NCBI GenBank assembly: GCA_947503245.1
Contig: CANNCV010000001.1
Location: 495,501 to 559,500, forward strand
Direction of reading: 5' to 3'
DNA from: an uncultured Sphingomonadaceae bacterium
GTDB taxonomy: Bacteria > Pseudomonadota > Alphaproteobacteria > Sphingomonadales > Sphingomonadaceae
DNA length: 64,000 bases
Part shown: in pieces, positions 1-64,000 of the stretch
How positions within the stretch are numbered: position 1 is the stretch's first letter
Layout of the letters: each line of letters starts with the position of its first letter
Made by a program: the position numbers and the translations under genes
The notes under the pieces: model-generated
Told to the model about the DNA's origin: nothing
Database searches by the model: none
What the model saw: only the letters and a program-made list of their open reading frames with translations

Positions 1-44
1 ATGATACGGCGCCTGCTGCACGCGGCGCAGGGGTAAAGGCATGA
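1..44 (+). CDS. tsaD: C-terminal end of tsaD (tRNA threonylcarbamoyladenosine synthase subunit), partial
   Basis: Only the last codons are inside the window. Reading from base 3 gives a tail ending in ARGAGVKA and a TGA at 42-44. That tail resembles the C-terminus of sphingomonad TsaD, the Kae1-family subunit that makes t6A37 in tRNA, and tsaD commonly precedes gpsA in this group. The stop overlaps the gpsA start as ATGA, so the two are probably translationally coupled. The identification rests on about 13 residues plus context, so it is tentative. Confidence 0.5.
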   Translation, partial: DTAPAARGAGVKA

Positions 45-1051
45 GCACAGAATCACAAAAATCAGAGCAGACGCCTATTATCGGCGTTCTGGGGGCCGGT
101 GCATGGGGCACCGCATTGGCGCAGCTTATAGCGTCAAATGGCACAAAGGTTCTGCTTTGGGCGCGCGAAGCAGAGGTCGCAGATGCCATCAACAGCATCC
201 ACCAAAACAGCGCATTTTTGCCCGATATTCCTTTGTCATCCGATATTCACGCCAGCGCCGAATTATCTGCGCTCAATGGCTGTAACATCATATTAGCGGT
301 CACACCGGCGCAGCATCTGGCCGCAACATTGGCCGGGCTGGACAGCAGCACACAGCGCGACCTTATCTTATGTTGCAAGGGTATTGAGGCCAGCACTGGC
401 CGTTTCATGCATGAGGTGGCAAAATCCGCTCAACCCGATGCGCAGATAGCAGTCTTGTCTGGCCCGACATTTGCGCATGAGCTTGCCCTTGGCAAACCCG
501 CCGCCGTGACATTGGCCTGCGAAAACCGCGCGCAATGGGATCGCCTTTCAAATATATTGGTGCGCCCGCATTTTCGGCCCTATTATTCTGCTGATCTTAT
601 GGGTGCAGAAATAGGCGGCGCGGTGAAAAATGTGCTCGCCATCGCTTGCGGCGTGGCTGATGGGCTGGGTCTGGGGCAGAATGCTCGCGCTGCACTTATC
701 AGCCGCGGCTATGCAGAGATGGTGCGCTTTGGTGAAGCATGCGGCGCCGAACCTGAAACACTCACAGGCCTTTGCGGACTGGGTGATCTGGTGCTGACCT
801 GTTCTTCAACCAGTTCGCGCAACTTCTCGCTTGGCGTAGCTTTGGGGCAGGGCAAAGCAGCTGCGCAATTGCTTGCTGATCGCGCAACCGTTGCTGAAGG
901 CGCACATAGCGCAGCGGTGGTGCAGCGGCTTGCGAGGGAGAAGGCTGTGCAAATGCCGCTGGTTGACGCGGTCTGCGCTTTGTTATCTGGTGATTTCTCG
1001 GCTGATAATATCATTACATCCTTATTGTCGCGCCCGCTTCAGGCCGAATGA
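41..1051 (+). CDS. gpsA: NAD(P)-dependent glycerol-3-phosphate dehydrogenase
   Basis: A cytosolic enzyme that reduces dihydroxyacetone phosphate to sn-glycerol 3-phosphate, the backbone for phospholipids. The 336-residue length is normal for the family. The N-terminus has the Rossmann GxGxWG loop (GAGAWGTALA, residues 18-27). The segment GGAVKNVLAIACGVADG near residue 195 carries the conserved catalytic Lys, and ETLTGLCGLGDLVLTC is the usual C-terminal domain motif. The start overlaps the tsaD stop (ATGA). Its own stop overlaps the start of a 41-codon ORF (1048-1173) that in turn overlaps the flippase start, so all may form one operon. Confidence 0.97.
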   Translation: MSTESQKSEQTPIIGVLGAGAWGTALAQLIASNGTKVLLWAREAEVADAINSIHQNSAFLPDIPLSSDIHASAELSALNGCNIILAVTPAQHLAATLAGLDSSTQRDLILCCKGIEASTGRFMHEVAKSAQPDAQIAVLSGPTFAHELALGKPAAVTLACENRAQWDRLSNILVRPHFRPYYSADLMGAEIGGAVKNVLAIACGVADGLGLGQNARAALISRGYAEMVRFGEACGAEPETLTGLCGLGDLVLTCSSTSSRNFSLGVALGQGKAAAQLLADRATVAEGAHSAAVVQRLAREKAVQMPLVDAVCALLSGDFSADNIITSLLSRPLQAE

Positions 1052-1173
1052 TTCGCGCTTTTTCTTTGGACTGGGTGCTTGCCGCGCCTTTCGCTTGGCA
1101 CTTTCTTTTGCTGCACAAATCGCATAGGCCAATTGGCACGGCAGGAAATTCCAGTGAAAGAGGTACGGCTTGA
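1048..1173 (+). CDS. 41-residue small ORF coupled to gpsA and the flippase gene
   Basis: An open frame of 41 codons exactly bridges two genes. Its ATG (1048-1050) overlaps the gpsA stop as ATGA, and its TGA (1171-1173) overlaps the TTG start of the flippase (1170-1172) as TTGA. The predicted peptide begins MIRAFSLDWVLAAPFAWHF and has a short hydrophobic aromatic stretch (about residues 9-22), then a polar basic tail. I recognise no family. It could be a real small membrane peptide or a coupling ORF that carries ribosomes across the gap. A chance open frame cannot be excluded at this size, but the double overlap is suggestive. Confidence 0.45.
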   Translation: MIRAFSLDWVLAAPFAWHFLLLHKSHRPIGTAGNSSERGTA

Positions 1174-2681
1174 CCAATACAGCCGATCCGGTTCCGGATA
1201 ATGAAAAACAGCAAGATGATGGCGAGGATATTTCCCGGCTTGCCAAGGGTGGCCGGACCAATTTCTTCGGCTTTTTGCTGCGTCTTGCTGCACGTTTGCC
1301 CTTTTTGTTCATTGCAGGCCGCTATTATGGGCCAGAAGCCTTGGGTCGCTTTGCTTATGCCATTTTGATTATCGAACTTGCGGCACAATTGGCCACATTG
1401 GGTCTGCGTCGCGGCCTTGCGGAACAGCTAAGCCGTACTGAAAGGCCGCATATCCATGTTGTGCTTGATGGCTTGTTGGTCAGCGCCCTTGCCTCCGCCC
1501 TGATGGCGGCAATTTTGATCGCATTGCCGCAGATTATGTTCCCCAATAGCCAGATTAACGGGCTGGATCGCTGGCTCCCCTTGATTATCTTTTGTATCGC
1601 CGGTTCGGATATTGCGCTCGCCGCCCTTGCCTATCGTTATGATATCGCTTCAACCGTACGCGCACGCGCCATTATTGAACCATGGACCATCAGCATTGCC
1701 GCCGGGGCCTTATATTTTTATTCCACGCGCGATGGCCTGCTGATTGCTTATGCCTTGTCGATGGTGGCGGCGTTACTGGCATCCATCATTCCATTGGTGC
1801 GTAGCTATGGCCTGCCTACAGGATGGCGCCCGCGTCCGTTGGCGCTGATTGATCTTGCGCGGCAGAATATTCCGCTGGCTGCGGCGGATGCTGCTGAATG
1901 GGGCAGCCGCAGGCTTGATCTTGCCATTTTGGGCATTTTTGTTTCGCCTGCTGTGGTCGGTATTTATTATGTCGCACAGCAGATTGCCAGCCTGCCACAA
2001 AAGCTGAAAACCAGTTTTGACCCGATTTTGGGGCCAGTGATCACCCGCAATTTGGAAGAGGGCAAGCTAAGGGAAATTGCTCAGCAAGTGAGCCAAGTCG
2101 GCTTTTGGATCATCGCTGCTCAGGCCGGCGTTGCGCTGGCGCTGGCCATTCCGGGGGAAGCCGTTATGGGGTTGGTAGGCCCGGATTATGTTGGCGGCAC
2201 AGGGGCTATGGCCTTGCTGCTGATTGCTGAAGTTGTCGCTGCGACCGCAGTGGTAAGCGAATCTGTACTGGTTTACGTCGCGCGTCATCGCAATTTGCTG
2301 TTATCGCTTGCCATGCTGGCCGTTCAGGCAGTGCTGAGCTTCGCATTTATCTATCTGTTCGATTATTGGGGTTATGGCCCCTTATTTCAGGCAGCGGGCG
2401 TTGCGCTGGCGCTCTCATTGGCGCTGGCCTTTGCATCGCTGACCAAGGCAGTGCTTTTGTCAAAAATATTGGGCGCAGCAGTTAATGGCTGGCGCTGGGC
2501 GTTGGTTTGGGCAACGGCTGTTGCCGCTGTCATCGGCTGGGCCGCAACGCAGTTCCTGCCTGAATGGGCGGAACTGGCATTGGGCATACCGGCCATATTG
2601 GGCGTATACGGCCTGATTATATGGCATCGCGGCTTTGGTGAGGCGGACCGCAAATTATTCCGCAAAAAGCAAGACGGCTAA
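1170..2681 (+). CDS. Polysaccharide flippase-like membrane protein (MOP superfamily)
   Basis: A 503-residue protein with about 12-14 hydrophobic segments, starting after a polar N-terminus of about 28 residues (the segment GGRTNFFGFLLRLAARLPFL). This is the pattern of Wzx/oligosaccharide flippases, which translocate lipid-linked sugars across the inner membrane. The substrate cannot be told from sequence. The start is TTG, chosen for its AAAGAGG ribosome-binding site at 1157-1163. The stop of the small upstream ORF overlaps this start. The gene converges on the adenosine kinase gene. An amino-acid or peptidoglycan-precursor flippase of the same superfamily is possible but less likely. Confidence 0.75.
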   Translation: MTNTADPVPDNEKQQDDGEDISRLAKGGRTNFFGFLLRLAARLPFLFIAGRYYGPEALGRFAYAILIIELAAQLATLGLRRGLAEQLSRTERPHIHVVLDGLLVSALASALMAAILIALPQIMFPNSQINGLDRWLPLIIFCIAGSDIALAALAYRYDIASTVRARAIIEPWTISIAAGALYFYSTRDGLLIAYALSMVAALLASIIPLVRSYGLPTGWRPRPLALIDLARQNIPLAAADAAEWGSRRLDLAILGIFVSPAVVGIYYVAQQIASLPQKLKTSFDPILGPVITRNLEEGKLREIAQQVSQVGFWIIAAQAGVALALAIPGEAVMGLVGPDYVGGTGAMALLLIAEVVAATAVVSESVLVYVARHRNLLLSLAMLAVQAVLSFAFIYLFDYWGYGPLFQAAGVALALSLALAFASLTKAVLLSKILGAAVNGWRWALVWATAVAAVIGWAATQFLPEWAELALGIPAILGVYGLIIWHRGFGEADRKLFRKKQDG

Positions 2682-2684
2682 ACA

Positions 2685-2718
2685 AGCCCAATCCGCAATC
2701 CGCTTATTATGATTGGGG
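2685..2718. terminator. Possible bidirectional stem-loop between convergent genes
   Basis: CCCAATC (2687-2693) and GATTGGG (2711-2717) form a 7 bp inverted repeat in the short gap between the flippase and adenosine kinase stops. There is no long T-tract on either side, so the terminator call rests on position and stem only. Confidence 0.3.
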
Positions 2719-2719
2719 T

Positions 2720-3733
2720 CTAAGCGTCCAGACGCGCTGCGATAAGTGGCGGCAGGTCGCGTGTTACGCGTGGGCCGATATGGGTGATAATTTCTCCCGC
2801 AGCGACTGCGCCCATGGTTAGCGATGTTTCCAGCGATTTCCCCTGTGCCTGCCCCGCCAGAAAACCGGCGGCGAACAGATCACCTGCGCCTGTCGTGTCC
2901 ACCACTTCGTCAACGGGCTCTGCCGCGACTTCGGCGCGTTGCCCATTGGCAATGGCCACAGCGCCATGTTCGCCGCGCGTGACCACCAATGTCGGCACTT
3001 TGGGTGCCACCGCAGCCAGAGCAGCATCAAAATCATCCAATTGGGTGAGGGAGAGAATTTCCACTTCATTGGCAAACAAAATGTCGATTTTGCCATTGTC
3101 CAGCAGTTCGTTAAATCCGTCGCGGTGACGCTCAATCACAAAAGCATCCGACATGGTCAGTGCGACACGGTTGCCGGCTGCGCGTGCAGTGGAGATTGCT
3201 TTTTGCATTGCGGCGCGTGGCTCTGGCGGATCCCAGAGATAGCCCTCAAGATAGAGAATGTCAGATTTGCGGACCAGCTCTTCATCCAAGGCCGCGGTTG
3301 GCAAAAACTGTGCTGCGCCCAAAAATGTGTTCATTGTGCGCTGGCCGTCATTGGTGACCAGAATGAGGCATCGTGCGGTCGGTGGTTCGCCGCCGCGTGG
3401 GTCGACTGTGAAATCCACACCTGCTGAGCGAATGTCATGCGCAAAAATTTCACCAAGCTGATCATCCGCGACCTGACCAATAAAAGCACATTTTGCGCCA
3501 ATATTGGCCATGGCTGCCAAAGTGTTTGCAGCGGAACCACCGCTCACTTCCTGGCCTTGCCCCATGGCGGCGTAAATACCCGTCGCCTGATCAGCATCGA
3601 TGAGTTGCATGCTGCCTTTGGCCATATTGTGCTCGGCCAGAAAAGACTCTTCACAGCGCGCAATAACATCGACAATGGCATGGCCCATCGCGACGATATC
3701 ATAGCGGGGCGTATCAGAAGGGGTGCTGGTCAT
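2720..3733 (-). CDS. PfkB-family carbohydrate/nucleoside kinase, probable adenosine kinase
   Basis: A cytosolic ribokinase-fold enzyme of 337 residues. The N-terminal GHAIVDVIAR and GGSAANTLAAMANIGA match the substrate-binding PfkB signature. The C-terminal DTTGAGDLFAAGFLAG contains the anion hole and catalytic Asp of the second PfkB signature. The closest type is the alphaproteobacterial adenosine kinase group, which phosphorylates adenosine to AMP for purine salvage; another sugar kinase is possible. I chose the start MTSTPSDTP because the 18 upstream in-frame residues are unlike the family. Confidence 0.85.
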   Translation of the reverse strand: MTSTPSDTPRYDIVAMGHAIVDVIARCEESFLAEHNMAKGSMQLIDADQATGIYAAMGQGQEVSGGSAANTLAAMANIGAKCAFIGQVADDQLGEIFAHDIRSAGVDFTVDPRGGEPPTARCLILVTNDGQRTMNTFLGAAQFLPTAALDEELVRKSDILYLEGYLWDPPEPRAAMQKAISTARAAGNRVALTMSDAFVIERHRDGFNELLDNGKIDILFANEVEILSLTQLDDFDAALAAVAPKVPTLVVTRGEHGAVAIANGQRAEVAAEPVDEVVDTTGAGDLFAAGFLAGQAQGKSLETSLTMGAVAAGEIITHIGPRVTRDLPPLIAARLDA

Positions 3734-3902
3734 AAGGAATACTCTCTGTCCGGATAAAGCTAACCGGTTTAACGGCTCGCAGCGCATCTATAGGACAGGA
3801 TAGTCTGGTTCAAGCAGCAATTGGCCGAAACATGGAAGCCTTTGGTCGTAGGAACGGCCACCGTGCTTGACCATGGGCAGTGTCTTGGTGCACTATAACA
3901 CT

Positions 3903-4655
3903 ATGGTTACTGCTTTTATGAAATCCATCGGCCAGCTTGGCGACCGTGCCATTTTGAAAATATTGGCCAAATCGGCACTGGTGACGGGTTTGTTTTTTCT
4001 TGGCCTTTTCTTTGTTTTCAAATGGGCTGTGGATTGGTTGACCGATGTCATCATGGCGGGTCTGGCCAGCATATTTGGTTCAAATGCCGCGCTGCTGCCT
4101 TATGAGAGTGCGGCAGATACTTTTTTGGCCATTGTTTTGGGGCTCTTGGCCAGCTGGCTGTGGTTTCGGGCTATAGCTGCGGCACTGATCCCCATATTTG
4201 GTGATGACGTGGTGCGTGCGGTGGAGGCGAAACATTATCCCCATGCGCTTATCCGTGCGCATGATACCAGCTTTGGCCATGGTCTGGCGCTGGGCCTAAA
4301 AAGTCTGGGCCGCACTTTGGCTGTTAATATCCTTATGCTGCCCTTTTATATCGCCTTGGTTTTTACCGGTGTCGGTCTTCCTATATTGCTGGTCGCGGTT
4401 AATGCCGTTCTTATCGGCCATGATTTTGAGGATATGATGATGGCGCGCCATGGTGAAGGCTTTGGCTTACATAATAATGATGCAAAACTTTACCCGGCTG
4501 GCACACGCTTCATGCTGGGTTTGGTGACCGCCATTATTCTGACTATTCCCCTTGTCAATTTTCTGGGCATGATTATCGGTACCGCCATGGCAACGCATCT
4601 GGCCCATGGCCGCGAGGTGCAGGACCATGTTAAAAGCAATGCCAAGGCCCGTTGA
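3903..4655 (+). CDS. EI24 domain (CysZ-like) inner-membrane protein
   Basis: A 250-residue integral membrane protein with about five or six hydrophobic segments. The order MVTAFMKSIGQLGDRAILKI, a long first helix (LVTGLFFLGLFFVF) and a second one around LGLLASWLWFRAIA is typical of alphaproteobacterial EI24-domain proteins. The family includes CysZ, a sulfate permease, but most members have no assigned substrate. In-frame starts exist upstream (TTG 3867, ATG 3873). I prefer 3903 because family members start near this motif. The stop overlaps the reading frame upstream of the following lipoprotein. Confidence 0.75.
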   Translation: MVTAFMKSIGQLGDRAILKILAKSALVTGLFFLGLFFVFKWAVDWLTDVIMAGLASIFGSNAALLPYESAADTFLAIVLGLLASWLWFRAIAAALIPIFGDDVVRAVEAKHYPHALIRAHDTSFGHGLALGLKSLGRTLAVNILMLPFYIALVFTGVGLPILLVAVNAVLIGHDFEDMMMARHGEGFGLHNNDAKLYPAGTRFMLGLVTAIILTIPLVNFLGMIIGTAMATHLAHGREVQDHVKSNAKAR

Positions 4656-4693
4656 GGCTAAGCCGCGCATATTCGCGTGTAAAGGGGATGGAG

Positions 4694-5071
4694 ATGAAGG
4701 CATTACAAGCCGTTTTGGCTGTTGCCAGCCTATCATTATTGGTCAGTGGATGTGCTGCAGGAACGGCGCGCCCTAATAGCAGCGCGACTAATCTGCCGCC
4801 TCCGCCAACTGCATTTAATCCTCGCGGTCTGGAAGCTGTGTTGAATAAGCGCGATGATGAGCTGGTGGCGTTGTTTGGCGCTCCAAGGCTCGATGTTATT
4901 GAGGGGCAGGCGCGAAAGATGCAATTTGCGAATGAAAGCTGTGCATTGGATATTTTCCTATATCCGCCGCAAAATAATGCCCGTGCTGATCGCCGCAGCA
5001 ATTATGTTGAGGCACGGGATCGTTCAGGCAATGTGGTCGATAGTGCAAGCTGTATCGCTGCGCTGCGTTAG
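4694..5071 (+). CDS. Small predicted lipoprotein
   Basis: A 125-residue protein with a lipoprotein signal peptide: MKAL, a hydrophobic stretch and the lipobox LVSGC at about residue 20. The mature part has a conserved-looking core (a DDELVALFGAPRLD segment, then CALDIFLYP) similar in style to the SmpA/BamE-like lipoproteins of alphaproteobacteria, which carry a short distance-repeat fold; I cannot assign it more precisely. The start at 4694 is chosen for the AAGGGG site at 4682-4687 with normal spacing. It directly follows the EI24 gene, and the two may be co-transcribed. Confidence 0.65.
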   Translation: MKALQAVLAVASLSLLVSGCAAGTARPNSSATNLPPPPTAFNPRGLEAVLNKRDDELVALFGAPRLDVIEGQARKMQFANESCALDIFLYPPQNNARADRRSNYVEARDRSGNVVDSASCIAALR

Positions 5072-5172
5072 CCTATTCTTGCCAACGGGCCTGTAATATG
5101 CGAGTTTACAAGCAATAATAATTGGTCGCGCTGCCCATGAAAGGGCTTCAACTGGGAAACTGGGGAAAGCGT

Positions 5173-6606
5173 ATGAAACGGCTAATTTATTGCTTTGACG
5201 GGACATGGAATCAGCTCACCAAAGGCTTTCCCAGCAACATTCCGCGTATTGCTCAGGCGATTAGGGCCGTTGACGATCGTGATGCGGCGAACCCAATTGC
5301 GCAAATTGTATTTTATGATGAAGGTGTCGGCACATTTGAGCTGGGCAAATATCTGGGTTGGATTGTTAATCGCCTGTCTGGCGCATTGGGCTTGGGTGTC
5401 GAGCAAAATATTTTGCAAGCATATACCCATTTGATTCTCAACTATGCGCCGGGGGATGAAATCTATATTTTCGGTTTCTCTCGCGGTGCCTTTACGGCGC
5501 GCTCATTTGGCGGACTGATCGGCAAAGCCGGCATTATGAGAAAAAGCAAATTATTTGCCATCAATCAGGCGCGTGATCTTTATCGCAATAATGCTCTCGA
5601 TAGGCAGGCTGATAGCGACTTTGCATGTGCCTTTCGGCAGGAACACTCGGTGGATGCCTTGCTTCCCAGCGATATTACTTATCGCACACGCAATGGCACT
5701 ACCCCGGAGGCTTATGTTGACCTAACCATCACATATATGGGTATATTTGACACGGTGGGCGCAATGGGCGTGCCTGAATCGCTGTTGATCGCCAATATCG
5801 TCAATCGCAAACATAGTTTTCATGATACTGATCTTTCGCCGATTGTCGGTGCTGCACGTCATGTTGTTGCCGCAGATGAGAAACGTCGCAATTTCCGGCC
5901 TACATTATGGAGCAATTTGGGCGCTCTTAATGCCGCAAAAGGCGGGATATTTTATCGCCAACGTATCTTTCCAGGAACACATAGCGGTGTGGGCGGCGGT
6001 GGTCCCATTCGCGGCCTGTCTGACAGGACGCTGGAATGGGTTCTGGTCGGAGCGCTAAAGGCCGGTCTCAATGTCGATATAGGGCCGGATTCACCCTTGG
6101 GTGTTTTGAAGCCTGATTTTTCCGCTTCTATCTTTAATGAGGCAGGAAAAACAGGCTGGGGCTTGGGTGATTTGCTTTTAGGCGGCGCTATAGAGCCGCG
6201 CGATTTTGACGATTTTCAAATTACGCAAGATACGGCGGAATATGGCTATGAAGGCAAGCAAGAGCCATGTGAGTTGGATGAGTTTTTGTTTGATCGTTGG
6301 CACCGCGGTAATTTCTCGGCCGATCAGCCACGTTATCGCCCCCAATCATTGAAGAAGTTTTGGCCAATGATTGAATATCTGCATGATCCGGATATTGATC
6401 ATAAGGACAGTCGGCCAGATGCTGTGATACGCCATAGCGTTTCAGCAGGTGAGGACTGGCCAGATATTGCCGACCATTATTATGCTGAGTCAGGCAAGGG
6501 AGCAATAATCGCGGAATTTAATATTACATGCAGAATTATTACAGCCGCAGAGGATTTGCACAATGTACGCCATATACTGGTGCCGATCTGGCGTCCGGAA
6601 ATATAG
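5173..6606 (+). CDS. DUF2235 alpha/beta-hydrolase (Tle1-like phospholipase domain)
   Basis: A 477-residue protein with the DUF2235 hallmarks: KRLIYCFDGTWN at the N-terminus, the nucleophile elbow GFSRGAFTAR (GxSxG) near residue 103, FDTVGAMGVPES, and the later segment PGTHSGVGGG that holds the conserved His. Known members include Tle1, a phospholipase effector of type VI secretion, but many are chromosomal orphans of unknown role. No T6SS gene is visible nearby and there is no obvious signal peptide. The start at 5173 follows GGGGAAAGCGT, a good ribosome-binding site; an in-frame ATG 51 nt upstream is less likely. Confidence 0.8.
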   Translation: MKRLIYCFDGTWNQLTKGFPSNIPRIAQAIRAVDDRDAANPIAQIVFYDEGVGTFELGKYLGWIVNRLSGALGLGVEQNILQAYTHLILNYAPGDEIYIFGFSRGAFTARSFGGLIGKAGIMRKSKLFAINQARDLYRNNALDRQADSDFACAFRQEHSVDALLPSDITYRTRNGTTPEAYVDLTITYMGIFDTVGAMGVPESLLIANIVNRKHSFHDTDLSPIVGAARHVVAADEKRRNFRPTLWSNLGALNAAKGGIFYRQRIFPGTHSGVGGGGPIRGLSDRTLEWVLVGALKAGLNVDIGPDSPLGVLKPDFSASIFNEAGKTGWGLGDLLLGGAIEPRDFDDFQITQDTAEYGYEGKQEPCELDEFLFDRWHRGNFSADQPRYRPQSLKKFWPMIEYLHDPDIDHKDSRPDAVIRHSVSAGEDWPDIADHYYAESGKGAIIAEFNITCRIITAAEDLHNVRHILVPIWRPEI

Positions 6607-6654
6607 CATTGAGCCTGTGTGCGAAAGTGCTGCCGCCACAAATTCGGCACTAAC

Positions 6655-7023
6655 TTACACCATGAAGCTCTCGCCGCAGCCGCATGTGCCTTGGGCATTG
6701 GGGTTGTTGAACACAAAACCGGCGGTGAAATCATCTTCTTGCCAGTCCATGGTGCTGCCAATCAGATAGAGCACGCTGGCGCTGTCGACATAGAATGTGC
6801 CGCCGGGGGTCACGATTTTTTCGTCAAATTTGGCTTCTTCGGTCACATAATCGACCGAATAGGCCAATCCGGAACAGCCGCGCCGCGGGGTGGAGAGTTT
6901 AACGCCAATCGCATCATCCGGTGCTTTTGCCATCAGATCAGCAACGCGCTTCTCTGCCGCAGGCGTCAGGATAATGGCTGCTGGTGGTGCTGGCCGCTTG
7001 GTGGTGGTTGATGTATCGCTCAT
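6655..7023 (-). CDS. sufA: HesB/IscA-type iron-sulfur carrier (SufA)
   Basis: A 122-residue A-type carrier that receives nascent Fe-S clusters and passes them to apoproteins. It has the three conserved cysteines: one in RRGCSGLAYSVDYV and two in the C-terminal CGCGESF. A low-complexity Thr/Pro/Ala N-terminus precedes the domain. It is the last gene of the suf operon, 47 nt after sufT. By sequence alone ErpA or IscA are alternatives; the operon context favours SufA. Confidence 0.93.
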   Translation of the reverse strand: MSDTSTTTKRPAPPAAIILTPAAEKRVADLMAKAPDDAIGVKLSTPRRGCSGLAYSVDYVTEEAKFDEKIVTPGGTFYVDSASVLYLIGSTMDWQEDDFTAGFVFNNPNAQGTCGCGESFMV

Positions 7024-7070
7024 GACATGTCCTTAATTTGCTTTTCTGCGATTATTGCACGGCAATGGGC

Positions 7071-7601
7071 TTATAGCATGCCCAGTTCCAATTTGGCATC
7101 ATCGCTCATCTTGCTGGGGTCCCATGGCGGATCCCAAACCAGTTCAACCTCTGCATGACCAACCCCGGGGACAGAACCAACCTGCAATTCAATTTCACCC
7201 GGCATGGATTCGGCCACTGGGCAATGCGGTGTAGTCAGTGTCATGGTGACCACTGCATGGCCATCATCGGTTACGTCGACACCGTAAATCAGGCCCAGAT
7301 CATAGATATTGACCGGAATTTCGGGATCGTAAATGCTTTTCAGCGTATCGACAATCGCCTCATATAGTTCGCCGCCAGAAGTTGCTTCCGGCTCTGGTTC
7401 GGGCTTTTGCGCCAGAAAGCCAGCCAGATAATCCTTTTTGCGCTCCAGCTTTTCACTAGCGTTTTCATAGGCGCTTTCGCCAGTTTCAGCAGCTTTCTCT
7501 TGCGCCAAAGCAGCATCGACAGTGTCGTCCACGCGCACTTTTTTGGGTGGATCGACGCGATCGACCTCTTCGACAGCAATTTTGCGTTCTTCGTTCATCA
7601 C
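7071..7601 (-). CDS. sufT: SUF-associated MIP18/DUF59 protein (SufT)
   Basis: A 176-residue protein with a charged N-terminal extension of about 80 residues and a C-terminal DUF59 domain: YDPEIPVNIYDLGLIYGV, then MTLTTPHCPVAESMPG with the reactive Cys, ending near VWDPPWDPSKMSDDAKLELG. SufT-type proteins help cluster maturation in SUF systems. The start codon is 5 nt after the sufS stop, so it is co-translated with it. The long acidic/basic extension is typical of alphaproteobacterial suf operons. Confidence 0.9.
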   Translation of the reverse strand: MMNEERKIAVEEVDRVDPPKKVRVDDTVDAALAQEKAAETGESAYENASEKLERKKDYLAGFLAQKPEPEPEATSGGELYEAIVDTLKSIYDPEIPVNIYDLGLIYGVDVTDDGHAVVTMTLTTPHCPVAESMPGEIELQVGSVPGVGHAEVELVWDPPWDPSKMSDDAKLELGML

Positions 7602-7606
7602 AATAC

Positions 7607-8830
7607 CTACCCGAAAATTTTCCTGACTCGCTCTACGCCTTTTACTAAGGCAGCGATATCGCTTTCATCGCTATACACACCAAAACTGGCACGCGCGGTC
7701 GCCGGAACACCCAGATAATCCATAAGCGGCTGAGCGCAATGATGGCCTGCACGAATGGCAACGCCATTTTCGTCCAATATTGTTGCTACGTCATGCGGGT
7801 GCACATCACCAATTGCAAAGGACAATATGCCCGCGCTATCCTCTGGCCCGAACAGACGGACCGTGTTGATGCTGCCCAAGGCTTCGCGTGCCTGCCGCGC
7901 CATGGCATTTTCATGCGCGGCAATATTCGCAATGCCCAGCCCTTCAACATATTGAATGGCTGCATCAAGCGCGGTTACGCCAACAATATGCGGTGTTCCT
8001 GCCTCAAACCGGCCAGGCGCAGGCGCAAATGTCGTGCTGTCAAAGCTAACGCGATCAATCATTGATCCCCCGCCCTTCCATGGCGGCATAGCGTTCAGCG
8101 TTTCAAAAGGCGCCCATAAAACACCAATGCCTGTCGGGCCATAAAGCTTGTGCGCAGAGAAAACATAAAAGTCACAGCCCAGCGCCTGCATATCCAATGC
8201 GATGCGCGGTGCGGCCTGACAGCCATCAAGCAACAGCTTAGCGCCCACTTTGTGCGCAATATTGGCGGCGTGCTTAACGCCCAGCACAGAGCCCATGACA
8301 TTGGATATATGCGCCAGCGCAACCAGCTTATGCTGCTCGGTCAGATGCGCCGCAATCCAGTCCAGATCAATCCGGCCATCGCTGGTCAAAGGCGCGACAT
8401 CAATATGCGCGCCTTTTTGCTCAGCCAATATCTGCCATGGCACGATATTGCTATGATGCTCCAATTGGGAGAGCATGATGCGGTCGCCCGCACCAATATT
8501 GGCATGGCCCCAGCTTTGCGCGACCAGATTGATGCTGTCCGTTGCGCCGCTGGTGAAAACCACTTCATTCTCACTTGCCGCGCCGATAAAGCCCGCCACA
8601 CGCTTGCGCGCGGCCTCATAGGCCAAGGTCATATCGGCAGAGCGCGCATAGACCCCGCGGTGCACGGTGGCATAATCGGGGCCATAGCCGCGCGCTATGG
8701 CGTCCAGCACCATTTGCGGCTTTTGTGATGTCGCTGCGGTGTCCAGATAATGCCATGGCGCGCCATCCGGCGTAAACATGCCGGGAAAGTCCGCGCGGCG
8801 GCTGGTTTTTATGGTCGCTGGCGCGTTCAT
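7607..8830 (-). CDS. sufS: Cysteine desulfurase SufS
   Basis: A 407-residue group II PLP-dependent desulfurase that takes sulfur from L-cysteine for Fe-S assembly. The PLP lysine lies in SAHKLYGPTGIG and the catalytic cysteine in RAGHHCAQPLMDYLG (about residue 365). DTAATSQKPQ near the N-terminus is also typical. Its ATG overlaps the stop of the upstream exported unknown as ATGA. No sufE or sufU partner gene is visible in this operon. Confidence 0.97.
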   Translation of the reverse strand: MNAPATIKTSRRADFPGMFTPDGAPWHYLDTAATSQKPQMVLDAIARGYGPDYATVHRGVYARSADMTLAYEAARKRVAGFIGAASENEVVFTSGATDSINLVAQSWGHANIGAGDRIMLSQLEHHSNIVPWQILAEQKGAHIDVAPLTSDGRIDLDWIAAHLTEQHKLVALAHISNVMGSVLGVKHAANIAHKVGAKLLLDGCQAAPRIALDMQALGCDFYVFSAHKLYGPTGIGVLWAPFETLNAMPPWKGGGSMIDRVSFDSTTFAPAPGRFEAGTPHIVGVTALDAAIQYVEGLGIANIAAHENAMARQAREALGSINTVRLFGPEDSAGILSFAIGDVHPHDVATILDENGVAIRAGHHCAQPLMDYLGVPATARASFGVYSDESDIAALVKGVERVRKIFG

Positions 8831-9270
8831 TCTTCAGATTCCTTTTCGTTATCCCAACCCATTTTTGCCGTATCACTGCAACGGGAATAGAACCAGAAAG
8901 TCGTAGCGCTAGGTAAGCCGAGGAGGGTTTTTCCATCACCCTTACTTTCCGCAAATAGCCGCTCGCCATCGTCCGAAATCACAAAGCGCGTGATCGAAGT
9001 CCATGCCTCCCCTTCGCCTTGCATTGCGAGTTCAGCCGTAAATTCCTGCCCACCATTCCCTTTGCTGCTTGCCACATCGTATAGTTTGACCGGCGTACCA
9101 TCGCTCTCCCAATATTTTATTCCATCTGCACCGATCGCTATCCGCAAGTCGCTGAAATCACCCTCGCAGGCTGCGTTGTCGTAATCCCAAACACCGTGGA
9201 AGGCCTCTGGAAAAGCTACTAGGCTTTCCGGTGTCGAAACAAATGATAATATGGCGAGCGCAAGACTCAC
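8827..9270 (-). CDS. Exported protein of unknown function nested between sufD and sufS
   Basis: A 147-residue protein starting at GTG (GTGA overlap with the sufD stop) and ending in an ATGA overlap with sufS, so it is tightly coupled on both sides. Residues 1-19 look like a signal peptide (SLALAILSFVSTPESLVA). The mature part is rich in aromatic, beta-prone stretches (FHGVWDYDNAACEGDF, TSITRFVISDDGERLFAES) with two cysteines, suggesting a small periplasmic beta-barrel or lipocalin-like fold. I recognise no named family. A periplasmic product inside a cytosolic Fe-S operon is odd. Confidence 0.7.
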   Translation of the reverse strand: MSLALAILSFVSTPESLVAFPEAFHGVWDYDNAACEGDFSDLRIAIGADGIKYWESDGTPVKLYDVASSKGNGGQEFTAELAMQGEGEAWTSITRFVISDDGERLFAESKGDGKTLLGLPSATTFWFYSRCSDTAKMGWDNEKESEE

Positions 9271-10028
9271 AATATCCCCTCCAATGCTTCTAATGCGCGG
9301 TTTTCAATGGTTTCACGTGCAGCATCATCAGCAACCGATACAAATGCATCGGCGATAAAGGCTTGCAGCATCAACCGGCGTGCCGCCAGCGGGTCCAGCC
9401 CGCGCGATGCCATATAAAATAGCGCTTGTTTGTCTAGCTCGCCCACCGTGGCACCATGCGCGCATTGCACATCATCAGCGAAAATCTCCAGCTCCGGCTT
9501 GGCATTGGCGGTGGCTGTACGCTCCAGCAGCATGGCCTTGAAGGACTGTTCTGCATCAGTCTTTTGCGCGTGGCGCGCGACATTGACCTTGCCAAGAAAA
9601 GAGCCGGTTGCGCGTCCGCCCAGAACCGAGCGTACCACTTGATTGCTGGTTGCCTCTGGTTCGGCATGGGTAATTTCTGTGACGATCTCCAGCGTCTGCT
9701 CGCCTGTACCGATGATCGCGCCGCCCAATTCAAAATGCGCACCTCTGGCCAGTGTTACCTCAATATGCATGCGCCCATAATCATTATCGGCGGCCAGCAG
9801 GTGCAGCGCCATTTGTGCGCCTGCTTCCAAATGCACATGAAGATGGGTAACCGCCACACCGCCAATGGGCACTGGCTGAATAATCTGGCGGGTTTCGGAT
9901 GTGCCAGCAGGGACTATGATCTGCTGCGGGCCAGAGGGCAATTCGCCCCACACAGCTTCCAACGCAGCCAGATCGCCATAGCGCCAGCTTTCATCACGTT
10001 TGGTGGGGAGGGGAAGGACATTGGTCAT
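9267..10028 (-). CDS. sufD: Fe-S cluster assembly scaffold subunit SufD
   Basis: A 253-residue beta-helix protein, shorter than enterobacterial SufD as is usual in alphaproteobacteria. The SufBD core is clear: LEIFADDVQCAHGATVGEL with the conserved His, then DKQALFYMASRGLDPLAARRLMLQAF. With SufB and SufC it forms the SufBC2D scaffold that builds clusters. It lies downstream of sufC with a 75 nt gap. Its TGA overlaps the GTG start of the next gene. Confidence 0.95.
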   Translation of the reverse strand: MTNVLPLPTKRDESWRYGDLAALEAVWGELPSGPQQIIVPAGTSETRQIIQPVPIGGVAVTHLHVHLEAGAQMALHLLAADNDYGRMHIEVTLARGAHFELGGAIIGTGEQTLEIVTEITHAEPEATSNQVVRSVLGGRATGSFLGKVNVARHAQKTDAEQSFKAMLLERTATANAKPELEIFADDVQCAHGATVGELDKQALFYMASRGLDPLAARRLMLQAFIADAFVSVADDAARETIENRALEALEGIL

Positions 10029-10103
10029 AAAATCTCACAGTTCCAAAATAACACCGTCAAGCGCAGCTCTAACGGCTTGTTTTGTATGCTCACGTTAATT
10101 TTC

Positions 10104-10847
10104 TTACGCGGCAATCGCCTCATATCCTTCATTTTCCAGCTGCAGCGCCAGTTCCGGCCCGCCAGATTTGACGATGCGGCCACCGGCCAGCACATGCACA
10201 AAATCCGGTTTCACTTCGTCCAGCAAGCGTTGATAATGAGTGATCAGCAAAACGGCTTTATCGGGTTGGCGCATGATCGCGTTGATCCCGCTGCCAACAA
10301 TGCGCAGCGCATCAATGTCCAGCCCGCTGTCCGTCTCGTCCAAAATGGCCAGCTTGGGGTCCAAAATACCCATTTGCACCATTTCGTTGCGCTTCTTCTC
10401 ACCGCCGGAAAAGCCGACATTGACTGCGCGTTTCAGCATATCCATGTCCATTTTCAGCAGGGCCGCCTTTTCCTTGGCCAATTTGATAAACTGCCCGCCG
10501 GACAATTCATCTTCGCCGCGCGCACGGCGCTGGCTGTTCAGGCTTTCACGCAAAAATTGCAGATTGGATACGCCGGGTATCTCAACCGGATATTGAAAGC
10601 CCAGAAACAGGCCGGCTGCGGCGCGTTCATGCGGGTCCATATCCAAAATATCATCGCCATCAAAGCTGGCGCTGCCTTCTGTCACATCATAACCATCGCG
10701 GCCGCCCAGCACATAGGACAATGTGGACTTGCCCGCACCATTGGGGCCCATGATAGCGTGAATCTCGCCGGGGTTCAGTTCAAGGGACAGGCCCTTAAGA
10801 ATAGGTTTGTCGCCAATAGAGGCATGGAGATTATCAATTTTGAGCAT
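10104..10847 (-). CDS. sufC: Fe-S assembly ATPase SufC
   Basis: A 247-residue ABC-type ATPase of the SufBCD complex. Walker A is GPNGAGKST (residues 34-42), the signature is FSGGEKKRNE, and Walker B is LAILDETDSGLDIDAL. The C-terminal GGRIVKSGGPELALQLE is typical of SufC. It is encoded between an exported unknown (10871-11479) and sufD. Confidence 0.97.
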   Translation of the reverse strand: MLKIDNLHASIGDKPILKGLSLELNPGEIHAIMGPNGAGKSTLSYVLGGRDGYDVTEGSASFDGDDILDMDPHERAAAGLFLGFQYPVEIPGVSNLQFLRESLNSQRRARGEDELSGGQFIKLAKEKAALLKMDMDMLKRAVNVGFSGGEKKRNEMVQMGILDPKLAILDETDSGLDIDALRIVGSGINAIMRQPDKAVLLITHYQRLLDEVKPDFVHVLAGGRIVKSGGPELALQLENEGYEAIAA

Positions 10848-10870
10848 GGTTTTGCTATCCTAAAATTGGG

Positions 10871-11479
10871 TCAATTATCTAAAGATTGTGGTTGAGGCAT
10901 ATCGGCAGGGGGCGGGCTAGATGGTGGGGCAGGTATTTTTGGCCCACCGCGCCGGCCGAGAAAGCCATAATAAAATTCGGGAAAACGGCTTTCAGCATAG
11001 CGGTCTGCGGGGCTGCCAAGGCCGCCCGGATCGAATACATCGGACATTTTAAGGGCAAACAACATGGCGCGCAGTGGCACTGTCTGCGCATCAGCATCTT
11101 CAGCGCTGGCAAATATTCCATCCGTAAGAAGCTGCGCTGTGACCTTTTCATCAAGAGCCGCGCGTTCATCTGCACATTCTACAAAAGCACGTTCAAAGAC
11201 GCGATCTGTCTCATCAAAATCTGCATATAGGGTGATGCCACTTTGCGAGATAGAGCCCACACCGCATGCTGCGTAAGGCGGCATTTCAACAAGTATGATG
11301 CGTGCCCAGGCAGGACGTTTTTCGCTCGTAACTTCCAGCAGAAAGTCTTGCGATTTTGCCATAATGCATATCTCGCTGCACACAGGATCATATGCCGCTT
11401 GCGTGGTTGGCGCGTAGGGCGCAACGACAGGGGCGGGGGCCGATCCAGCCAAAATTATTGCAAGTGCGCTACCTAGCAT
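10871..11479 (-). CDS. Exported protein of unknown function between the DUF559 gene and sufC
   Basis: A 202-residue protein with an N-terminal signal-like stretch (MLGSALAIILAGSAPAPVVA). The mature part has several cysteines (YDPVCSEICIMAK; PPYAACGVGS) and a Pro-rich C-terminus (PAPPSSPPPADMPQP). I recognise no family. Its ATG overlaps the end of the DUF559 gene by 7 nt, and sufC follows 23 nt downstream, so it belongs to the suf transcript. Confidence 0.65.
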   Translation of the reverse strand: MLGSALAIILAGSAPAPVVAPYAPTTQAAYDPVCSEICIMAKSQDFLLEVTSEKRPAWARIILVEMPPYAACGVGSISQSGITLYADFDETDRVFERAFVECADERAALDEKVTAQLLTDGIFASAEDADAQTVPLRAMLFALKMSDVFDPGGLGSPADRYAESRFPEFYYGFLGRRGGPKIPAPPSSPPPADMPQPQSLDN

Positions 11480-12000
11480 GTTGGATCACCTAACTGTTTT
11501 AGCCCCTCTCCTTTAGGGGAGGGGTTGGGGTGGGGGGCACTAAATTGCGGTAGCGCTTCCAAGATAGAGCGCAGCACACCGTCAATATTCCGCATCACAT
11601 CAGTGTTGGTGAATCGCAGTGTTTGATAGCCGCGCCGCATCAACATATCATCGCGCTGCGCGTCTTTGGCTGCGTCGTGCGTATCGCCATCGATTTCTAT
11701 AATCAGCTTTGCCTTAGGGCATAGAAAGTCGGCAATAAATGTGCCGATGACTGCTTGTCGTCGAAATTTATGCCCCTCCAACTGCGTATTTGACAGACGC
11801 CGCCAAAGCCGCTTTTCCGGCTCGGTTGGGTTGTTGCGCATTTCACGCGCATGGCGGTTTAACGTGGCAAGGCGCTCTGCGGATAGCCCCCACCCCCGGC
11901 CCCTCCCCTGAAAGGGAGGGGTGTTTTGGCGCTTTGCCATATCGGTTGGTGTCAAGCCCCTCCTCTTTAGGGGAAGGGTTGGGGTGGGGTTTTGCGTCAT
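11473..12000 (-). CDS. DUF559 (Vsr/restriction-fold-like) endonuclease-domain protein with palindrome-encoded ends
   Basis: A 175-residue protein. The core, about residues 45-150, is DUF559: NPTEPEKRLWRRLSN, GHKFRRQAVIGTFIADFLCP, then KAKLIIEIDGDTHD, the likely metal-binding acidic strand of a PD-(D/E)xK-type nuclease fold. The first about 40 residues and the last about 20 are encoded by three GC-rich palindromic repeats (11955-11990, 11886-11922, 11502-11537), giving low-complexity TPTLPLKRRG, TPPFQGRGRGWG and HPNPSPKGEG. It starts in a TAATG overlap with the sufB stop. It has no known role in Fe-S assembly; it looks inserted into the operon. Confidence 0.85.
   Translation of the reverse strand: MTQNPTPTLPLKRRGLTPTDMAKRQNTPPFQGRGRGWGLSAERLATLNRHAREMRNNPTEPEKRLWRRLSNTQLEGHKFRRQAVIGTFIADFLCPKAKLIIEIDGDTHDAAKDAQRDDMLMRRGYQTLRFTNTDVMRNIDGVLRSILEALPQFSAPHPNPSPKGEGLKQLGDPTC
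11502..11537 (+). repeat. GC-rich palindromic repeat copy A
   Basis: A stem of about 9 bp with one mismatch (CCCCTCTCC, TTTA loop, GGGGAGGGG) followed by TTGGGGTGGGG. It lies inside the 3' end of the DUF559 gene and encodes its PNPSPKGEG tail. Same orientation as copy C. Confidence 0.8.
11886..11922 (-). repeat. GC-rich palindromic repeat copy B (inverted)
   Basis: A perfect 8 bp stem CCCCTCCC / GGGAGGGG around CTGAAA, preceded on this strand by CCCCCACCCCCGG. It is the reverse-orientation relative of copies A and C and encodes the PPFQGRGRGWG stretch of the DUF559 protein. Confidence 0.8.
11955..11990 (+). repeat. GC-rich palindromic repeat copy C
   Basis: CCCCTCCTC, TTTA, GGGGAAGGG then TTGGGGTGGGG, closely matching copy A. 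It encodes the very N-terminus (PTPTLPLKRRG) of the DUF559 protein, immediately after the sufB stop. Confidence 0.8.
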
Positions 12001-13520
12001 TAGCCTACAGAGCCCTCCAGCGAAATCGCCAGCAGTTTTTGCGCTTCGACGGCAAATTCCATGGGCAGTTCTTTCAGCACTTCTTTGGCAAAGCCGTTGA
12101 CGATCAGCGCCACCGCTTGTTCTTCGTCCAGCCCACGTTGCTGGGCATAGAACATCTGGTCGTCGCTGATTTTGCTGGTTGTCGCCTCATGCTCGATAGT
12201 GGCGGTCGGGTTTTTCACCTCAATATAGGGCACAGTGTGCGCGCCGCATTGATCGCCCAGCAACAGCGAGTCGCACTGGGTAAAGTTGCGCACATTTTCC
12301 GCGCCGGCCGCGACACGGACCAGACCGCGATAGGTGCCGTCAGATTTGCCCGCGCTAATGCCTTTGGAGATGATGGTGGAGCGTGTGCCCTTGCCATTAT
12401 GGATCATCTTGGTGCCGGTATCGGCCTGCTGATAATTGTTGGTCAGCGCGACCGAATAAAATTCGCCAACACTATCCTCACCATTCAGCACGCATGACGG
12501 ATATTTCCATGTGATCGCGCTGCCAGTTTCAACCTGTGTCCAGCTGATTTTGCTGCGCTTGCCCTGACACAGGCCGCGCTTGGTAACGAAATTATAGATG
12601 CCGCCCTTGCCGTTTTCGTCACCGGGATACCAGTTTTGCACGGTGGAATATTTAATCTCGGCATCATCCATCGCCACCAGCTCAACCACCGCGGCGTGGA
12701 GCTGGTTTTCATCGCGCATAGGGGCGGTGCAGCCTTCCAGATAGCTGACATAGCTGCCTTCATCAGCAACGATCAGCGTGCGTTCAAACTGGCCGGTATT
12801 TTCGGCATTGATACGGAAATAGGTGCTCAGCTCCATTGGGCAGCGCACCCCTTTGGGGATATAGACAAAGGTGCCATCGGAAAAGACAGCGCAATTGAGC
12901 GCGGCGAAATAATTGTCTTTGACCGGAACGACCTTGCCCAGATATTTGCGCACCAGATCAGGATATTCCTTAATCGCCTCAGAAATCGACATGAAGATCA
13001 CGCCCGCTTTGCTCAGCTCTTCGCGGAATGTGGTGGCCACTGACACCGAGTCAAACACCGCATCGACCGCAACTTTGCGCGCGCCTTTGACATTGGCCAG
13101 AACCTTTTGCTCCTCCAGCGGGATGCCCAGCTTTTGGTAGGTTTCAAGGATCACCGGGTCGAGATCGTCCAGACTGTCGAGCTCAATCTTCTTGGTTGGC
13201 TCCGCATAATAATAGGCATCTTGATAATCGATAGGTGGCACGTTCAGCTTGGCCCAGTCCGGGCTGGTCATGCCCTGCCATTTGCGAAACGCAGACAGCC
13301 GCCAATCAAGCATCCATTCCGGCTCATTCTTCTTGCCAGAAATAAAGCGCACCGTGTCTTCATTCAGGCCTTTGGGCGCAAATTCCTGCTCAATATCGCT
13401 TGACCAGCCATGTTCATAAGTGCTCGCTTTTTCGGCGGCTTCCCATGCATCGGCATCGCGTTCGCGGCTTGCCGCATCGCGTGCAGATTGGTCTTGCATC
13501 AGAATATTGTCATCGCTCAT
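12000..13520 (-). CDS. sufB: Fe-S cluster assembly scaffold SufB
   Basis: A 506-residue core subunit of the SufBC2D scaffold. Typical segments: [17 protein letters not shown] near residue 67, [42 protein letters not shown], and the C-terminal [24 protein letters not shown], where the family's catalytic Cys and Glu lie. It is the first structural gene after the rrf2 regulator; the regulator's TGA and the sufB ATG share one base (TGATG). Its stop overlaps the start of the inserted DUF559 gene. Confidence 0.98.
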
Positions 13521-14020
13521 CAGTCTTTTTCCATCATATTGGGGGCGTTATTTTGCGTTTTCATAGTGCTGTCTAAAGGCATTTGCGCGGCGGGTTTGCG
13601 CGTCAAATCGGCTAGGTTGACCGCGTCCAGCGCATCACGAATGGCATTGTTGACGACAAACCAATGCGGTTTAACGCTGCAACCCTGTTCAATAGCGCAG
13701 ACATGCCCGCGCGTTTCGATACAATTGGTTATCGCGATGGGGCCGTCCACAGCCTCAACAATCTGGGCCAGCGTTATTGTCGCGGGTGGGCGCGCCAAGC
13801 GAATACCGCCGCCAGCGCCGCGCACAGTTTCTATCAGGTCAGCGCGCGCCAATGCTTGCAGCAATTTTTGCGCTGTCGGCAATTTAATGCCGGTTTCTTC
13901 AGACAATTGCCGCGCATTTTGCCGCGCTTTCGGGCCGTCAATCAGACCACGTGCGCCGCAATGGCCCGCAGCGGCGGTCATCAAAACAACGGCATAATCG
14001 GCAAGGCTGGAAAGCCGCAT
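13520..14020 (-). CDS. Rrf2-family Fe-S-responsive regulator of the suf operon
   Basis: A 166-residue Rrf2 protein. The N-terminal winged helix starts [14 protein letters not shown], with the recognition region around [26 protein letters not shown]. Cys100, Cys108 and Cys114 have the spacing of the cluster-binding cysteines of IscR-type proteins (C-x7-C-x5-C). It heads the suf operon and probably represses it when clusters are plentiful. A 27 bp palindrome sits 16 nt upstream of its start. IscR and SufR-like are both loose names; I leave the symbol blank. Confidence 0.9.
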
Positions 14021-14035
14021 TGCGCACGAATCCTT

Positions 14036-14062
14036 CTAATAAGACCAAATCACTCTTATTAG
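14036..14062. promoter_or_regulatory. Perfect 9+9 bp palindrome in the suf promoter region (putative Rrf2 operator)
   Basis: CTAATAAGA (14036-14044) and TCTTATTAG (14054-14062) form a perfect inverted repeat with a 9 nt spacer. On the minus strand a candidate -35 TTGGCC (14086-14081) and -10 CCTAAT (14063-14058, 17 nt spacer) would place the palindrome over the -10 and start site. AAGGA at 14035-14031 is the regulator's ribosome-binding site. Binding by the adjacent Rrf2 protein is an inference. Confidence 0.6.
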
Positions 14063-14137
14063 GGCAAATGCGTATCTATTGGCCAAATTGCAAGCATATT
14101 TTGTTGAGAAATTATGCCGGGAAGGCGCTGATGTGGC

Positions 14138-15013
14138 TTAGCGCTGGCTTGAAATACCCTGTGGCGGCATGGGTGCCTGATTCAAATCTGGCTCCAATTC
14201 ACGAAAATAGGGTCGGTCCAGCACCATTTGCAGCAGCATTTCATCAGGAGACACAAGCTTTCCCGGTGATTTGCCAGTGAAGTGTTTAATCTCCCGCACC
14301 ATATGCGGCTGGTCGTAAAATGGGTCCAAAGCCTCGTCACAAATTTCACCATTGTTCAGAGTAATGGCCTGTGCTGCTCTTAAAGCTCTGATTTTGCGGG
14401 CTAGCATTTTGGGTGGGCCGCCAAAATAGCGATTGCCTATGCGGCTGAACCGGCGGCTGCGCGCTAGATCACCCTGGGTGAGCTGTTGCACATCTGGCGC
14501 TGGGCTGGATGCCAACCATTGGCGTAGCTCTTCTACGCCGCTGACCGTTCTTTTGCTGATCGGTCTGGCAGTAGCGGTGAAAAAATCGTCAAGAATCTGC
14601 TTTGTTTCGGCTATGCCACTTACCGCTGACAACAAAGCTGGCAGTTCTGCTGATTTTGGACCCAGAGCGGCCAAAGCGTCGTTTGCGCAATCAACATGTG
14701 TGCTGGCATCGCCTTTGATCAGCGCCCCGCCCCATGCCAAAGGCAGCAGCGAACAGCCGACAACATCTATCGGCCCTGTCAGCCGAATTTTTGCCGCTGC
14801 ACTTCCCGGGCCAATAAGCGGGTTATTAAGGCCCGCTGGACTTCGGCTGCCATCATGAAATTCCAGATATCCATCGCCTTTTAACCGGAATCGCAAGACG
14901 CCGATATCGGCTCTGTCAATTTCCTCAAAGACTTCATCATCTGAACGCACGCGATAATATAGTGAAAGCAGACTCTTCAAATGGGGTGCTGGTTCGGCAA
15001 ATTCTATCTGCAT
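14138..15013 (-). CDS. AraC-family transcriptional regulator (paralogue 1)
   Basis: A 291-residue protein with an unassigned N-terminal sensing domain (AraC-like, starting MQIEFAEPAPHLKSLLSLYY) and a C-terminal HTH domain: GGPPKMLARKIRALRAAQAI for the first helix-turn-helix and DPFYDQPHMVREIKHFTGKSPGKL for the second, which is the conserved AraC tail. It is paralogous along its length to the next gene (15058-15897). Ligand and targets are unknown. It lies 117 nt upstream of, and in the same direction as, the suf operon but is separated from it by the suf promoter region. Confidence 0.85.
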   Translation of the reverse strand: MQIEFAEPAPHLKSLLSLYYRVRSDDEVFEEIDRADIGVLRFRLKGDGYLEFHDGSRSPAGLNNPLIGPGSAAAKIRLTGPIDVVGCSLLPLAWGGALIKGDASTHVDCANDALAALGPKSAELPALLSAVSGIAETKQILDDFFTATARPISKRTVSGVEELRQWLASSPAPDVQQLTQGDLARSRRFSRIGNRYFGGPPKMLARKIRALRAAQAITLNNGEICDEALDPFYDQPHMVREIKHFTGKSPGKLVSPDEMLLQMVLDRPYFRELEPDLNQAPMPPQGISSQR

Positions 15014-15057
15014 AATGCCGCTCCAAAAATACGAATGTTACAAGGCGTTACTGAACG

Positions 15058-15897
15058 TTATGTCTTAGAAGTCAATGGACTTATCTCGTTGGCAAATTTT
15101 GACCGTTTGTCAATCAAAGGGGCCAGCAAACTGAAATTAGAACCCAATTTTGCCGGTGTTGTGCCAGTGAACAGTTTTAATTCCCTGATCATATGCGACT
15201 GATCATAAAATGCATCATAGAGATAATCATGATCGTCTTCATCATTTTCTGCCAATATGCGCGCGGCGCGTAAGGCGCGATATTTGCGCGACAGATATTT
15301 TGGCGGGGTGCCATAAAAATGGTTCACTTTGCGCGCTAACTGGCGGGTTGATAGACCTGTCATACCACGGAGATCATCAAGCTCAGGTGAAGTATTTGAT
15401 GCCAGCCAAGTGTCAATGATGCTCGTAAAGGCTAGCAATTCCGGCTTGGCCTCCGCAACCAGCGGTGTGAGAACTTCATCAGCAAGCTTAGCCATATCGG
15501 CGCTTTGACTCATGGCCTGAAGCTGCGGCATATAAGCGCTTACGCCTTTAATGATGCTGTCCGCTTCGACAACTGAATCGCGCACGGAGTTTGCTGGTGT
15601 GTCGGTGAGCAATCCCCAGCCTGCAGGTAATAAACCCATGCCAAACATGCGATATGGGCTGTTGGTAACATAGCGTATGGCGGTGCTGGTGGGCCCGACG
15701 ATAGAGACGCCGCTCATCGGATAGCTTTTGCCGCGTGCAAAATGGACTATGCCACCGCCATGCAAGGAAAAGCGGAGCTGAGCCAGTGCAGCTCGCTCAA
15801 TATCTTCAAAGCTTTCTTCTTTAAATTCAACTACATAATAGACAGACACATAGTCGCGAAGATGCTTTGCCGGCATTATATAATCTATTGATGGCAT
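15058..15897 (-). CDS. AraC-family transcriptional regulator (paralogue 2)
   Basis: A 279-residue protein with the same architecture as paralogue 1: an N-terminal domain beginning MPSIDYIMPAKHLRDYVSVYY and a C-terminal double HTH with FYGTPPKYLSRKYRALRAAR and DAFYDQSHMIRELKLFTGTT. The stop is 44 nt upstream of paralogue 1, so the two are probably co-transcribed. The tandem arrangement suggests a local duplication with divergence of the sensing domain. Confidence 0.85.
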   Translation of the reverse strand: MPSIDYIMPAKHLRDYVSVYYVVEFKEESFEDIERAALAQLRFSLHGGGIVHFARGKSYPMSGVSIVGPTSTAIRYVTNSPYRMFGMGLLPAGWGLLTDTPANSVRDSVVEADSIIKGVSAYMPQLQAMSQSADMAKLADEVLTPLVAEAKPELLAFTSIIDTWLASNTSPELDDLRGMTGLSTRQLARKVNHFYGTPPKYLSRKYRALRAARILAENDEDDHDYLYDAFYDQSHMIRELKLFTGTTPAKLGSNFSLLAPLIDKRSKFANEISPLTSKT

Positions 15898-15929
15898 ACG
15901 ACCCTTAAGCGGCTTTTTTTCACTTTAGC

Positions 15930-16085
15930 GCAATATGACAGCAAAAAAAAGGCGGTCAATCAAGCACCAAGCCTGAATGACCGCCGAAAAGTGAAAGAAC
16001 TCCATATCTTGCTAGGAGCCCTTCGGGTCGCAAGAAGACCATTAGCGAGTCCGAAAGACAAAGAATTGGACAAAATGGACGTTGA
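15930..16085 (-). ncRNA. Candidate structured small RNA or structured 3' UTR
   Basis: The stretch downstream of the DUF885 gene folds strongly when read on the minus strand. Elements in order: GTC/GAC hairpin around TTTCG, a GCTA/TAGC-closed arm enclosing CCCGAAGGG and an alternative CTTGC/GCAAG pairing, then an intrinsic terminator (8 bp GGCGGTCA / TGACCGCC stem plus eight T). No open frame of note occurs in it. It may be a free-standing sRNA or the 3' UTR of the peptidase mRNA. I do not match it to a named RNA family, and boundaries are approximate. Confidence 0.45.
15943..15985 (-). terminator. Strong Rho-independent terminator
   Basis: A perfect 8 bp stem GGCGGTCA / TGACCGCC with a partly paired loop. 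On the minus strand it is followed by a run of eight T (top-strand A-run just before 15951). It ends the transcript from the DUF885 region or the candidate sRNA. Confidence 0.85.
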
Positions 16086-16097
16086 AGCGATTTAAAA

Positions 16098-16109
16098 TGT
16101 ACTAGTACA
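16098..16109. promoter_or_regulatory. 12 bp perfect palindrome
   Basis: TGTACTAGTACA is perfectly self-complementary and sits between the DUF885 stop and the candidate sRNA, next to an AT-rich TTTAAAT on the minus strand that could be a weak -10. It may be an operator for the sRNA promoter. Function is not shown. Confidence 0.3.
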
Positions 16110-16124
16110 CATGGCCGATAGAGA

Positions 16125-18056
16125 TTATTTTTCGTTGTCGGCGATCCAACGATCCACCCTTTCTTCCATTATGGTCAATGGCACAGGGCCCGAGCGAAGA
16201 ATGATGTCATGAAAGTCGCCATAGGTGAATTGACCGCCTAGCCGATCTTGTGCTCTGGCGCGCAATTCTTTGATTTTCAGCTTACCGATCATATAGGCCG
16301 TCGCTTGACCGGGGAAAACCACATAGCGCTCAATCGCTTTGCGGATATCACCATCAGGGTTGGGCGTATTTTCGGTCAGATAGGCAATGGCTTCTTCGCG
16401 GCTCCAGCGCTTATCATGAATGCCGGTATCGACCACCAAACGACAGGCGCGCCATAATTCCATGCCCAACCGGCCAAAATCAGAATAAGGGTCGGTGTAG
16501 AAACCCATATCTTTGCCCAATTCTTCGGAATAGAGACCCCAACCTTCAGAATAGGCTGTTACGCCTCCAAAGCGCCGGAAAGGCGGCAAATTGCCCAATT
16601 CCGTTTGAATGGCGAGCTGCAAATGGTGGCCTGGCAGACCTTCATGATAGGCCAGAGCCTCCAGCTCGGTTTTGGACATATCTTTCAAATTATACAGATT
16701 GACATAATAGGTGCCGGGGCGTGAACCATCAGGGGCGGGACGCTGATAAAATGCTTTACCAGCCGATTTTTCGCGAAATGCTTCAACAGGCTTCACCGTT
16801 AGTGCTGCCTTGGGCAGTGTATTGAAGAATTTGGGCAGAGCTTTTTCCATTGCCGCTATTTTTGCATTGGCATCGTTCAGATATGCCTCGCGGCTATCAT
16901 AGAAAAATTCGTCTGATGTCCGCAGTTTTTTGAAAAAGTCCTGTAAGCTGCCTTTAAAGCCCACTTGGGCCATGATTTTGCGCATTTCACCATGAATGCG
17001 GGCGACATTATCAAGACCGATTTGGTGGATTTCATCCGCTGTTAAATTGGTGGTGGTGTAATTTTGCAGACGCTCAGCATAATATTCTTTGCCATTGGGG
17101 AAGCGCCAGATACCGTCGCCTTCGACCCCCATTGCCTGTTGGCGTTCCATTTCGGCGATCAGCTTTTTATATGCCGGGGCCATGCTGGTGAGCAGAGCTG
17201 TCCGTCCCTCTGCGATCAGCTGGTCTTTTTTGGCTTGCGCAATCTCCAGCTTGCCAATTTTTGCCTTAAGGTCTGCAAATAATGCCGAATCATCTCCATC
17301 GTCAAAAGGCGCGCCGCTGGTGATATTGCGTGCGTCAGAGATAACATAGGGGAAAACCCAATCTGGCACGATCACGCCATTATTGGCGCGCTTTGCTGAT
17401 GTTGCGATCAACTGATCCATTAAAGGCTCGATACCTTGCAAGCGCGATATATAGGCCTGTGCGTCTGAAACATTGGCGACGCGGTGAATATTAATCAGAA
17501 ATGCCGGCAATTGTGCCTGTGCACCATTCATCTGATCAAAAATATAGTCGTTATCGCGAAAGGCGAAGGCGTTTTTGGAGCGCTCCATTTGATATTCAAA
17601 CAGGCGGTAACTTAGCTGATTGCTGGGCGATAATTGCGCTTGATCAAAACGCTTGCGCATATTGGCCAGCGCAGTTTGACCGCGTTGAAAGTCGGCCAGT
17701 TCTTGCGCTTCGGACGGGTCATTCCATTTGCCATAATCCTCATCGCGAATACCGCGAAAAGCCTTGCCCAATGGCGATGCTGCCAGATTGGCTGCGTCTA
17801 CATCTTCAAAAAAATCGGCCAAAGCAACATTGGTATCGTCAGCAACGGTGAAATCGTCACTCGCACTGGCCGAAGCCGTATTGCTGGTATCACGAATAAC
17901 ACCATCGGCCTGTGAAGTTTCCGGCTGCGGGCCGCTGGCTGAGACAATATTGCTGTCTGCGCCCATGCAAGCGGTGAGGGCCAGCAAGGGCAGGCTGCCA
18001 ATGATAATATGTGTGGGAAGTTTGGAGGACCGAGTGAAGAAGCGACCAATAGCCAT
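16125..18056 (-). CDS. DUF885 family predicted zinc peptidase lipoprotein
   Basis: A 643-residue protein. The N-terminus has a basic start, a hydrophobic stretch and a lipobox-like LTAC (about residue 30), so it is probably anchored in the envelope. The DUF885 core has the family metal motif AYHEGLPGHHLQLAIQTEL (HExxxHH-type) and AYSEGWGLYSEELGKDMG downstream, which supplies a Glu ligand. The family is thought to be metallopeptidases, but substrates are unknown. The start at 18056 (MAIGRFF) follows AAAGG; an upstream in-frame start at 18101 lacks this. It is divergent from pyrD. Confidence 0.85.
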   Translation of the reverse strand: MAIGRFFTRSSKLPTHIIIGSLPLLALTACMGADSNIVSASGPQPETSQADGVIRDTSNTASASASDDFTVADDTNVALADFFEDVDAANLAASPLGKAFRGIRDEDYGKWNDPSEAQELADFQRGQTALANMRKRFDQAQLSPSNQLSYRLFEYQMERSKNAFAFRDNDYIFDQMNGAQAQLPAFLINIHRVANVSDAQAYISRLQGIEPLMDQLIATSAKRANNGVIVPDWVFPYVISDARNITSGAPFDDGDDSALFADLKAKIGKLEIAQAKKDQLIAEGRTALLTSMAPAYKKLIAEMERQQAMGVEGDGIWRFPNGKEYYAERLQNYTTTNLTADEIHQIGLDNVARIHGEMRKIMAQVGFKGSLQDFFKKLRTSDEFFYDSREAYLNDANAKIAAMEKALPKFFNTLPKAALTVKPVEAFREKSAGKAFYQRPAPDGSRPGTYYVNLYNLKDMSKTELEALAYHEGLPGHHLQLAIQTELGNLPPFRRFGGVTAYSEGWGLYSEELGKDMGFYTDPYSDFGRLGMELWRACRLVVDTGIHDKRWSREEAIAYLTENTPNPDGDIRKAIERYVVFPGQATAYMIGKLKIKELRARAQDRLGGQFTYGDFHDIILRSGPVPLTIMEERVDRWIADNEK

Positions 18057-18248
18057 AAGGATACCTTTTCTGTTAAACGCCGCGGAGTATGATCGGAGCA
18101 TGGCCCAATAAGCGGCTGATTGCCCTTATGTGTAGTGCAGCCAATGCATTATGCGCAAGATGCATGTCGTGTTTGGCAGCTTTTGCTGATCTGATGCGAG
18201 CCATGGCCTCTTGTCAGCCAGCATATCGGCTGGCAAAGGCGGCGCATC

Positions 18249-19298
18249 ATGTTGTACTCACTCGCACGCCCGTTTATTTTTAATCTTGATGCTGAAAAAG
18301 CCCATGGCCTGACATTGGCGGGCTTAAAGATGCTACCCATAGCAGGCGCTCCGGATTTTGATCCGATCCTGAATCACAATGTTGCGGGTATAGATTTTGC
18401 ATCACCGGTCGGCCTTGCGCCGGGTTTTGACAAAAATGGCGAAGTGCCCCGTACTATGTTGGGCCTGGGCTTTGGTTTTGCTGAGATTGGCACGCTGACA
18501 CCCAAGCCACAGGCGGGAAATCCAAAGCCGCGTCTTTTCAGATTGGTGGAGGATCGCGCTGTTATTAATCGGCTGGGCTTTAACAATGATGGTCAGCCAG
18601 CAGCCATAGCGCGGCTCCAGCGTGAACGGAAACGGCCATTGCCGGGTATATTGGGGATTAATATTGGGGCGAACAAAGACAGTCAGGATCGCATATCAGA
18701 CTATGCCATAGGCGTAGCCAATATGGCGCCATTTGCAGATTATCTTACGGTCAATATCTCCTCACCCAATACGCCCGGCCTGCGCGCGCTTCAAGATGAA
18801 GGCGCGCTGACCGATCTGTTGGACGGCGTAAATTCCGCTTTAGCAGAGTCGCAGCATGGCCATGTGCCTATATTCCTGAAGCTGGCGCCGGATTTAGAGC
18901 CAGCGGATATTGATGCCATTGTCCGCATCGCGCTTGATAAGAAATTGGCTGCGCTAATTATCAGCAACACGACGATTACGCGGCCCGAGCTTGCATCGCG
19001 CCATGCGCAAGAGACTGGCGGATTGTCAGGCGCACCGCTGGCCAGCCTTGCCATGCAGCGGCTTAAAGATTTCCGCGCGGCTTCTGGTGGCCATATTCCG
19101 CTTATTGCAGTGGGCGGCATTGATAGTGCTGAATCAGCCTATGACCGCATTCGCGCCGGTGCTTCATTAATCCAGATCTATTCGGCCTTGGTCTATCACG
19201 GACCGGGCCTTGCGCGCACAATTAATGATGGATTGGCCCACCTGTTGAAGCGTGACGGCTTCACAAATATTGCCGATGCCATAGGGTCGGATGCTTAA
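18249..19298 (+). CDS. pyrD: Dihydroorotate dehydrogenase (quinone), class 2
   Basis: A 349-residue membrane-associated flavoenzyme that oxidises dihydroorotate to orotate with ubiquinone in pyrimidine synthesis. The N-terminal YSLARPFIFNLDAEKAHGLT is the amphipathic class 2 extension. FMN-binding and catalytic segments follow: GLAPGFDKNGE, RLGFNNDG, and TVNISSPNTPGLRALQ with the class 2 catalytic Ser. GGIDSAESAYDRIRAGASLIQIYSAL closes the barrel. Length and order are normal. Confidence 0.97.
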   Translation: MLYSLARPFIFNLDAEKAHGLTLAGLKMLPIAGAPDFDPILNHNVAGIDFASPVGLAPGFDKNGEVPRTMLGLGFGFAEIGTLTPKPQAGNPKPRLFRLVEDRAVINRLGFNNDGQPAAIARLQRERKRPLPGILGINIGANKDSQDRISDYAIGVANMAPFADYLTVNISSPNTPGLRALQDEGALTDLLDGVNSALAESQHGHVPIFLKLAPDLEPADIDAIVRIALDKKLAALIISNTTITRPELASRHAQETGGLSGAPLASLAMQRLKDFRAASGGHIPLIAVGGIDSAESAYDRIRAGASLIQIYSALVYHGPGLARTINDGLAHLLKRDGFTNIADAIGSDA

Positions 19299-19353
19299 GG
19301 CAGGGCCATCGCGTACTTGCCCTTAATCACCAAGGCTATTAACGATCAATATT

Positions 19354-21084
19354 ATGAAAAAACAATTTTCCAGCTCTTTAGCTTTGGCGCTTGGCGCAAT
19401 CTCACTGTCCTTAACCTCTTGTTCCGGCGTGCCCACCGGCAATGAGGCCAGCATTGCTGCGCCAGCGGAACCGCAAAGCCCGGGCATGGTGTCCGCTGCT
19501 GATCCTAGAGCCGCGGCTGCGGGGCAGGAAATTCTGCGCAAGGGGGGCAGTGCTGCAGATGCGGCAATGGCCATGATGCTGGCGCTAACGGTGGTGGAAC
19601 CGCAATCCAGCGGCATAGGTGGCGGCGGCTTTTTGCTTCATCATGATGCCAAAACTGGTCAGATCATGACAATAGACGGACGCGAAACAGCTCCTTCAGC
19701 TGCTGGTGAAGACCTGTTCCTTGACGAAGAAGGCAAACCGCTGGGCTTTCGCACCGCGTTTCAAGGCGGCCATAGTGTTGGCGTGCCGGGCAATATCCGC
19801 TTAATGGCGGAGACGCATAAGAAATGGGGAAAATTGCCTTGGGCCGATATCTTTGCGCCCGCCATTCGTTTGGCGGAGCAGGGCTTTGAAGTGAATCGCA
19901 CATTGCAAGGGCGGTTGAGCAGGCTCAAAGGCATTTGGGAGAACTTCCCGGAAGCGCGCAAAATTTACTGGGAAAATGGCGCACCGAAAAAACGCGGTGC
20001 CCGAGTAGTCAATCCTGACCTGGCACAATTGCTGCGCACGGTTGCGGCTGAAGGCGCTGACGCTTTTTATACAGGAGAGATAGCCGATAGCATTGTCGGC
20101 ACAGTGCAGAATGCGCCGGTAAACCCTGCAAGCCTGAGCAAAGCTGATCTGGCAAACTACCGCGCACAGACCCGCGATGCTGTGTGTGCGCCATACCGTG
20201 AATATACTATATGCGGCATGGGCCCGCCCTCATCTGGGGCAACAACTGTGTTGCAGATATTGGGCATGCTGGAACGTTTTGACATGAAGGCGCTGGGCCC
20301 ACGCAAGGCACAAAGCTGGCATTTGATAGCCGAAGCGATGCAACTGGCCTATGCTGATCGCGAAAGCTATCTGGCTGACCCTGATTTCGTTTCTGTGCCG
20401 GTCAAAGGAATATTGGACCGCACCTATCTGGCCCAACGTTCAGCAGGCATCTCACCAGATCGTGCGCGCGGCAGCTATGAAGCTGGCACGCCGCCGGGTG
20501 CGGAACCACGCACTGCGGCTATTTCGAGTGAAGTTGCGGGCACGACTCATTTCGTGGCGCGGGACAGAGACGGCAATATGGTGAGCATGACCTCTACCGT
20601 AGAAGGCCCTTTTGGCAGCCAGCTAATTGCGTCGGGCATGTTCCTCAACAACGAATTGACCGATTTCACCTTTGCACCAATGAAAAATGGCGCACCGGTG
20701 GCCAATCGGGTTCAGCCCGGCAAGCGCCCGCTATCCTCTATGTCGCCAACAATTGTTTATAAAGATGGCAAGGCAGTGCTGGCATTAGGCTCTGCTGGCG
20801 GTAAGCGCATCATCATGCACGTCACCAAAACATTGATTGGCTATATTGATTTTGACCTGCCCATCGATCAGGCCATTGCATTGCCCAATATCTATTTTGG
20901 CGGCGATGCAGTGCTGGTTGAGCAAAATAGCTATCTCGCCGCTATGGCTCCAGAAATTGCCGCATTTGGCAAAACTGTGGTGGCATCTGGTCTACCATCA
21001 AAGGTCAATGCCATTTCTTACACTGAAAATGGCTGGGTTGGTGCCGCCGACCCGCGCAGTGAGGGCGTTGCACTGACAGAGTAA
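19354..21084 (+). CDS. ggt: Gamma-glutamyltransferase (glutathione hydrolase)
   Basis: A 576-residue N-terminal nucleophile hydrolase that cleaves or transfers the gamma-glutamyl group of glutathione in the periplasm. The N-terminus carries a lipobox-like LTSCSG (about residue 24), so the protein may be lipid-anchored. The autoprocessing site and nucleophile are in VAGTTHFVARDRDGNMVSMT. RETAPSAAGEDLF binds the gamma-glutamyl moiety, and GSAGGKRI is in the small subunit. The two-chain precursor is complete. Confidence 0.95.
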   Translation: MKKQFSSSLALALGAISLSLTSCSGVPTGNEASIAAPAEPQSPGMVSAADPRAAAAGQEILRKGGSAADAAMAMMLALTVVEPQSSGIGGGGFLLHHDAKTGQIMTIDGRETAPSAAGEDLFLDEEGKPLGFRTAFQGGHSVGVPGNIRLMAETHKKWGKLPWADIFAPAIRLAEQGFEVNRTLQGRLSRLKGIWENFPEARKIYWENGAPKKRGARVVNPDLAQLLRTVAAEGADAFYTGEIADSIVGTVQNAPVNPASLSKADLANYRAQTRDAVCAPYREYTICGMGPPSSGATTVLQILGMLERFDMKALGPRKAQSWHLIAEAMQLAYADRESYLADPDFVSVPVKGILDRTYLAQRSAGISPDRARGSYEAGTPPGAEPRTAAISSEVAGTTHFVARDRDGNMVSMTSTVEGPFGSQLIASGMFLNNELTDFTFAPMKNGAPVANRVQPGKRPLSSMSPTIVYKDGKAVLALGSAGGKRIIMHVTKTLIGYIDFDLPIDQAIALPNIYFGGDAVLVEQNSYLAAMAPEIAAFGKTVVASGLPSKVNAISYTENGWVGAADPRSEGVALTE

Positions 21085-21128
21085 ATCTTCTCAGCACGAT
21101 TAAAGACCGGACGCACTATATTTGATGC

Positions 21129-21168
21129 AAAAGGCCCCGACACAGTCTTTAAACTGTATCGGGGCCTT
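21129..21168. terminator. Bidirectional Rho-independent terminator
   Basis: GGCCCCGA (21133-21140) pairs with TCGGGGCC (21159-21166), with an inner CAGT/ACTG pairing. AAAA precedes it and TT follows. It sits between the convergent ggt and the minus-strand unknown at 21200. Confidence 0.75.
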
Positions 21169-21199
21169 AACAGCTGAAATTGAGGGAAACCCCCTATAT

Positions 21200-21664
21200 T
21201 TATTTTGGCTTTTTGTTCGCTGATTTGAACATTTCTTCGGTGTAATTGGCCGGGTCTGGCGCTGTATCACCAGTAACACCTGCAGCAATTTCCTCATCTG
21301 TCAAAAATCTGATGGCAAAGCCGAGAGCATTGGTTTTGCCCCAGCTAAATGCGGAAATATGGCTATCACCATAAGTGACATTGATAACAGCGTCCGCATC
21401 CATTTTGCGGCCACGCTCCCAGACTTCTTTATAAATCTTCTTTTGAGACGGCTCTTTGCTGAAAATAGTGGCTTTGCGCACCCCTGCTTTTACCGGCCCG
21501 ACAATCTTATAGGGTTTGTCCGTAATATCATATGGGAATACGGGAACGCCCATTTCCTCATTAACGACAACAAATTCTTTATCATCTTTCGCCAGCACAC
21601 CAACGGGCTGTGCAATAAGTGCGGCCCCCAGAAATGCCGCTGTTAAAGGTTTGAATCGCAACAT
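21200..21664 (-). CDS. Exported protein of unknown function (YbjQ/heavy-metal-binding-like core)
   Basis: A 154-residue protein with a clear signal peptide (MLRFKPLTAAFLGAALIAQP, cleavage near VLAKDD). The mature part contains KIVGPVKAGVRKATIF, KKIYKEVWERGRKMDADAVIN and TNALGFAIRFL. The A-x-DADAVI pattern recalls YbjQ-like or DUF4156-like small domains, but I cannot assign it firmly. It is convergent with ggt across the terminator at 21129-21168. Confidence 0.65.
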   Translation of the reverse strand: MLRFKPLTAAFLGAALIAQPVGVLAKDDKEFVVVNEEMGVPVFPYDITDKPYKIVGPVKAGVRKATIFSKEPSQKKIYKEVWERGRKMDADAVINVTYGDSHISAFSWGKTNALGFAIRFLTDEEIAAGVTGDTAPDPANYTEEMFKSANKKPK

Positions 21665-21773
21665 AAACTCCTCCTCATGAAATTCCTCATGGCAATCATA
21701 ACAATAAATATTTCTATTGCAAACAAAACGCTTGTGCTATGATATATGGTAAATGTAACAGGGGGGTCTGATT

Positions 21774-22394
21774 ATGTTCGTTACAACATTTTTGATCAGC
21801 ACAATGCAAGTAGACGATTCATCCATAGTCAAGGTTGATCCTGCTTCGGTGTCAGACGATGTAGAAATAAATCAGGATGGTGAAGCATTACTTGCGGATG
21901 ATCAGCCTGATGCTTCGAATTTTCAGCAAGAGCCTTTGGTAGATTCCATAGTTGAAGAGCCGCAAAGGAGCTTCCTGCCAGTGGATACGCCTCTTCACCT
22001 TATGGCAATTAATGAAGTCTCGACCAAAGACCATTCCCCGGGCCATAAGTTCAAATTACGGGTTAACAAGCCTGTCCTTTATAAGGGAGAGATTGTTATT
22101 CCTGTAGGTACTATCGCATGGGGTGAACTTACTTCAGCTGAAAAAAGCGGCAATGTTGGCAAGTCCGGAAAACTAACGGCTAAGCTGTTGTATCTTGAGC
22201 TGGAAGGTAAGCAATATGCCATTTCCGGTGATATATCCGCGAGAGGGAAAAGCGGGAAAACGGCAACTATTGTCGGCGCATTGTCGCTTGGCATTGGCGG
22301 GCTTTTTGCAAAGGGCAATAATGCCAAAATCAAAGCCGGTGAATTAATGACGGCTTTTACTGCAGAAGAAATAGACATCACCAATGATGAATAG
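21774..22394 (+). CDS. Envelope protein of unknown function, tandem paralogue 1
   Basis: A 206-residue protein. An acidic, low-complexity N-terminal half (about residues 10-75) is followed by a conserved core: HKFKLRVNKPVLYKGEIVIP, GTIAWGELTSAEKSGNVGKS, then GKLTAKLLYLELEGKQYAI. The core is shared with the next gene. The pattern (IPxGTxxxGE..SAxKxGxxGKSG) resembles the beta-rich TrbI/VirB10-like fold, but no T4SS is present. The start follows an AGGGGGG ribosome-binding site. Its last 11 nt overlap the next gene. Topology is unclear. Confidence 0.65.
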   Translation: MFVTTFLISTMQVDDSSIVKVDPASVSDDVEINQDGEALLADDQPDASNFQQEPLVDSIVEEPQRSFLPVDTPLHLMAINEVSTKDHSPGHKFKLRVNKPVLYKGEIVIPVGTIAWGELTSAEKSGNVGKSGKLTAKLLYLELEGKQYAISGDISARGKSGKTATIVGALSLGIGGLFAKGNNAKIKAGELMTAFTAEEIDITNDE

Positions 22395-22998
22395 TTGGTC
22401 GATCATAAGTGCTGCTACCTGGCTTATAGCGTCACCGCTTGCAGGGCCTGGGTTTCATCAGACAAAACCCGTGACTGATGGAGAGGCGATTGAGGCAGAG
22501 ATTCCCCAAAAAGGGGAGGGATTGAAAGAGGCGATTACTGCCAAGCAAGCGACAGAGAAGCCAGTAAAGCCATCGCAGGTTGTTTTGCCTGCTGGTTATG
22601 AGATTGCATTGGTTTTGAGTGATGATCTGTCAACAAAGCGACAGACAAAGGGCAGCCTGTTCAACCTCGAAGTGGCGCAGGATGTCGTTATTGATGGTGT
22701 TTTGGTCATTCCCCAAGGTGCAAAGGTTGTCGGTGAAGTCAGTTCGGCGCAGAAAAAGGGCATGTTTGGCAAGTCGGGCTCCATTACGGCCCGTCTTTTA
22801 TATGTAGAGTTAGCCGATCGAACGGTGCGGTTGCAGGGTGAAATAGGATATAATCGGCGGAAAAAAGCCGGCGCCGTTGTCTCCGAAACGCTTTTAACGG
22901 CCACAGCATTCGGCCTGATAAGCGGCCGCAGCGCGGTTATTCCCAAAGGAACAAGCGTGACTGCCAGAGTTGCGAAAGACGTTGTGATTTCATCGTAA
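22384..22998 (+). CDS. Envelope protein of unknown function, tandem paralogue 2
   Basis: A 204-residue protein with a likely signal peptide (SIISAATWLIASPLAGP) and the same core as its neighbour: KGSLFNLEVAQDVVIDGVLV, IPQGAKVVGEVSSAQKKGMF, GKSGSITARLLYVEL, and a tail IPKGTSVTARVAKDVVI. It overlaps paralogue 1 by 11 nt in another frame, so they are co-translated. The shared GKSG-x3-A-x-LLY-x-EL signature is visible by eye. The function is unknown. Confidence 0.65.
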   Translation: MMNSWSIISAATWLIASPLAGPGFHQTKPVTDGEAIEAEIPQKGEGLKEAITAKQATEKPVKPSQVVLPAGYEIALVLSDDLSTKRQTKGSLFNLEVAQDVVIDGVLVIPQGAKVVGEVSSAQKKGMFGKSGSITARLLYVELADRTVRLQGEIGYNRRKKAGAVVSETLLTATAFGLISGRSAVIPKGTSVTARVAKDVVISS

Positions 22999-23049
22999 TA
23001 TGGTGAAGATAAACGGGGTTTATCGAAAAGCGTCCACATAGGAACGGCC

Positions 23050-23094
23050 GTTTGCAATTCGTTATTTGCTCGTTGCATTTGCAAACCCTATATT
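23050..23094 (+). promoter_or_regulatory. Promoter embedded in an 8+8 bp palindrome upstream of the acyl-CoA synthetase
   Basis: GTTTGCAA (23050-23057) and TTGCAAAC (23079-23086) form a perfect inverted repeat. A candidate -35 TTGCTC (23066-23071) and -10 TATATT (23089-23094) are 17 nt apart, with the right palindrome arm in the spacer. This suggests repressor control of the acyl-CoA synthetase gene. It also means the in-frame TTG at 23066 lies upstream of the transcript start. Confidence 0.55.
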
Positions 23095-23173
23095 CGTAAC
23101 AGTCTTGGGAACAGGACTTGCGAAAAGCATGATGAGAGCCATAGATAGAACTGTTAGGGGAAGCACAGCGGAT

Positions 23174-24997
23174 ATGATTGACAAATCACTTGAGCAGTTT
23201 GACCAGTTTCCAAATCTGGTGGCAATGTTTCTGGCGCGGGTTGCCGAACGTGGCGACAATCCATTTTTATGGGCAAAGCGCGATGGTCAATGGTCCGCAA
23301 TCAGTTGGAATGTAGCCGCGCAGCAGGTTGCGATGCTTGCCAAGGGTTTGAAAGAGATGGGCCTTAACCCCGGAGACCGTGTCATGCTGGTTTCCGAGAA
23401 CCGGCCTGAATGGTGCATGGCTGACCTTGCTATCATGGCAGCGGGCTGCGTCACTGTGCCGACATACACCACCAATACAGAGCGCGACCACCAGCATATA
23501 TTGGATAATAGCGGCGCACGGGCGGTGATTGTTTCTGATGCAAAGCTGGCGAAAAATCTGCTGCCGGCGGTCCTGCGTTCATCGCATGCGCGGCGGGTCA
23601 TTGGCATTGATGAAGCGGTAAAAGTTGGTCAGGCCAGCCGGTTTGATTATTACCCATGGGCTCATCTGGTTTCTGGTACACAGCAACAGATTGACGAGGC
23701 GCTGGCAGATATGCGCTATGCTGCGAGCAAGCTGGCGCGCGATGACCTTGCTTGTTTGATTTATACCAGCGGAACCGGCGGTGCGCCGCGCGGTGTGATG
23801 CAGCATCACGGCGCCATATTGCACAATGTCAAAGGCCCGGTTGAGGTCATCAAGCATGATTTTGGCTGGGATGATGAAGTGTTCCTCTCCTTCCTGCCAC
23901 TCAGCCATGCCTATGAGCATAGCGCCGGGCAGTTTTTCCCTATCGGGCTGGGTGCGCAGATTTATTATTCCGAAGGTCTGGAAAAGCTTTCCAGTAATAT
24001 TGAGGAAGTACGCCCGACCATCATGGTGGTTGTGCCACGTTTGTTTGAGGTGTTGCGCACGCGGATTCTCAAAACGGTTCAGAAACAGGGTAAGGTCGCC
24101 AATTATCTGATGGACCGTGCGCTGACCATAGGTGAGAAAAAGCTGCAAGGTACGAAGCGCAAGCGCGATATGCCGATGAATGTCATATTGGACCGCGCAT
24201 TGCGTCCCAAAATCCGCAAGCGTTTTGGTGGGCGAATGAAAGCCATGGTGTCGGGCGGCGCTCCGCTCAACCCGGATATTGGCATATTCTTTGATTCATT
24301 GGGCCTGACTATGTTGCAGGGCTATGGCCAGACCGAAGCAGCGCCTATCATTGCCTGCAACCGCCCACGCACAGGCATTAAGATGGACACTGTCGGACCA
24401 CCATTGATTGATACCGAAGTGCGCATTGCCGAAGATGGCGAGATATTGGTCCGCGGTGAATTAGTCATGCATGGCTATTGGCGCAACCCTGAAGAAACCG
24501 CCCGGGTGCTGAAAGATGGATGGCTACATACAGGCGATATCGGGCATATTGATGATGCTGGCCGTATTGTCATAACCGACCGCAAAAAAGACCTTATCGT
24601 CAATGATAAAGGTGACAATGTCAGCCCGCAAAAGGTGGAGGGCATGTTGACCCTGCAACCGGAAATTCTCCAGGCCATGGTTGTTGGTGACAAGCGGCCC
24701 TATATTTCCGGACTGGTTGTGCCGGACCCTGAATGGGCGTTGGAATGGGCGCGCGACAATGGAAAAAAATATGATTTCAATGAGTTACAAGCATTACCTG
24801 AGTTTAAATCAGCGGTGCGTGAAGCGATTGATCGGGTCAATAAAGACCTGTCAGTGATTGAAAAAGTCCGCCGTTTTGATTTTGCTGATGAGCAGTTTAC
24901 CATTGAGAATGAAGAGATGACACCGTCACTCAAAATTCGCAGGCATATGATCCGTGAGCGTTATATCGACCGGCTGAATGCCATGTATAAGAGCTGA
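23174..24997 (+). CDS. Long-chain fatty acyl-CoA synthetase (AMP-forming)
   Basis: A 607-residue ANL-superfamily enzyme that activates fatty acids to acyl-CoA through an acyl-adenylate. The P-loop-like YTSGTGGAPRGVMQHHG, the adenine motif GYGQTEAAP, and the hinge GWLHTGDIGHIDDAGRIVITDRKKDLIV are all present. The start MIDKSLEQFDQFPNLV fits family members; ATGs at 23129 and 23132 are possible. The region farther upstream holds the probable promoter. The size and the AMP-binding/long-chain class (FadD15/FACS-like) argue against a short-chain enzyme. Confidence 0.88.
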   Translation: MIDKSLEQFDQFPNLVAMFLARVAERGDNPFLWAKRDGQWSAISWNVAAQQVAMLAKGLKEMGLNPGDRVMLVSENRPEWCMADLAIMAAGCVTVPTYTTNTERDHQHILDNSGARAVIVSDAKLAKNLLPAVLRSSHARRVIGIDEAVKVGQASRFDYYPWAHLVSGTQQQIDEALADMRYAASKLARDDLACLIYTSGTGGAPRGVMQHHGAILHNVKGPVEVIKHDFGWDDEVFLSFLPLSHAYEHSAGQFFPIGLGAQIYYSEGLEKLSSNIEEVRPTIMVVVPRLFEVLRTRILKTVQKQGKVANYLMDRALTIGEKKLQGTKRKRDMPMNVILDRALRPKIRKRFGGRMKAMVSGGAPLNPDIGIFFDSLGLTMLQGYGQTEAAPIIACNRPRTGIKMDTVGPPLIDTEVRIAEDGEILVRGELVMHGYWRNPEETARVLKDGWLHTGDIGHIDDAGRIVITDRKKDLIVNDKGDNVSPQKVEGMLTLQPEILQAMVVGDKRPYISGLVVPDPEWALEWARDNGKKYDFNELQALPEFKSAVREAIDRVNKDLSVIEKVRRFDFADEQFTIENEEMTPSLKIRRHMIRERYIDRLNAMYKS

Positions 24998-25041
24998 TCG
25001 CCACTGTCGGCGGTTCGCTGGTTTTCTTCCCCTCTTGCTGG

Positions 25042-25659
25042 TTAAGCAGCTTCGGACTCAGCTTCTACCCATTCGGGGAAGAATGTCGGCGCGACATGGG
25101 ACCATCCCGGCGCAGTCGCTGCTGACTCGCTGATCGATTGCAGACATTGCTTGCGCAAATGTGGCGGCAATTGCGGCAAAGCTGCTGCTCCGCAAAAAGC
25201 GGCAGGCAACCACGGCCGCGCGGCGGCACCCAATAAACGCTCATAGAGAAAGCGATAGGCCGCAAATCCATCGAGGCGGCCCTGAAAAAGATCATAGGCG
25301 GTGACGCGCATCAATGATGACATAAAATCGCTATTGGCATCAGACAATAAGCGCTCTGATGCATTATCGGCTGGAATATTGCGGCGAAGCTCTGCCAATA
25401 ACTGATATTGGCGATATTGCGCAGCAATAGAAATACGTTCCTGATCATTTCGTGCCCATGTTGAAATTGCATCATTGCGAGTCAGGCCAACGTCCAGCGA
25501 CCTTTTGATATAGCGCTGCGCCGCAGGGGAAAAGCTGGCAAATTCGCGAATTTCCGCGACAATGAATGCTGCTGAATCAATATGAGCAGAGTGTGACATG
25601 TTAGGCTGCGTCTCCATTATCATGACCGCAAAAAGCAGTTCACGGCCATTATCGTTCAT
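25042..25659 (-). CDS. Conserved protein of unknown function
   Basis: A 205-residue, mostly helical protein with no signal peptide or membrane segment. Visible features: FASFSPAAQRYIKRSLDVGLTRNDAIS, an Ala/Leu/Pro-rich stretch (AAFCGAAALPQLPPHL) and an acidic tail (EWVEAESEAA). I do not recognise a family. The start (MNDNGRELL) is chosen for AAGGGA 9 nt upstream; an in-frame TTG at 25680 and ATGs downstream are alternatives. It is convergent with the acyl-CoA synthetase and divergent from the histidine kinase. Confidence 0.55.
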   Translation of the reverse strand: MNDNGRELLFAVMIMETQPNMSHSAHIDSAAFIVAEIREFASFSPAAQRYIKRSLDVGLTRNDAISTWARNDQERISIAAQYRQYQLLAELRRNIPADNASERLLSDANSDFMSSLMRVTAYDLFQGRLDGFAAYRFLYERLLGAAARPWLPAAFCGAAALPQLPPHLRKQCLQSISESAATAPGWSHVAPTFFPEWVEAESEAA

Positions 25660-25882
25660 TCGGCCTGTCCCTTGATCCAACCGGGGCAGTGACGCATTTA
25701 TGAAAAAATATGGTTAGGATAGAGTTAAGGCTATTCGGTTTTTTCTATTTTCGCGCTGTGGGGCAGTGATTTTGGTGAGAAAGCGGCCAAAAGCATCTGG
25801 CTTCGACAAAAACCTTATGCCGTTCGACCAGCCAATACCGCCATTAACGACAAATGGCCCGTATTTCTGCTATGCAATCTTT

Positions 25883-27040
25883 ATGACGAACAAAAAACCG
25901 CAATTGCTGCGCAAACCAGCCGTAGATGTGCAAGTGGCTATGCTGTCTATTCTTGGCTTCTGGCTATTCTATGTCATTGTCACAACATTGCGGTCTTTGA
26001 TGATTGAATTGCCCGTCTCTCAGGTCGAGCTCGCAAAGCTACGCGTTATCGTCACCTTATTTGGCATTGTCGCAACATTCGGCCTTTACGGCCTTATCCG
26101 GCTGTTCGAAAAAAGGCGGCTCAGCGTACGCATTGCCAGTGCTTTTGTCGGTGCTGTCCCTTGTGCCTTGTTGATCGGCATTATCAATTATGAGGTGTTG
26201 AACCTTTACGATCCGGCCAGCCTGTTTAACGATCAAAAAGCGCTGGAGGAATTTCAGAAACTGTCGCCACTGGCGCTGATTATGGATGTTGCCTCGTCGC
26301 GCTATTTCTTTCTTGTCGCATGGGCCTCGCTTTATCTGGCCATCAGCTATGCCGGTGAAGTACGCTTTGCTGAGCGGCGCGCTGCCCGTTTTGCCCAAGC
26401 AGCGCAACAGGCCGAACTGCGCTCCTTGCGTTATCAGGTTAACCCGCACTTTTTGTTCAATACATTAAATTCTCTATCATCGCTTGTGCTGCGCAATCGT
26501 CCGCAAGAGGCTGATGAAATGATCATGAACCTGTCGACATTTTATCGCACCAGCCTGTCGGGAGATCCGCTTGATGATGTGACATTGTCTGAAGAGGTGG
26601 AGTTACAACGTCTTTATCTGGCGATTGAAAAAGTCCGCTTTCCAGAGCGGTTGCAAATCGACATCGCTATAGCCGAACATCTGATGGATGCCTGTGTGCC
26701 TGGTTTGATCCTGCAACCATTGGTTGAAAATGCCATTAAATATGGTGTGTCGCGTTCCAGTCGCCCTGTCACCGTATCTATTCGTGCGCATGAAGAGAAT
26801 GGCTGTCTATCGATATCTATTGCCGATAATGGCGATCCGTTATTGGCTGATATTGATCCAGAAACCAGTAACGGCATAGGTTTGGCAAATGTGCGCGATC
26901 GGCTGGACACGCGCTTTGGTGGCAACGCCAAACTGACCACCATGCCCAAAGCTGAGGGCGGCTTTGAAGCGGTGCTGACCATTCCGCTCACCCGCTCACA
27001 AATACAGATTGAACAATTATCCGCACGGGTCGATGCATAA
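25883..27040 (+). CDS. LytS/YehU-type sensor histidine kinase
   Basis: A 385-residue membrane kinase. Four hydrophobic segments lie in the first about 180 residues (for example AMLSILGFWLFYVIVTTL and VTLFGIVATFGLYGLI). The His_kinase domain (PF06580) follows, with the phosphoacceptor in RYQVNPHFLFNTLNSLSSL. The N-box is LILQPLVENAIKYGV and the G-box is SNGIGLANVRDRLDTRFGG. It pairs with the LytTR regulator at 27171. The start is uncertain: an in-frame GTG at 25766 would add 39 residues. Confidence 0.88.
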   Translation: MTNKKPQLLRKPAVDVQVAMLSILGFWLFYVIVTTLRSLMIELPVSQVELAKLRVIVTLFGIVATFGLYGLIRLFEKRRLSVRIASAFVGAVPCALLIGIINYEVLNLYDPASLFNDQKALEEFQKLSPLALIMDVASSRYFFLVAWASLYLAISYAGEVRFAERRAARFAQAAQQAELRSLRYQVNPHFLFNTLNSLSSLVLRNRPQEADEMIMNLSTFYRTSLSGDPLDDVTLSEEVELQRLYLAIEKVRFPERLQIDIAIAEHLMDACVPGLILQPLVENAIKYGVSRSSRPVTVSIRAHEENGCLSISIADNGDPLLADIDPETSNGIGLANVRDRLDTRFGGNAKLTTMPKAEGGFEAVLTIPLTRSQIQIEQLSARVDA

Positions 27041-27170
27041 TATTTGATAAAATCATAGGGCAGCAGGCTGAAGGGTATATAGCCGCTGCTCAGTTACGAT
27101 TAATGGCAAGGGACCATTACAAAGCTGTCATGGCCCGTTGATATGGCCGGATAGTGATAAAGGGATGACT

Positions 27171-27920
27171 ATGGTCAGGACAATGATTGTTGATGATGAG
27201 CCGCTTGCAGTTGAGCGGTTGCAGCTTTTATGTGCGCAGGTTGATGAGCTGGCGCTGGTGGGAACCGCTGGCGACGGCGTAACGGCATTACGAATGGCCG
27301 AGGCACTGCATCCGCAATTGTTGCTGGTTGATATCAATATGCCACAAATGGATGGCATGGCGCTTGCGCGGGCTTTGGCGGAGTCTGAGCAATCACCTGC
27401 TATCATTTTTATCACGGCATATGACAGTTTTGCGGTTGAAGCTTTTGATCTGGCAGCGGTCGATTATTTGCTAAAGCCTGTATCGCTTGATCGCCTTAGC
27501 CGCGCAATAGAAAGAGTGCGTGAGCGGCTACATGCTGGAACTGAGAATGGCTCAACTGATACTCTGCCATCGCCATCAGATAATGATCAATGGGCCCGCG
27601 AATTCTGGGTGCCGCATCGGTCCGAGTTAAAGCGTATTGATGCAGTGCAGATTGATCGTGTTGAGGCAGAGCGCGACTATATGCGCTTACATGTTGGGAG
27701 CCGCAGCTATCTTTTGCACGAGACCATAAAAATATTGGAAGAGCGATTAGACCCTGCCCAATTTATGCGGACGCATCGCTCTCATATTATTCGCAAAGAT
27801 TTCATCAAGGGATTGCGCCATGAGGGCGGCGGCGTTTGGTTGACCGTATTGAAAGATGATACCGAGCTTAGAATTGGCCGCACCTATTTGACACAGGTTA
27901 AACAGCTGGCTGGGCGTTAA
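27171..27920 (+). CDS. LytTR-family response regulator
   Basis: A 249-residue regulator. The receiver domain has MIVDDEPLAVERL with the acidic pair, the phosphorylation Asp in LLLVDINMPQMDGMALARAL, and KPVS in VDYLLKPVSLDR. The C-terminal LytTR DNA-binding domain runs from about residue 145 and includes VEAERDYMRLHVGSRSYLLH and FMRTHRSHIIRKDFI. It is the partner of the upstream kinase, 130 nt away. The start MVRTMIVDDE follows AAAGGG at proper spacing. Its targets are unknown; the small peptide and UrcA genes nearby are candidates. Confidence 0.92.
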   Translation: MVRTMIVDDEPLAVERLQLLCAQVDELALVGTAGDGVTALRMAEALHPQLLLVDINMPQMDGMALARALAESEQSPAIIFITAYDSFAVEAFDLAAVDYLLKPVSLDRLSRAIERVRERLHAGTENGSTDTLPSPSDNDQWAREFWVPHRSELKRIDAVQIDRVEAERDYMRLHVGSRSYLLHETIKILEERLDPAQFMRTHRSHIIRKDFIKGLRHEGGGVWLTVLKDDTELRIGRTYLTQVKQLAGR

Positions 27921-27951
27921 GCGTTCACAATAGTCGCTTCAGATCATAGCC

Positions 27952-27993
27952 AATCAAAAACCGGCGGACACTGTGTGCCGCCGGTTTTTGATT
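27952..27993. terminator. Bidirectional Rho-independent terminator
   Basis: A long near-perfect palindrome: AATCAAAAACCGGCGG pairs with CCGCCGGTTTTTGATT. An A-run on the left and T-run on the right serve both strands. It ends the LytTR regulator (plus) and the 26-codon peptide gene (minus). Confidence 0.9.
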
Positions 27994-28048
27994 CATGGCC
28001 TTAATCGACCAGAGATATTTTGCTGCGCTTGGCGCAGAAATAAAGATT

Positions 28049-28129
28049 TTACGCCAATAGGCCTGGGATAACCGAAGCGGTGATGACAGCTGAGGCGATA
28101 AAGGCGACCAATTTTGTTGTACGTTGCAT
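28049..28129 (-). CDS. 26-residue hydrophobic peptide gene
   Basis: A 26-codon frame starting ATG at 28129-28127 and ending TAA at 28051-28049. It starts MQRTTKLVAFIASAVITAS: a basic N-terminus, then a single hydrophobic helix ending VIPGLLA. A good GGAG ribosome-binding site lies 8 nt upstream. A perfect hairpin ACCCTG-ATA-CAGGGT (28156-28170) is in the leader and a strong terminator is downstream. The complete gene-like layout supports a real small membrane peptide. No family is recognised. Confidence 0.5.
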   Translation of the reverse strand: MQRTTKLVAFIASAVITASVIPGLLA

Positions 28130-28155
28130 AATATTTACTCCAAATAATAGAAATG

Positions 28156-28170
28156 ACCCTGATACAGGGT
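28156..28170. promoter_or_regulatory. Leader hairpin of the 26-codon peptide gene
   Basis: A perfect 6 bp inverted repeat ACCCTG / CAGGGT with a 3 nt loop, just upstream of the small gene's ribosome-binding site. It could be an operator or an mRNA hairpin. Confidence 0.35.
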
Positions 28171-28326
28171 TGAAAAGACAGCAATTTATGTGAGTTACCG
28201 CCCTTTTGTGCTTACAATATGGGTTTCGTAGGACACATTGGAACGGTTACAAAACAAGTAATATTATTTCTCTCAAAAACAATAAAAATTATATTAGAGA
28301 GATATAAAGTTTCTCTATCATGGAAT

Positions 28327-28369
28327 AAAAAAGGCTGCACCAACACCAATTTGGGTGGGTACAGCCTTG
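28327..28369 (-). terminator. Rho-independent terminator of the urcA-like gene
   Basis: On the minus strand AAGGCTG pairs with CAGCCTT, with an inner ACC/GGT extension, followed by six T. It lies just after the UrcA-family gene. Confidence 0.8.
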
Positions 28370-28391
28370 TGTGTTGCTGTGTAGCAGAGTT

Positions 28392-28754
28392 TTATGAACC
28401 CAGAGACAGACCAGCATTTTCGGCAAATTCAGCGCCTGATTCTGCTTGGGCAACCAGGGTCACCATAGCACGTTTTCCGCCGGATATGGCTGTATCAAAA
28501 CATTGGTTATAGTCGTTAATATCGGCCAGATTACGGGTGGGTTGGCGCCCGCATACTTTGCGTGCTGCGCCGCGAATACGGCTCTCAAGACGTTTAGCAC
28601 CTGCTTCACTGGCCAAATTAAGATCGCCATATGTCACGGTCACGGATTTGCTGGACCGGTTAATATCATTATTGGCTTGGGCAGCACCCATTGTTCCTAT
28701 GGCGATCAATGCTGCGATGGTTGTGGCCGATATGGTTTGTGTCAATTTACGCAT
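28392..28754 (-). CDS. UrcA family protein
   Basis: A 120-residue exported protein with a signal peptide (MRKLTQTISATTIAALIAIG, cleavage near AQA/NND). The mature part has the UrcA pattern: a SVTVTYGDLNLASEAGAKRL strand-helix, RIRGAARKVCGRQPTRNLAD with a conserved Cys, then YNQCFDTAISGGKRAMVT. UrcA proteins are common in sphingomonads and Caulobacter and have no known function. The gene has its own ribosome-binding site (AGAGGAA) and a long structured upstream region (28790-29100). Confidence 0.88.
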   Translation of the reverse strand: MRKLTQTISATTIAALIAIGTMGAAQANNDINRSSKSVTVTYGDLNLASEAGAKRLESRIRGAARKVCGRQPTRNLADINDYNQCFDTAISGGKRAMVTLVAQAESGAEFAENAGLSLGS

Positions 28755-28789
28755 CTGTCATTCCTCTTCATATTGCGGCCGTAACCTTC

Positions 28790-29100
28790 GGGGCAGTGGA
28801 GGCATGCGGCCTGTTGGGGCGATGCAATAAAGGGATTTTGCTACATCGCCCCGGGTTCAGGATTGTGAGGAGACCGCTATAAAGTCCGGGGCTTGGGCGG
28901 CCCGTTCTGAGCCTCCTCACTCTTTCTTTATAGGTGAGAAGGCTTAGCGGGTCGCCGTGCATTCGATGGACCGCCCTGCACAGACGCCTCTTGGCGTTGG
29001 TCGCGACGAACAGCTCTTTATCGTCGACAAGTGTTTACGAAATGAAACAATTGCAGAGTTTCATCGGCTAGATATTACGTAATTGCATCGCAGATTATAA
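28790..29100 (-). ncRNA. Strongly structured, pseudoknot-capable leader or ncRNA upstream of the urcA-like gene
   Basis: This 441 nt gap (28755-29195) has no convincing gene but dense structure. GTGAGGAG (28865-28872) pairs with CTCCTCAC (28913-28920), and CTATAAAG (28877-28884) pairs with CTTTATAG (28926-28933). The two helices interleave, as in an H-type pseudoknot. CTCCTCAC with its flank can instead pair with GTGAGAAGGCT (28934-28944). Other perfect stems: GGGGCGATG/CATCGCCCC (28818-28854), ACGCC/GGCGT (28984-28997), CGACGA/TCGTCG (29006-29028) and ATGAAAC/GTTTCAT (29042-29064). The strand is inferred from an extended -10 at 29094-29102. No named riboswitch recognised. Confidence 0.45.
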
Positions 29101-29102
29101 CA
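29094..29102 (-). promoter_or_regulatory. Extended -10 promoter element
   Basis: On the minus strand the sequence reads TGTTATAAT, a TGn-extended perfect TATAAT. It would start transcription near 29086 and produce a leader of about 330 nt ahead of the UrcA-family gene. No good -35 is seen, as is usual for extended -10 promoters. Confidence 0.45.
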
Positions 29103-29195
29103 ATTCATCTTTTATAGTGCTCTTTTGAGCGAGAATCGGTCTTTTCTGATTCGGGATGCGTATCGGCACATTTAGTATTTTTTGCGCAATACAGC

Positions 29196-29969
29196 TTAGA
29201 TCAGACCTGCAAGTGGGCTTGAAGGATCGGCATAGCGGCGGCGCCCCATGCGCCCGGCAAGATAGGCATGTCTTCCTGCCTCCACGCTCAGCTTCATCGC
29301 TGTGGCCATACGCACAGGGTCACTGGCCTCCGCAATCGCGGTGTTCATAAGAACGCCATCACAGCCCAATTCCATGGCAATGGCTGCGTCTGATGCCGTG
29401 CCCACGCCTGCATCAACCAATACCGGCACATTTGCGCCTTCAACGATAAGCCGAATTGTGACCTGATTCTGGATGCCCAGACCAGAGCCAATTGGCGCAC
29501 CCAAAGGCATGATAGCAACCGCACCTGCATCTTCCAGCCGTTTTGCTGCTATGGGGTCATCAACACAATATACCATGGGCTTAAATCCCTCTTTGGCTAA
29601 TATTTCTGTGGCGCGCAGGGTCTCAACCATATCGGGGTAAAGGGTTTTCGCCTCCCCTAACACTTCCAGCTTCACCAGATCCCAACCACCAGCTTCACGC
29701 GCAAGCCTTAAGGTGCGGATGGCTTCGTCCCCGGTGAAGCAACCGGCAGTATTTGGCAAATAGGTGATTTTTTTGGGATCGATAAAATCTGTCAGCATGG
29801 GAGCGCTGGGATCAGAGACGTTGACGCGCCGGACAGCCACTGTGACAATTTCCGCACCAGATGCTTCAACAGCTGCGGCATTTTCGGCAAAATCTTTATA
29901 TTTGCCAGTGCCGACAATCAGCCGTGAGCTGAATATATGGTCTGCTACTGTCCAGCTATCGTCCGTCAT
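29196..29969 (-). CDS. thiG: Thiazole synthase ThiG
   Basis: A 257-residue TIM-barrel enzyme that forms the thiazole phosphate of thiamine from DXP, dehydroglycine and ThiS-thiocarboxylate. Typical segments: [12 protein letters not shown] near the start, [20 protein letters not shown] with the catalytic Lys, [15 protein letters not shown] for phosphate binding, and [20 protein letters not shown]. It follows thiS by 90 nt. No TPP riboswitch was recognised upstream of the pair. Confidence 0.97.
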
Positions 29970-30059
29970 AATGCATTTTCCATGGGTGTTGGGTTGTTTG
30001 AGAGTGAGAAGGCGCTGATCTATAATGTGATTATTTGCCGTCAGTGCAAATGATATGGC

Positions 30060-30272
30060 TTAACCGCCACCAACAAAATGAACAATTTCCAGTCGGTCGC
30101 CAGCCTGTACCACGATATCTTTATGCTGGCTGCGCGGGGCGATTTCCAGATTGCGTTCTATGGCAACCTTTTCGGGTTTTAGCCCCAGATGCAGACAAAG
30201 ACCATGCAGCGTAAGCGACGCAGGCACGTGTCGTTCATCACCATTAATCTGAACAGAGACATTATCAGTCAT
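30060..30272 (-). CDS. thiS: Sulfur carrier protein ThiS
   Basis: A 70-residue ubiquitin-like carrier. It begins MTDNVSVQINGDERHVPAS and ends in the required di-glycine (VHFVGGG, C-terminal GG), which is converted to a thiocarboxylate. It supplies sulfur to ThiG encoded just downstream. The frame stays open upstream through the MerC-domain gene in another frame, but only the ATG at 30272 gives a normal ThiS. Confidence 0.92.
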   Translation of the reverse strand: MTDNVSVQINGDERHVPASLTLHGLCLHLGLKPEKVAIERNLEIAPRSQHKDIVVQAGDRLEIVHFVGGG

Positions 30273-30354
30273 AACCAGCGGAATAGCGCTTAGCCCCGCC
30301 TCTATGCAACAGCCTATTGCGGGATATTCTGGATTTGTATGTGGAGGGCAGCGA

Positions 30355-30819
30355 TTACGCTGTAGCGGCGCTGCGGCTAGAGCGGAAATAGCCGCCCAGA
30401 TTAGCACGCCGATTAAGATCATGCCCAAGGGCCAAAAAGCCAACACCGGCGATGGTTGCCAATATCTCTGAGCCATTATGCGGCAAGGAGAGTGCGCCAA
30501 ACATCATGCCAATGCCGAAAAAGCCCGTTGCCAATGGCATCAAATATCCGTGGCGCAAAAGCCCATCAATATACGCAAATCCAGCCAGTAGGACGGCGAC
30601 GCCCAAGCCGACCTCATGAATAATCGGATCAAGCAAAAATCCGCCGGCAGAGGCGAGCAGAGCCAGAACGGCCGCACTGACCAGACAATGCAAAGCACAT
30701 AGGCCGGACAGCGCCATGGCAAAGCCATCCACTTCCAGCTGTTCACGTTTGATCCACAGCACGCGCAAGCGCTGTTTAAACCGGTCAAACGGTGTTGATA
30801 TGCCTCTTTCGAAATTCAT
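30355..30819 (-). CDS. MerC domain-containing membrane protein
   Basis: A 154-residue inner-membrane protein with about four helices. The first has the metal-binding Cys pair region FAMALSGLCALHCLVSAAVL, the MerC hallmark (CxxxC). It ends in a basic tail. MerC in mer operons carries Hg(II), but chromosomal MerC-domain proteins in alphaproteobacteria are often linked to zinc. A Zur-box-like site lies 9 nt upstream of the ATG (30828-30850). The start MNFERGIS is chosen because the upstream in-frame residues overlap that site. Confidence 0.83.
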   Translation of the reverse strand: MNFERGISTPFDRFKQRLRVLWIKREQLEVDGFAMALSGLCALHCLVSAAVLALLASAGGFLLDPIIHEVGLGVAVLLAGFAYIDGLLRHGYLMPLATGFFGIGMMFGALSLPHNGSEILATIAGVGFLALGHDLNRRANLGGYFRSSRSAATA

Positions 30820-30827
30820 GACGCTCA

Positions 30828-30850
30828 CATAGGTGATAATATTACATTTC
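30828..30850 (-). promoter_or_regulatory. Zur-box-like operator upstream of the MerC-domain gene
   Basis: Read on the minus strand, the 23 bp begin GAAATGTAATATTATCACC. Against the proteobacterial Zur consensus as I recall it (GAAATGTTATA-N-TATAACATTTC) it agrees at 17 of 22 defined positions. It sits between divergent merC-like and ctaA genes, next to the merC-like start. Zinc control is inferred. Confidence 0.5.
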
Positions 30851-30980
30851 ACAAGCAGATTGTTCGAAAATTGGTTAATTGTATATGACCGAACGGCGCT
30901 GTCTGTAAGAGACACACAGAATCTGCAAGCAATCTGCATTTTGTCGAACAAACCTTGCGAAGTGCAAGGCTAATGCGCAA

Positions 30981-32117
30981 ATGGGCGTTATGACACGCAC
31001 CAATATAATAGAGTCGCCTGGCTCAGCCCGAGGCGGCGCAAAAGCGGCGCCATTGGCGATCAGCTATTGGCTTTGGACGATTGCTCTCATGGTCTTTGCC
31101 ATTGTGGTGGTGGGCGGCATCACGCGCCTTACCGAATCGGGCCTTTCAATTACCGAGTGGAAACCGATTGCTGGTGCCTTGCCCCCGCTCAATGAAGCAG
31201 CGTGGCAGGCAGAGTTTGATCTGTACAAATCAACCACCGAGTTTCAGACTGAGCATAGCTATATGACTCTGGCGGACTTTAAGTTCATCTATTTTTGGGA
31301 ATGGGTGCACCGGTTTATCGCCAGAGCCATTGGTTTGGCTTTTGCATTGCCGCTTATATGGTTTTGGATACGCGGCCTGATTCCGCAAAATTATAAGCTG
31401 CGCCTGCTTGCTCTGCTTGCTCTGGGCGGATTGCAGGGCGCAATTGGCTGGTGGATGGTCGCCTCTGGCTTGGTTGGCCGTACGGATGTCAGCCATTACC
31501 GGCTGGCGGTGCATTTGCTGACTGCTTTGACAATATTGTCGGGCCTGATCTGGACGATCCGCGATCTGCGTAACCTCGCAAAATATGATGCGCCGCCAAG
31601 AGCGATGAATGGTTTTGGTTGGCTGGTCATCGCTGCTTTATTTGGCCAACTTTTGCTGGGCGCATGGGTGGCGGGCCTCAATGCCGGTTACGTCTCCAAC
31701 ACATGGCCTTTGATGAATGATCTGTTCTATCCGGCAGGCGTGATATGGGACAATGGCCTGTTGGCTACGCTTTCTGGAGACCCTATTTTGACCCACTTTT
31801 TCCATCGCTGGTGGGCATGGGGCGTGGCCATCATATTGGCAATATTGGCTTGGCGGGCCAGCAAAACCAGCCGTGTAGCAGCGGGCGTCTTGCTGTTGCT
31901 GCTGGCGCTGCAAATAACCTTGGGCATCGCTACGGTAATAAGCGGCGTGAATATCAATCTGGCCGTTTGGCATCAGGCTGTTGGCGCTTTACTCGTCGGG
32001 GTGACGATCTGGGCGATACATGTTCAGGCTCCAGCGCGCAGCCAAAGCGCGGCCAACAATGTGCGCAATTATAGCGGTAACGCGGCTGTGCTTACTCCCT
32101 CCAATTCCGGTGTGTGA
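30981..32117 (+). CDS. ctaA: Heme A synthase (CtaA/COX15)
   Basis: A 378-residue inner-membrane enzyme that oxidises heme O to heme A for cytochrome oxidase. It has about eight membrane helices. The motif VVGGITRLTESGLSITEWKPI near residue 50 is diagnostic, and heme-ligand histidines are in FWEWVHRFIARAIG and LTHFFHRWWAWG, with further His in SHYRLAVHLL and VWHQAVGALLVG. The size matches the alphaproteobacterial type 2 enzyme. The start may be 30981 or the ATG three codons later. Confidence 0.95.
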   Translation: MGVMTRTNIIESPGSARGGAKAAPLAISYWLWTIALMVFAIVVVGGITRLTESGLSITEWKPIAGALPPLNEAAWQAEFDLYKSTTEFQTEHSYMTLADFKFIYFWEWVHRFIARAIGLAFALPLIWFWIRGLIPQNYKLRLLALLALGGLQGAIGWWMVASGLVGRTDVSHYRLAVHLLTALTILSGLIWTIRDLRNLAKYDAPPRAMNGFGWLVIAALFGQLLLGAWVAGLNAGYVSNTWPLMNDLFYPAGVIWDNGLLATLSGDPILTHFFHRWWAWGVAIILAILAWRASKTSRVAAGVLLLLLALQITLGIATVISGVNINLAVWHQAVGALLVGVTIWAIHVQAPARSQSAANNVRNYSGNAAVLTPSNSGV

Positions 32118-32120
32118 CAT

Positions 32121-32486
32121 ATGGCTTCTGAAACACTTTTGGAAAGCCGGTTGGACGGTAATCGCATAGTAACAGTCTATTGCACATTCCCTGATCGCGA
32201 TTCGGCGCTCACCGCATCACGCAAGATAGTTCAGGAAGAACTGGCGGCATGTGCCAATATGCTTGGCGAGGTGCGATCTGTTTATCGCTGGCAAGGTGAA
32301 ATAGCCGAGTCGGGCGAAGTCGCGATTCTGTTCAAAACACGATTTGCAGCATTAGAAGCTCTGCGGACACGCATCAAAGCCCTGCACAGCTATGATTTGC
32401 CGGCCATCACCGTTTGGTCTGCGGATGAGACGGACAGGCAATTTGCTGATTGGATCATAGAACAAACAGGCGGTAGTTTGTTCTGA
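32121..32486 (+). CDS. cutA: Divalent-cation tolerance protein CutA
   Basis: A 121-residue small trimeric signalling-like protein. The family pattern is intact: IVTVYCTFPDRDSALTASRK, EELAACANMLGEVRSVYRWQG, AESGEVAILFKTR, and LPAITVWSADE near the C-terminus. CutA was named for copper tolerance, but its true role is unsettled. It begins 3 nt after the ctaA stop, so the two are probably one transcript. Confidence 0.93.
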   Translation: MASETLLESRLDGNRIVTVYCTFPDRDSALTASRKIVQEELAACANMLGEVRSVYRWQGEIAESGEVAILFKTRFAALEALRTRIKALHSYDLPAITVWSADETDRQFADWIIEQTGGSLF

Positions 32487-32565
32487 ATAGCAGCGTCTAG
32501 CATAATCCGTCACTAAGGCGGTTGATAAGATGGTTTTTTGTGATGGCATGGCCTAATAGTCTGGC

Positions 32566-33465
32566 ATGACAATGGTATCGCATCTTTTCCGCATGGCGCG
32601 TATCGCCCTTATCTGCTGTCTGTCATTACCGGTTGCGGTGTTTGCAACATCACCCCTTCAGGATGCAAGCGAAACAGTGGTTTTCCCTCTGCCCGTATTC
32701 GCCCCTGAAACGGAGCAGCCATTGCTGTTCGAACACAAAATCACGCGCGAGGGTAAGGGGTGGCAGGCATCGACCATTGTGAAGCGATGCGTGCGCTTTA
32801 CCCAGATTGGCAGGGGCTTTCGCGCAGATAGCAAGGTTGTCGCTGTGACAGATAAAGGCCCTCCTAAGCTGGTTGCCTTGCTTGGGCTGGCCCAGACTCT
32901 TCGCAAAAGCGAGCATCTGGTTTTTGATCTGGATAGCAATGGACGCATCATAGGCCTGCGCGATGAGCAGGCGAGTTGGGACCAAACCGTAGCAGCTATA
33001 AAAGCGTTACGCGAAGACTTGCCGCAGTTGATTGAAAGCCCTGTAGGGCGGGCTGCCGGCCAGCGATTAATTGATAATATTCTGGCTACGCCCCCCGATC
33101 AGCGCGATGCTTATCTTGCAGAAGGATTTCTGCCAATTTTGGGCGTGAGGCCTTATGTAAAACCAGAGCAGCAATTACCGCTCATATTGCCTGCCACGCA
33201 GGAGCAAGTGCGTTTGGCAGAGCTGACCAAAGACTGGCTTATGCTTTCCATCATGTCTCAGCCAGTTGATGAGGCAGACAAAAAACCAAGCGGCTATACT
33301 TGGTCACAGGGAGTGCTGCGATTAAGCCGCAATGACGGGTTGCTGCTGGATTCAGAGCGCACGATAGAGACGTATATTGGTTCAAGCGTGCGTGTATCGC
33401 GTGAAAGCTGGCGACGACTTCCTGCAAATGACAGCCAGTCGGAGCAGCTCTGTGCGGTAGGATAA
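32566..33465 (+). CDS. Secreted protein of unknown function
   Basis: A 299-residue protein with a signal peptide (LFRMARIALICCLSLPVAVFA, cleavage near residue 27). The mature part is mixed alpha/beta, with LPVFAPETEQPLLFEHKITREG near the start and GQRLIDNILATPPDQRDAYLAE in the middle. There are few cysteines and no recognised domain. It stands alone between cutA and rplM. Confidence 0.65.
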   Translation: MTMVSHLFRMARIALICCLSLPVAVFATSPLQDASETVVFPLPVFAPETEQPLLFEHKITREGKGWQASTIVKRCVRFTQIGRGFRADSKVVAVTDKGPPKLVALLGLAQTLRKSEHLVFDLDSNGRIIGLRDEQASWDQTVAAIKALREDLPQLIESPVGRAAGQRLIDNILATPPDQRDAYLAEGFLPILGVRPYVKPEQQLPLILPATQEQVRLAELTKDWLMLSIMSQPVDEADKKPSGYTWSQGVLRLSRNDGLLLDSERTIETYIGSSVRVSRESWRRLPANDSQSEQLCAVG

Positions 33466-33508
33466 TAAAGCGGTATTATTTTACCCGCGCCAAAAGCATC
33501 GCTTTTGC

Positions 33509-33537
33509 TTGACTCTTGCTAGCTTAGCTTGCATTAG
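33509..33537 (+). promoter_or_regulatory. Probable rplM-rpsI promoter
   Basis: TTGACT (33509-33514) and CATTAG (33532-33537) are 17 nt apart. The -35 is good, the -10 weak. A near-palindrome (TGACACTGTGTT...AACACTGTCA, 33595-33621) follows in the leader, just before the ribosome-binding site. Confidence 0.4.
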
Positions 33538-33642
33538 CGCGCCTCTGCCGCGACTGATGGACTTGTCTTGCTGTCACGGCCAGTTTTCACAATCCTGACA
33601 CTGTGTTGCAAAACACTGTCATTTATCCGGAGGTTTTGCCCG

Positions 33643-34122
33643 ATGAAGGCGCTAACCAAAATGACTCGTGCGGTAAAACCTGCCGAAGTCGAAAAAAAAT
33701 GGCATATTATTGATGCCGAAGATCTCGTGGTAGGCCGTGTTGCGGTTATCATCGCCAACATTCTGCGCGGCAAGCATAAGCCAAGCTATACCCCGCATGT
33801 TGATTGCGGCGATCATGTCATCGTGGTCAATGCTGGCAAAGTGAAGTTCACGGGCAACAAAACCAAGAACAAAAAATATTATAAGCACACCGGCTATCCC
33901 GGCGGCATCAAAGAAACAACGCCTGAGCGTATCCTTGAAGGCCGTTTTCCTGAACGTGTTCTGGAAAAAGCTGTTGAGCGTATGATTCCACGTGGCCCAT
34001 TGGGTCGTGATCAGATGCGCGCGCTGCACCTGTTTAATGGCACCGAGCACCCATATGATGGCCAAAAGCCTGCCGTGATCGATGTCGCTTCTTTCAACCG
34101 TAAAAACAAGGTGGGTGCATAA
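33643..34122 (+). CDS. rplM: 50S ribosomal protein L13
   Basis: A 159-residue ribosomal protein of normal alphaproteobacterial length. [38 protein letters not shown] and [20 protein letters not shown] are conserved L13 segments. The start follows a strong CCGGAGG site (33628-33634). Its TAA overlaps the rpsI start as TAATG, the usual rplM-rpsI operon. Confidence 0.98.
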
Positions 34123-34664
34123 TGTCCGATACCCGTCAATCACTTTCCGATATTAAAGAAGTCGCTGGCGAAGCGGCTGCTGCCAATGCAGCGGCTAGCG
34201 AAGCTGCGGATGCACCAGCGGAAGCTGTTGTTCCTGAAACACCTGCTGCACCATTGCGTGAGCAAGAGCTGGACAAATTTGGCCGCGCTTATGCAACCGG
34301 ACGCCGTAAAGATGCTGTTGCCCGTGTATGGCTGAAGCCCGGCACCGGAAAAATCACCATTAACGGCCGTGATCAGGAAGTGTATTTTGCACGTCCAACA
34401 TTGCGTCTGGTGATCAATCAGGTTTTCACCATTACAGATCGTGCAGGCCAATATGATATTGTTGCCACGGTTAAAGGTGGCGGGTTATCTGGCCAGGCCG
34501 GCGCGGTAAAGCATGGCATCAGCCAAGCCATTACCCGTTACGAGCCAGTGTTGCGCAGCACCGTTAAGGCGGCTGGGTTCCTGACCCGTGATAGCCGTGT
34601 TGTTGAACGTAAGAAATATGGCCGTGCGAAAGCCCGTCGTAGCTTCCAGTTCTCGAAACGCTGA
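34122..34664 (+). CDS. rpsI: 30S ribosomal protein S9
   Basis: A 180-residue protein. The conserved S9 domain starts near residue 54 ([21 protein letters not shown]) and ends with the P-site-contacting basic tail ([20 protein letters not shown]). The first about 50 residues form an Ala/Glu-rich extension common in alphaproteobacteria. It ends just before a strong terminator. Confidence 0.98.
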
Positions 34665-34686
34665 TCTTTCGGATCTTTATTATGTG

Positions 34687-34719
34687 AAAAGGCGGTGCCC
34701 CAAAGGTGCCGCCTTTTTC
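34687..34719 (+). terminator. Rho-independent terminator of rplM-rpsI
   Basis: AAAGGCGG pairs with CCGCCTTT, with an inner TGCC/GGTGCC region, followed by five T. It sits about 20 nt after the rpsI stop. Confidence 0.9.
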
Positions 34720-34729
34720 TTTGTGTGCT

Positions 34730-36769
34730 TTACTCACTCTTTGGCGACAGGCTATTCGCTACTGCAGTAATCTGTTGTGCAATCACATCGGCAGAAAGAG
34801 CCGTTAAATGGCTATTGTCATAATAAAGCGGTTTGCCCCTTTGCCAGAAATAGCACTGCTCTGCGTCACACAGACTATCCATTGGGTCAACAAAGCCGAC
34901 ATGGTCAAAGCGTGCCGCGAGACCGGCTAGCCGGCGATTAATTTTCTCTGCGCTTACCAATGTGCGCGGCATCGAAACGGGGCAGCGTATATCTGTATAT
35001 TGTGCGCAGCGTGACGGCCCATTTTTCAGCATATCCCCTCCATCCTGTGTGCTGGGCACTTGGCCGACCATGACCAGCCGCGCACCAGTGGGCAATCTGC
35101 TGGCCACAAGCTCCAGATTGAAAATCATGGCTTCTATTGCTGCCGGATCTTGCGGAACAGAACCCTGACCCACAGGCTTACCTTTTTCATTTTCCAGACG
35201 CACATGCCAATCCTGCGCAATTACCGTTATGGCGTCTGGCTTTGCGAGCACCATCTCATAGAGGATATTGATATTTTCCCGGCATTGCGGGCTAACATTG
35301 CTGCTAAAGGCACGAGGCAAGGAGACGCAGCTAGGCGCGCCAATATAATCGAAAGAGCCGGTTTGCGGGTTATTATTGCCAATGGTTTGGCCCGACCGAA
35401 GACCGGTAATATATTGGCGTGCGACACTATCCCCATAGAGGATGAGGGGTGACGGACCATTTGCATCACTCTTGCTGCCAGTGCCGGGATAGGTTTCGCG
35501 CCAATTATAGCCTTCACCGCTATATGTCGCGCCGCCAGTGGCCGCTTCATGCGGCAATTCTGGCGGAGAAAAACGCGTGACCAGACCAATAGCGGCTATC
35601 GCAGCCAATGCCGCGGCCGATAGCCCGAGGAAAAACCAGAGCGGACAGCTTTTCAGGAAAGAATAGCGCACTGGTCTTTCCACCAGCCAATAGCTGATCG
35701 CCGCTAGCAACAGAGACAGCAAAAGCAACAGCGCAAGGATCACTGGCTGATGCACATATGTGGTCATGCGGTAAAAAGCGAGAATAGGCTGGTGCCACAA
35801 ATATGCCCCATAAGAGACCAACCCAATAGCGACCAACGGCCGCATCGCCAGCAAGCGCGTCAGCCAAAAACCGGGCTGTAGAAACAGGATGAGCGCCATA
35901 GTTCCGCCAACCGGCAGCAGGGCATAGGCGGAAGGGAAAGGCGTATGGGTGTCAAAGATTGTGATCGCAATAATGATTGCGACCAGCCCGCCCAATGCTG
36001 CCAATTGCTGCACAAAATCAGGTATCTGGGATATACGCCAAGGCCGTTTTTGCGCAGTTGCATTTGGTTCAGTTTCTGGTGCAGATTCAGCACTGATATT
36101 GTCAGGAGCCGATGGTGCGCGCAGCCATAAAGCGCAACATGCTCCTGCCAATAATTCCCATGCGCGGCTGGGCAATAGGAAGAAATTCGCACTTGGATAA
36201 GCCGATGCGGCATATATGCTCCACACTAGGCTGGCCACGCCAGTAATCATGAAGATGGTTAGCAATGCCCTGCGGTTGATGCGCAGCACGAGCATGATAA
36301 GCAGCGGGAAGATGATATAAAATTGTTCTTCAACAGCCAATGACCATGTGTGGAGCAGCGGCTTTAGCTCGGATGCGGTGGCGAAATAGCCAGATTGCAG
36401 CCAGAAGACAATATTGCTGGAGAAAGTGGCGACACCGACCAGACTTTCGGCAAAATCCTGCCATTGGTCCTGCGTCATCCAGAGATAGGCGAACGGCACA
36501 GTCACGATGACGACGAGCAGCAATGCAGGCAAAATCCGCCGCGCCCGTCGCTCGTAAAAGCGTAGCAGAGAGAATTCTCCGCGTTCCGCTTCGCTCATGA
36601 TGATGCTGGTAATCAGATAGCCAGAGAGCACGAAAAAGATATCGACGCCAACAAAGCCACCGGAAAATGCCGCAAAGCCAGCATGGAACAGCATGACAGG
36701 CAGCACAGCAATGGCGCGTAGGCCATCAATCTCTGGCCTATAGGCTATATTATGCGTGGGCGCGTTCAT
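34730..36769 (-). CDS. Acyltransferase 3 / SGNH fusion (OafA-type surface glycan O-acyltransferase)
   Basis: A 679-residue membrane protein. Residues 1 to about 370 form the acyltransferase 3 domain with about ten helices; YRPEIDGLRAIAVLPVMLFH carries the family's catalytic His/Arg region and GGFVGVDIFFVLSGYLITSI follows. The C-terminal periplasmic part (about residues 440-679) is an SGNH hydrolase-like domain with LILYGDSVARQYI at the nucleophile and DNSHLTALSADVIA at the catalytic Asp/His. Such fusions acetylate O-antigen or exopolysaccharide. The glycan target is not known here. Confidence 0.9.
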   Translation of the reverse strand: MNAPTHNIAYRPEIDGLRAIAVLPVMLFHAGFAAFSGGFVGVDIFFVLSGYLITSIIMSEAERGEFSLLRFYERRARRILPALLLVVIVTVPFAYLWMTQDQWQDFAESLVGVATFSSNIVFWLQSGYFATASELKPLLHTWSLAVEEQFYIIFPLLIMLVLRINRRALLTIFMITGVASLVWSIYAASAYPSANFFLLPSRAWELLAGACCALWLRAPSAPDNISAESAPETEPNATAQKRPWRISQIPDFVQQLAALGGLVAIIIAITIFDTHTPFPSAYALLPVGGTMALILFLQPGFWLTRLLAMRPLVAIGLVSYGAYLWHQPILAFYRMTTYVHQPVILALLLLLSLLLAAISYWLVERPVRYSFLKSCPLWFFLGLSAAALAAIAAIGLVTRFSPPELPHEAATGGATYSGEGYNWRETYPGTGSKSDANGPSPLILYGDSVARQYITGLRSGQTIGNNNPQTGSFDYIGAPSCVSLPRAFSSNVSPQCRENINILYEMVLAKPDAITVIAQDWHVRLENEKGKPVGQGSVPQDPAAIEAMIFNLELVASRLPTGARLVMVGQVPSTQDGGDMLKNGPSRCAQYTDIRCPVSMPRTLVSAEKINRRLAGLAARFDHVGFVDPMDSLCDAEQCYFWQRGKPLYYDNSHLTALSADVIAQQITAVANSLSPKSE

Positions 36770-36839
36770 AATCGCAGCCTATGCCCGAACAGGGTAAATT
36801 TCCGGTTAGCTTTGACATGGGCGAAAGCATTTTGGGCTA

Positions 36840-37247
36840 TCAAACCGGGTCTGTATCCAGAAACTTGTCAACAATATCACCGCGCACTCTGAGCAGGCGT
36901 AAGGTTTCGCGATCAAGCAGCGCCCAAGCGGTCACTGCCTGAACGATTGTTTGACCATCGGCATTATCAAAAGCGACATTGCGATTAAATCGGGCTCCGC
37001 GCGGCGGCTCTGATATCCATGTTCGTCCAGTGACCTGCTCACCCAGTTTGATATTGCCGCGATAGTCTATTTCGTGCCGCGTCACCATCCAGGCGTAGGC
37101 CTCCAATTGCTGCGCATCGGCAATGCTTTCCCAATGGGCGGTGGCAATATCCTGTATCCATTGCACCCATACGGCATTGTTGACATGGTCCATTATGTCA
37201 ATGTGCGCCGGTCCGGCGGTGAATGTCATTGTGAATGCTTGTTTCAT
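36840..37247 (-). CDS. Acyl-CoA thioesterase, 4HBT/YbgC type
   Basis: A 135-residue hotdog-fold protein. AGPAHIDIMDHVNNAVWVQW carries the Asp of the 4HBT active site, and the core continues EIDYRGNIKLGEQVTGRTWI and TIVQAVTAWALLDRET. It should hydrolyse a small or medium acyl-CoA. The substrate cannot be predicted. It lies 49 nt downstream of the oligopeptidase gene on the same strand. Confidence 0.8.
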   Translation of the reverse strand: MKQAFTMTFTAGPAHIDIMDHVNNAVWVQWIQDIATAHWESIADAQQLEAYAWMVTRHEIDYRGNIKLGEQVTGRTWISEPPRGARFNRNVAFDNADGQTIVQAVTAWALLDRETLRLLRVRGDIVDKFLDTDPV

Positions 37248-37296
37248 GAAATGCCCCTATCAACACACTCTTGCCGTGCAAGGGGCATAAAGGCAA

Positions 37297-39426
37297 TCAC
37301 ATCTGTCCGCGCAGCAGATCCGGACCGACCTGCCGCATGCCTATCTGCCATAATATAAAGGCAAATTCCTCGGCAGTTTCTTTCAGACTTTCCCACCGTC
37401 CCGATTTTCCGCCATGGCCTGCGCCCATATTCGTTTTCAGGATCAGCAGATTGTCATTGGTCTTATGCTCGCGCAATTTGGCAACCCATTTCGCTGGTTC
37501 CCAATAGGTAACGCGTGGATCGTTAAGCCCTGCAGTGACCATGATCGGCGGATAGTCTTGCGCGCACACTTGATCATAAGGAGAATAGCTTTGGATCAGG
37601 GTGAAGGCATTTTTGTCCTCAATCGGGTTGCCCCATTCGGGCCATTCACCCGGTGTGAGCGGCAAAGACGCATCCAACATGGTGTTGAGCACATCAACAA
37701 AAGGAACATGTGCGACCACTGCGCCCCACAGATCAGGATCAGAATTGACCACAGCGCCCATTAACTCGCCGCCTGCACTGCCGCCGGAAATGCTGATCGC
37801 GCCTGCCTTGGTCAGCCCGTCATCAACCAGTGCACGGGCGACATCGACAAAATCGTTAAAGGTATTGGTGCGCGCCTGCAGCTTGCCATCCAGATACCAT
37901 TGCCGCCCCATATCATCACCGCCGCGTATATGCGCAATGGCATAGGCAAAGCCGCGATCGACCAGACTGAGCCGGCTGGTGGAAAAGCCCGGATCAATGG
38001 TGATGCCATAAGCGCCATAGCCATAAAGGTGCAGCTGTGGTTGCGTAGCGGCATCACGGTCTGCCCGCATCATGATGGAAACAGGAATTTGCGTACCATC
38101 ACGCGCCGTCACCATTCGCCGCTCGGTCGTGTAGAGCGCAGGGTCATAGCCGGATGGAATTTCCTGCACTTTCAGCGTTTCCAATTCCCCGCTTGCGATA
38201 TGATAATCAAATACGGTGGCGGGGCTGACCATCGATTCATAAGACAGGCGCAAACGCTCACATATATATTCAGGATTATTGCCGGTGCTGGCAACATAGC
38301 TGGCCTCTGGAAAGGTGATAGGCACTGTTTTGGCAGGGTCAGCATAATCATGCAGCACAATCTGGTCGAGCCCATTGCGCCGCCCTTCAACCACATAAAA
38401 GTCGCGGAACAGTTCCAGTCCGGTAATATAATATTCGTCCGAGCCAGCGATCAATTCCTGCCATTGATCTGGTGTGTCTAATGATGCCGCGGCGATGCGA
38501 AAATTGATGTGCGTATCATTGGTCAGCACGTAGATGATACCGTCGCGAATATCGATATCATATTCATGGCCCTTTTTGCGCGGTGCGATGATTATCGGTT
38601 TGGCGGTCGGGTTATCGGCAGGGACAATGCGCGCTTCATTGGTTTCATGGTCGCCAGTGGCGATCACAATCCAGTCCTCTTGCGCGGTCAGGCCCAGGCT
38701 GACGCGAAATCCTTCATCTTCCTCGTGGTAAAGCTCCACATCTTGCAAAGGATCATCGCCCAAACGGTGCAGCCGCGCATTATCGGTCCGCCATTGCGCA
38801 TTGGCCAGACTATAGACAAAGGCCTTGCTATCGCTGGTCCATATCAGCGCCGATAATGTGCCGGGGATGGTATCGGGCAGATGCTCACCGGTTATTAGGT
38901 TTTTCACCCGCACGGTAAAGCGCTCAGAGCCATCATCATCAATGGCATAGGCCAGTAATGTGCCATCGGGACTGACCGATGAAGCACCAAGGCGGAAATA
39001 ATCCTTACCCGCCGCCAAGGCCGGTTCGTCAAGGATGAGCGTAACACCCTCCCCTTCCGGTGCATCATGCGGCCGGCGATAATGTTTGAGATATTGCGCG
39101 CCCTCTTCAAACTCTACCCAATAGAGCCAGTCCCCGTCCTTAACCGGCACCGAGCGGTCCGCCTCTTTGATGCGGCCTTTCATTTCTGCAAACAGCGTGT
39201 CGATCAATGGCTGATGCGGGTCCATATGAGAGCGGAACCAGCCATTTTCCGCCTCCAGATGCGCCAATATCTCTGTCTCCGTAACCTCAGGATAGCCCGG
39301 ATCGCGCAGCCAATGATAATCATCGCTGATGGTGATGCCGTGATGCGTCTCGCTATGCGGTTTTTTGCGTGTTTGCGGGGGTTTGGCTTGGGCAGTCTGT
39401 GCGTGGGCACCTGTCTCGTTTGTCAT
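37297..39426 (-). CDS. ptrB: Oligopeptidase B (S9 family serine peptidase)
   Basis: A 709-residue cytosolic trypsin-like peptidase that cuts small peptides after Arg/Lys. The N-terminal part is the beta-propeller cap. The catalytic Ser is in ISISGGSAGGELMGA, the Asp in GLNDPRVTYWEPAKW and the His in NMGAGHGGKSGRWE. The GYGAYGITIDPGFS segment is typical of oligopeptidase B rather than prolyl oligopeptidase. The length is normal. Confidence 0.93.
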   Translation of the reverse strand: MTNETGAHAQTAQAKPPQTRKKPHSETHHGITISDDYHWLRDPGYPEVTETEILAHLEAENGWFRSHMDPHQPLIDTLFAEMKGRIKEADRSVPVKDGDWLYWVEFEEGAQYLKHYRRPHDAPEGEGVTLILDEPALAAGKDYFRLGASSVSPDGTLLAYAIDDDGSERFTVRVKNLITGEHLPDTIPGTLSALIWTSDSKAFVYSLANAQWRTDNARLHRLGDDPLQDVELYHEEDEGFRVSLGLTAQEDWIVIATGDHETNEARIVPADNPTAKPIIIAPRKKGHEYDIDIRDGIIYVLTNDTHINFRIAAASLDTPDQWQELIAGSDEYYITGLELFRDFYVVEGRRNGLDQIVLHDYADPAKTVPITFPEASYVASTGNNPEYICERLRLSYESMVSPATVFDYHIASGELETLKVQEIPSGYDPALYTTERRMVTARDGTQIPVSIMMRADRDAATQPQLHLYGYGAYGITIDPGFSTSRLSLVDRGFAYAIAHIRGGDDMGRQWYLDGKLQARTNTFNDFVDVARALVDDGLTKAGAISISGGSAGGELMGAVVNSDPDLWGAVVAHVPFVDVLNTMLDASLPLTPGEWPEWGNPIEDKNAFTLIQSYSPYDQVCAQDYPPIMVTAGLNDPRVTYWEPAKWVAKLREHKTNDNLLILKTNMGAGHGGKSGRWESLKETAEEFAFILWQIGMRQVGPDLLRGQM

Positions 39427-39509
39427 ATTGGTCCTGAATGCTGGCAGAGGAGGAGATTTTAGCCTATATCTGCTTCATAAGATGATTTGCCAAGGAGTAT
39501 GATGGCCCG

Positions 39510-41297
39510 ATGTTGATGTCCACCTATGAAGCGCGGCTTGCCGCATTGCGTGATATGATGAAGAAGCAGGGGCTGGACGCATTTGTCGTGCCCATTTGTG
39601 ATGAGCATATGTCGGAATATGTTGGCGGCTATGCGCAGCGGCTGGAATGGCTGACCGGCTTTGGCGGTTCGGCCGGGTCTGCGGTGATTATGCGCGAAAA
39701 GGCCGCGATCTTCACTGATGGCCGTTATACCATTCAGGTGCGCGAGCAAGTCGATGGCCGCCATTATGACTATGTCGATGCGGCTGCTGGAGCGATTACC
39801 AAATGGCTGAAAGACAATGCCAGCCCAGGTATGACCATCGGTTATGATGCATGGCTGCACACCCGCGCTTTTGCTAAAGATATGGACAAAGCTGCCCAAA
39901 AGATGGGCGCGGTTGCCAAGCCTGTCGACACCAATCCGATTGATGCCATCTGGTCGGATCAGCCAGCACGTTCGCCTGCGCCTCTGGCGGTGCATCCGGT
40001 GGAATATGCCGGCAAATCAGCAGAAGATAAACGCGCAGATGTTGCGGCTTGGCTGAAAGAGCAAGGGCAGGATGGGGTTATCGTCTCGGCGCTTGATTCG
40101 GTGGCGTGGCTGCTCAATGTGCGCGGCGCAGATGTGACGCATACGCCCGTTGCTCTGTCTTATGCGCTTGTGCGCGATGATGGCAGCACCGATTTGTTTG
40201 TTGCGCCGGAAAAGCTGACCGACGAAGTCCGCGCCCATCTGGGCAATGGCGTTGCTGTGCGTGACTATGCAGACTTTCCAGTGGCTCTGGGCGAATTGCA
40301 GGGCAAGAAAGTGGTTGCCGATCCTGAACGCGCGGTCGCCGCTATTTTCCAGCTGCTGGATGATGCCGGTGCGCATATTGCAGAAAAACGTGACCCCACT
40401 GTGCTGGCCAAAGCGATCAAGAACCAAGCGGAGATTGAGGGCCATCGTGCAGCACAGGCGCGTGACGGCGCTGCGCTCAGCCGCTTTTTGCATTGGTTCT
40501 CTGTTGAGGCACCAAAGGGCGGTCAGGATGAGCTTTCGGTTGCTGCGCGCTTGCAGCAATTTCGTGAAGAAAGCCCCAAGCTGAAAGACCTGTCCTTCGA
40601 TACGATTTCCGGCGCGGCATCCAATGGCGCGTTATGTCATTACCGTGTGTCGGAAGAGAGCAATTTGCCAATCACAATGAACAGCCTGTATCTGGTGGAT
40701 TCTGGCGGCCAGTATCTCGATGGCACGACCGATGTTACGCGCACGATTGCAGTGGGTGAACCAACAGAGGAGATGCGCCGCCGCTTCACACAAGTGCTGC
40801 AAGGGCATATCGCACTCGATAAAGCGGTTTTCCCTAAGGGCACGACGGGCGGTCAGCTTGACGTTCTGGCGCGGCAATATCTCTGGGCAGATGGCGTTGA
40901 TTATGCGCATGGCACTGGCCACGGCGTGGGCAGCTATCTGGCGGTGCATGAAGGGCCACAGCGTATCGCGGCTTTTGGTGGTATGAATGAACCGCTGGTT
41001 CCGGGCATGATCTGCTCCAATGAACCAGGCTATTATAAGACAGATGCTTATGGCATCCGCATCGAAAATCTGGTGCTGGTGGAAGAACGCGATGTGCCGG
41101 GCGCAGAGCAGGAGATGATGGGCTTTGAAACGCTAACCTTTGCACCGATAGACCGTAACCTTATCAATATCGCCATGCTCAGCAGCGGCGAATTGGAATG
41201 GCTGAACAGCTATCACGCCAAAGTGCTGGCTATTGTTGGCCCGCAATTAGAGGGTGATGCGAAAAACTGGCTGGAAGCCACCTGCGCGCCGGTCTAG
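39510..41297 (+). CDS. pepP: Xaa-Pro aminopeptidase (M24B, aminopeptidase P)
   Basis: A 595-residue two-metal peptidase that removes an N-terminal residue before proline. It has the long three-domain form. The metal ligands are visible: Asp residues in VDSGGQYLDGTTDVTRTI, His in YAHGTGHGVGSYLAVHEG, Glu in CSNEPGYYKTDAYGIRIEN and in GFETLTFAPI. The starts at 39510 and 39516 are both possible. It is divergent from ptrB. Confidence 0.93.
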   Translation: MLMSTYEARLAALRDMMKKQGLDAFVVPICDEHMSEYVGGYAQRLEWLTGFGGSAGSAVIMREKAAIFTDGRYTIQVREQVDGRHYDYVDAAAGAITKWLKDNASPGMTIGYDAWLHTRAFAKDMDKAAQKMGAVAKPVDTNPIDAIWSDQPARSPAPLAVHPVEYAGKSAEDKRADVAAWLKEQGQDGVIVSALDSVAWLLNVRGADVTHTPVALSYALVRDDGSTDLFVAPEKLTDEVRAHLGNGVAVRDYADFPVALGELQGKKVVADPERAVAAIFQLLDDAGAHIAEKRDPTVLAKAIKNQAEIEGHRAAQARDGAALSRFLHWFSVEAPKGGQDELSVAARLQQFREESPKLKDLSFDTISGAASNGALCHYRVSEESNLPITMNSLYLVDSGGQYLDGTTDVTRTIAVGEPTEEMRRRFTQVLQGHIALDKAVFPKGTTGGQLDVLARQYLWADGVDYAHGTGHGVGSYLAVHEGPQRIAAFGGMNEPLVPGMICSNEPGYYKTDAYGIRIENLVLVEERDVPGAEQEMMGFETLTFAPIDRNLINIAMLSSGELEWLNSYHAKVLAIVGPQLEGDAKNWLEATCAPV

Positions 41298-41366
41298 CGG
41301 CGACTTGCTTTTGCGCTGATAACCCGCATAATTTCGGTGGGTCACAATTATAAGAGGGAGGATATT

Positions 41367-41750
41367 ATGATTGGCTATGTCACATTGGGCACCAATGATT
41401 TGCCGCGTGCAGCGGGCTTTTATGACGAAATCGCCAAGGTTATGGGCTTTGGCCGCATGATGGAGGAAGAGAGCTTTATCGCGTGGGGCAATATGGAGAG
41501 TGAGGCTGCTGGATTGGCGGCGACACTGCCGGCTGATGGCGGTAAGGCATCGGTTGGCAATGGAACGATGGTGGCGTTGATGGTTGCCAATCCCACATTG
41601 GTGCAACAGGTTTATGATAAAGCATTAGAACTGGGCGGCCAAGATGAAGGTGCCCCCGGCCCGCGTGGTGATGATGGATTTTATGCCGGCTATTTCCGCG
41701 ATTTGGATGGCAATAAGCTAAACGTCTTTTGCTTTGCCGCACCCGCATAA
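41367..41750 (+). CDS. VOC (glyoxalase/bleomycin resistance) family protein
   Basis: A 127-residue protein of the vicinal-oxygen-chelate fold: MIGYVTLGTNDLPRAAGFYD at the N-terminus, the paired module GNGTMVALMVANPTLVQQVYD and a C-terminal FYAGYFRDLDGNKLNVFCF. The substrate is unknown, as for most such proteins. The start at 41367 follows AGAGGGAGG, a strong ribosome-binding site. Confidence 0.9.
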   Translation: MIGYVTLGTNDLPRAAGFYDEIAKVMGFGRMMEEESFIAWGNMESEAAGLAATLPADGGKASVGNGTMVALMVANPTLVQQVYDKALELGGQDEGAPGPRGDDGFYAGYFRDLDGNKLNVFCFAAPA

Positions 41751-41832
41751 TATTGCCTGTGATGCATATGCACTATGGGTGTCTGTTTGCGGTGCTTGAC
41801 ACAGGGTTGTGCACACAGCAAGAGCTGCCATT

Positions 41833-42315
41833 ATGAGCAATGACCATGATAGTCTTATTGACCCGCTGACTCATTTTAACAGCATCCATCCTTTGCGTGT
41901 GCGTTATAATGAGGCGGATATGCAGGGGATTGTGTTTAACGCCAATTATCTGGTCTATGCTGATATCGGCGTCACCGAATATTTCCGCAAACTGGCCGAA
42001 GCTGCGCAGGGGCCCGATGCAAGTGCGACCAGCTTTCTCAGTAGCTTTGGCGGTGATTGCTGGGTGCGCCATGCAGAAGTGGATTTTCGCGGACCGGCCC
42101 ATGCGGATGATCTGTTGTCCGTCGCCGCGCGTATCACCCGCTTTGGCCGCACCAGCTTTGCTACATTGATCCATATTTATCGCGGTGAAACATTGCTGAG
42201 CATTATCAAATTGACTCAGGTCTGGTTTGATAGTGCAAGTGAGAAAGTTGCCCCAGTGGCGCCGGGCTTTATTGCGGCTGTGGAGGCTTTTGAGGCGGTA
42301 AAGCCAAAGCGTTAA
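41833..42315 (+). CDS. Acyl-CoA thioesterase, hotdog fold
   Basis: A 160-residue 4HBT-type protein. PLRVRYNEADMQGIVFNANY contains the catalytic Asp-like position, and VDFRGPAHADDLLSVAARIT and TRFGRTSFATLIHIYRGE are core strands. It is a second hotdog protein distinct from that at 36840-37247. The substrate is unknown. Confidence 0.85.
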   Translation: MSNDHDSLIDPLTHFNSIHPLRVRYNEADMQGIVFNANYLVYADIGVTEYFRKLAEAAQGPDASATSFLSSFGGDCWVRHAEVDFRGPAHADDLLSVAARITRFGRTSFATLIHIYRGETLLSIIKLTQVWFDSASEKVAPVAPGFIAAVEAFEAVKPKR

Positions 42316-42329
42316 ACGCCGCTAGGGAT

Positions 42330-42503
42330 TCAGCTTCTGTCTTTTGTATCTTTGGCGGGGGCATCTTTGGCAGGATCAAGCGCGCGGGCCTGCGCCTTGC
42401 GCCGCCGCAAATTGGCACGCAATTGCTCGGCCAGCCGCTCTTGGCGGCTTGGTTTCGCATTGGCTTTATCGCTAGTTTTTGCGGCAATATCATCTTTGTT
42501 CAT
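42330..42503 (-). CDS. Small basic conserved protein
   Basis: A 57-residue, highly charged protein: a Lys/Ala-rich start (MNKDDIAAKTSDK), then a basic helix QERLAEQLRANLRRRKAQAR and an Asp/Lys tail. Similar short proteins occur in sphingomonads without assigned function. The start is chosen at 42503 with an AGAG-type site upstream. It converges on the thioesterase gene. Confidence 0.6.
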   Translation of the reverse strand: MNKDDIAAKTSDKANAKPSRQERLAEQLRANLRRRKAQARALDPAKDAPAKDTKDRS

Positions 42504-42643
42504 AAAATTTTCTCTGCCACGCATCGCTAAAGAGAGCAACATGCTTGACAAATTGCCGCCGCCATGACCATAGGCTGCGCTTCGGCACTGTTACGACATG
42601 TTAAGGCATGGCCTTTATGCATATGTACCGAACCAAATGGCAA

Positions 42644-42718
42644 GCCGCGGTAGCTCAGTGGTAGAGCGCACCCTTGGTAAGGGTGAGGCCGAGAGTTCAA
42701 TTCTCTCTCGTGGCACCA
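42644..42718 (+). tRNA. tRNA-Thr(GGT)
   Basis: A 75 nt cloverleaf. The acceptor stem GCCGCGG pairs with TCGTGGC (two G-U pairs). The D-arm TAGCTCAGTGGTAGAGC is standard. The anticodon loop CTTGGTAAG gives anticodon GGT for threonine ACC/ACU codons. The T-arm is GAGAG-TTCAATT-CTCTC, and CCA is encoded (42716-42718). Confidence 0.97.
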
Positions 42719-42882
42719 TTTCCTAATACCCTTATAGTTTAATCCCAGTTTCAGATTGTGTTATTCTGGGTAAATATTAGTGTGCATATACAAAATTGCA
42801 GAAACGGTGCTTTCGCTATCTTGTTTGCTTCATCGAATATGAAGGCTTTACTTTGTCGTTAAATCGCAGCAGTGAAACCAAC

Positions 42883-44004
42883 ATGACTCAAGATACAACA
42901 TTGCATACAGATAAAGAGCCTGATTCTAAAGGACATCAGGGGCAACAGACCGAAAATGTGCAACCCGCTAAGACAGAGATAACTTTCTCAGGCGCGTTAG
43001 CGGCCTTTTTGGCCAGTAACAGAATTTCCCTTGCCTTCACATCTTATCAGTCAGGCCGCCTCTATTTCATAGGGTCCGGTAATGACGGGAAGCTAGCATT
43101 GCATGAAGCGCAATATCCGCAAGCAATGGGCGTATCCGGCAACGCAGACCGTTTATATTTGGGCACATTGACGGAGATTGTAAGGCTGGAAAATGTGTTG
43201 CAGCCAGGGCAGATAGCCAATCAAATACATGATAAGGTTTATGTTCCACGCAACCGCCAAGTGGTGGGGGGTATTGATATTCATGAGCTGGGAATACGCC
43301 AAGATGGTGTTATCGTTTTCGTCAATACCCGTTATAGCTGTTTATGCCAACCCAGCCTAACCCATAGTTTTAAGCCAATTTGGAAGCCTGATTTTATAAC
43401 GAAACTTGCACCGGAAGACCGTTGCCATCTTAATGGCTTGGCTATGAAGGATGGGCAGCCAAAATATGTAACAGCTATATGCAGATCTGATGTTATAGAT
43501 GGTTGGCGTGACCGCCGCCATGATGGTGGCATCATTATCGACGTTGAGAGTGATAAGATTGTAGCTAATGGGCTATCCATGCCGCATTCGCCACGTTGGT
43601 ATCAGGATAAATTGTGGGTTCTGAACTCTGGTTCAGGTGAGCTTGGCTGGATAGACATTGATAATGACGGTGTATTTAATCCCATTGCATTTTGTCCGGG
43701 CTTTCTACGTGGACTCAGTTTCTATGGTCAATATGCTTTCGTTACTCTGTCTAAACCGCGATATAATCGATTTGACGGGCTTGCACTTGCTGATCGACTT
43801 GATGAGAAAGACGCTGATGCTTGGTGCGGTGTACAGGTCATAGATTTGAGCAGTGGCGATGTTGTCCATTGGTTACGCTTTGACGGCGCCATTGCAGAAT
43901 TATTTGATGTTTGTGCTTTGCCGGCCGTACAAAATGCTTTGACTATTGGCCCCGACTCAAACGATATTCGCGACTTTATCTCCATGGAACCATTGCCAGT
44001 ATAG
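42883..44004 (+). CDS. TIGR03032/DUF4915 family protein
   Basis: A 373-residue protein with a polar, Gln/Lys-rich start and then the beta-propeller-like TIGR03032 core: ASNRISLAFTSYQSGRLYFI, NRQVVGGIDIHELGIRQDG, LNGLAMKDGQPKYVTAICRS, GLSMPHSPRWYQDKLWVLNS and GFLRGLSFYGQYAFVTLSKPR. The family is of unknown function. It lies just downstream of the tRNA gene and directly before the giant autotransporter, in the same direction. There is no signal peptide; the upstream in-frame residues from 42796 look non-coding. Confidence 0.85.
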   Translation: MTQDTTLHTDKEPDSKGHQGQQTENVQPAKTEITFSGALAAFLASNRISLAFTSYQSGRLYFIGSGNDGKLALHEAQYPQAMGVSGNADRLYLGTLTEIVRLENVLQPGQIANQIHDKVYVPRNRQVVGGIDIHELGIRQDGVIVFVNTRYSCLCQPSLTHSFKPIWKPDFITKLAPEDRCHLNGLAMKDGQPKYVTAICRSDVIDGWRDRRHDGGIIIDVESDKIVANGLSMPHSPRWYQDKLWVLNSGSGELGWIDIDNDGVFNPIAFCPGFLRGLSFYGQYAFVTLSKPRYNRFDGLALADRLDEKDADAWCGVQVIDLSSGDVVHWLRFDGAIAELFDVCALPAVQNALTIGPDSNDIRDFISMEPLPV

Positions 44005-44148
44005 CGTCTAGTTTGATATCAGGGCTATGCGAGACAAGTTCACGTCGGTAAATCGGTGTTTATTGAAGAATTGTAAATAATCAGCCTTTTTGGTGACCAA
44101 CGTAAACATATCGTAATGATAATAATCCCTTATTCTCAAAATTTTTTC

Positions 44149-44176
44149 TTGATGAGTTCGTATGTGCTGGTAGCAT
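44149..44176 (+). promoter_or_regulatory. Putative promoter of the giant autotransporter gene
   Basis: TTGATG (44149-44154) and TAGCAT (44171-44176) are 16 nt apart in an AT-rich 186 nt gap, about 30 nt before the start codon region. Moderate consensus match only. Confidence 0.35.
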
Positions 44177-44211
44177 AGAGCTGTGAGAATTTGGAGTTGA
44201 GGGTTTATCCA

Positions 44212-47200
44212 TTGCAAAAACATAACTTAGCCGCATTAAGCGGGCGATTGTTCGCGCCTGCCTTAGAAAATCGCCTGTGGGCTGATGATGATTCATCAAG
44301 AGTTACGGGCTCTACAAAGTCTTTAGCGCAGCACAGCGCCAAATATCTGGTTTCTGCCTCGGCTTGTGCAATGGCATTGTTCTGGGCGGGGGGTGCCATG
44401 GCGCAATCCGGCAACATTATACCTCCCGAATGCATAGTTGACCCTAGCCCACTCGCATCAGGCAGCACCATCACTTGTATTGCTGCAGCGCCAGATGAAA
44501 TTGGGCCAATTGTTGCGAACGTTGACGATTTAACGATCGTCGTGGGTGATGAGAACACACCTACCACGGTGAATAACCCTAATGGTATCGCGATAAAGTT
44601 GGATGGAGGCGGTTTGCAGTCCGTCGAGGTTTCTGGTGCTTTGTCTAGAGCAGAAATAATTGACCTATCTGGGGTAGGAGTTTCTTTAACGCCTTTTGCA
44701 GGGTCAAATAGTTTAGAAGGTTCAGAAAGCGCTGTCACTGGAGCCACTTTTGGCATCTACCAACGCACCAATGGCGGCGATGCGCTGATCCAAAATCTCG
44801 GCAGTGTAACCGGGCAAAGTGGCAATGCCATCGATGTGGCATCACGCGGTGGTGCAATCACTATTGCGAATATAGGGACAATTAGTGGCATTGGCGGCAA
44901 TGGCATTAATGCCGTTGCCGATGGCGGCGACATATCCATTCAAGGTAGCGGCCTTGTCGGAGGGATAGCTGGCACGGGCGGTGATGGTATATTTGCGGAT
45001 TCTGGCGGTGGCAATATCAGTATCGGCGGCGCTGTAGCTCTGGGTGCTGTAACTGGTTCACGACATGGCATATTTACAACCTTATCGGGCGGAGATGGTG
45101 ACATTTCCATAAATGCATTGTCTGTTACAGGTGGCGAGGCCGCTGGTGTTTCGGTGAACAACAGGGGCACCGGATCAATAGACCTTGCTGTTACAGATGC
45201 AAATTCTTCCGATGCGTCAGCAATTGGCATTTCAAACTCTGGTGGCGATGTAAACATAACCTCTAGCGGCGAAATATTGGCAATGTACGGGGGCAGAGGC
45301 ACAGGCGTTAGTGTCAGCAATCGTGGCAGTGGTTTCGTGGATATCAATGTCAACAACGTTACAAGTGAAGGGGGGGAAGGAATTTCTGTCTCCAGCACGA
45401 TACAGCGTGATGGTCCTGCGGTTAACATCACTGCAACTGGTGATATTTCATCACTCTTTACTGGGGTTAGTGTCAGAAACCGGGGCAGAGGTGATACGAA
45501 TATCGATGTTAATAATGTCTTCGCTCCCAATGAAAATGCTATTGATATCGATCATGGCTTTTATGCGGGCGATGTAAATATCATCACCCGTGGAGTGGTA
45601 GACGGGGGGGATTCAAGAGGGATATTTGTAGAAAATAACGGCGCATCATCGATAGATATCAAAAGCTATGGGAATGTCAGCGGTTCGGAAGGCATCTCTG
45701 TTGTAAACAATAATAGCGGGTTTTTCGTCCCTAATCCGGGGTTGGATGTTTCCATTCTGTCTACAGCTGATGTCACTTCGATATTTAGCGGCATCGTAAG
45801 TGTTAACCGTGGTGCCGGCTCTACAACTATATCAGCCAACAATGTTAGTGGTAGAATTTTCGCCGGTATCCTAGCGCGAACGGGTGCGCTGGCTGATGAT
45901 GTTACGATAACATCAACAGGCGAAGTGTCTGGCGGAAGAGAAGCTATAAAAGTCGAAAATGATGGCCGTGGTGATACAAATATCTCCATTCTAGGCAATG
46001 TATATGGGGGAAGTTTCGGAGTAGTCAGTGAGACTGCGATTGGCGCAACTACAATTACCTTAGGAACATCTACTGTCATTGAAGGGCAGGAAGATGCCGG
46101 TGTCATGGCTACATCTACCGGCGCGCTTGCAAACATTACAGTGCAGGGGTCATCAGGTTCTATAATCGGTGCAACGAACGGTTTATACGTCAACACAATG
46201 GGTGCGGATATTCTTATTCGGAACCTTGATAGTGTGAGCGGGGGAAGTGGTAACGGCATCGATGCGGCATCTAATGGCGGTGATATCTCAATCCAGAATA
46301 TTGGCTCTGTTACCGCTGGCGGCAATCAGGCGATCATAGCCGATACAAGATCTGGTCCAATAGGCGGTATTATCAATATTGGCGGTGACGGTGCAATTGG
46401 CGACGTCACCAATAGCGGCAGTGGAGATGGCATATTGGCTTTTGCTGATTATGGCGGCTCAATTGAGATTGCCGTCAATAATGTGACGTCAAACAGGCAA
46501 GGCATTATCGGCATCTTGGGCCAGTCAATATTTGACGGCGGTAATGGGGGCATTTCCATTACCAGTACAGGCACAATAAATGCCGGAACTACAGGTATTA
46601 CAGCTATAGGTTATACCGGCGGCGCTCTGACGATTAATGCGAACAATATTATAAGCGGGCAAACAGCTATTATCGCCAATATGGAGGTGGGTAGCGGTAT
46701 CAATATCAATGTTGCTGGGGACATTGTCTCTGGCCAAGGCATTGTCGCTAGTGCTGGTGATGGCGATGTCAACATAACAGCTAATAATATCACTGCCACG
46801 CAGGGTAATGGCGCTGGCATATCGGCAAGAGGTCGTAATATAAATATAAGCGCTGCAGCTATTGTGTCTGGCTTTGAGGCAATCGACATCAGCGCAATAA
46901 ACGACGTTGTTATCGATGTGGTTGATGCAATCGGTGTGCGTTCTGGAATAGTGGTTGATAGATTTTTCGGTGCAACAGGTGATACCGCCATCACGTCAAC
47001 CGGAACAGTTACATCTATTGCAGTAACGCCAGGAGATGGCGGCGCCGTGGATATAAATGTCAATGACATCCAAAGCGCAGATGTTTTTGACTTTGGAATA
47101 AACGTCTTTGGCAGGAACCCGTCAGCTATTTCAATAAGTGCCACAGGAGATATTGTTGGTGGCCAAAGCGGCGGCGTGAATGCTAGCAATAATGGCCCCG

Positions 47201-50200
47201 GAGCGTTGACCATAGATGTCGTGAATGTTCGTGGCTTTACGAATGAGGGGCGCGGCATAAGGGCCTTTAATCTGGGCACTGATCTTTCTATTACAGCAAC
47301 GGGTGATGCAGCAGCGATCAGCGCTATAAATTATGGTAGCGGGTCAACAATATTAACCGTCAATAATGTTACCGAAGAAACTGATACTATTGGCCGCTTT
47401 ATTAACAAGCCGGGTCACGCGATTGATGCAATTAATGGCGCCAACGCGCAGGATTTAACTATTGTCGCTAATGGTGCGGTTTCCGGTTTTAACCGCGGTA
47501 TATCAGCAGTCCAACAAGGTGCCGGAGAGCTCAATATAACTTTGGGTAGCATTGGCAGTGTTGTTGGCTTGCGTACAGAGGGTATATTCGCAACGACGGC
47601 CGGGACCAATGCCACCATACAGGGTTCGTCAGGCAGCATCACAGGTGCTATCGATGGTATTTACCTGCGGACCAATGGCGGCGAAGCCGTGATACAAAAC
47701 CTTGATAGTGTGAGCGGCCAAACTGGTGATGCTATTAATGTCGTATCAGATGGCGGCAATATCCTGATCCGCAATGTAGACTCTATAATAGGCGCAGATA
47801 CCGTAAATACCAGAGGTGACGGTATTTATGCTTTTAGCGGCGGCGGCGACATATCTATTGTCGATTTCGGGCAAATTTTGGGGTCGAACGGTTATGGCAT
47901 CTATGCCGGCAGTTCCGGTGGTAACCTAACAATCACTGGTAACGGGGATAGCGTAATTGCCGGTGGAATTTACGGCGTCAGAGCATCAACTGGCACTGGA
48001 GATATTAATGTCAGCAATGTCGGCTCTATATCTGGTAGCGGTGAAGGCGGTCTTCTTTTGCGCACTTCTTCCGGCGATATCAACGTAAACAATAACGGCC
48101 TAAATGGCGGCATCTTTGGAAATTTCGATGATGGCATCGGTGCAGTGTCGAGCAGCGGCAATATTACTATCTCTGGCAATGGTGACATTTCTGGCAGTGG
48201 TGCAGGGATATTTTCGCAAATTACTGGCGCTGGCAATATAACGATTGTCGATAATGGTGCTATTACCGGTACGCGCATAGGCATTGATGTTAGCAATAAT
48301 GGCGGTGATATCACCATTCGAAATGACGAGTATGTTCGGGGCATCAGCAGTGTTAATAATGGCATTGGCTCTACGAGCATTATGGTTGCTGATGTCGGCT
48401 CCTCCAATAGTGGCGATGCGTTGAACATTACCAACGCCGCCGGGACTCAAGATCTTACAATCATTGCAAGCAGCACGTCTAATGGCAACGTCATTGCCAT
48501 CAATCAAGGCTTCGGTGATACATCGCTTTCGTTGTCAGATGTTAATGGTAGCATCATGGTCGAAGCCAGCCCCGGAGGTGGAACGACCGATGTGTCTGTT
48601 GCAAATATAGATGCCAGAGCTTCTGTTGGACAGGTTGGCCTTTTTGTCAGTGCGCTTGGTAATGAAACCACGACGATCACAGCGTCCGGCGATATTACGG
48701 CGCTCGCATCAGGTGTCGTCGTCCGCCTTGGTAGTGGAGATCTTGATCTCGACATAGGTGCAGTGACGGCAACGGGTGCAACTGGCGGCTCAAACGGTGT
48801 TAGTGTTTTCAGCTCTAGCGGCTTTTCAGCTCAAAATCCGATTGATGCAGAGGCTATAGACATCAACGTTTCAGGCCAGATCCGCGCTATCGGTGAAGGC
48901 GTATCTGTTAGCAATTTTGGCTCAAACAGAGATATCAATATCTCGACAGCTGGCATTGAGTCAGTTGGCGCTAGCGGCATTCGTCTGCTCTCTTTGGACG
49001 GCACGAAAGTTATCACAACGAATGGACAGGTGGATGCCAGCGTAGATGGCATTAATGCGTTTGTTCGTAGTGGTACTCTAACGATCAATACTAATGATGC
49101 CATAAGTGGTGATCGCACAGGCATTACGGCGATAGCAGAGGGTCCGATAGTTATTCGGGCTGGAGATGCATCAGGTGCAGCGATTGCCGGCATTTATGCT
49201 CGCGGCAGCGAAGGTGACATTGATATTACCAGCACGGGCACCGTTGACGGATATACTGGTGTGCTTGCGGTTAATCTCGGGAACAGCGATCTAACAGTAA
49301 ACGCTAACAATGTCATAGGTTCGAGCCGCGATGGCCTTACAGCATTGAACGGCACGCAATTGCTTTCAAACTTTAACTTTCCGATAGAAGCAGTTGACCT
49401 CAACGTTACGCAAACAGGCAATGCCGTTGGTGAACAGAACGGAATAAGGGCAGAAAATTTCGGTGTTGGTGATACCGTCTTGGTCGCTAATAATGTGACT
49501 GGCACTACTGGTATGGGAATTATCGGAAGGAATTTCGCTAATGCGGGAAGCCTATCGATCACGGCCAATGGCAATGTGACCGGGGGGGGCATTGGTATAT
49601 TGGCTGATCAGCGGGGTTCTGGCACATTGGCTGTTACTTTGGGCAGTGATACCGAAATTACCGGCCTTTCCAGTGCAGGAATCTTTGCCACAACCACCGG
49701 TACAGATGCTAATATTATTGGCTCTTCAAACCGTATTATCGGTGCATCCTCGGGTATTTATTTGCGCACTATGGGCGGCAATGCTCTGATACAAAACCTT
49801 GATGGCCTGACTGGCCAAAACGGTGATGGCATCGACGTGGCGACCACTTCTGGCTCCATCACTATTACCGATGTTGGTACTGTTGCAGGCCAAGGCGCGA
49901 ATGGGATTATTGCTTTCTCGAATAGCGGTGATATCGCAATCGATTCAAGAAACGGTGAAATAACTGGATTATATGAGGGCGTAGCTGCATTATCAGTGGC
50001 GGGTAATGTTTCCGTTTCAACGGCTGACGTTTCAGGCACAACCTATGGTAGCGGGATTGTGGCACAGGCTGGTGGGGCTGTTATGGTAGATAGCAGTGCC
50101 GGATCTGTGAGCGGAGCGGTCGGTGGCATTTTTGCAGCCAGTCTGGGTGATGGTGATGTTTCTATCACTGCGGCAGCGGTGAATGGTGAATCTTCACGCG

Positions 50201-53200
50201 GCATTTTGGCATCAACTGGCATGGGCAGCATTTTCATTGAGGCGATGGGCCCCATTAATGCTGGCTATGGAGGTGTTGTTGCGGCCAATAGCGGTGACAA
50301 TATGGTTTCGATCGACGTGGCGTCTGTCAATGGCGGCACTGACGAAGGGATATCGGTTGTATCTGGCGGCGATGTTGACATCTCTGCAAGCGGTGCGGTT
50401 GTAGGGGATACCTATGGTATTCTTGTCAATAACGCTGGTGCTGGCAATGTTGATGTAAGTGCCGCTAATGTGACTGGCACTATGAATGATGCTGTCCGTA
50501 TTATCGCGGCAGACAGTGCCGACGGTCTTTCCATAAATATCGGCGGTGATGCCATTGGCGGTGATAACGGCATTGTTGCAGCTAATTCTGGCAATGGCGG
50601 GATTGATATTCTGGTCGCAGGGAATGTCAGTGGTGGTTCCGGCGTCGGAATCATGGCGGTCAATACCGGTGATTTCGGTGTATCCATTAACGCTGCGGGC
50701 ATATCCGGTGGAACGGATGGCGTGGTTATATCCGCCAATAATGGCGCATCTATAACGACCAGCGGCACTGTTGATGGCGGCACAGGTGCTGGCATTATGG
50801 TCATTAACGGCACAGCTCCTGAAGCTGATGCTCAAATTACATCTGATATGGCCACTGGCCAACCTTCGCCATCAATGGATGAAACAGTTTCGAATATCGG
50901 TATTGTGCGCAACCCTATAATGGTTGCTGATAATAATAATGGCCTGATTCAAGCCGATATCAATGGCTCGGCCGCGGCGGCGGAATCGCAGGATGTTGCT
51001 TTGGAAGATACCATAAGCAACAACTCTGACCGGATTGCCAATGTTGAAGCCAATGTTGAAGAGAGTGTGGGCGGAAACAAAACACGATTGCCGTTACAGG
51101 CTGTCGAAGGCTCTATGTTTGGCGGCATCTCCTCTGGTGATAATGCCACAGGCCTTGTTCGGGTTGATTTGTTTTCACCGGCGGTTGAAATGCCAATAGT
51201 CGCGCCAGCAAATGCTGGCGAAAGCGGAAATATTGGCGAGGATAATCCGACAGCTGTTTCCGCTGACATTATACCTATAATGTCAGGTGCCAATAGCAAT
51301 GGCAAAGCACAAGTCGATCCATTTCAGCAAAATGATTCAAATATAGATGATTCTGTTGAGCCATTGCTTTTAACCGACGCAATGGAGACTGATGCTGACC
51401 CAGTATCGACTGGTGCTGGCAGCGACGGCATTTCCATCACTGCTTCAGGTGCCATAACCGGCGGAACCTATGGAGTAATTGCGCAGAACTTTGGCACTGG
51501 TGATCTCAATATTTCCACAATGAGTGTTGCCGGTCTTGGCAATGACGGCATACGCGCCATTAATGGCGATGATAGCGGCAACTTGTCCATAAACATCAAT
51601 GGCGATGTTTCAGGGGGCATAAATGGTCTTGTAGCTGTCAATAATGGCGGCGGTGACACCAACATTCTGATTGATGGCAGTGTCACTGGCACAGATGGCG
51701 ATGGAGTCATGGTTATTGGTGGTTTTGACGGTGGCGCGGTAAATCTCACTCTAATGGGTGATGTGACTGGCGCGCTAAACGGTATCATGGCCAATGCGAA
51801 TATGGGCGACCTAACGCTGAATTTGGCAGGTGACGTTTCCGGCGGCAATATTGGCATATTGACGCAGACCTTTAATGGAACCAACCTCAATATTGCTGCT
51901 GGTCAAACTATAAGTGGCGGCCTTATGGCCATTGCCACTCTGGCAACAGATGATAGCGCGGTATCGAACGATATCATTAATATTGCGGGTACCGTTAATG
52001 GAAGCATTGCGACATTTGCGGGCAATGATGAACTGACCCTAGAGGCGGGCGGCATTATAAACGGCGCTGTTATGCTGGGCGAGGGTGACGACCGCTTTGT
52101 TATGAATGGTGGCAGTTTTGGTCTGCTGCGTGGGGGCGAAGGCCGTGACACACTTATCTTTAATAGTGAGGGCGGTTTGCTCGACGGCGGTGATGGCACG
52201 GACGGCGCGATTGCCGAGTTTGAAATTATCGACTTCAACATGGGCAATTTCGTTCTGGACGGTCTGTTTACTGGCCTAGAGCAAGTGAACTTTAATGCAG
52301 GTCAGAATATTCTGTTGGGCACTTTGGGTTCAGACCTAACGGTTATCGGCGAAGATGTGGTTTTGATGACAGGCGAGAGTGCCTCAATTGGGGGTAGTCT
52401 GATTAACAATGGCACATTGTCAGTGAATGCTGGCGGCGTTAGTAGTCTGGCTATCGATGGTGACTTTACGCAAAGTGCAACGGGGACATTGATTGTTGAT
52501 GTCACGTCTGTCGAGAGTTTTGACCAGATTATCGTTGCTGGAGCAGTAGATATTGCTGGCGCATTGGTTGTAAACCAGACGGACTTTTTGCCTGGTGAAT
52601 TTGTGCTTATTGATGGCGGTACAGGGCTGACTGGAGCATTTGATAGCGTCACTGGCTTATTAAGCGGTGGTTTGCTTGTGCAGCAGACAATTGGTTTTGA
52701 TCAGGCCAATTTTGATGTTTTGTTGACAACATCAGTCAATGACGCAGACACATTGCCCGGCTTGTCTCCTATCCAGGCCGGTGTTGCGAATGCACTAACA
52801 GCGGATTTGAGCGCCAATGGCTTGGACACAGACCTTGGACAAATTGGTTTGGCGCTGGGACTTGTAGAAGATCTAGACGTTCTGGCGGCAATGTTGAGTG
52901 AGTTGCAGCCTGAATTTGTATTGGGCGGTGCGCAGAGTCTTCAGAATCTCAATCTCAGCTTTGGACGGACCCTTACACAACAGTCAAACAACCCTATCGG
53001 GCTAAGTGATCCGGTTGTTTCAGCGTCATTGCAAGATGCCACTGAATTTACGCCAAGCCGTAAACGTCAGAGCGAAATATGGGGTAATCTAAGCTTTTAT
53101 GATCGTGATGCCGATACCACTGCGACCAATAGTGGTTTCGACACTGACGGTTTTGAGGCCGTTTTGGGTGTGTCCAATATTGGTTCTGGCCCCGTTACAT

Positions 53201-53922
53201 TCGGCTTTGCATTTGGCTATGCCGATATTGATACGAGCGACACCAATATAGCACGTGATCGCGCCGAGAGTGACCTGTTCCGCTTGGGGGCGAATGCGCG
53301 CTGGGCTATCAACGAAGCTAGCTCCGGGCTTAACCCGGCTCTGGACCTGACTTTGACAGCAGGGTTTGCCAATAACAGCTTCGATCGCACCATTGCCTTG
53401 ACGGGTCTTGGCATGGCAGTCGCGCAACAGGCCGAGGCTGATGCCGAATATTATGGCGCACAGCTACGCTTCACCATAGATGGCGTTGATGGCAAAGTTT
53501 GGCCTGTACGGCCTTACATATTTGTTGGCGGTGATATCTATCAGCAGGATGATCTCAGTTTCGGCGCGGGTACTGCGCTTGGGCTGGATGTTGAAGGTTT
53601 TGATCTAGAGCGTTTCAGTCTTGGCTATGGCATCGCAGTAGATACACGTCTTGGCAAACGCGGCTTCTTGCAATTTGATGCGGGTGGTGTCCATCATAGT
53701 GGCGACACGCAAGTTGCAACTTTTGCGACCTTTACTGGTTCGACAGTGCCAACAGCGTCAACCTTCTTGACCAGCGGCCTCGATATTGACAGTCAATATT
53801 TCGCAAGTGGCGGCATAGGTTATGAACTGGGTCGTGGATGGACTGTCTCAGTTACCGGGCAGATTGAGTTTGGTGACCTTGAAGGCTTTGGCGGCGCGTT
53901 GCGTGTTGGCAAACGGTTCTGA
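44212..53922 (+). CDS. Giant classical (type Va) autotransporter adhesin-like protein
   Basis: About 3236 residues. A long N-region and hydrophobic stretch (VSASACAMALFWAGGAMA, AxA cleavage near residue 64) form the signal peptide. Residues about 65-2750 are a right-handed beta-helix passenger built from short G/N/D-rich strands, with four diverged super-repeats. A Pro/Asp/Glu-rich interruption covers about residues 2200-2400. Residues about 2590-2900 look like the stem/autochaperone region. The last about 285 residues (from SEIWGNLSFYD) are the outer-membrane barrel, ending in F. Start is TTG at 44212 (GAGG upstream) or TTG 44191. Probably a surface adhesin; no protease triad seen. Confidence 0.9.
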   Translation: MQKHNLAALSGRLFAPALENRLWADDDSSRVTGSTKSLAQHSAKYLVSASACAMALFWAGGAMAQSGNIIPPECIVDPSPLASGSTITCIAAAPDEIGPIVANVDDLTIVVGDENTPTTVNNPNGIAIKLDGGGLQSVEVSGALSRAEIIDLSGVGVSLTPFAGSNSLEGSESAVTGATFGIYQRTNGGDALIQNLGSVTGQSGNAIDVASRGGAITIANIGTISGIGGNGINAVADGGDISIQGSGLVGGIAGTGGDGIFADSGGGNISIGGAVALGAVTGSRHGIFTTLSGGDGDISINALSVTGGEAAGVSVNNRGTGSIDLAVTDANSSDASAIGISNSGGDVNITSSGEILAMYGGRGTGVSVSNRGSGFVDINVNNVTSEGGEGISVSSTIQRDGPAVNITATGDISSLFTGVSVRNRGRGDTNIDVNNVFAPNENAIDIDHGFYAGDVNIITRGVVDGGDSRGIFVENNGASSIDIKSYGNVSGSEGISVVNNNSGFFVPNPGLDVSILSTADVTSIFSGIVSVNRGAGSTTISANNVSGRIFAGILARTGALADDVTITSTGEVSGGREAIKVENDGRGDTNISILGNVYGGSFGVVSETAIGATTITLGTSTVIEGQEDAGVMATSTGALANITVQGSSGSIIGATNGLYVNTMGADILIRNLDSVSGGSGNGIDAASNGGDISIQNIGSVTAGGNQAIIADTRSGPIGGIINIGGDGAIGDVTNSGSGDGILAFADYGGSIEIAVNNVTSNRQGIIGILGQSIFDGGNGGISITSTGTINAGTTGITAIGYTGGALTINANNIISGQTAIIANMEVGSGININVAGDIVSGQGIVASAGDGDVNITANNITATQGNGAGISARGRNINISAAAIVSGFEAIDISAINDVVIDVVDAIGVRSGIVVDRFFGATGDTAITSTGTVTSIAVTPGDGGAVDINVNDIQSADVFDFGINVFGRNPSAISISATGDIVGGQSGGVNASNNGPGALTIDVVNVRGFTNEGRGIRAFNLGTDLSITATGDAAAISAINYGSGSTILTVNNVTEETDTIGRFINKPGHAIDAINGANAQDLTIVANGAVSGFNRGISAVQQGAGELNITLGSIGSVVGLRTEGIFATTAGTNATIQGSSGSITGAIDGIYLRTNGGEAVIQNLDSVSGQTGDAINVVSDGGNILIRNVDSIIGADTVNTRGDGIYAFSGGGDISIVDFGQILGSNGYGIYAGSSGGNLTITGNGDSVIAGGIYGVRASTGTGDINVSNVGSISGSGEGGLLLRTSSGDINVNNNGLNGGIFGNFDDGIGAVSSSGNITISGNGDISGSGAGIFSQITGAGNITIVDNGAITGTRIGIDVSNNGGDITIRNDEYVRGISSVNNGIGSTSIMVADVGSSNSGDALNITNAAGTQDLTIIASSTSNGNVIAINQGFGDTSLSLSDVNGSIMVEASPGGGTTDVSVANIDARASVGQVGLFVSALGNETTTITASGDITALASGVVVRLGSGDLDLDIGAVTATGATGGSNGVSVFSSSGFSAQNPIDAEAIDINVSGQIRAIGEGVSVSNFGSNRDINISTAGIESVGASGIRLLSLDGTKVITTNGQVDASVDGINAFVRSGTLTINTNDAISGDRTGITAIAEGPIVIRAGDASGAAIAGIYARGSEGDIDITSTGTVDGYTGVLAVNLGNSDLTVNANNVIGSSRDGLTALNGTQLLSNFNFPIEAVDLNVTQTGNAVGEQNGIRAENFGVGDTVLVANNVTGTTGMGIIGRNFANAGSLSITANGNVTGGGIGILADQRGSGTLAVTLGSDTEITGLSSAGIFATTTGTDANIIGSSNRIIGASSGIYLRTMGGNALIQNLDGLTGQNGDGIDVATTSGSITITDVGTVAGQGANGIIAFSNSGDIAIDSRNGEITGLYEGVAALSVAGNVSVSTADVSGTTYGSGIVAQAGGAVMVDSSAGSVSGAVGGIFAASLGDGDVSITAAAVNGESSRGILASTGMGSIFIEAMGPINAGYGGVVAANSGDNMVSIDVASVNGGTDEGISVVSGGDVDISASGAVVGDTYGILVNNAGAGNVDVSAANVTGTMNDAVRIIAADSADGLSINIGGDAIGGDNGIVAANSGNGGIDILVAGNVSGGSGVGIMAVNTGDFGVSINAAGISGGTDGVVISANNGASITTSGTVDGGTGAGIMVINGTAPEADAQITSDMATGQPSPSMDETVSNIGIVRNPIMVADNNNGLIQADINGSAAAAESQDVALEDTISNNSDRIANVEANVEESVGGNKTRLPLQAVEGSMFGGISSGDNATGLVRVDLFSPAVEMPIVAPANAGESGNIGEDNPTAVSADIIPIMSGANSNGKAQVDPFQQNDSNIDDSVEPLLLTDAMETDADPVSTGAGSDGISITASGAITGGTYGVIAQNFGTGDLNISTMSVAGLGNDGIRAINGDDSGNLSININGDVSGGINGLVAVNNGGGDTNILIDGSVTGTDGDGVMVIGGFDGGAVNLTLMGDVTGALNGIMANANMGDLTLNLAGDVSGGNIGILTQTFNGTNLNIAAGQTISGGLMAIATLATDDSAVSNDIINIAGTVNGSIATFAGNDELTLEAGGIINGAVMLGEGDDRFVMNGGSFGLLRGGEGRDTLIFNSEGGLLDGGDGTDGAIAEFEIIDFNMGNFVLDGLFTGLEQVNFNAGQNILLGTLGSDLTVIGEDVVLMTGESASIGGSLINNGTLSVNAGGVSSLAIDGDFTQSATGTLIVDVTSVESFDQIIVAGAVDIAGALVVNQTDFLPGEFVLIDGGTGLTGAFDSVTGLLSGGLLVQQTIGFDQANFDVLLTTSVNDADTLPGLSPIQAGVANALTADLSANGLDTDLGQIGLALGLVEDLDVLAAMLSELQPEFVLGGAQSLQNLNLSFGRTLTQQSNNPIGLSDPVVSASLQDATEFTPSRKRQSEIWGNLSFYDRDADTTATNSGFDTDGFEAVLGVSNIGSGPVTFGFAFGYADIDTSDTNIARDRAESDLFRLGANARWAINEASSGLNPALDLTLTAGFANNSFDRTIALTGLGMAVAQQAEADAEYYGAQLRFTIDGVDGKVWPVRPYIFVGGDIYQQDDLSFGAGTALGLDVEGFDLERFSLGYGIAVDTRLGKRGFLQFDAGGVHHSGDTQVATFATFTGSTVPTASTFLTSGLDIDSQYFASGGIGYELGRGWTVSVTGQIEFGDLEGFGGALRVGKRF
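44715..44960 (+). repeat. Autotransporter super-repeat marker 1
   Basis: Encodes TGATFGIYQRTNGGDALIQN followed by a SVTGQSGNAIDVASRGG segment, the first of four diverged copies of a marker block (others near 46090, 47575, 49665). Confidence 0.7.
45370..45376 (+). repeat. Poly-G tract (G7) in the autotransporter gene
   Basis: Seven G in a row inside the coding frame. Part of a set with 45604-45610 and 49582-49589. Confidence 0.6.
45604..45610 (+). repeat. Poly-G tract (G7) in the autotransporter gene
   Basis: Seven consecutive G within the coding frame, about 230 nt after the first G7 tract. Confidence 0.6.
46090..46340 (+). repeat. Autotransporter super-repeat marker 2
   Basis: Encodes the sequence GSSGSIIGATNGLYVNTMG and then LIRNLDSVSGGSGNGIDAAS, aligning with the other three copies by the order GSSG, GA-x2-G-[IL]-Y, NL-D-S-V-SG, G-x-G-x-ID. 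Confidence 0.75.
47575..47850 (+). repeat. Autotransporter super-repeat marker 3
   Basis: Encodes GIFATTAGTNATIQGSSGSI then GAIDGIYLRTNGGEAVIQN and a SVSGQTGDAINVVSDGG segment. It is closest to copy 4. Confidence 0.75.
49582..49589 (+). repeat. Poly-G tract (G8) in the autotransporter gene
   Basis: Eight consecutive G, the longest homopolymeric G run I noticed in the window. The frame is open through it in this sequence. Confidence 0.65.
49665..49920 (+). repeat. Autotransporter super-repeat marker 4
   Basis: Encodes GIFATTTGTDANIIGSSNRI then GASSGIYLRTMGGNALIQNL and LTGQNGDGIDVATTSG. Strong similarity to copy 3 at protein level; DNA is partly diverged. Confidence 0.75.
51263..51286. repeat. 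24 bp near-perfect palindrome inside the autotransporter gene
   Basis: CTGACATTATA (51263-51273), CC, TATAATGTCAG (51276-51286): perfect 11 bp arms with a 2 nt centre. It is located in the acidic interruption of the passenger. Confidence 0.75.
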
Positions 53923-53937
53923 TCAGTTGATGATATG

Positions 53938-53975
53938 GGCCTGGGTCTCAGACGGTATTGCCTGAGAACGAGGCC
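53938..53975 (+). terminator. Stem-loop after the autotransporter gene
   Basis: GGCCT and TCTCAG pair with CTGAGA and AGGCC, with a symmetric 3x3 internal loop. It begins 16 nt after the stop. Only a weak T-run follows, so it may be a terminator or 3'-end stabilising hairpin. Confidence 0.45.
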
Positions 53976-54007
53976 AATATTGCTTTCTGCGACCAATAAC
54001 CGCGTGT

Positions 54008-55504
54008 TTAGAGCAACATATCTTTTACGACATTGTCGCGGGCAAGGTTGGTCAAAGTGACCGTGACCGGAGGGTTACATTCGGAAATGGGATCAGCAAA
54101 CAGGGTGCGTTCTGCTGGCGGATCAGTTTGCACCAGCAATTTGATGTCGCAGCCAGGTGTCGCAATATCATCCCAAGTTGAACCGATATGGCACCAGCTG
54201 TCAAAACCAACCTGGCAATTTTCTGCGGCACAAGCTGAGTAACGGATGCTCTCGGCAGGCACGGCCCGGAATTCGGGACGCGGATCAGGGGCCCAGCCAA
54301 AGCCTACACCATAACCATAGCTGGTGTCGGGCTCACCTGCCGCATTATATACTTGCACATTATTGGCATTGCAGCGTTCAACGCTGATATCATTGCCCCA
54401 GACGCTAAATCCTGCAGATTGGCGATCCTGCGGGCAATGGGCGAAAATATTGGATACAGCGCAATCGACCAGAGCTATGTTCCAGCCATAAATCTCCAGG
54501 CCTGTCGCTTTGGCTCCCAGATTATAGGGTGGAGGACCATCGACAACATTGTCTGCGATAAAACCACTGCTTTGGGCATCGGCGCAGACAAAAATGGACA
54601 TGCCATGGCAATCGTCCCGGCTGCCTATCATATTGCGAGCCACACAATCAGTGACGCGAATGCCAGCACAGATTGTTGGCATATAGCCGATAACAGTGTG
54701 CCCGCCAGTGCGCAGATTGCCATTAAAAAAGGATTGCAGATTTTCAACTGTACAACCGGTCCAGCTCAGGTCGAGCGAGGCATAACCAGCTATCCCTTGC
54801 ATGGAGCCGTCATAATTGGTGAAGTTGGTGATGGTGCAATCGGTTACTTGCGCGCCCAGCGTGTGCATGAAGACAATACCGCCCGCTACGTCAGACGTGA
54901 CATAGCCATATTGCACTGTGCAGCCTGTTATGGCGGCCTCTGCGCACTCATCAATATATATACCTGCGGCAAAGCAATTGCGCTTATTGATATTGTTGAA
55001 GGTAATGCCGCTGATGAGCACATTATCGACCGTTATATTGTTGATCTTTTGTGCCCAGATGGCGCGAAAACCAGCATTTAACAAAACACCATTGCGCAGG
55101 GTGATATTCTTATAGCTTGTCAGGCCATCACCAACCAGAATGGTTGCAATTTCTGAGTCCAGTGCGACCGGTTCAACCGAAATGCTGTGGCCATTCAGAT
55201 CGATAATAACGTCATCGGCAAGCACGCAAATAGCTGCCCATGCCAAGGGACCGGCGGTCCACTTTATATCGGCAGTAAGACGGTAATGCCCGCTTTGTGT
55301 AATACACAGCCCGTCTGGTCCGATTTCGGATATATCCATATCGGGTGCAGCTTTTTCGCCACCGCCTATGGCCGGGCGGCCATTGCTATGGTCAATCTGA
55401 TGGTAATATCTGTGCGTCGCGACCAGATGGGTCTGTTCGCTGGCGGTTAGTCCGCTTTTGGCAAAAACACGCTGTAATATGGATTGGTGGTCAAAACCTG
55501 TCAT
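54008..55504 (-). CDS. Cytosolic right-handed beta-helix repeat protein
   Basis: A 498-residue protein with no signal peptide. The central part (about residues 95-420) is a parallel beta-helix: VIIDLNGHSISV, NITLRNGVLLNAGFRAIW, NITVDNVLISGITFN, AAITGCTVQYGYV and further N/D/C-rich rungs such as QVTDCTITNFTNYDGS. It has many cysteines (over 15), mostly in the C-T/C-N/C-A turn positions, which suits a reducing compartment. The family (pectate-lyase-like/NosD-like fold) does not give a function. It has an own promoter candidate (-10 TATAGT) and a GAGGGAG ribosome-binding site. It faces the autotransporter gene. Confidence 0.8.
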   Translation of the reverse strand: MTGFDHQSILQRVFAKSGLTASEQTHLVATHRYYHQIDHSNGRPAIGGGEKAAPDMDISEIGPDGLCITQSGHYRLTADIKWTAGPLAWAAICVLADDVIIDLNGHSISVEPVALDSEIATILVGDGLTSYKNITLRNGVLLNAGFRAIWAQKINNITVDNVLISGITFNNINKRNCFAAGIYIDECAEAAITGCTVQYGYVTSDVAGGIVFMHTLGAQVTDCTITNFTNYDGSMQGIAGYASLDLSWTGCTVENLQSFFNGNLRTGGHTVIGYMPTICAGIRVTDCVARNMIGSRDDCHGMSIFVCADAQSSGFIADNVVDGPPPYNLGAKATGLEIYGWNIALVDCAVSNIFAHCPQDRQSAGFSVWGNDISVERCNANNVQVYNAAGEPDTSYGYGVGFGWAPDPRPEFRAVPAESIRYSACAAENCQVGFDSWCHIGSTWDDIATPGCDIKLLVQTDPPAERTLFADPISECNPPVTVTLTNLARDNVVKDMLL

Positions 55505-55600
55505 CGTGAAAACTCCCTCAATAGAAGTTTTCGGCTAGCACTATATATTTTACATATGGTTACTAAAGTATTCACCAATATAGATCACCTGGGATAAAGT

Positions 55601-56977
55601 TTAGCCATCATGCGCCATCACGCCGCTGACCTCTCCCTTTTCATGCAATACCCACTCACCTTGCGCTTCATCTTTGCGCACAATTGTTGGGGTTATGAGA
55701 GCGAGATCCTCGCCCGGTGCAAGATCAAAAAAGTGATAAAGCGGATGGTCTGATTTAACATCGCGCAGATTGTGCCAACGAATATTGGTGTCTGGGCCAG
55801 GGATCAAATACGCTTTGCCTGGCTCTGTCTTGCTTTCGATCAGCCAGAAACGCGCTTGCTGATCTGCAAATATTCTGGAGACATCACTTCTCTTATTAGA
55901 AAAGGCCTGTGCGCCATAATCCTCGCCAAAGCGGTTCCAATCGCCTTTGCCAAGCATATTATATTCACTTACCAGTTTTTCTACAAAGGCAACATCACTG
56001 ACAGGCTGGGCATTGACTGCCCCATGGTTTGCATCACCATTTTGTGTCGCACTGGCCAGTGCATTGTCATCAGCAACATCACCCGGTTTTGTTTCAGACG
56101 GATCGTTCTGGCGCGCGTCTTGGGGAGTACGGATATAAGGCATATAATTGCTGGTCTGGTCAGATGTATCTGTTGTGCCATAGGGCGCAGCAGCTGGCTT
56201 TTGGTCTTCGACTTTCGAAGAATCGCGATTTTTTAGTTTATCAGTGGGCGAAATATCCTGCGCTCCGTCATCCGAAGACGTTGTGCTGGAATGACCGAAT
56301 GCTGTCTTGCTGCCAGCCTTTCGAAGATTGTCCTGTAATTTGGAATTTTCCCTGCGCAATTTCTTGACTTCATTGGCCGTCATCCAATTCCATATGAACA
56401 GCACAACGCTTATCGCGCCGAGTACCATCAACCATATTTGGTAAGAAACACCTGCCAATGTTCCATATTTGTCAGTTAGGACACTCTCGGTGATGATGAA
56501 TGTTTTCTCGATATCTGAACCGCCTGCAGGTGCGGATGTTTCAACAGCTGTGCTGGCCGGTACTTCGCTGCCACCAGGTGTTATAATGGTGTCCTCTAAC
56601 AGGGGGCGATCTACGATTGCCTCAGGAGTCGCTTCTTCGCCCTTTACAGCTAGTGCCCCATCAGTCTCTTGCCCATCTTGGAGCTGATCGTTCTGAAAGG
56701 TTGCACTGGCCAATTGGATCTGCGGCAAACGCATCGAAGTTTCGAGATTTTCAGGACACAGGGTTTCTTTGACCTCTTGGGCAGTCGTCGTGATAATGAT
56801 ATTATCATTCTCATCGATATAACATCGCACATTGGCTGTAGCAGGAAGCGCCGATTTAGCTTCAGGCGTATCACTGCCGAAAAATGATTGATAAGAAAGA
56901 TAAGCAACCGCAATCAGCGCAAGGAGGATGGCGGCTGTCAATATTTTCCCAAGCCAAGATGCGTTGCTGTCTTCCAT
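55601..56977 (-). CDS. Membrane-anchored coiled-coil protein, last gene of the FtsZ-like/SrfB-like operon
   Basis: A 458-residue protein with two membrane segments: residues about 9-30 (LTAAILLALIAVAYLSYQSF) and about 175-197 (IWLMVLGAISVVLFIWNW). The part between is periplasmic by prediction and carries two cysteines. After the second helix comes a short coiled coil (EVKKLRRENSKLQDNLRK), a disordered Ser/Asp/Pro-rich linker and a folded C-terminal domain of about 130 residues (VEKLVSEYNMLGKGDWNRFG onward). No named family. It starts 10 nt after the SrfB-like gene. Confidence 0.75.
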   Translation of the reverse strand: MEDSNASWLGKILTAAILLALIAVAYLSYQSFFGSDTPEAKSALPATANVRCYIDENDNIIITTTAQEVKETLCPENLETSMRLPQIQLASATFQNDQLQDGQETDGALAVKGEEATPEAIVDRPLLEDTIITPGGSEVPASTAVETSAPAGGSDIEKTFIITESVLTDKYGTLAGVSYQIWLMVLGAISVVLFIWNWMTANEVKKLRRENSKLQDNLRKAGSKTAFGHSSTTSSDDGAQDISPTDKLKNRDSSKVEDQKPAAAPYGTTDTSDQTSNYMPYIRTPQDARQNDPSETKPGDVADDNALASATQNGDANHGAVNAQPVSDVAFVEKLVSEYNMLGKGDWNRFGEDYGAQAFSNKRSDVSRIFADQQARFWLIESKTEPGKAYLIPGPDTNIRWHNLRDVKSDHPLYHFFDLAPGEDLALITPTIVRKDEAQGEWVLHEKGEVSGVMAHDG

Positions 56978-56987
56978 TAGCTAGCCC

Positions 56988-59900
56988 CTACCATCTCGGC
57001 TCCCCGGTGCGGATGCGCATTGCTTTTTTGCGCTTATCGACATCTTGACTCAATGTGGCCAAGAGGGTGCGCAATTTGGTGATGAACGGCGGTTCAATAG
57101 AAAGGGTCTCACTATCTTCATCGCTATAGGATTGCCCTAATGTGGTGAGGCCTTGGTCAAATGGTGTTTCAGCCGAGTTTTCAATCTGTCTGGCCAGCAC
57201 GCCATTCTGCCCTTCAATATCAAAATCCCAACCCATGCGCATGCGCAATATATCGAGGAAATTGGTAAATTCCTGCGAGCCCAGATCGTCAAGCTCCATA
57301 TCAGCGCTCAGATCACTGATCGAAGTTGTGGCATCAAGGGTGCGCAGCTCGCCATCAACAAGGACGGTGATCTCCTCACCCAAGGGAATATCATATTTTT
57401 CTGATCTCTTGGCCTTGCGATTGTCCATCCGCTCACACAGCATGCCATTGGCAACTTCATGTTTGGGTTGCGGTGAGAACAGACCGGTGAAGCGGCTATC
57501 AGACGGATTCCATTCGGTGACAGGACGCTCTAACTCTTCATCCTTGGCCAGCGCCACATCGGTAAGAATTTGGACAATTTGGCCCAGATCGCTGTTTGGA
57601 TCATTGGCATCACCCAGATAGCGGAAAAAGCTTGCGCCGCGCCCTGCAAATGCGAGCGTCACATCTTCAAGGTCTTTCGCTTGAATAGTCCCCGCAGCGA
57701 TGCCTGCCCGCAAGGCAAGACCCGTATAATATAGCAGTCCAGCCAAAGCAGTCACCGCAGTATAGCGCAGGCCTTTGCCCATATCGGTACTGCTGACCAT
57801 GGGGTAATTGCGATCCCAACTCATTTCAAAAGAGGGCTGGCTGATCGCCAATTCTATAACATGACGGCCATCAACCGATGAAGGGTTGAATTTTGCCTCT
57901 CGTTGAATGCTGCGCTGGATTTCATCGCCCGCAATTTGGTGTAGAAAATCTGCATTTTGATGCAAGAATGCGGTGAAGAAATGGCCACCGGCAATTTGGA
58001 AAGAACTGCGCCAGATGGTGCGCTGGCGTTTGTACAGCGCAATCTCGGTCGTGCCGCCGCCAATGTCGAGCATCAATATTGTGCGCCCCGCCTGACCCTG
58101 ATGTTTCTGATCGAAAGTAAAGTAGCGCAGTGCCGCCGCGCCCTCTGTCTCGAAAGACAGAAATTCATCTGATGGTTTCGATGTGCCCACAAGGGGGCGC
58201 ATAATATCGGTCCAGGCCAGTTTTGCGGACTCGCGGAAATCCGAAGCCTGACCATAATTCCAAGCCTGTGGATAGGAGAAATGCCAATGGATATTTTCAG
58301 GCAGAAAACCGCGATCAATTGCTTCGGCACAGATCAGCAAGACCAATTGCCGCAGGAAGCGGCGGACCATCCGGCGTACTTCGGGGTCTTTGTCCCATTT
58401 AAGATTAAACACCAGCTGGCCATCAACAGAACGGCCAATGGCATAGGCCAGAGGCAGATCGACATCTTCCGGCATGAAAAACGCATTATCGGTTATGCCG
58501 TGATAAAGGTCATTGGAACTGTCAGAAGCAACGCGGCTGGAGTTTTGGAATTTACGCCGATACATGACCGTCGGGAAGGGTGCCTCGACATCGCTAGCAG
58601 GGAAGAACTCCACACAGTCATAGGCAAATTGTTCAGCATCGGCGACCCGCGCACTGAACGGCCGCGTGACACGCTTGGAGAATTTCACTGGCTCTGCACC
58701 GGCGCCGCTGTCCATATAGACCACGGTATTGGTCGTGCCAAAGTCGATGGCGACATCCAATTCGCCCTGTTGTGCGCTTTGCGTATTTTTCGCTAGCAAC
58801 ATGCAACCAGCAGGGAAGTGCCGGCCATCGCCATCAGGATCAACGGCAAAGAATATAGCATCGGGTGACTGGCCCAGAATATGCTGTTCGCCAATCGCGC
58901 TTTCACTGTCGGTAAAGCGAAAGCGATGCGCGATGGTCTTGTCGCTTTTATCCTTTATCTCACCAGTATCTTTGTCAAAGAAATTGACCTGCTTTTCGAA
59001 AACAAGATCCTTGGACGAACCCATATCGTAGAGCAGACCCATGCCTTTGTCTGACAAGGTGCGCGCCTGTTCATTGACCAACGCTGCCAGGCTTTGCGAA
59101 GACGCTGCAAAACGCGGTGCCATTTCCAATTTGGTGTTGTAGCTGTAGCGCAGGAAGGTCCAGGGCCAGTCATTATTGCCAACATTGGGCCATAGCACAA
59201 TGTCCTCTGGCAATGCCTCTGCCACCACATCTTTGGTCTTGTCATAGTGACGGATGATGACGTGACGGGGCGCGGGCTTTCTAGGGTCGGTGGAAACCAG
59301 TTGTATGGACAGTTTGACTTCCAGACTGTCGCCTCTGTCATCAATGGTCAGCTGATTAGCAATGTTCTCACGGCCAATCAGGAACAGCGCCAAAGGGCTG
59401 ACCGGTAGCAGGAAAGTGCTCCATGCAGGTTTATGCGCCTCGACCCTGCCGTCATTATCGATTTTGACCAGCTTGTCGGTCAGCAAGGCATCTGGTTCGA
59501 CAACCAAATGGCCTTCTTGTCCGGCCTCTTGACGGATTTTGTCGAGCAGATGCGGCGATTGCGCATCAACCAAGGTGTAATTATTCCATATTTTGACGTT
59601 TTGCGGCTGTAAGCCCAAAGTCTTCTCGGCAATTCGGGGGTCCGCCAGCACCACATTTTTGATGATGCCGCCCAAAGCAGGTCCATCTCCATCATGCGCG
59701 CATTCGATAAGTGTCTGCGAAGCATGGCCCGGGGCAATTTCCGGCGGAGAGGCAATGGCATCTATACAGGCATAGAAAGGTGAGGGCAGTTCATCGCTGC
59801 CAGTGGTGAATTTCACATCATAAGGTATGGCGCCCGTTTCGCGGATGCGGTCTGCGCATTCATCAGCGAACAATTTAATCTCATCGCGGATTTGATGCAC

Positions 59901-60578
59901 TGGACCGGTGAGGCCGGGCTCGCGCAATGTCATGAATATGCCTGAGAGATATTGATACAGCGCAACCCATTGCTCGCTGGGCATGCCTTCGCTTTTAAGC
60001 GGATCACGCAAGCCATTACGCAGCCATGGCACACCGGTATTTTCAATCGACCGCGCCCCGCGAGCAGGTGCGGCGAGGCAATTGGGAACCATCAGACCGA
60101 TAGCGCGCGCTTCTTCCGTCTCGAAGACATTTTGCGATGTTTTCTGATAGGTAATTATGCCGATACGCCGCCAATCAGCTTTCGGGCTGAGGCTTTCGCC
60201 GGGTGACAGAGTACGCAGCACATTTCTGAATTTCTGGTTGCCGACGCTATTGTCTTCAAGATCGGTCAGCAGGATGCGGATGATGTAATTGTTGGTGTAG
60301 AATTCGCGCAACGCCAGCAAAGCCAACAGGCCGCGCCATTGGTCACGGGCATCGTCTTTGGCGACATGTTTCGCTTGCGTAAGTGCCTGCGCAAAGAGCA
60401 ATGGGCGCGCCCATGGATCAGGCAGTGATTTCAGGCTGTCAATTTCCACCTGATCTGTAGGCAGACGCAAAGATGAGGCCATATCATCAAGCCGACCGGC
60501 AATTTCCCACTCACCCGCACGATCAGGATCGGGAAAGCTGCTATTGTCGAGTGGCGGAAGATTGTAGACATATTTCAC
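56988..60578 (-). CDS. SrfB-like protein with an actin/Hsp70-type ATPase core
   Basis: A 1196-residue cytosolic protein. The N-terminal 600 residues are unassigned. From about residue 605 the actin/Hsp70 fold is clear: phosphate-1 DVAIDFGTTNTVVYMD (about 607), phosphate-2 ILMLDIGGGTTEIALYK (about 831) and an adenosine-type motif VTLAFAGRGASFFRYLG (about 972). This arrangement matches the SrfB virulence-factor family (PF07520), whose function is unknown. It lies 19 nt after the tubulin-like gene, so both are co-expressed. ATP binding is likely; filament formation is not shown. Confidence 0.83.
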   Translation of the reverse strand: MKYVYNLPPLDNSSFPDPDRAGEWEIAGRLDDMASSLRLPTDQVEIDSLKSLPDPWARPLLFAQALTQAKHVAKDDARDQWRGLLALLALREFYTNNYIIRILLTDLEDNSVGNQKFRNVLRTLSPGESLSPKADWRRIGIITYQKTSQNVFETEEARAIGLMVPNCLAAPARGARSIENTGVPWLRNGLRDPLKSEGMPSEQWVALYQYLSGIFMTLREPGLTGPVHQIRDEIKLFADECADRIRETGAIPYDVKFTTGSDELPSPFYACIDAIASPPEIAPGHASQTLIECAHDGDGPALGGIIKNVVLADPRIAEKTLGLQPQNVKIWNNYTLVDAQSPHLLDKIRQEAGQEGHLVVEPDALLTDKLVKIDNDGRVEAHKPAWSTFLLPVSPLALFLIGRENIANQLTIDDRGDSLEVKLSIQLVSTDPRKPAPRHVIIRHYDKTKDVVAEALPEDIVLWPNVGNNDWPWTFLRYSYNTKLEMAPRFAASSQSLAALVNEQARTLSDKGMGLLYDMGSSKDLVFEKQVNFFDKDTGEIKDKSDKTIAHRFRFTDSESAIGEQHILGQSPDAIFFAVDPDGDGRHFPAGCMLLAKNTQSAQQGELDVAIDFGTTNTVVYMDSGAGAEPVKFSKRVTRPFSARVADAEQFAYDCVEFFPASDVEAPFPTVMYRRKFQNSSRVASDSSNDLYHGITDNAFFMPEDVDLPLAYAIGRSVDGQLVFNLKWDKDPEVRRMVRRFLRQLVLLICAEAIDRGFLPENIHWHFSYPQAWNYGQASDFRESAKLAWTDIMRPLVGTSKPSDEFLSFETEGAAALRYFTFDQKHQGQAGRTILMLDIGGGTTEIALYKRQRTIWRSSFQIAGGHFFTAFLHQNADFLHQIAGDEIQRSIQREAKFNPSSVDGRHVIELAISQPSFEMSWDRNYPMVSSTDMGKGLRYTAVTALAGLLYYTGLALRAGIAAGTIQAKDLEDVTLAFAGRGASFFRYLGDANDPNSDLGQIVQILTDVALAKDEELERPVTEWNPSDSRFTGLFSPQPKHEVANGMLCERMDNRKAKRSEKYDIPLGEEITVLVDGELRTLDATTSISDLSADMELDDLGSQEFTNFLDILRMRMGWDFDIEGQNGVLARQIENSAETPFDQGLTTLGQSYSDEDSETLSIEPPFITKLRTLLATLSQDVDKRKKAMRIRTGEPRW

Positions 60579-60597
60579 AATATTTGTCCTTTGCGCG

Positions 60598-62184
60598 TCA
60601 GTCGTCGCTTATTTCGTGAACAGAGCTATAGGCGTATAGAGCGACGATCATATGCGCCATTTGGCGATGATCCCCTTCAAGGACCAAAGTATCGTCGCTT
60701 AAATTGGAAGCCATGTTGGCCGTGTTGGGCATGGCCTTTTCGCCCTGATCAAATTTCTGGGCAATGCGATCAAAAACAATTTTATATTCTTGTGCCGTCA
60801 AGAATTTTTCGGCCTCTGGGAGGTTGTTCGGATTTTCAAAATCAACCGGACCAACCAGCGCATCGACATTCCATAAGTTAAAACTGAAAGACGGGTCACG
60901 CCGGGCATAGGATTCTATCGCCTGACACCAGATCAGAAAATCGTCGAGAGACGCATTCAGATGTGACAGGGCCGTTGTCGGACTGTCTTTAAGCCAGTCA
61001 ATCTCGTCAAGCTGCTGAACTTTATACCATTTCTGCTTGGTTACGCCCTTGCGGCTATCTTCATCGGCAAAGTTGGAATACCAGAATTTAAAGGCCGCTG
61101 CGAAACGCAGATATTGTGCGATCTTGCCATGAAGTTCACGCGAACCACCGTCACCAATGGCCGGAATATCAGGCCAGTTGATTTGCGGCTTATCTTTCCG
61201 CGCGGATATCTGGATTTCCTGAATATCGTCACTGTCTGGCAGGCGTTCTTTGGTAAAGAAACTTGCCGCTGCGGTTGCTGCCAGCATTTCCGGCAATAGT
61301 GCAGGGTTCAGCTGGTCGCCGCCGCCATCCTGATGGTAATCAAGGCGGAAAAACGGGTCCCAGCCCACAAGATAGAGCTGATTGAAAATGCGCTGCTCGG
61401 TCAACATGCGTTGATAATGGCGCAAGGCTCCGCGGGCCTGAAGCAATTGCTCGTGCGCGCGCGCGACATTTTGGTTCTGGTCATCCGACGGATCGGGAAA
61501 ACCAAAATAGGGCAGCATCAGCGCGCCGCCAATCTCAACATTTTTGGAGATATTGGCTTCGTCCAGATGCTGGCGGATGATCCGCGCTATAGTCGGGAAA
61601 CCAGCAGCGCCTGTACCGCCAAAAACCGAGCCTGCCAAAAGGATGCGGACATGCTGACCCTCGCCAGTGCCCTTTATGGTGTCGGTAATGGTATCCCAGA
61701 AACTGCCGCCATCGCTAGCCCGCGCAGTGATAGCCGCGGCGCCGACATGCGGGCGGCCACGATAACCGCGATCCAGCACCATATTCTGCTCTTCATGCTC
61801 TTCACCTTCACCGGTTCCAAACAATGCATCGAACAGATATTGATCGGCGTTCATGGGGCCAAGGATATTGGATAATGTTGATCCATCCTTATCCGCAGGC
61901 ACCCATTTGCCGTCAGAATCCCCTAATATTTTGAGGTCAGTCGCGAAAATCGGGCATTCAGCATCGCCATCAATACGGTGGGTCGATTCTGTATCACGCC
62001 AGCTTTTGCGGGCGTTGATATAATTGTTCAATACCAGCTGGGCATGGGTAAGATTGCCGCCGCTCTTATCCTGGTCGACAAAACCGACCTGTATTTCGCG
62101 CGGGCCAATGCCGGTGGATGCCAATTGTATGACCGCTTCTACGATCTTGGCTCCTGTGCCGCCTACGCCAATCAAGATATCCAT
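60598..62184 (-). CDS. Tubulin/FtsZ-like GTPase (Tubulin_2 type)
   Basis: A 528-residue protein of the tubulin superfamily. The N-terminus MDILIGVGGTGAKIVEAVIQ is the first nucleotide loop. The phosphate-binding T4 loop is LLAGSVFGGTGAAGFPTIAR (about residue 183), a variant of the GGGTGS signature. These match the FtsZ-like proteins of proteobacteria predicted to act in membrane remodelling rather than the canonical FtsZ. It lies between the membrane protein (69 nt) and the SrfB-like gene (19 nt). GTP binding is inferred from the motifs. Confidence 0.85.
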   Translation of the reverse strand: MDILIGVGGTGAKIVEAVIQLASTGIGPREIQVGFVDQDKSGGNLTHAQLVLNNYINARKSWRDTESTHRIDGDAECPIFATDLKILGDSDGKWVPADKDGSTLSNILGPMNADQYLFDALFGTGEGEEHEEQNMVLDRGYRGRPHVGAAAITARASDGGSFWDTITDTIKGTGEGQHVRILLAGSVFGGTGAAGFPTIARIIRQHLDEANISKNVEIGGALMLPYFGFPDPSDDQNQNVARAHEQLLQARGALRHYQRMLTEQRIFNQLYLVGWDPFFRLDYHQDGGGDQLNPALLPEMLAATAAASFFTKERLPDSDDIQEIQISARKDKPQINWPDIPAIGDGGSRELHGKIAQYLRFAAAFKFWYSNFADEDSRKGVTKQKWYKVQQLDEIDWLKDSPTTALSHLNASLDDFLIWCQAIESYARRDPSFSFNLWNVDALVGPVDFENPNNLPEAEKFLTAQEYKIVFDRIAQKFDQGEKAMPNTANMASNLSDDTLVLEGDHRQMAHMIVALYAYSSVHEISDD

Positions 62185-62253
62185 AAATTTTTCCGTTTCA
62201 TGTCGCTATTGGACATTTGTTTCAGATAAACAGTTCTCATCCATGCCATCGCT

Positions 62254-62829
62254 TTAAAGCGGTAATGATGGCTGCATAATATCCGGCGTTGCGAGCTTAG
62301 TGCCGCCCGCATAGATAAGTGCAGACAATATAATCAAACCTGCTGGCCAACCCCAGGCCAATGCGGGCTGTAATTTTGTCGGCCAAAGACCAAAAAGCTC
62401 AGTAAAATGGGCCAATGCGCCCAATATAATAATCAGAATCAGCATGATGACGATCAATTTCGTCCAATTCGGCCGCAAAGCCTTAAATTCATCTGGTGTG
62501 CTGGCCTTTTCCGCCTCAATCGCTGCCTGAGCAACAAAAGCGATACCAAACAATAAGGGGATTACCATCGCAATGGCATACCAGTTGAGCAGGCTGCCCT
62601 CGGCACGCTCTGCTTCACGTTCCAAAAACTGGTCGAGAGCGACAATATTTTCCTGAATCTGTTCTTCGGTCAGGCCATCGCCATTTTGCTCGGCCAGATT
62701 TTGCTCATAGCGCTCAACAATCTCTGCATTAAGAGATTCGCTGCCGCTAACGGACAAGGATGCCAAAAAGCCAACGGCCAAGGTCACAACCAGCCATAGT
62801 CCGAAATATTTGGCCAAAGCATTTACCAT
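62254..62829 (-). CDS. Four-helix inner-membrane protein of the FtsZ-like/SrfB-like operon
   Basis: A 191-residue protein. Hydrophobic segments occur at about residues 8-28 (YFGLWLVVTLAVGFLASLS), 82-105 (YAIAMVIPLLFGIAFVAQ), 125-145 (LIVIMLILIIILGALAHF) and 160-180 (GWPAGLIILSALIYAGG). Between the first two lies an acidic, helical, Gln/Glu-rich domain (about 50 residues). No family is recognised. It could be the membrane partner of the tubulin- and actin-like proteins encoded downstream. Confidence 0.75.
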   Translation of the reverse strand: MVNALAKYFGLWLVVTLAVGFLASLSVSGSESLNAEIVERYEQNLAEQNGDGLTEEQIQENIVALDQFLEREAERAEGSLLNWYAIAMVIPLLFGIAFVAQAAIEAEKASTPDEFKALRPNWTKLIVIMLILIIILGALAHFTELFGLWPTKLQPALAWGWPAGLIILSALIYAGGTKLATPDIMQPSLPL

Positions 62830-62854
62830 TTACTCTTCTCCGTGATGGTCGGCA

Positions 62855-64000
62855 TTATTCGACCTCCAATACAAAATGCGATACAGAGCGTGTGACAGTC
62901 TCGCGTCCGTTTTCAATCAATTCATTGGTGAGCATCCGTCGCAAAGGCTCCAGCCCAGGGGCGTTGATTTCTCTGCGGTTGCGCAAATTGGCAGTAATTT
63001 GCGCGCTCGACATAGACCAGCTGGTCATCCACGAAGCGGCAGGATGATCGGGAACAAGGCCAGCCTGACCGGCTGTCAGTTGGACAAGATAGGTGCCGGG
63101 ATTCCGTATTGACGACAGGTCGATAGTATCTGCGGTGAGAAGATAATTTATCTTCTGGCCCTTGGTCTTCCAACCGGATTTGGGCAATTCAGGGGCCGCT
63201 ACCCACATGGTGGAGAAGCATTCTGCGCTTTGCGCCTCACCTTCGGACAATTGCCATATACGTGAGGATTGGCGCGGCTCGTCACCAATAACTTCATAAG
63301 GTGCCACGGTCGCATTTGCTTCCAATGCTATCGACAATCCCTGCTTGGCATCATCATTTTCCGTCTTGTCCTTATCAAAATTGAGTTGCTGCAATGTCCC
63401 CAATTTACGGGCCAGCAAAGGATTGGTCGTAGCGCGTTTTGGGCGAAAGCCGGTGCGGGTGCCGCGCACTTTGGTCTGCGCATATTGTAAGCTGCCTGCA
63501 GATTGCCCGAACATGGCAAAGGCGCGCCGTGCGGATTCAGTCCCAGGGCCGCCAAGACCTTTGGTTTCGGAAGTGGACAGATAATCGTGAAATGATCTGA
63601 CATGCCTTGGTTGTCCGATCATCAACATAATTAAAGGCCTGCGCCTCAGCTTGGCGGGGTAGGTTTTTCCGGCATGATATATAGGGCCATCAAAAGGCAC
63701 ACGCAGGCCCAAAATTCCAATAGCCAGATTATCTTCGGTCACTGCCGTGCGTAGTTCGCCGCCAACAGATGCTTCAAAGTCATCCGCGGCCGACGTGTCG
63801 TCCAACATCAGATCGGTGACAATGATGGTCAATTGTTCAGTGCCATTTTTGGCATTTTCAGTGCGCTGTTTGGCGACCAGAGCCAAGACATCGGTTATCC
63901 GGGTTTCGGTGCCGGTATAAACGGCTGGTTTCCCATAGGCTTCAGGGTCGGGTAGTGGCTTTGTGCCGATTGTCTTGTCGAACCGGTAAAAATCGACCTG
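62855..64000 (-). CDS. First visible gene of the FtsZ-like/SrfB-like operon, 5' end outside the window (partial)
   Basis: At least 381 residues are encoded and the frame remains open through base 64000, so the true start is beyond the window; the TTG at 63886 is internal. The segment LTIIVTDLMLDDTSAADDFE has the look of a vWA-like strand with acidic residues, followed by LAIGILGLRVPFDGPIYHAG and RRRPLIMLMIGQPRHVRSFH. I cannot name the family with confidence. Such a vWA-like protein would fit what is reported for FtsZ-like operons. A 25 nt gap separates it from the membrane protein gene. Confidence 0.7.
   Translation of the reverse strand, partial: QVDFYRFDKTIGTKPLPDPEAYGKPAVYTGTETRITDVLALVAKQRTENAKNGTEQLTIIVTDLMLDDTSAADDFEASVGGELRTAVTEDNLAIGILGLRVPFDGPIYHAGKTYPAKLRRRPLIMLMIGQPRHVRSFHDYLSTSETKGLGGPGTESARRAFAMFGQSAGSLQYAQTKVRGTRTGFRPKRATTNPLLARKLGTLQQLNFDKDKTENDDAKQGLSIALEANATVAPYEVIGDEPRQSSRIWQLSEGEAQSAECFSTMWVAAPELPKSGWKTKGQKINYLLTADTIDLSSIRNPGTYLVQLTAGQAGLVPDHPAASWMTSWSMSSAQITANLRNRREINAPGLEPLRRMLTNELIENGRETVTRSVSHFVLEVE

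Follow-up and report, generated by a model that had tools for sequence, protein, structure and literature searches.

A structured leader with C-rich hairpin loops precedes UrcA-family genes of Sphingomonadaceae behind predicted LytTR-type operator repeats

The region described here lies within a 64,000-nucleotide stretch of contig CANNCV010000001.1 from an uncultured Sphingomonadaceae bacterium (the window). On its minus strand, thiG is followed by a leader region and by a gene for a small exported-type protein (Table 1). The ORF of this gene scores 75.3 bits against TIGR04433, for which the cut-off is 25, and is thus assigned to the UrcA family. The gene is present as a single copy in the source genome, and UrcA proteins were found in 142 of the 199 Sphingomonadaceae genomes sampled; to our knowledge, no function has been ascribed to them. 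A LytTR response regulator, encoded by a convergent neighbour of UrcA, is a candidate activator, with a LytS-like histidine kinase as its candidate partner. The order thiG, leader, UrcA and convergent LytTR regulator is preserved in both of the congeners compared, each of which has a LytTR-domain ORF at the matching place beside UrcA. At two loci from other genera (L044 and L036), LytTR-domain ORFs likewise adjoin UrcA, which suggests that the linkage of LytTR and UrcA is wide.

Three further features were seen between UrcA and the LytTR regulator. All three congeners carry a hydrophobic microprotein ORF of 26 codons with a good Shine-Dalgarno sequence, whose product is probably an unannotated small membrane protein. 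At the congener loci L034 and L035, the palindromic GCGAAATTAAATTTCG is conserved 5' of this ORF and is perhaps its promoter region. In the window, a near-perfect hairpin (AAAACCGGCGG..CCGCCGGTTTT, 27955-27990), flanked by A and T, lies after the LytTR gene and likely terminates transcription in both directions.

Table 1. Features of the UrcA locus; positions are those of the window unless another locus is named.
Feature	Position	Strand	Evidence or remark
thiG	29196-29969	minus	Upstream boundary of the leader intergenic region
LytTR-type direct repeat 1, TTGTCGACG	29022-29030	minus	21-bp GTCG repeat statistics
LytTR-type direct repeat 2, TTCGTCGCG	29002-29010	minus	21 bp from repeat 1; conserved in congeners
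Third conserved box, GCGGTCCATCGAAT (consensus GGTCGAAGC)	28961-28974	minus	Aligned position in homologues
−10-like element CTATAAAG, also helix 2 arm	28926-28933	minus	Conserved position 5' of H1
Hairpin 1 (H1)	28865-28920	minus	Fold z = −2.9; covariation across genera
Hairpin 2 (H2), arms 28841-28852 and 28816-28827, loop AUCCC	28816-28852	minus	z = −5.7
Third hairpin, window	about 28785-28797		Weaker
Third hairpin, L035	about 1750-1795
Third hairpin, L034	about 1684-1712
Shine-Dalgarno-like AAGAGG of UrcA	28763-28768	minus	Sequence reading
UrcA-family small exported-type protein, 120 aa	28392-28754	minus	TIGR04433, E = 3e-21
Intrinsic-terminator-like hairpin and T run, 3' of UrcA	28325-28368	minus	Fold −23.2 kcal/mol, then TTTTTT
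Microprotein ORF, window	28049-28129	minus	Product MQRTTKLVAFIASAVITASVIPGLLA
Microprotein ORF, L034	about 2363-2443	plus	Product MAIANKALFALIAATVSLASIQTLIF
Microprotein ORF, L035	about 2507-2587	plus	Product MTLGYKLMFALTAATVSLASIQAIIV
LytTR response regulator, candidate activator	27138-27920	plus	PF00072 5.6e-24, PF04397 1.1e-17
LytS-like histidine kinase, candidate partner	25766-27040	plus	PF06580 3e-26

Measured against dinucleotide shuffles, the thiG-UrcA intergenic region has a fold z of −3.75 on the minus strand and −3.64 on the plus strand. A sequence-only reading had proposed that this region encodes a pseudoknot-capable RNA directed into the UrcA-family gene, with mutually exclusive folds acting as a switch. 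All three of its minus-strand helices are present in the window: helix 1 (GTGAGGAG/CTCCTCAC, 28913-28920 with 28865-28872), helix 2 (CTATAAAG/CTTTATAG, 28926-28933 with 28877-28884) and an 11-bp alternative with one G-U pair (AGCCTTCTCAC/GTGAGGAGGCT, 28934-28944 with 28910-28920). Perfect 8-mer pairs with a gap of 20-120 nt number three, against 0.32 expected from mononucleotide shuffles, 2% of which reach three. Nevertheless, helix 1 alone appears to be biologically real: it is retained in congeners with compensatory changes and forms the stem (P1) of H1. Helix 2, the pseudoknot partner, is specific to the window and missing from all 17 other homologous leaders, in which the longest complement to the −10-like octamer runs to 3-5 nt, no better than in shuffles. 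Moreover, its 5' arm is the local −10-like element and would therefore probably be absent from the RNA; this part of the proposed pseudoknot probably belongs to the promoter DNA. The 11-bp alternative is absent from the two congeners, as read from an alignment of the three leaders, and the extended −10 (TGTTATAAT, 29094-29102) put forward as the promoter is unconserved in congeners. Searches of Rfam 15 at gathering and permissive thresholds matched no family to the leader, either here or at the 15 homologous loci searched, in keeping with the earlier remark that no known riboswitch consensus was recognised. Hence, although the window does contain two perfect interleaved helices of 8 bp and an alternative of 11 bp, we give next to no credence to a pseudoknot riboswitch, the interleaving being unconserved, and a switch as the mechanism is not supported. 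Since helix 1 is conserved while helix 2 and the proposed promoter are not, the region reads as a structured 5' leader instead.

H1 comprises the long P1 stem, an asymmetric internal loop, an inner stem of 3-5 bp and a C-rich loop. In the window, the inner stem (GGGC/GCCC, 28900-28903 with 28889-28892) closes the loop CGCCCAA (28893-28899); among homologues, several genera share GCU-CCCCA-RGC as inner stem and loop, another genus has UUCCCC above a stem of 3-5 bp and yet another has GUU-CCCA-GAC, and the fold z of H1 ranges from −1.8 to −6.0. The sequence-only reading had called for a covariation check in homologues, and covariation of H1 proved to be strong. Across 12 sequences from five genera, 13 of 15 pairs are changed on both sides, and the covariation score is 0.914, compared with 0.255 ± 0.04 for shuffles, none of which reached 0.914 in 500 trials. 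This alignment was fitted by hand to the structure, with N-padded spacers and every row verified as contiguous genomic sequence; the 95% of its cells that are paired, versus 28-53% in slid versions, is a figure inflated by that fitting. An 18-row model alignment gives similar covariation. An alignment made from sequence only, within one genus, yields the same two hairpins, with 4 of 35 pairs changed on both sides, and two of the eight P1 pairs are doubly changed between the window and congener G001 (U-A to C-G, G-C to A-U). The window's own inner part and loop are the most diverged copy, and its H1 was not matched by any of our covariance models R1, R2 and R3. Covariation that keeps pairing across homologues, albeit in an alignment fitted to the structure, supports H1 as a real structure and upholds the earlier proposal of a structured RNA on the minus strand directed into the UrcA gene.

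H2 recurs in homologues at a similar distance after H1, its stem GC-rich and its loop C-rich (UACCCUUUU, GACCCUUA, CCCCCUU or UACCCCA), and its structure is supported by fold energy together with this recurrence. In minimum-energy folds of 30 leaders that have the 21-bp repeat discussed below, CCCC-containing hairpin loops occur in 63%, versus 19% of shuffles, and GGGG loops in 0%. In congeners, a third hairpin with a UCCCCGA loop (GGACC-AUUCCCCGAA-GGUCC) lies directly 5' of the UrcA Shine-Dalgarno sequence. No intrinsic terminator (hairpin and U run) was found between 28755 and 28920, which does not fit an attenuator. As pairing is conceivable between loops rich in C and ribosome-binding sites rich in G, and the two lie close together here, the loops might sequester the Shine-Dalgarno sequence of their own UrcA mRNA. 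However, the duplex energies of the loops with that sequence are no better than with those of other species, and loop 1 pairs more weakly than with a shuffled Shine-Dalgarno while loop 2 is about equal; such sequestration in cis is therefore very improbable.

Upstream of the hairpins lie direct repeats with the consensus CGTTCGTCG; the two-repeat consensus is CGTTCGTCGA-N11-CGTTCGTCG, with a further GTCGAAGC-like third box. GTCG repeats exactly 21 bp apart are found in 30 of 93 UrcA upstream regions, compared with 1.45 ± 1.1 in 200 shuffled sets (maximum 4). The repeat resembles the AlgR box CCGTTCGTC, another LytTR operator. Canonically, LytTR regulators bind 9-bp direct repeats with a spacing of 10-13 bp (PMC11347149). 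A LytTR-regulated promoter is expected to have a pair of direct repeats of about 9 bp, 10-13 bp apart, upstream of the −35; the UrcA repeats, at 21 bp start-to-start, agree with this pattern, and by sequence they form a LytTR-type operator of UrcA, with regulator binding predicted. Matches of 22-27 nt in dozens of genomes (query 181-205) are short, fall over the operator boxes and are not relied on. The −10-like element, about 96 nt downstream of the first repeat, is weak, and a clear −35 is missing; in several genera, its counterparts (CTATCCA, CTATCAA, GTATAAC, CGTAACC) keep their place 6-11 nt upstream of P1. If, as this conserved position suggests, 28926-28933 is the −10, the mRNA would start at about 28919-28921 and P1 would be 5'-terminal.

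In the way of classic stabilising 5' stem-loops, the hairpins may be a 5'-terminal stabiliser or decay barrier alone, with the C-rich loops incidental. The distance of H1 from the −10-like element, which would place it at the 5' end, argues for this, as do stems that conserve pairing rather than sequence. On the other hand, the stem is less conserved than the loop with its inner stem (GCU-CCCCA-RGC), and C4 loops are three-fold above shuffles. We thus regard a stabiliser alone as unlikely, though well worth considering.

The three-leader alignment of the window and two congeners shows the blocks GTCGACGATAA / TTCGTC, then TATAA, then a hairpin holding CGCTCCCCAAGCC (GGCCGCCCAAGCC in the window) and a second one, GGGG(A)CG..CG(U)CCCC. 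In other genera, UrcA genes have this leader layout too, some with thiG upstream; it is also present in Sphingomonas sp. 35-24ZXX, Sphingomonadales bacterium EhC05 and two uncultured Sphingomonadaceae, all four located through thiG. The seed model R1, from one genus, was too narrow; for R2, the alignment was made by hand with N padding, as MAFFT displaced the stems. R2 was searched over 199 kb (the window and UrcA loci), and each of its 19 matches up to E = 10 falls on a UrcA leader; seven matched loci lie outside its seed (L040, L071, L102, L055, L162, L154 and L038), and of these L055, L162, L154 and L038 belong to two genera that the seed lacks. Over 397 genomes, R3 gave at least five matches at E ≤ 0.02, and each is followed directly by a UrcA ORF; since 15 candidates per genome were scored, recall is low and absence there means little. 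Every covariance-model match found, in at least seven genera, is upstream of a UrcA gene. The pattern TAGCTCCCCAGGCC gave seven matches, five of them UrcA leaders; another (G031) lies within coding sequence and the last (G137, same genus) is taken to do likewise. No leader turned up in the viral contigs scanned. A coding leader was rejected, as the frames of a 64-aa ORF (28768-28962) are broken in congeners by stops and frame switches; so was a repeat or REP/MITE element, the region being present once in the source genome. Sequence comparison supports an element that is conserved and structured, has mRNA orientation, lies behind LytTR-type repeats and is UrcA-specific in the matches found.

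The leader could also be the precursor of a trans-acting sRNA that uses its C-loops to block other mRNAs at their G-rich ribosome-binding sites, in the manner of RsaE and RNAIII with their UCCC motifs. Its C-rich loops are duplicated; in Staphylococcus aureus, such seeds bind Shine-Dalgarno sequences (PMC9217828), and in an alphaproteobacterium, sRNAs derived from UTRs are common (PMC8625941). Against it, the stretch from H2 to the UrcA gene lacks an intrinsic terminator, and the leader is always joined to UrcA in the matches found, which makes this origin quite unlikely.

The explanation towards which we lean is a LytTR-activated UrcA promoter with a 5' leader whose C-loops bind a trans factor. 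A LytTR response regulator, probably the convergent neighbour, would bind the direct repeats resembling CGTTCGTCG, which are spaced 21 bp apart, and activate transcription from the −10-like element. The transcript would then carry H1 at or very near its 5' end, followed by H2 and the Shine-Dalgarno sequence. The C-rich loops would most likely serve as recognition sites for a trans factor; in H1 they read CCCC or CCCA and are closed by a short inner stem, and in H2 they are of the CCCCUU or ACCCUU type. The factor, whether an RNA-binding protein or a G-rich RNA, may set the stability or translation of UrcA mRNA, while the 5'-terminal stem probably also shields the transcript from decay. A broader reading, decidedly doubtful at present, is that a LytTR-switched family of multi-hairpin C-loop RNAs serves across Sphingomonadaceae as a docking or sponge platform, with the UrcA leader as its carrier; the ligand would be a C-specific RNA-binding protein or a G-rich sRNA, mirroring the GGA-loop/CsrA system.

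A limited literature search found no description of the UrcA leader. We conclude that it is an uncatalogued structured bacterial mRNA leader, its transcription being predicted from sequence. It links many UrcA genes to LytTR-type operators and, as an RNA element not listed in Rfam, is defined well enough to be tested. Should the C-loops share a common factor, a new post-transcriptional regulator in Sphingomonadaceae could emerge.

Several known systems invite comparison. The loops of CcsR RNAs are C-rich, as are those of the UrcA leader. CcsR or 'cuckoo' RNAs are also alphaproteobacterial hairpins linked to a small-protein gene (PMC10253847, PMC8625941). However, CcsR lies 3' of the coding sequence for DUF1127, within the UTR (CIN1 locus), has a Rho-independent terminator and is processed by RNase E, whereas the hairpins described here lie 5' of UrcA, with neither DUF1127 nor a terminator and with CCCC/CCCUU loops; the downstream gene is UrcA (TIGR04433). 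RsaE and RNAIII of Staphylococcus aureus share with the leader duplicated UCCC(C) motifs for G-rich pairing (PMC9217828), but they are stand-alone Firmicutes sRNAs of unrelated sequence, while the UrcA element is an mRNA leader. The LytTR operators of RcoM and CoxC (PMC11347149) consist, as at UrcA, of tandem direct repeats two helical turns apart; the UrcA operator differs in having several extra boxes, and its regulator binding is predicted. Finally, the Caulobacter urcA promoter (PMC8963506) places an UrcA-family gene under a two-component system (UzcRS), as proposed here, although it does so through UzcR m_5 half-sites (CATTAC-N6-TTAA) in contrast to the 21-bp GTCG repeats of the UrcA leader.
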